Below are positions 1 to 11,597 of a DNA stretch of 11,597 nucleotides, piece by piece. The stretch covers positions 1 to 11,597 of the forward strand of contig NYZA01000020.1 of assembly GCA_002686955.1 (NCBI GenBank), read 5' to 3'. Below the pieces are notes generated by a model that saw only the letters and a list, made by a program, of their open reading frames with translations, did not search any database and was not told the DNA's origin. The position numbers and the translations under genes were made by a program. This stretch comes from Gemmatimonadota bacterium (GTDB lineage Bacteria > GCA-2686955). Positions within the stretch are counted from its first letter, which is position 1, and each line of letters begins with the position of its first letter.

Positions 1-200
1 AGCGAGACCGTGCAGGTTCTTGTCCTGCCGGTGCTTCGTGCCGGTTCGACGCGGAGGCGTAGTGGTGCTACGTCGCACGAAGCGAAACGGGGGGAAGCGC
101 CGCCAGGGTGCGGAGATGCGTCGCCACGTAGGTCATACAAGAAATCACCCCCAACTGATTACAAAGAAAGAACTTCCAGTTTCAGCGCGGTAAACTCGGG
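1..200. other. Stretch without a convincing gene
   Basis: Apart from the hairpin at 33-83, I see no coding signal here. A 64-codon frame (10-204, +) is arginine-rich and lacks a ribosome site. A short AT-richer patch (about 134-190) could hold a promoter, but no clear -35/-10 pair is visible. No tRNA fold was found around the GGTTCGAC at 43-50. Confidence 0.5.
33..83. repeat. Inverted repeat / hairpin near the window start
   Basis: GCTTCGTGC (33-41) is repeated as a perfect inverted copy, GCACGAAGC (75-83), separated by 33 nt. The 9-bp stem has a long loop with no T-run after either arm, so it does not look like a standard intrinsic terminator. It lies in a stretch (1-200) where I see no convincing gene. 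It could be an operator, a structured leader or trailer, or the end of a structured RNA whose rest lies outside the window. The function is unknown. Confidence 0.45.
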
Positions 201-392
201 CTAGAGGAGGGCTCGGACCAGTACGATCACGCCCGTCCAGCACGCTGCCCCCAAGCATGTGCTGATCAGGATCCCCAGCAAAGGCTGTGGCCGCTCTCTC
301 GAGAGGATTCGGGTCGCGGACTCTTGTTGTGCCGTGAGCATCTTCGGGTCCTCTCGAATGGAGACGGACAACCTCACCGTAGGGACATTCAA
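201..392 (-). CDS. Possible small single-pass membrane protein
   Basis: A short minus-strand reading frame encodes 63 residues from a TTG at 392, which has an AGAAGG ribosome site 5 nt upstream. An alternative ATG at 341, preceded by GAGGA, would give 46 residues. The C-terminal third is one hydrophobic segment (starting PLLGILISTCLGAACW, continuing to VLVRALL) with a basic stretch before it (RILSRERPQP), as in a single membrane helix with its N-terminus in the cytoplasm. Third codon positions are mostly G or C. The frame stays open much further upstream (to about 1019), but that extension is only antisense to the helix-turn-helix gene and reads as low-complexity noise. The gene is divergent from the helix-turn-helix gene at 537, with about 144 nt between. 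I do not recognise the family, and chance remains possible for so short a frame. Confidence 0.4.
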   Translation of the reverse strand: MNVPTVRLSVSIREDPKMLTAQQESATRILSRERPQPLLGILISTCLGAACWTGVIVLVRALL

Positions 393-536
393 CCATGCCT
401 TCTTCCGCAATGGCCACTGCTTCCCGTCCGTTACTCCCGAACTCAAATACGCGAGCTTCGCGCATCCGCTTCGTCGACGCGAGCCCGCAAACTCGCTTAG
501 GATTAAGGATTCACTCTCCAACACCGGAGGAACTCG

Positions 537-1568
537 ATGGACGCGATCAGACCCTCTCAGGGAGCGTTTTCTCGTCATCTCTCGCTGGTGGCCGATATGT
601 GCATTCATTTCGGTGTGCCCGTCAATTCGGTTCTTGCGGAACTGCGGCGCCAGTTGGGGTTGCAAATCGATGCGAGGGACGGGCTGTCGATCGCGGAGGC
701 GTCTCGGCTCTGCGATGTCTCCAAGAAGACGATTTCGAACTGGCTCAAGGATGCTCGCAGAATCGACCCCGACAATGGGGACATGGTCTTCTCGAAGATC
801 GAGTTCATGGGGCAGGTTTGCGATTTCTGCAGAGAAGACCCCCGCGCGATGCGGGAGATTCAACATCGAGCGGGGGAGGAGTGTTGGCGATTCGGAATCG
901 AGGCCCGGGAGCTGCGGAAGCTGCTGGGAGAGTTCGTCGGAATCGGGCTGCTTCGGCGAAGAAGAGACGGGCGCTACGAAGCGACGAGCTCGAGAGACGG
1001 TGGCTTCGTCGAGTGGCATCCCCCCGATGAACTGGAGGGGTATCGACAGAAGGCAAGATTACTCAGCTTGGCCAGCGCGAAGACGAGTCCCGTCCCCAGA
1101 GCCGATCGTCTCAGGACCACGCTTCACTATCAGGTCGCCGACATCGAACGGATCGTGCTTGGCGTTCGGGAGCAGATCGACCAAGAGCTGACGGCCGACA
1201 TCCGCTCCTGGCGGCCGATCGGACTGAAGGATGAGCGCGAGGACGCTCGGACCATGGGGATTCTGCTCGCCGTGGCTCCCACGATTCCGCCGAGCGTGAA
1301 TACGATGCTTGCCGATCAGGAGCGGATGAACATCCTGAACAGCGCCTGCGATGCAACCTCTCCCTTTCCCCGGGCCCACCGGGTGAACAGGGTGGTCTAC
1401 GCAAGATTCAGATGCCTACGTTCGGGCGTTCGCTATGTGCAGGAGCGACTGATCGACATTGTGAATCATCGAATGTCCGCCGGTGTCGACGCGAACGGGG
1501 AGGACTGGCTGGGAGTGGTTGTGGCCGCGGTGCCTGTCACGCCGCTCAATCCGGAGAGAGAATCATGA
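537..1568 (+). CDS. Helix-turn-helix protein of unknown function (possible DUF6502-like regulator)
   Basis: 343 residues, ATG start with GGAGG 6 nt upstream (526-530). Residues 51-74 (IAEASRLCDVSKKTISNWLK) form a clear helix-turn-helix, so DNA binding is likely. Residues about 105-150 look like a second helical unit ending in a short wing-like strand (GIGLLRRRRDGRYEAT). The remaining half, about 195-310, is mostly helical and includes a Cys/Arg-rich patch (YARFRCLRSGVRYVQERL). No signal peptide or membrane segment is seen. The layout of a helical N-terminus, an HTH, a 'GLLR..DGRY' segment and a helical C-terminus recalls DUF6502-type proteins, but this is a weak resemblance by eye. The stop codon overlaps the next start as ATGA, so the exported protein downstream is probably translationally coupled and may be the target or partner of this protein. 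AT-rich DNA with a doubled AGGATT (499-504, 506-511) lies just upstream and may be part of the promoter or operator. Confidence 0.8.
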   Translation: MDAIRPSQGAFSRHLSLVADMCIHFGVPVNSVLAELRRQLGLQIDARDGLSIAEASRLCDVSKKTISNWLKDARRIDPDNGDMVFSKIEFMGQVCDFCREDPRAMREIQHRAGEECWRFGIEARELRKLLGEFVGIGLLRRRRDGRYEATSSRDGGFVEWHPPDELEGYRQKARLLSLASAKTSPVPRADRLRTTLHYQVADIERIVLGVREQIDQELTADIRSWRPIGLKDEREDARTMGILLAVAPTIPPSVNTMLADQERMNILNSACDATSPFPRAHRVNRVVYARFRCLRSGVRYVQERLIDIVNHRMSAGVDANGEDWLGVVVAAVPVTPLNPERES

Positions 1569-1867
1569 CCACATCAAGAGCCATGCGAAAGTTCGCGCTG
1601 GCAACGGCATGGATGGTCGCCGCGGCGGTGGCGTCGGCGGAAGGCTTCCCCCCGCCCTTAGGAGAGCCGGACCCCGGGGGCCTGGGCGAAGATGACGAGG
1701 TGCTGGAGATCATCATCGACAATTCAGAGATCGAGCCGGTGCCGCCTTGTGCCCCGCGCCCCGGCAAGCCCCCGCGGGATGATTGGCGAGCGGAGCAGGG
1801 CTCCAACAACCCGTGGCAGCGCCTGGCTGAATGGCTGGGAACGGAGCGCCGCCGACGGATTCGATGA
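1565..1867 (+). CDS. Small exported protein coupled to the HTH gene
   Basis: 100 residues, ATG at 1565 overlapping the TGA of the helix-turn-helix gene, with GGAGAG at 1553-1558 as ribosome site. The N-terminus is a good Sec signal peptide: basic start (TTSRAMRKF), hydrophobic core (ALATAWMVAAAVA) and cleavage expected after ASA at residue 25. The mature part is about 75 residues. It is proline- and acid-rich at first (PPPLGEPDPGGLGEDDEVLEII), has a single Cys at 62, a Trp-containing middle (DDWRAEQGSNNPWQRLAEW) and a very basic tail (RRRRIR). One unpaired Cys means no internal disulfide. The family is not recognised. Its close linkage to a DNA-binding protein suggests that the two work in one pathway, with this one in the periplasm or outside, but the role is unknown. 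Confidence 0.7.
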   Translation: MTTSRAMRKFALATAWMVAAAVASAEGFPPPLGEPDPGGLGEDDEVLEIIIDNSEIEPVPPCAPRPGKPPRDDWRAEQGSNNPWQRLAEWLGTERRRRIR

Positions 1868-1900
1868 AGATCGCGAGGTCGTGAGAAGGGTATCGGACTG

Positions 1901-2344
1901 GTGCCGAACCAGAATCCGGACTGCGAGCTTCCCGATCGTGACGGGAGCCCGGAAGAGATTCGCGCGTTGCTCGGGCAACACAAAGTGGTCGCGGTAGTCG
2001 GACTCTCGTCCGACGAGCGCAAGCCGAGCTACCGTGTGGCCGCGTACTTGCAGTCAGCCGGCTACAGAATCGTTCCGATCCACCCCAAGGCCACCGAGAT
2101 CCTCGGTATGCGGGCCTTCCCGAGCCTTCGCGACGTCCCCGCCGAGATCGGGATCGAGATCGTGGATCTGTTCCGCCGCCCCGAGGCGCTGCCCGCCCAC
2201 GTCGAAGAGGCGATCGACGTGGGCGCCAGAGTCGTGTGGTTCCAGGAAGGAATCGTCAACAACGAAGCGGCGGCCTGGGCGGCCGAGGCTGGGCTCACGG
2301 TTGTCCAAAACCGCTGCATGCTCAAAGAGCACAAGATGTTATAG
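1901..2344 (+). CDS. CoA-binding protein (YccU / CoA_binding_2 family)
   Basis: 147 residues from a GTG at 1901, with GAAGGG about 10 nt upstream; an in-frame stop at 1865-1867 prevents any longer start. It is a single Rossmann-type CoA-binding domain. The nucleotide loop is VVAVVGLSSDERKPSYRVA (29-47), followed by the HP motif of 'IVPIHPKATEILGMRAF' (58-73). The family signature VVWFQEGIVNNEAA (111-124) and the tail QNRCMLKEH (136-144) match the typical 'G..VVWMQ.GI.NEEAA ... V.DRCM..EH' pattern. Length is normal for this family of about 135-145 residues. These cytoplasmic proteins bind CoA or acyl-CoA, but their physiological role is poorly defined. The gene lies 33 nt after the exported protein on the same strand, so it may be co-transcribed, although a functional link is not evident. 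Its end overlaps the end of the convergent barrel gene by 6 nt. Confidence 0.92.
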   Translation: MPNQNPDCELPDRDGSPEEIRALLGQHKVVAVVGLSSDERKPSYRVAAYLQSAGYRIVPIHPKATEILGMRAFPSLRDVPAEIGIEIVDLFRRPEALPAHVEEAIDVGARVVWFQEGIVNNEAAAWAAEAGLTVVQNRCMLKEHKML

Positions 2345-2995
2345 GATCGTCAGCTTGATGCTGATGCCGATCGAGAACACCGGGTAGTACTTGAAGAATC
2401 CGAGCTCGTCCTCGATCGCGTTTGCTTCTTCCGCCAGCTCTGACTGGAAGCCGCTGTCGCTGCCCAAGAGTCCGTTCGCCGACAGGTCGACCTCGGGCGC
2501 ACCCTGGAAAACGACTCCGAGATCGGTGCTGATCCCGATTCGACTCCCGGCCGCATTGCCCCAGCCGATTCCCAGATAGGGCGCGAAGGACGAGAACGAG
2601 ACCTCTCCATCGATCGTTCCCACCTGATCGGCGGTATAGGTCTCGCCCCCGATCTCGAAACTCGCGCTCGTGGGTTGGCTCACCATCTCGAGCTTGTTCT
2701 TGTTCAGGAGCGCACCGCCGCTGAGTCGGAACCCCATCAGTGGAATCGGGTGGTAATCCGCCAATAGGTGGACCGACCGAAGACTCAGGTCGTAGTCGTA
2801 GTCCACACCATCCTGCGATGTTTCGTAGCCGAAGCCGAACATGTTGAAGCCGAGCCTGGCGTTGACCATCGGCACGATCGACTTGGTGGCTTCGAGTCCA
2901 AAGCCCGGGGTTCCGATCTTGGCGCCGACACCCATTCCGGCATCGGCCGCGCTGGCCATCGCCAGCGCTACAGAGAACGCGATCAAAGATCTCAT
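2339..2995 (-). CDS. Small outer-membrane beta-barrel protein
   Basis: 218 residues with a Sec signal peptide (MRSLIAFSVALAMASAADA, cut after residue 19). AGGAGA lies just upstream of the ATG and overlaps the stop of the methyltransferase gene. The mature part alternates hydrophobic and polar residues, with many Gly and aromatic residues as in transmembrane beta strands: GVGAKIGTPGFGLEATKSI, VNARLGFNMFGFGYE, YDYDLSLRSVHLLADYHP, FRLSGGALLNKNKLEM, FAPYLGIGWGN, IGISTDLGVVFQGAPEVDLS and YYPVFSIGISIKL. It resembles a widespread uncharacterised outer-membrane protein group of proteobacteria with the recurring pattern 'IGTPGxGLE..., DYHP, SGG, YLGIGWGN, GxVFQGxPxV, FKYYPVxSxG' (recognition from memory, not a search). 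The last residues (KLTIL) lack the usual terminal Phe of barrels. It is probably co-transcribed with the methyltransferase. Function is unknown. Confidence 0.8.
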   Translation of the reverse strand: MRSLIAFSVALAMASAADAGMGVGAKIGTPGFGLEATKSIVPMVNARLGFNMFGFGYETSQDGVDYDYDLSLRSVHLLADYHPIPLMGFRLSGGALLNKNKLEMVSQPTSASFEIGGETYTADQVGTIDGEVSFSSFAPYLGIGWGNAAGSRIGISTDLGVVFQGAPEVDLSANGLLGSDSGFQSELAEEANAIEDELGFFKYYPVFSIGISIKLTIL

Positions 2996-3005
2996 CGATT
3001 GTCTC

Positions 3006-3581
3006 CTAATCTTCTGCGCCGGGCCGATAGCCGACGAAATGCGCTTCGTGGCGCCCCTCCACGGTCCAGTCCTCCGTGTGCTGGATAGGGTCGAGGCTGG
3101 GGCAAAGATCTACGATCTCTCCTGCCTCGAGGAGGAACTCCCTAGGAGGCCTGGGATGACGCTCGAGGTTTCGAACCGTGGGTTGCGATACGACCAACAA
3201 TCCCCCGGGTGCGATCCTCTCGACAAGGGGGGCGAAAAGTGGGCGGAAAAGGAAATTGATAGTAACCACGAGATTCCAAGGTCCCGGTGGAAAGGGATCG
3301 CTTTCGAGATCGAGCCGAATGGTGGCGATCTCCACGCCCGCCTCCCCGGCCAATCGGGCCGCACGCGCAAGCGCCACGGGCGAGATGTCGGCCACTGTGG
3401 TATCCAGCCCCTTCCGAGCCAACCAGATGGCGTTTCGTCCAGCGCCGCCCCCGACATCGATTGCGCTCCCAACAGAGGGCAGGAGCGGCTCGATCGAGAC
3501 TAGATAGGGGGACGGGCGATCACCGCCGATCCGTTCGACGCGATGGCGCGAGTCCCACTTCGCCTGTAGGGGATCGATCAT
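3006..3581 (-). CDS. Class I SAM-dependent methyltransferase (TehB-like)
   Basis: 191 residues, ATG start with TAGGAT upstream. It is a compact cytoplasmic Rossmann methyltransferase. Motif I, which binds S-adenosylmethionine, is IDVGGGAGRNAIWLARKG (41-58). The acidic residue of motif II is D65 in TTVADIS, and the later motifs are LDLESDPFPPGPWNLVVTIN (90-109) and LVERIAPGGLLVVSQPT (119-135). The segment NFLFRPLF (109-116) matches the 'NYLhRPLF' found in TehB-like small methyltransferases, some of which act on tellurite, selenite or thiol compounds. The substrate here cannot be read from the sequence. The next gene on the same strand, the outer-membrane barrel, begins 10 nt after its stop, so the two form an operon, though a shared job is not obvious. 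The gene is divergent from the isoaspartate methyltransferase gene, with about 90 nt between the two starts. Confidence 0.88.
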   Translation of the reverse strand: MIDPLQAKWDSRHRVERIGGDRPSPYLVSIEPLLPSVGSAIDVGGGAGRNAIWLARKGLDTTVADISPVALARAARLAGEAGVEIATIRLDLESDPFPPGPWNLVVTINFLFRPLFAPLVERIAPGGLLVVSQPTVRNLERHPRPPREFLLEAGEIVDLCPSLDPIQHTEDWTVEGRHEAHFVGYRPGAED

Positions 3582-3670
3582 GCGACGATCCTATCAATTG
3601 TGCGCTTTCGAGTTACTATGAGATTGGTTGGGAGCGGTTGCTGGCACTCACACTAGACCGGAGATCCCCG

Positions 3671-4402
3671 GTGTCGGTACGTCGCATTCCTTGGGGGGCA
3701 GCGGCGGCGGTCTTCGTGCTCGGCGCGTGTGGGCGGCTGGACGCCTCCGCCGCCGATCGGAAGGTGGACCGAAATCGTATGGTGCTGACGCAGATTGCCG
3801 GACGAGGTGTCGAGGACGAGCGGGTGCTCGAGGCAATGAACCGCGTGCCGCGCCACGCTTTCGTTCCGGAGGATCAGAGGCGCTTTGCCTATGAGGACCG
3901 ACCGCTCCGAATCGGGGAGGGGCAGACCATCTCGCAGCCCTTCATTGTGGGGTTCATGACGGCGGCGCTCGAGCTCAGGGGCGACGAGAAGGTACTGGAA
4001 ATCGGGACGGGGTCGGGCTACCAGGCGGCAATCCTCGCCGAGCTGGTGCCTGAGGTTTTTTCGATCGAGATCGTTCCCACGCTCGCCCGCCGCGCGGATG
4101 CTGTGCTCGATTCGCTGGGATACGGTCGCGTGCGTGTACGAGTCGCGGACGGTTACCGCGGATGGCCCGAGCATGCTCCATTCGATGCCATCATCGTCAC
4201 GGCCGCCCCGGATCACATCCCCGAACCCCTAGTGGAACAGCTGTCGGAGGGAGGCCGGATGATCTTGCCCGTGGGGCGCTCGGCGCAGGATCTGGTCCGC
4301 ATTCGAAGAACCGAGGCGGGAATCATCCATGAGCAGGTGCTTCCGGTCCGTTTCGTTCCGATGACCGGAGAGGCGGAACGGGGGCGACCGCGCGAACGTT
4401 GA
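3671..4402 (+). CDS. pcm: Protein-L-isoaspartate O-methyltransferase, predicted lipoprotein
   Basis: 243 residues from a GTG at 3671 with GGAG at 3660-3663; the open frame runs further upstream but with no better start (a TTG at 3638 is the alternative). It repairs isoaspartyl residues in damaged proteins by methyl transfer from SAM. Family signatures are RVLEAMNRVPRHAFVPED (51-68), the substrate-site motif GQTISQP (84-90), SAM motif I VLEIGTGSGYQAA (108-120), FDAIIVTAAPDHIPEPL (171-187) and LSEGGRMILPVG (191-202). The usual enzyme is about 205-220 residues. The extra N-terminus here reads as a lipoprotein signal: two Arg, a hydrophobic run, then LGAC with Cys at 20. The enzyme is therefore probably exported and lipid-anchored, with no Asp after the Cys to hold it in the inner membrane. 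An internal start near ATG 3779 would make a cytoplasmic form of about 207 residues. The end lies 2 nt from the end of the convergent patatin gene. Confidence 0.93.
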   Translation: MSVRRIPWGAAAAVFVLGACGRLDASAADRKVDRNRMVLTQIAGRGVEDERVLEAMNRVPRHAFVPEDQRRFAYEDRPLRIGEGQTISQPFIVGFMTAALELRGDEKVLEIGTGSGYQAAILAELVPEVFSIEIVPTLARRADAVLDSLGYGRVRVRVADGYRGWPEHAPFDAIIVTAAPDHIPEPLVEQLSEGGRMILPVGRSAQDLVRIRRTEAGIIHEQVLPVRFVPMTGEAERGRPRER

Positions 4403-4404
4403 GA

Positions 4405-6072
4405 TCAGGCCGCGCTCTTCGTCCCCTTCTTGGGCGGCGGTTCTAGGTCGAGCACCATGCGAACGTCGGCGCGCCGTGCTTTCCGCAGCACCTTCACCTT
4501 CTCCTCCACAGGCTTGAGATCGAGATCGATGCCATGCGAGGCAAGCTCCCCGGAGAGCTTGTGCTCGATCTGCTTCAGTCGCCGAAATGTGCTTCGATAT
4601 GCCTCGCATACGATAGGGTGCAGATTCTGTCCAATAAAGGGGTTTTGGCTCATCAGCCTGCGCATCCGGTTGCTCGGAACGAAGGTGTATGCGCTCACGG
4701 AGGGGTTTTGCCTCAGCACTTCGCCGCGGATTTGCGAGAAACGGGTGTAGGCCAGAGTCTTCAGGTCTTGTTCGACCAGCCAGACGCTTCCGTGGCGGGC
4801 ATTGAACCCTGGTGCCGACGAAACCTGCGGAAGAAAAGGATCGATCAAGAAGAGCAGATCTGCGCCTTTGTCGATCGCGGCCTTGATGTTGCTCGTGCGG
4901 GTCACGATGCCGTCGGTGTAGTAGTTCCCTTCGACCTCGACACTGCAGAAGAAGGGGTGAGCCGCCGAGCTCGCCTGCACGGCCTGGCTGATCGGGATGT
5001 GCTTGAAATCGCCGTCCCCGAATAGAACATGAGTGCGTCTATCCTGGTCTGTCGCACCAACATAGAGCTCACAATCCAGCTCTTCGAACCGGTTTGTACA
5101 CCCCGGTCTGGAGAACATCTCTCGCAGGAATTCCTCCAGATCAGAGTTGTCGAACATCGGCCCGAGCGCTCGCTCGTACGACCAGAGGGCCGAGAACACA
5201 TTGAGATCGACGCGCCCCTTGACGGCATCGAGGAGATAGGTCGCGAAGTCCTGCTGCGCCATGAGAATGCGCTTGGGAAGCGCGCCGAAATTGAGGTTCT
5301 TCCAGCTCAGCCGAAGCTGCATGGGCCAGTCGTTGCGGACCCCGCTGACATTGGCGATCATGTCGTCGATCGCGTAGCCGTTCGCCAGGAAACCGGTGAC
5401 GATCGCTCCTGCGCTGATGCCGAAATACATATCGAAGTCGCCGACACCGATATCGCACGCGTCATCCAGGCACTTGAGCACACCGAGCTCGTAGTAGATC
5501 CCAGTGATGCCACCCCCCGCCGCCGCGATCGCCTTCTTCCCCGTACGCTTCTTGAGGAGGGCATTCTCGCAGAACGACCAGACCCGCTCGAAGAAGTCGA
5601 CACGGGCCTCTTCCGCGTGCTCCCCCACCAATCGCGGTGAAAGCGAAAGATCGCGAAGGCAGCCCCCGACGTGGCGTTCCCCCATGTTGAAGATCAGGCG
5701 GTCCACACGCGGCTCGTCGGCGTCACCAACCAGCACGGCGATGCGGGCGAAAGGATATGCCTTCTCGGCCGATCCCTCAGCCGCCAAGGCGTCCAGGAGA
5801 GTGTGGAGGGATTCCTCTTGGCTGGCGGCATCGGCCTCATCGTGCGGCAGATGCCTGCAGTCGACGATGATGAGGTTGTAGTAGTGGACCGCTAGTCGGT
5901 CCAGCACCTCTTCGACACCGGTAGCGAAGTCGACGCCGATCTGCATGCCACGCCCCGCCAGCCGGCAGGGTTTCCTGATCTTGATCCCCGTCAGTTGCTG
6001 GATCGACTCGCAGAAGTTGGCGTAGTTGTGCTGTAGCGGTGAGAAGTAAAGCGCGGTCCTGTTGACTTTCAA
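4405..6072 (-). CDS. Patatin-like phospholipase with receiver-like N-terminal domain
   Basis: 555 residues if started at the TTG at 6072, which has GGGAGGAG 5 nt upstream (6078-6085); a TTG at 6105 gives 566 residues but lacks such a site. The catalytic patatin domain spans about 178-410. It has the oxyanion loop GGGITGIYYELG (186-197), nucleophile elbow FGISAG with Ser220, and the second half of the Ser-Asp dyad in YYTDG with Asp387. It should hydrolyse acyl ester bonds of phospholipids or related lipids. No signal peptide or membrane helix is seen. Residues about 1-170 are not part of patatin. They look like an alpha/beta fold with a strand ending in Asp (YNLIIVDCRHL, D71) and a later strand (ARIAVLVGDAD), reminiscent of a degenerate response-regulator receiver. 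The tail (about 440-555) is helical and basic, ending in PPPKKGTKSAA. It is single-gene, convergent with pcm and divergent from the TPR gene. Confidence 0.88.
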   Translation of the reverse strand: MKVNRTALYFSPLQHNYANFCESIQQLTGIKIRKPCRLAGRGMQIGVDFATGVEEVLDRLAVHYYNLIIVDCRHLPHDEADAASQEESLHTLLDALAAEGSAEKAYPFARIAVLVGDADEPRVDRLIFNMGERHVGGCLRDLSLSPRLVGEHAEEARVDFFERVWSFCENALLKKRTGKKAIAAAGGGITGIYYELGVLKCLDDACDIGVGDFDMYFGISAGAIVTGFLANGYAIDDMIANVSGVRNDWPMQLRLSWKNLNFGALPKRILMAQQDFATYLLDAVKGRVDLNVFSALWSYERALGPMFDNSDLEEFLREMFSRPGCTNRFEELDCELYVGATDQDRRTHVLFGDGDFKHIPISQAVQASSAAHPFFCSVEVEGNYYTDGIVTRTSNIKAAIDKGADLLFLIDPFLPQVSSAPGFNARHGSVWLVEQDLKTLAYTRFSQIRGEVLRQNPSVSAYTFVPSNRMRRLMSQNPFIGQNLHPIVCEAYRSTFRRLKQIEHKLSGELASHGIDLDLKPVEEKVKVLRKARRADVRMVLDLEPPPKKGTKSAA

Positions 6073-6077
6073 GGGAA

Positions 6078-6085
6078 CTCCTCCC
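6078..6085 (-). promoter_or_regulatory. Strong ribosome binding site fixing the TTG start of the patatin gene
   Basis: On the minus strand this reads GGGAGGAG, 5 nt before the TTG at 6072. It lies inside the longer open frame that starts at TTG 6105, so it argues that the true protein is 11 residues shorter than the longest frame. Confidence 0.7.
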
Positions 6086-6126
6086 CCCTCAGGTACGCTC
6101 GGCAAGCACCCTTCTTACTTTAGCAT

Positions 6127-6198
6127 CTGGGGACAAGCCTCACGGGCGGCTTGACGCCCCGCGGGTGAGCACGGATCATCTAGGGGCACTGGGGACAA
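6127..6198. repeat. Hairpin flanked by two copies of CTGGGGACAA
   Basis: In the divergent intergenic region, CTGGGGACAA occurs at 6127-6136 and again at 6189-6198. Between them lies a hairpin: CTCAC (6139-6143) pairs with GTGAG (6165-6169), and GGGCG (6144-6148) pairs with CGCCC (6155-6159), with a 6-nt loop and a 5-nt bulge (6160-6164). This may be a paired operator for the two divergent genes, or a small REP-like mobile palindrome. No run of T follows, so a terminator is less likely. Confidence 0.5.
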
Positions 6199-6232
6199 CG
6201 CTTTCGGGGGGTAGCTGAGGAACTTCGCGCGC

Positions 6233-7240
6233 ATGATTCGGCTAACGATGGAACGAGATCGGTGTGCCGGGCTCTTCGTCGCGGTCGCCTGGACGCTGAT
6301 CTCCGCGGCGGGCTGCGGAACGGCTCCGACACGACAGGCGCGGCTCGATCTGAACGCGGGCCGATATCGCGTCGCGAACGAACGTCTCCACGCGATCTGC
6401 GAGTCGAACCCTTCCCACGCCGAAGCGCAGTGCTTGCTCGCCAAGTCCGCCGTGGAGCTCGGGCACTACGACGAAGCGGCGCTGGCATTGGGGAGGGCGC
6501 ACGAGCTCGGATCGGCGCAGAGCGATGAGCTCGGCTGCGTGCATCGCCGGATCGTTCATGATCTGTGGAACCGCGCGTTGCTGTCGTGGGACCGAGATGA
6601 TTTCGCTTCGGCGGAAAGCGATCTGCGCTTCCTCACGCGGCTGGAGCCGCAAGACGCCCGCTTCCGGAAGTGGCTGGGACTCTCATCGCTGGCTCGGGTG
6701 GATACCGCGGCGGCCGAAGAGGCATTCGCGGCCCTGGGGGACGCCGCAGACCTTGAAACCGTCGAGCTAGGGGTGGCGATCGAGATGGCGAGGGGGCAGT
6801 GGCGGGCAGCCCTGCGTTCTTCGGCGGAGGGGCTGGCCCGCTTCCCGGCTTCCGGGGCGCTGCTCGGCGCCAAGGCACGTGCTCTGGATCACCTCGATCG
6901 GCGAGCCGAGGCGGTCGTCGCCTACGAGCGAGCGCTCTCGGTGGCCGGTCCGTCGCGCGACCTCGAATCGGCCCGGGGCGTGCTCCTGTTGCAGTTGGGT
7001 GATGCTGAAGGCGCGCTCGCGGCGCTCCAAAACGCCGCGAGCATCGCCTCCGATGCCGATCATCCACAAGGGGGAGAGCTCGGCACCTATCTGGGCGAGT
7101 GCCTCGTGCAATTGGGCCGATTCGAAGAAGCTCGGCGAGTATTCGAACGAACGCTGGAGAACGATCACGAGAGCGGCAGTAGCGCGGCCTATCTGGATTT
7201 GATCGATTCCGTGACGGAGCGACCGAATGCGATGCCTTGA
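6233..7240 (+). CDS. TPR-repeat lipoprotein, first gene of the secretion-like operon
   Basis: 335 residues, ATG at 6233 with GAGGA about 11 nt upstream (an ATG at 6248 is possible but lacks a ribosome site). The N-terminus is a lipoprotein signal: basic start, hydrophobic run (LFVAVAWTLISAAG) and acylated Cys28 in AAGC. The mature protein is built from about eight helical hairpins of TPR type, e.g. ARLDLNAGRYRVANERL (36-52), AKSAVELGHYDEAALALGRA (70-89), WNRALLSWDRDDFASAESDL (112-131), ARALDHLDRRAEAVVAYERA (215-234), GVLLLQLGDAEGALAALQNA (249-268) and LGECLVQLGRFEEARRVFER (287-306). TPRs bind other proteins, so this is probably an envelope scaffold or adaptor. It overlaps the start of the giant exported protein by 14 nt, which implies coupled translation and a shared job. 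TPR proteins and lipoproteins accompany type IX secretion components in Bacteroidota; the same role here is inference. Confidence 0.85.
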   Translation: MIRLTMERDRCAGLFVAVAWTLISAAGCGTAPTRQARLDLNAGRYRVANERLHAICESNPSHAEAQCLLAKSAVELGHYDEAALALGRAHELGSAQSDELGCVHRRIVHDLWNRALLSWDRDDFASAESDLRFLTRLEPQDARFRKWLGLSSLARVDTAAAEEAFAALGDAADLETVELGVAIEMARGQWRAALRSSAEGLARFPASGALLGAKARALDHLDRRAEAVVAYERALSVAGPSRDLESARGVLLLQLGDAEGALAALQNAASIASDADHPQGGELGTYLGECLVQLGRFEEARRVFERTLENDHESGSSAAYLDLIDSVTERPNAMP

Positions 7241-10200
7241 CGGCGCGATGACCGGGAGCGCCATTCGGTTTTTCTTTTTCATCGCGGCGATCGCCGAACT
7301 GCGTCCCGCCGGCGCCCAGCCACTGCTGGTCGAGCCGGATCCCCCAGGCGGCACCGTGCTCGAGACGGTGAGAGACCGGGTCTCCTTCCGCACGAACCGA
7401 GACTCGTCGATCGAGGATATCGAATCCTCCCTTCTCTTGCGATCAAAGGCCCTCGGAAGGCTGGAGCCCGCGCTCACAGCGGACCCCTTCGAACCGAATC
7501 TCTACCACCTGCTGCCGGCCATGGGCGCGTGGAGAGCCGGGGACAGAGTCGATATTCGTCTCGCCGGCGAAGGACTGGGTTTCGACAAGGGAGCCCATTG
7601 GTTCGTCGACGTGGCCTCGACCATTTCGGTGACCAATTACCTCTTCCCCCCCGACCAGTATCTGGCGGGGTTGAGCATGGTGGTCGATGTCGGCTACGGC
7701 GATTTCGACGGCGACGATATTACGGATGCCTGCGTGCTAGCGGAAGAGCGAATTGTCGTCTTCTGGGGCCTGCCCTGCGCCGACGGCCAACTGCTTTTCG
7801 ACAAAACAGATCGCTATTCATACGAACTCGTAGCCCTTGGACGCAACGCTTTCTTGAACATCGGAGATCTCGACGACAACGGCGCCGACGATATCTTGCT
7901 CATAACGGAATCCCAACCCGAACGGGCCTTCATGTTGCTGGCCCGTGATCCGGGCTTGAGGCTCTTTCGCCCAATACCGACCAAGCTTCCCGGGCTCGAC
8001 CATGATCCCGTCGATGTGAAGCTCATTCATCTCGACAACGACCAGTACATCGATCTTCTCTTCCTGGCAGACGGAGTCAATCAGCTCAGGACCTTGTCGA
8101 ACAAGGTCGTTGATGGTGTGCCCTTCTTCGGGCCATTCGGCGTTCCGGGACCGATCCAGCTCCCCGCCGATCCACTGGCCCTGGCCACGGGCGACTTCAC
8201 GGTTCCTCCAGATGGGTACGCCGACATCGCTGTATCGCTGGCGACGCGGAGAATCGTCTTCTTCGAAAACCAGAACGGCCATGCTCTGACGGAGAAGACC
8301 CAGGCTCGTACGCCAACGAGCGAAGAGATCGGCGCCATGGAGACCGGCGACGCCGATCAGGACGGCCTGATCGATATCATCGGCATCGAGAAGCCGGCCA
8401 ACACCCGAGTACACAGCTTTCTGAACGTCGCTCAGGATGCGCCCTTCATCGAGAGGTCTCGTAACCTCTCGATCGCACCGCTGACACTCGGCGTGGCTGA
8501 CATCGACGCGGATCGATTCGCGAACGGCATATTCAGCGACGGTTCCAGGCTCGTTGCGCTGGACCGAAACAGCATCGAGCGTGTCATCGCGACGAATCTC
8601 AACGGCGACAAGCGTGGGTTCGACCTGTCCGATGTAAACTGCGATGGTGTTCCGGATCTGCTTGTCGCGAACGGAACCCGCGCGCAGCTCCGCCTGGGAA
8701 ACCCGATCGGATTCGGCGGCGTTCGCGGCGCTCTCCTCAGGCCCCAGCGTCTCTTTCGGAACAGATCTGTTTGTGTGGCGGAGACTGAAGCGGAGACGCT
8801 TTGCGTTGTAGGCGCGTTTTGCCCCGTGGAGGTGACGTCTATTTCGCTCGATTCAGCTGCCACCGCCTCAGGGGCCTTCGAGCTCGATATTGTCCGCGGC
8901 ACAGTCCCCTCGACCTTGCCACCGGGCGACACTCTCTGCGTCGAGGTTCGCCTCACGCCGCTGCAGTCCGGCGCCGCGGTCGACTCCGCTTCCGTTCTGG
9001 TGGTAACCGAGTGCGATACGGGCTCCGTACTTCTCCTCGGCGAGGGGAAGGTCGCCGAGCTTTTGCCAAGTCCACCCTCACTGGGCTTCGGAGATGTCTG
9101 TCCACCCGACACCGCCGCTGGCACCATCTGTTTCTCGAACACTAGCGCCGAGTGTCGCCGCCGCATCGTCGGCGCCTTCTTGGAGACGGTAGAGGAAGGC
9201 CCATGCTCATTCGCGGTCGTTGATCCCCCCGGTGAGACCGATGTGGAACCTGGATCCGAACTCTGCATCGAGATCGAATTCCTGCCGCCGGGTTTCGGCC
9301 TATTCGACTGCAAGTTGGGCTTGGCTCTCGCCGATCCCGTAGACACGTTGCGGGTCCCTTTGAGCGGTCGCTGCAACAATCCTCCGATTTGGTATCGCGA
9401 TCCGAGCGATCTCGAGATATGTGAGGCCGATACCTTCCCCACGCAGCTCCTCGACTACCGCACGAGTGATGTAGGCGATTCGATCGTATGCTATCCACCC
9501 CAGTGGATCGACGGGAGCGATGACCGGATTCTCCTCGACTGGACGTGCGAGGACAAGGCCCTCGCGGCGCGGCACCCGGGCGGGGACTATATCGGTTGGG
9601 CTCTCTTCAGGCTCACGATCACCGACGGATTCGACGAAGTGTCGCGAGAAGTGCGATACGAGGTGCTCGACGTCAACGATCCACCCCTGCTCGATCTCGA
9701 CGGCGCCGCGACGCTTTGCTCCATTGGCTCCGCTGAGATCGACGAAGGCACGGAGATCGTCTTTCGGGTGAACGCGAGCGATCTGGTCGATCGTCTCCCC
9801 CCGCCCGCCGAAACGTGCGAATCACCTCTTTCTTGGGTGGGCGACCCGATCGATGACCCGCGCATTCCGCCCGAGGCGATCGAGCAGGGCGAGAACCCAG
9901 ATGGCTCGATCTACGCCGATTTCCGGTGGACACCGGGCTTCACCGATTCCGGCGACTACATCGTCACTTTCATCGCCTGCGAAGATCTTCTCTGCCCCGA
10001 GAACGTCTGCAATCCGAACCCATCCACCCTGTGCGACACGTTCCAAGTGTGCTTCACCGTACGCGACATCCTCCCGGATCTGTCGCTACGGCTCACCGCC
10101 CCGGTCGAAACGATCGATGTCGATGAGCCCGCCGATTACGAAATCGTTCTGCGATCGGAGCGCGCTTCATGGCTTCACGAGGGTGCGAGCGTCGATGTGG

Positions 10201-10679
10201 AGCTGGCCGGCGCCCCGCTTCAGTCTTGGGAGATCCCGGTTGGGATCCCCGAGGGCGATTCCGTTGTGTTCTCCGGAACCTTCACTCCCCGGATGCCGAC
10301 ACAGACTCGGCTCTCGGCGTGCATTGCCCTTCCCGCTCAGGGAATCGAAGCGGATGACGGCAACAATTGCGACGAGGTCGAGCTGAGCATTCGCGAGGGC
10401 CGACTTCGCGTGAGACCCAACCCGTTCACGCCGAACGCCGACGGCTTCAACGACGAGGCTGAGTTCATCACACGAGAGATCCACATAGGCGAACCGAGGG
10501 TGACGCTCTACGACATCCACGGCCGATCGGTCCGCGGCCTGCGCGCCAATATCGAAGGACGCATCGTCTGGGACGGCCGCGACGACGAGGGCAGGCGCGT
10601 CGATGCCGGCGTCTACCTCTACATCTACCGGGATCCTGGCCATCGCCATTTGAGTGGCGAAATCGTGGTGGCGCGATGA
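7227..10679 (+). CDS. Giant exported protein: beta-propeller, Ig-like domains, type-IX-like C-terminal domain
   Basis: 1150 residues, ATG at 7227 with GGAG 7 nt upstream; the ATG at 7248 is an alternative. A signal peptide runs to about residue 30 (IRFFFFIAAIA...PAGA). Residues 31-130 look like an SbsA-type Ig domain. Residues about 145-490 carry seven FG-GAP/VCBS repeats with Asp-rich calcium loops starting at 159, 214, 268, 323, 375, 425 and 469 (DFDGDDITDA, DLDDNGADDI, DADQDGLIDI, DVNCDGVPDL), as in a seven-bladed propeller. Two ASH/choice-of-anchor-like domains (about 505-715) follow, then cadherin-like Ig domains (about 716-945, with VNDPP near 815) and a CARDB-like domain (948-1055). 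Twenty-four Cys fall between about 510 and 1055, suggesting disulfides outside the cytoplasm. The end (1058-1150) has NPFTPNADGFNDEAEF, VTLYDIHGRSVR, WDGRDDEGRRVDAGVYLY and a final SGEIVVAR. This matches FlgD-Ig/CHU_C type C-terminal domains used as type IX secretion signals. It probably acts at the cell surface in adhesion or binding. Confidence 0.88.
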   Translation: MRCLDGAMTGSAIRFFFFIAAIAELRPAGAQPLLVEPDPPGGTVLETVRDRVSFRTNRDSSIEDIESSLLLRSKALGRLEPALTADPFEPNLYHLLPAMGAWRAGDRVDIRLAGEGLGFDKGAHWFVDVASTISVTNYLFPPDQYLAGLSMVVDVGYGDFDGDDITDACVLAEERIVVFWGLPCADGQLLFDKTDRYSYELVALGRNAFLNIGDLDDNGADDILLITESQPERAFMLLARDPGLRLFRPIPTKLPGLDHDPVDVKLIHLDNDQYIDLLFLADGVNQLRTLSNKVVDGVPFFGPFGVPGPIQLPADPLALATGDFTVPPDGYADIAVSLATRRIVFFENQNGHALTEKTQARTPTSEEIGAMETGDADQDGLIDIIGIEKPANTRVHSFLNVAQDAPFIERSRNLSIAPLTLGVADIDADRFANGIFSDGSRLVALDRNSIERVIATNLNGDKRGFDLSDVNCDGVPDLLVANGTRAQLRLGNPIGFGGVRGALLRPQRLFRNRSVCVAETEAETLCVVGAFCPVEVTSISLDSAATASGAFELDIVRGTVPSTLPPGDTLCVEVRLTPLQSGAAVDSASVLVVTECDTGSVLLLGEGKVAELLPSPPSLGFGDVCPPDTAAGTICFSNTSAECRRRIVGAFLETVEEGPCSFAVVDPPGETDVEPGSELCIEIEFLPPGFGLFDCKLGLALADPVDTLRVPLSGRCNNPPIWYRDPSDLEICEADTFPTQLLDYRTSDVGDSIVCYPPQWIDGSDDRILLDWTCEDKALAARHPGGDYIGWALFRLTITDGFDEVSREVRYEVLDVNDPPLLDLDGAATLCSIGSAEIDEGTEIVFRVNASDLVDRLPPPAETCESPLSWVGDPIDDPRIPPEAIEQGENPDGSIYADFRWTPGFTDSGDYIVTFIACEDLLCPENVCNPNPSTLCDTFQVCFTVRDILPDLSLRLTAPVETIDVDEPADYEIVLRSERASWLHEGASVDVELAGAPLQSWEIPVGIPEGDSVVFSGTFTPRMPTQTRLSACIALPAQGIEADDGNNCDEVELSIREGRLRVRPNPFTPNADGFNDEAEFITREIHIGEPRVTLYDIHGRSVRGLRANIEGRIVWDGRDDEGRRVDAGVYLYIYRDPGHRHLSGEIVVAR

Positions 10680-11597
10680 TGAGGGGTGCCGCCGCGCCGA
10701 TTCTGCTGACCATCGCCGTTTCGGCCGTGTCCGCCCAGGAGCTGCCTTCGGTGCTGCCGATCGATGCAGACGAGGTTCGAGCGATCGCCGTGAATCCCGC
10801 CCTGGCGGCGTTCAGCGGCGAGTATCTCGAGATCGGAGCCCACGAGAGCTTCCTAGGCATCACCTCGTCGACCCTCGGTCTCACGGCGGGTTTCGCGCCC
10901 TACGCCTTCTCCGCCCCGCTGCGCGGCCCCTCGCTGCGCACGAGCCACTTCTCTTCGCACAGACTCGACCGCACCCGTTTCGGAGCGGGTTACGGATTCG
11001 CGCCGCTGCCCTGGCTGGCGCTCGGCGCATCGGTCGACCTCATCGATCTGGGCTACAGCAATCTCGACCTGGTCGACCTCGACGACCCCCTTTTCGCCGA
11101 CGGGCGATCACGAACCGGCATCGGGATCGGCGCGGGCGCGGCTCTGCGCGGCAACTCCGGCTTCACCGCCGGCGCATCGATCGAAGACCTCAACCTCCCC
11201 GATCTCTCCCTCGATCGCAATCGATCCGCCCCATCCGCGGCCCGGCTTCACACCGCGGTGGCCTTTCCCCTGGCCGGCACGCGGGTGGCGCTGGGCGCAC
11301 GCGACATCGAAATCGGCAGCCCCGGTGCCCGCGGCCTCTCCGGAGCCGCCTTCGAGCTCGGCTTCGGCGGATGGCTGAACCCCTGGGCGGGCGCCCGGGC
11401 CTTCGGCGGCAATCGCGGAATCGGTTTCGAGGGCAAGGTTGTCCTGCCTTTTGGAATGGAGTTCCGTTACCGCGCCGAGCAGCCATTCAGCGACCTATCG
11501 AGCTTCTCCTACGGATCCCACCAGATCGCCCTGGTCGGCCTCTCCGATCGCCCGATCCGCGTACCCCGCATGCGTCCTCCCCCCCCCCCCCCCCCCC
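10676..11597 (+). CDS. PorP/SprF- or PorV-like outer-membrane barrel, 3' truncated
   Basis: Open from ATG 10676 (ATGA overlap with the giant protein's stop; ATG 10679 is an alternative) to the window end, 307 codons without a stop, so it is partial. A signal peptide precedes VSA-QE (cut after residue 20). The mature start has the NPA motif (AIAVNPALAAFSGEYLEIG, NPA at 40-42) typical of the PorV/PorQ and PorP/SprF barrels in the FadL superfamily. Strand-like segments follow: RFGAGYGFAPLPWLALGASV, GIGIGAGAALRGNSGFTAGA, FGMEFRYRAEQPF and YGSHQIALVGLSD. The 'GMEFRY ... GSHQIAL' ending recalls PorP/SprF, which in Bacteroidota is needed for secretion or anchoring of neighbouring proteins with type-B C-terminal domains. 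The position directly after such a protein fits. The last codons read Pro from a C homopolymer and are doubtful. It could also be a PorV-type shuttle barrel. Confidence 0.72.
   Translation, partial: MMRGAAAPILLTIAVSAVSAQELPSVLPIDADEVRAIAVNPALAAFSGEYLEIGAHESFLGITSSTLGLTAGFAPYAFSAPLRGPSLRTSHFSSHRLDRTRFGAGYGFAPLPWLALGASVDLIDLGYSNLDLVDLDDPLFADGRSRTGIGIGAGAALRGNSGFTAGASIEDLNLPDLSLDRNRSAPSAARLHTAVAFPLAGTRVALGARDIEIGSPGARGLSGAAFELGFGGWLNPWAGARAFGGNRGIGFEGKVVLPFGMEFRYRAEQPFSDLSSFSYGSHQIALVGLSDRPIRVPRMRPPPPPPP
11579..11597. repeat. Poly-C run of 19 at the contig end
   Basis: The window ends in 19 consecutive C inside the barrel gene. A homopolymer exactly at the end is most simply an assembly artefact (poly-G reads of two-colour sequencing, read on the other strand). 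A real phase-variable tract is possible but unsupported. Confidence 0.9.

Follow-up and report, generated by a model that had tools for sequence, protein, structure and literature searches.

Does a pair of overlapping genes in a Gemmatimonadota bacterium encode a surface protein together with its own outer-membrane carrier, and does that carrier belong to a type IX secretion system (T9SS)? In Flavobacterium johnsoniae, a type-B cargo requires a cognate PorP/SprF carrier encoded downstream (PMC12618676), and physical partnership has been reported for two such pairs, SprB binding SprF and PG1035 binding PorP (PMC9143113). The T9SS is mostly called Bacteroidota-specific in the literature; its presence outside Bacteroidota is an earlier suggestion, one paper naming other FCB phyla as possible hosts (PMC11285876). 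What is new here is the spread of the pairs beyond Bacteroidota, the anchors fused to their barrels, the undetected GldM and GldN, and the linkage to FliF-FliG and MotAB genes. We conclude that the pair probably belongs to a diverged, SprA-based type IX export pathway, the first gene encoding a cargo and the second the carrier dedicated to it.

A putative cargo gene and a barrel gene overlap at the contig end

The window analysed here is the whole of contig C20 (11597 bp), from a 4.28-Mb genome in 270 contigs that is 84.5% complete, and its features are collected in Table 1. The original prediction described a 1150-residue exported protein followed, with an ATGA overlap, by a FadL-like barrel, and both open reading frames and the overlap were confirmed. 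All of the quoted motifs are there: the cargo tail contains PNPFTPNADGFND, LYDIHGRSV, WDGRDDEG, AGVYLYIY and SGEIVVAR, and the barrel carries NPA and GSHQIAL. The junction between the two genes reads GCGCGATGATGAGG, so that the cargo stop codon and the barrel start codon overlap as ATGA, and the two genes are predicted to be translationally coupled. By eye, the better start for the cargo would be the methionine at 7248, which gives a protein of 1143 aa with the putative signal peptide MTGSAIRFFFFIAAIAELRPAGAQ.

The TPR gene upstream of the cargo has its stop codon 14 bases within the cargo reading frame as called. Its product is probably exported or a lipoprotein, judging from an imperfect lipobox (SAAG followed by C), and its placement recalls the PorE/PorW-like TPR partners, whose role it may share. 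At the other end of the pair, the barrel gene is incomplete, as the window is the whole contig and the reading frame stays open to the contig end. Positions 11580-11597 are a run of C coding for poly-proline, and the contig end here is likely to be an assembly break rather than the end of the gene. Elsewhere in the window, the minus strand encodes two further proteins. The outer-membrane protein at 2339-2995 resembles the CarO porin, matching model NF038067 with an E value of 3e-18 but under its cut-off. The patatin-like phospholipase at 4405-6105, whose N-terminal part is long, weakly matches the anti-phage phospholipase model NF053870 (41 bits against a cut-off of 400).

Table 1. Coordinates of the cargo-barrel pair and the gene upstream of it
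Feature	Position	Strand	Basis or remark
TPR protein, 335 aa	6233..7240	+	Pfam TPR_16 E 7e-18
Large exported surface protein (cargo)	7227..10679	+	1150 aa; FG-GAP repeats, ASH/choice-of-anchor-D-like middle, C-terminal sorting domain
Best FG-GAP_3 stretch, residues 329-385	8211..8381	+	Pfam
CHU_C/type-B C-terminal domain, ending SGEIVVAR	10362..10676	+	PF13585
ATGA stop/start overlap	10676..10679	+	sequence
PorP/SprF/PorV-like outer-membrane barrel, N-terminal plug helices and 14 strands	10676..11597	+	at least 307 aa, incomplete
Residues past last barrel strand (SDRPIRVPRMRPPPPPPP...)	11546..11597	+	start of probable periplasmic extension

The cargo tail and the barrel resemble type IX components

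Within the body of the cargo, the FG-GAP_3 match has an E value of 8e-12, and the ASH and choice_anch_D matches are weak (Pfam). The tail had been predicted to be a CHU_C or type-B domain, and the last 105 residues alone do match PF13585 CHU_C above its cut-off of 27, with 32.1 bits (E 1.3e-7); the genome-wide scan gave 31.5 bits. The same residues also match TIGR04131, but at 23.6 bits, under the curated cut-off of 35. The structural model of the domain has a pLDDT of 89.8, and structure comparison placed it nearest to the C-terminal domains of PorZ, NucA and PorU together with some streptococcal protease domains.

For the barrel, the proposed comparison with the PorP/SprF model TIGR03519 gave a match with an E value of 2e-4, although its 21 bits lie far under the cut-off of 90.55. 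A score of 15.5 bits was likewise below the cut-off of 22.3 for PF11751, which the paralogous barrel on contig C40 passes at 28.2 bits, and the PorV models returned nothing at E<=0.01. The AlphaFold model of the barrel (pLDDT 78.6) has 14 strands and N-terminal plug helices, and its best Foldseek match is PorV from a T9SS complex (8gl6_F, E 4e-8). VIA-align cannot tell PorV and FadL apart, as the two tie at Z 24-25.5, but the sequence profile separates them. A profile of 34 pair barrels matched PorV (6h3i) at E 1.4e-15 compared to 2e-5 or worse for FadL-type channels, and by this measure the window barrel is closer to PorV than to FadL. The last predicted strand ends at residue 290. The proline-rich SDRPIRVPRMRPPPPPPP continues past it, so a C-terminal part of the protein is missing, and an extension behind the last strand is likely to run on beyond the contig end. 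No cysteine occurs in the 307 aa encoded within the window, the C terminus lying beyond the contig end.

A rival account would see nothing more in the tail than a FlgD-like Ig domain, and in the barrel a transporter of the FadL type, with the two genes sharing an operon and not a type IX pathway. The tail fold is common to FlgD and the domains of streptococcal C5a peptidase, and the VIA-align tie also speaks for this account. However, CHU_C scores above its cut-off in the cargo tail and FlgD_ig below its own, PorV is far ahead by profile, SprA is present in the genome, and the pairing recurs across many lineages. The original prediction had named a tail resembling only periplasmic FlgD-Ig proteins, together with a barrel resembling only unrelated FadL transporters, as an outcome that would count against it. 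Instead 36/37 pair tails match CHU_C, and PorV leads the FadL-type channels among the barrel matches. We regard the FlgD-Ig and FadL account as very unlikely.

The genome encodes relatives of SprA, PorU and PorV

The search for SprA in the same genome was strongly positive. A protein of 2038 aa on contig C17 matches TIGR04189 at 538 bits (equivalog cut-off 200, E 5e-161). On contig C29, a PorU-like C25 protease of 1640 aa with a type-A-like tail is followed directly by the gene for a PorV2-like barrel, which falls below its own model cut-off. The expected PorU was found in part: the C25 sortase domain is clear (E 5e-71), but the protein reaches 283 bits against NF033707, where the cut-off is 420. 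The sortase and barrel genes on C29 adjoin polysaccharide export genes (Wza/Wzc-like). A PorV-family barrel on contig C159 does pass its model (NF033709, 186 bits, cut-off 90). At least 12 exported proteins in the genome carry type-A-like tails (PNPFNP...SGVYFYR...LLK), and these are presumed to form a sizeable set of SprA cargo. Judged by sequence, the genome encodes the outer-membrane half of a type IX system, with relatives of SprA, PorU and PorV.

Of the SprA and GldK-N core, SprA was thus found, but neither GldM (TIGR03517, a model that may miss diverged forms) nor GldN (TIGR03523) gave a match in this 84.5% complete genome. The positive controls, with GldM above cut-off and GldN detected, were genomes G204, G334 and G063, the first two being Bacteroidota-like and the two strongest SprA genomes. 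With GldM and GldN undetected, the known energy chain is either missing or too diverged to detect.

SprA with no detected GldM is common. SprA_N was found in 96/386 broadly sampled genomes and GldM in 4/386, two of which have SprA, and GldM went undetected in 94/96 SprA-bearing genomes. The reverse is seen in G063, whose complete genome gave matches to GldM and GldN but none to SprA_N at E<=1e-5. SprA also occurs in records named as Latescibacteria, Eisenbacteria, Fermentibacteria, Aegiribacteria, Zixibacteria and Cloacimonadota, as well as KSB1, Calditrichota, Delongbacteria, Kryptoniota and Ignavibacteria. In the nearest genome, from the same family (G001; JALXCG01, submitter label Gemmatimonadetes), SprA is 70% identical. 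Beyond this family, the next level of kinship among the sampled genomes is the domain, and the lineage is thus an isolated one in this set. The scan of genome contigs for SprA, in the SprA-bearing records and in G001, used a 5-sequence alignment.

The pair recurs and follows the type of tail

Two further pairs are present in the same genome, on contigs C40 and C108, and dozens more occur in other lineages. Similarity between the C40 and window pairs is confined to the final ~92 aa of the cargo (34%, E 3e-6) and to the barrel (E 4e-8). Their cargo bodies are unrelated, which is the pattern that mutual recognition of tail and barrel would produce. We surveyed the pairs by searching 386 genomes for barrels and then scanning about 56 loci with local profiles. 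This gave 67 barrels, one locus being counted twice, and for 47 of them a tail-bearing protein encoded on the same strand stops no more than 700 bp upstream. The loci were selected by barrel, which favours partners nearby, and a fair test has to compare the two types of tail with each other. In 46 held-out loci, which were left out of profile building, a barrel directly follows 32/35 type-B tails and 4/24 type-A tails (Fisher p 5e-9). In these loci the mean number of barrel-followed tails under random placement was 1.4, compared to the 32 observed for type-B.

The tails themselves overlap with type-A models, 23/37 also matching TIGR04183 and 32/37 also matching FlgD_ig, and 32/34 pair barrels match the PorV_fam models. 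Together with the PorV-family barrels and PorU-like sortase of the genome, these matches would suit a cargo that is exported through SprA by a common PorV-like type-A carrier, the downstream barrel being a surface anchor or having some other function. We consider this unlikely, since type-A tails so seldom precede a barrel and the window barrel matches only the PorP/SprF model among the T9SS barrel models.

Pair-bearing genomes are strongly enriched in SprA, which was matched in 30/40 of them compared to 66/346 others (p 2e-12). The remaining 10/40 lack a SprA_N match at E<=1e-5; some of these absences may be misses, as scores lie near the detection limit in several pair-bearing lineages. These ten genomes, and the tight linkage of the cargo and barrel genes, might point to a barrel that exports its partner by itself, in a two-partner or autotransporter-like manner independent of SprA. 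Such a mechanism seems highly improbable to us: the FadL/PorV fold is plugged N-terminally and is not known to export proteins by itself, the window's genome encodes SprA, and there is the enrichment just described.

The barrel polypeptide is extended by at least 80 residues in 33/46 pairs, and in relatives the barrel is continued by coiled-coil, TPR or OmpA parts. Among the pair barrels examined, OmpA-family peptidoglycan-binding and CARDB domains were found in G004 and G152, OmpA in G242, and TPR in C40, G059 and G242. By analogy, the fused extensions would functionally resemble PorP joined to a PorE-like anchor. In G004 and G152 the proteins combining a PorP-like barrel with CARDB and OmpA-family parts are ~950 aa long and occur in many copies per genome.

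Motor genes cluster with several pairs

On contig C40 an FlbD-like open reading frame at the contig start is followed by MotA, MotB, cargo and barrel. Contig C197 ends within a gene for a FliF_C-FliG fusion, which, like the fusions clustered with pairs in other genomes, is of a non-flagellar kind. An attempt to join C197 to C40 by sequence overlap found no shared end, and the junction is only plausible for this reason. The MotAB genes on C40 are not those of the flagellum: C89 carries the canonical motA-motB-fliL operon and C51 the flagellar FliG, which makes the C40 genes a second set.

Similar clusters were seen in other genomes. In G339 one contig carries cargo, barrel/TPR, FliF-FliG fusion and MotA up to the contig end, and another has MotA, two MotB, a sensor kinase, three response regulators, cargo and barrel/TPR. 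In G073 two cargo-barrel pairs in a row are followed by FliF-FliG, MotA and MotB. A FliF-FliG-type gene follows cargo and barrel at a contig end in G068, and a FliG-domain protein follows the pair in G260. A pair cluster in G209 with FliF_C-FliG, MotA and MotB-type genes includes a sensor kinase and response regulators, as in G339. On contig C67 of G052, the pair is directly followed on the same strand by one ExbB/TolQ-like and two ExbD/TolR-like genes.

By a rough, post hoc estimate, the 0.68 Mb of pair loci contain 4 FliG-domain genes compared to about 0.4 expected (p about 8e-4). MotA/ExbB genes occur near pairs at 4 loci compared to about 0.9 expected, again rough and post hoc (Poisson p about 0.015), which taken alone is weakly above expectation. 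The clustering of pairs with FliF/FliG-fusion, MotA/MotB and ExbB/ExbD genes is a lead, not proof. The portion considered here of a survey of MotAB and its non-flagellar homologues makes no mention of such clusters (PMC12505986).

We tentatively raise the possibility, doubtful as it still is, that outside Bacteroidota re-used flagellar or Exb-type motors, and not GldLM, drive the SprA pathway and its type-B adhesins. A FliF_C-FliG rotor, a MotA/MotB stator and barrels with periplasmic TPR or coiled-coil parts might then make up a machine in its own right, one that moves or exports surface adhesins. If true, this would be a second, independently assembled engine for gliding or export.

A proposed route for the cargo

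SprA-dependent export with retention by the barrel is our best reading of the pair, because of the domains present, the SprA, PorU and PorV relatives and the recurrent pairing. The cargo would cross the inner membrane by means of its putative Sec signal peptide, and the SprA channel would be the site at which its CHU_C domain is recognised. The barrel, translated from the overlapping gene, would then capture the cargo from the channel through this domain and keep it on the cell surface by non-covalent binding, in the way that SprF holds SprB and PorP holds PG1035. Behind its last strand, the barrel protein may reach into the periplasm, tying the complex to the peptidoglycan or wall, or to a driving machine. 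Homology to SprB-SprF and PG1035-PorP and the pairing statistics make Sec export, SprA passage, CHU_C capture and surface retention the most likely course. Counting against it are the TIGR04131 and TIGR03519 scores below cut-off, the undetected GldM and GldN, the ten pair-bearing genomes lacking a SprA_N match, the selection of loci by barrel, and the incomplete barrel gene.

The observation behind the original prediction is confirmed and its interpretation supported; in particular, a diverged type IX branch outside Bacteroidota is supported by SprA, the PorU-like and PorV-family proteins, the type-A-like tails and the recurrent pairing. SprA without detectable GldM, together with widespread pairs that have fused periplasmic parts, poses a sharp and testable question. 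Are SprA, the carriers and the tails the ancestral parts of the T9SS, and what is the energy source where GldLM is absent? The FliF/FliG-fusion and MotAB clusters offer a concrete candidate for energising SprA systems without GldLM.

Comparison with known systems

The closest parallel is SprB-SprF (PMC9143113, PMC12618676, PMC12635249). As there, a large exported protein ends in a CHU_C-type C-terminal domain, SprA is encoded in the genome, the gene for a 14-strand PorP/SprF-like barrel lies immediately 3' of the cargo gene, and part of the carrier behind the barrel is predicted to sit in the periplasm. Unlike SprB-SprF, the window pair scores below the TIGR04131 and TIGR03519 cut-offs and GldM and GldN are undetected. 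The periplasmic C-terminal tail of F. johnsoniae SprF is used, forming a disulfide to GldK (PMC12635249). The Cys-X-Cys tail of close SprF homologues does not occur within the 307 aa of the window barrel, whose C terminus lies beyond the contig end, and in contrast to the short SprF tail the barrels of relatives bear long TPR, coiled-coil or OmpA extensions.

A similar combination of type-B cargo and PorP-like barrel is PG1035-PorP-PorE of Porphyromonas gingivalis (PMC9143113). It has a TPR and peptidoglycan-binding periplasmic partner, whose putative counterpart here is the TPR gene just upstream. P. gingivalis makes PorE as a protein of its own (PMC9143113), whereas relatives often carry the anchor within the barrel polypeptide and not on a lipoprotein apart from it. 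With the T9SS core of Bacteroidota the genome shares a SprA equivalog above cut-off, a PorU-like C25 protease, PorV-family barrels and many type-A-like tails. It differs in its non-Bacteroidota lineage, in a PorU model score below cut-off and in the undetected GldM and GldN.

The linkage to motor genes is known from other pair loci, the contig of the window ending inside the barrel gene. In those loci FliF_C and FliG form one polypeptide, unlike flagellar FliF and FliG, and no other flagellar genes were seen alongside. The FliF_C-FliG fusions and the MotA and MotB genes that cluster with the pairs nevertheless resemble the flagellar rotor and stator proteins FliF, FliG, MotA and MotB, and their gliding relatives AglRQS.
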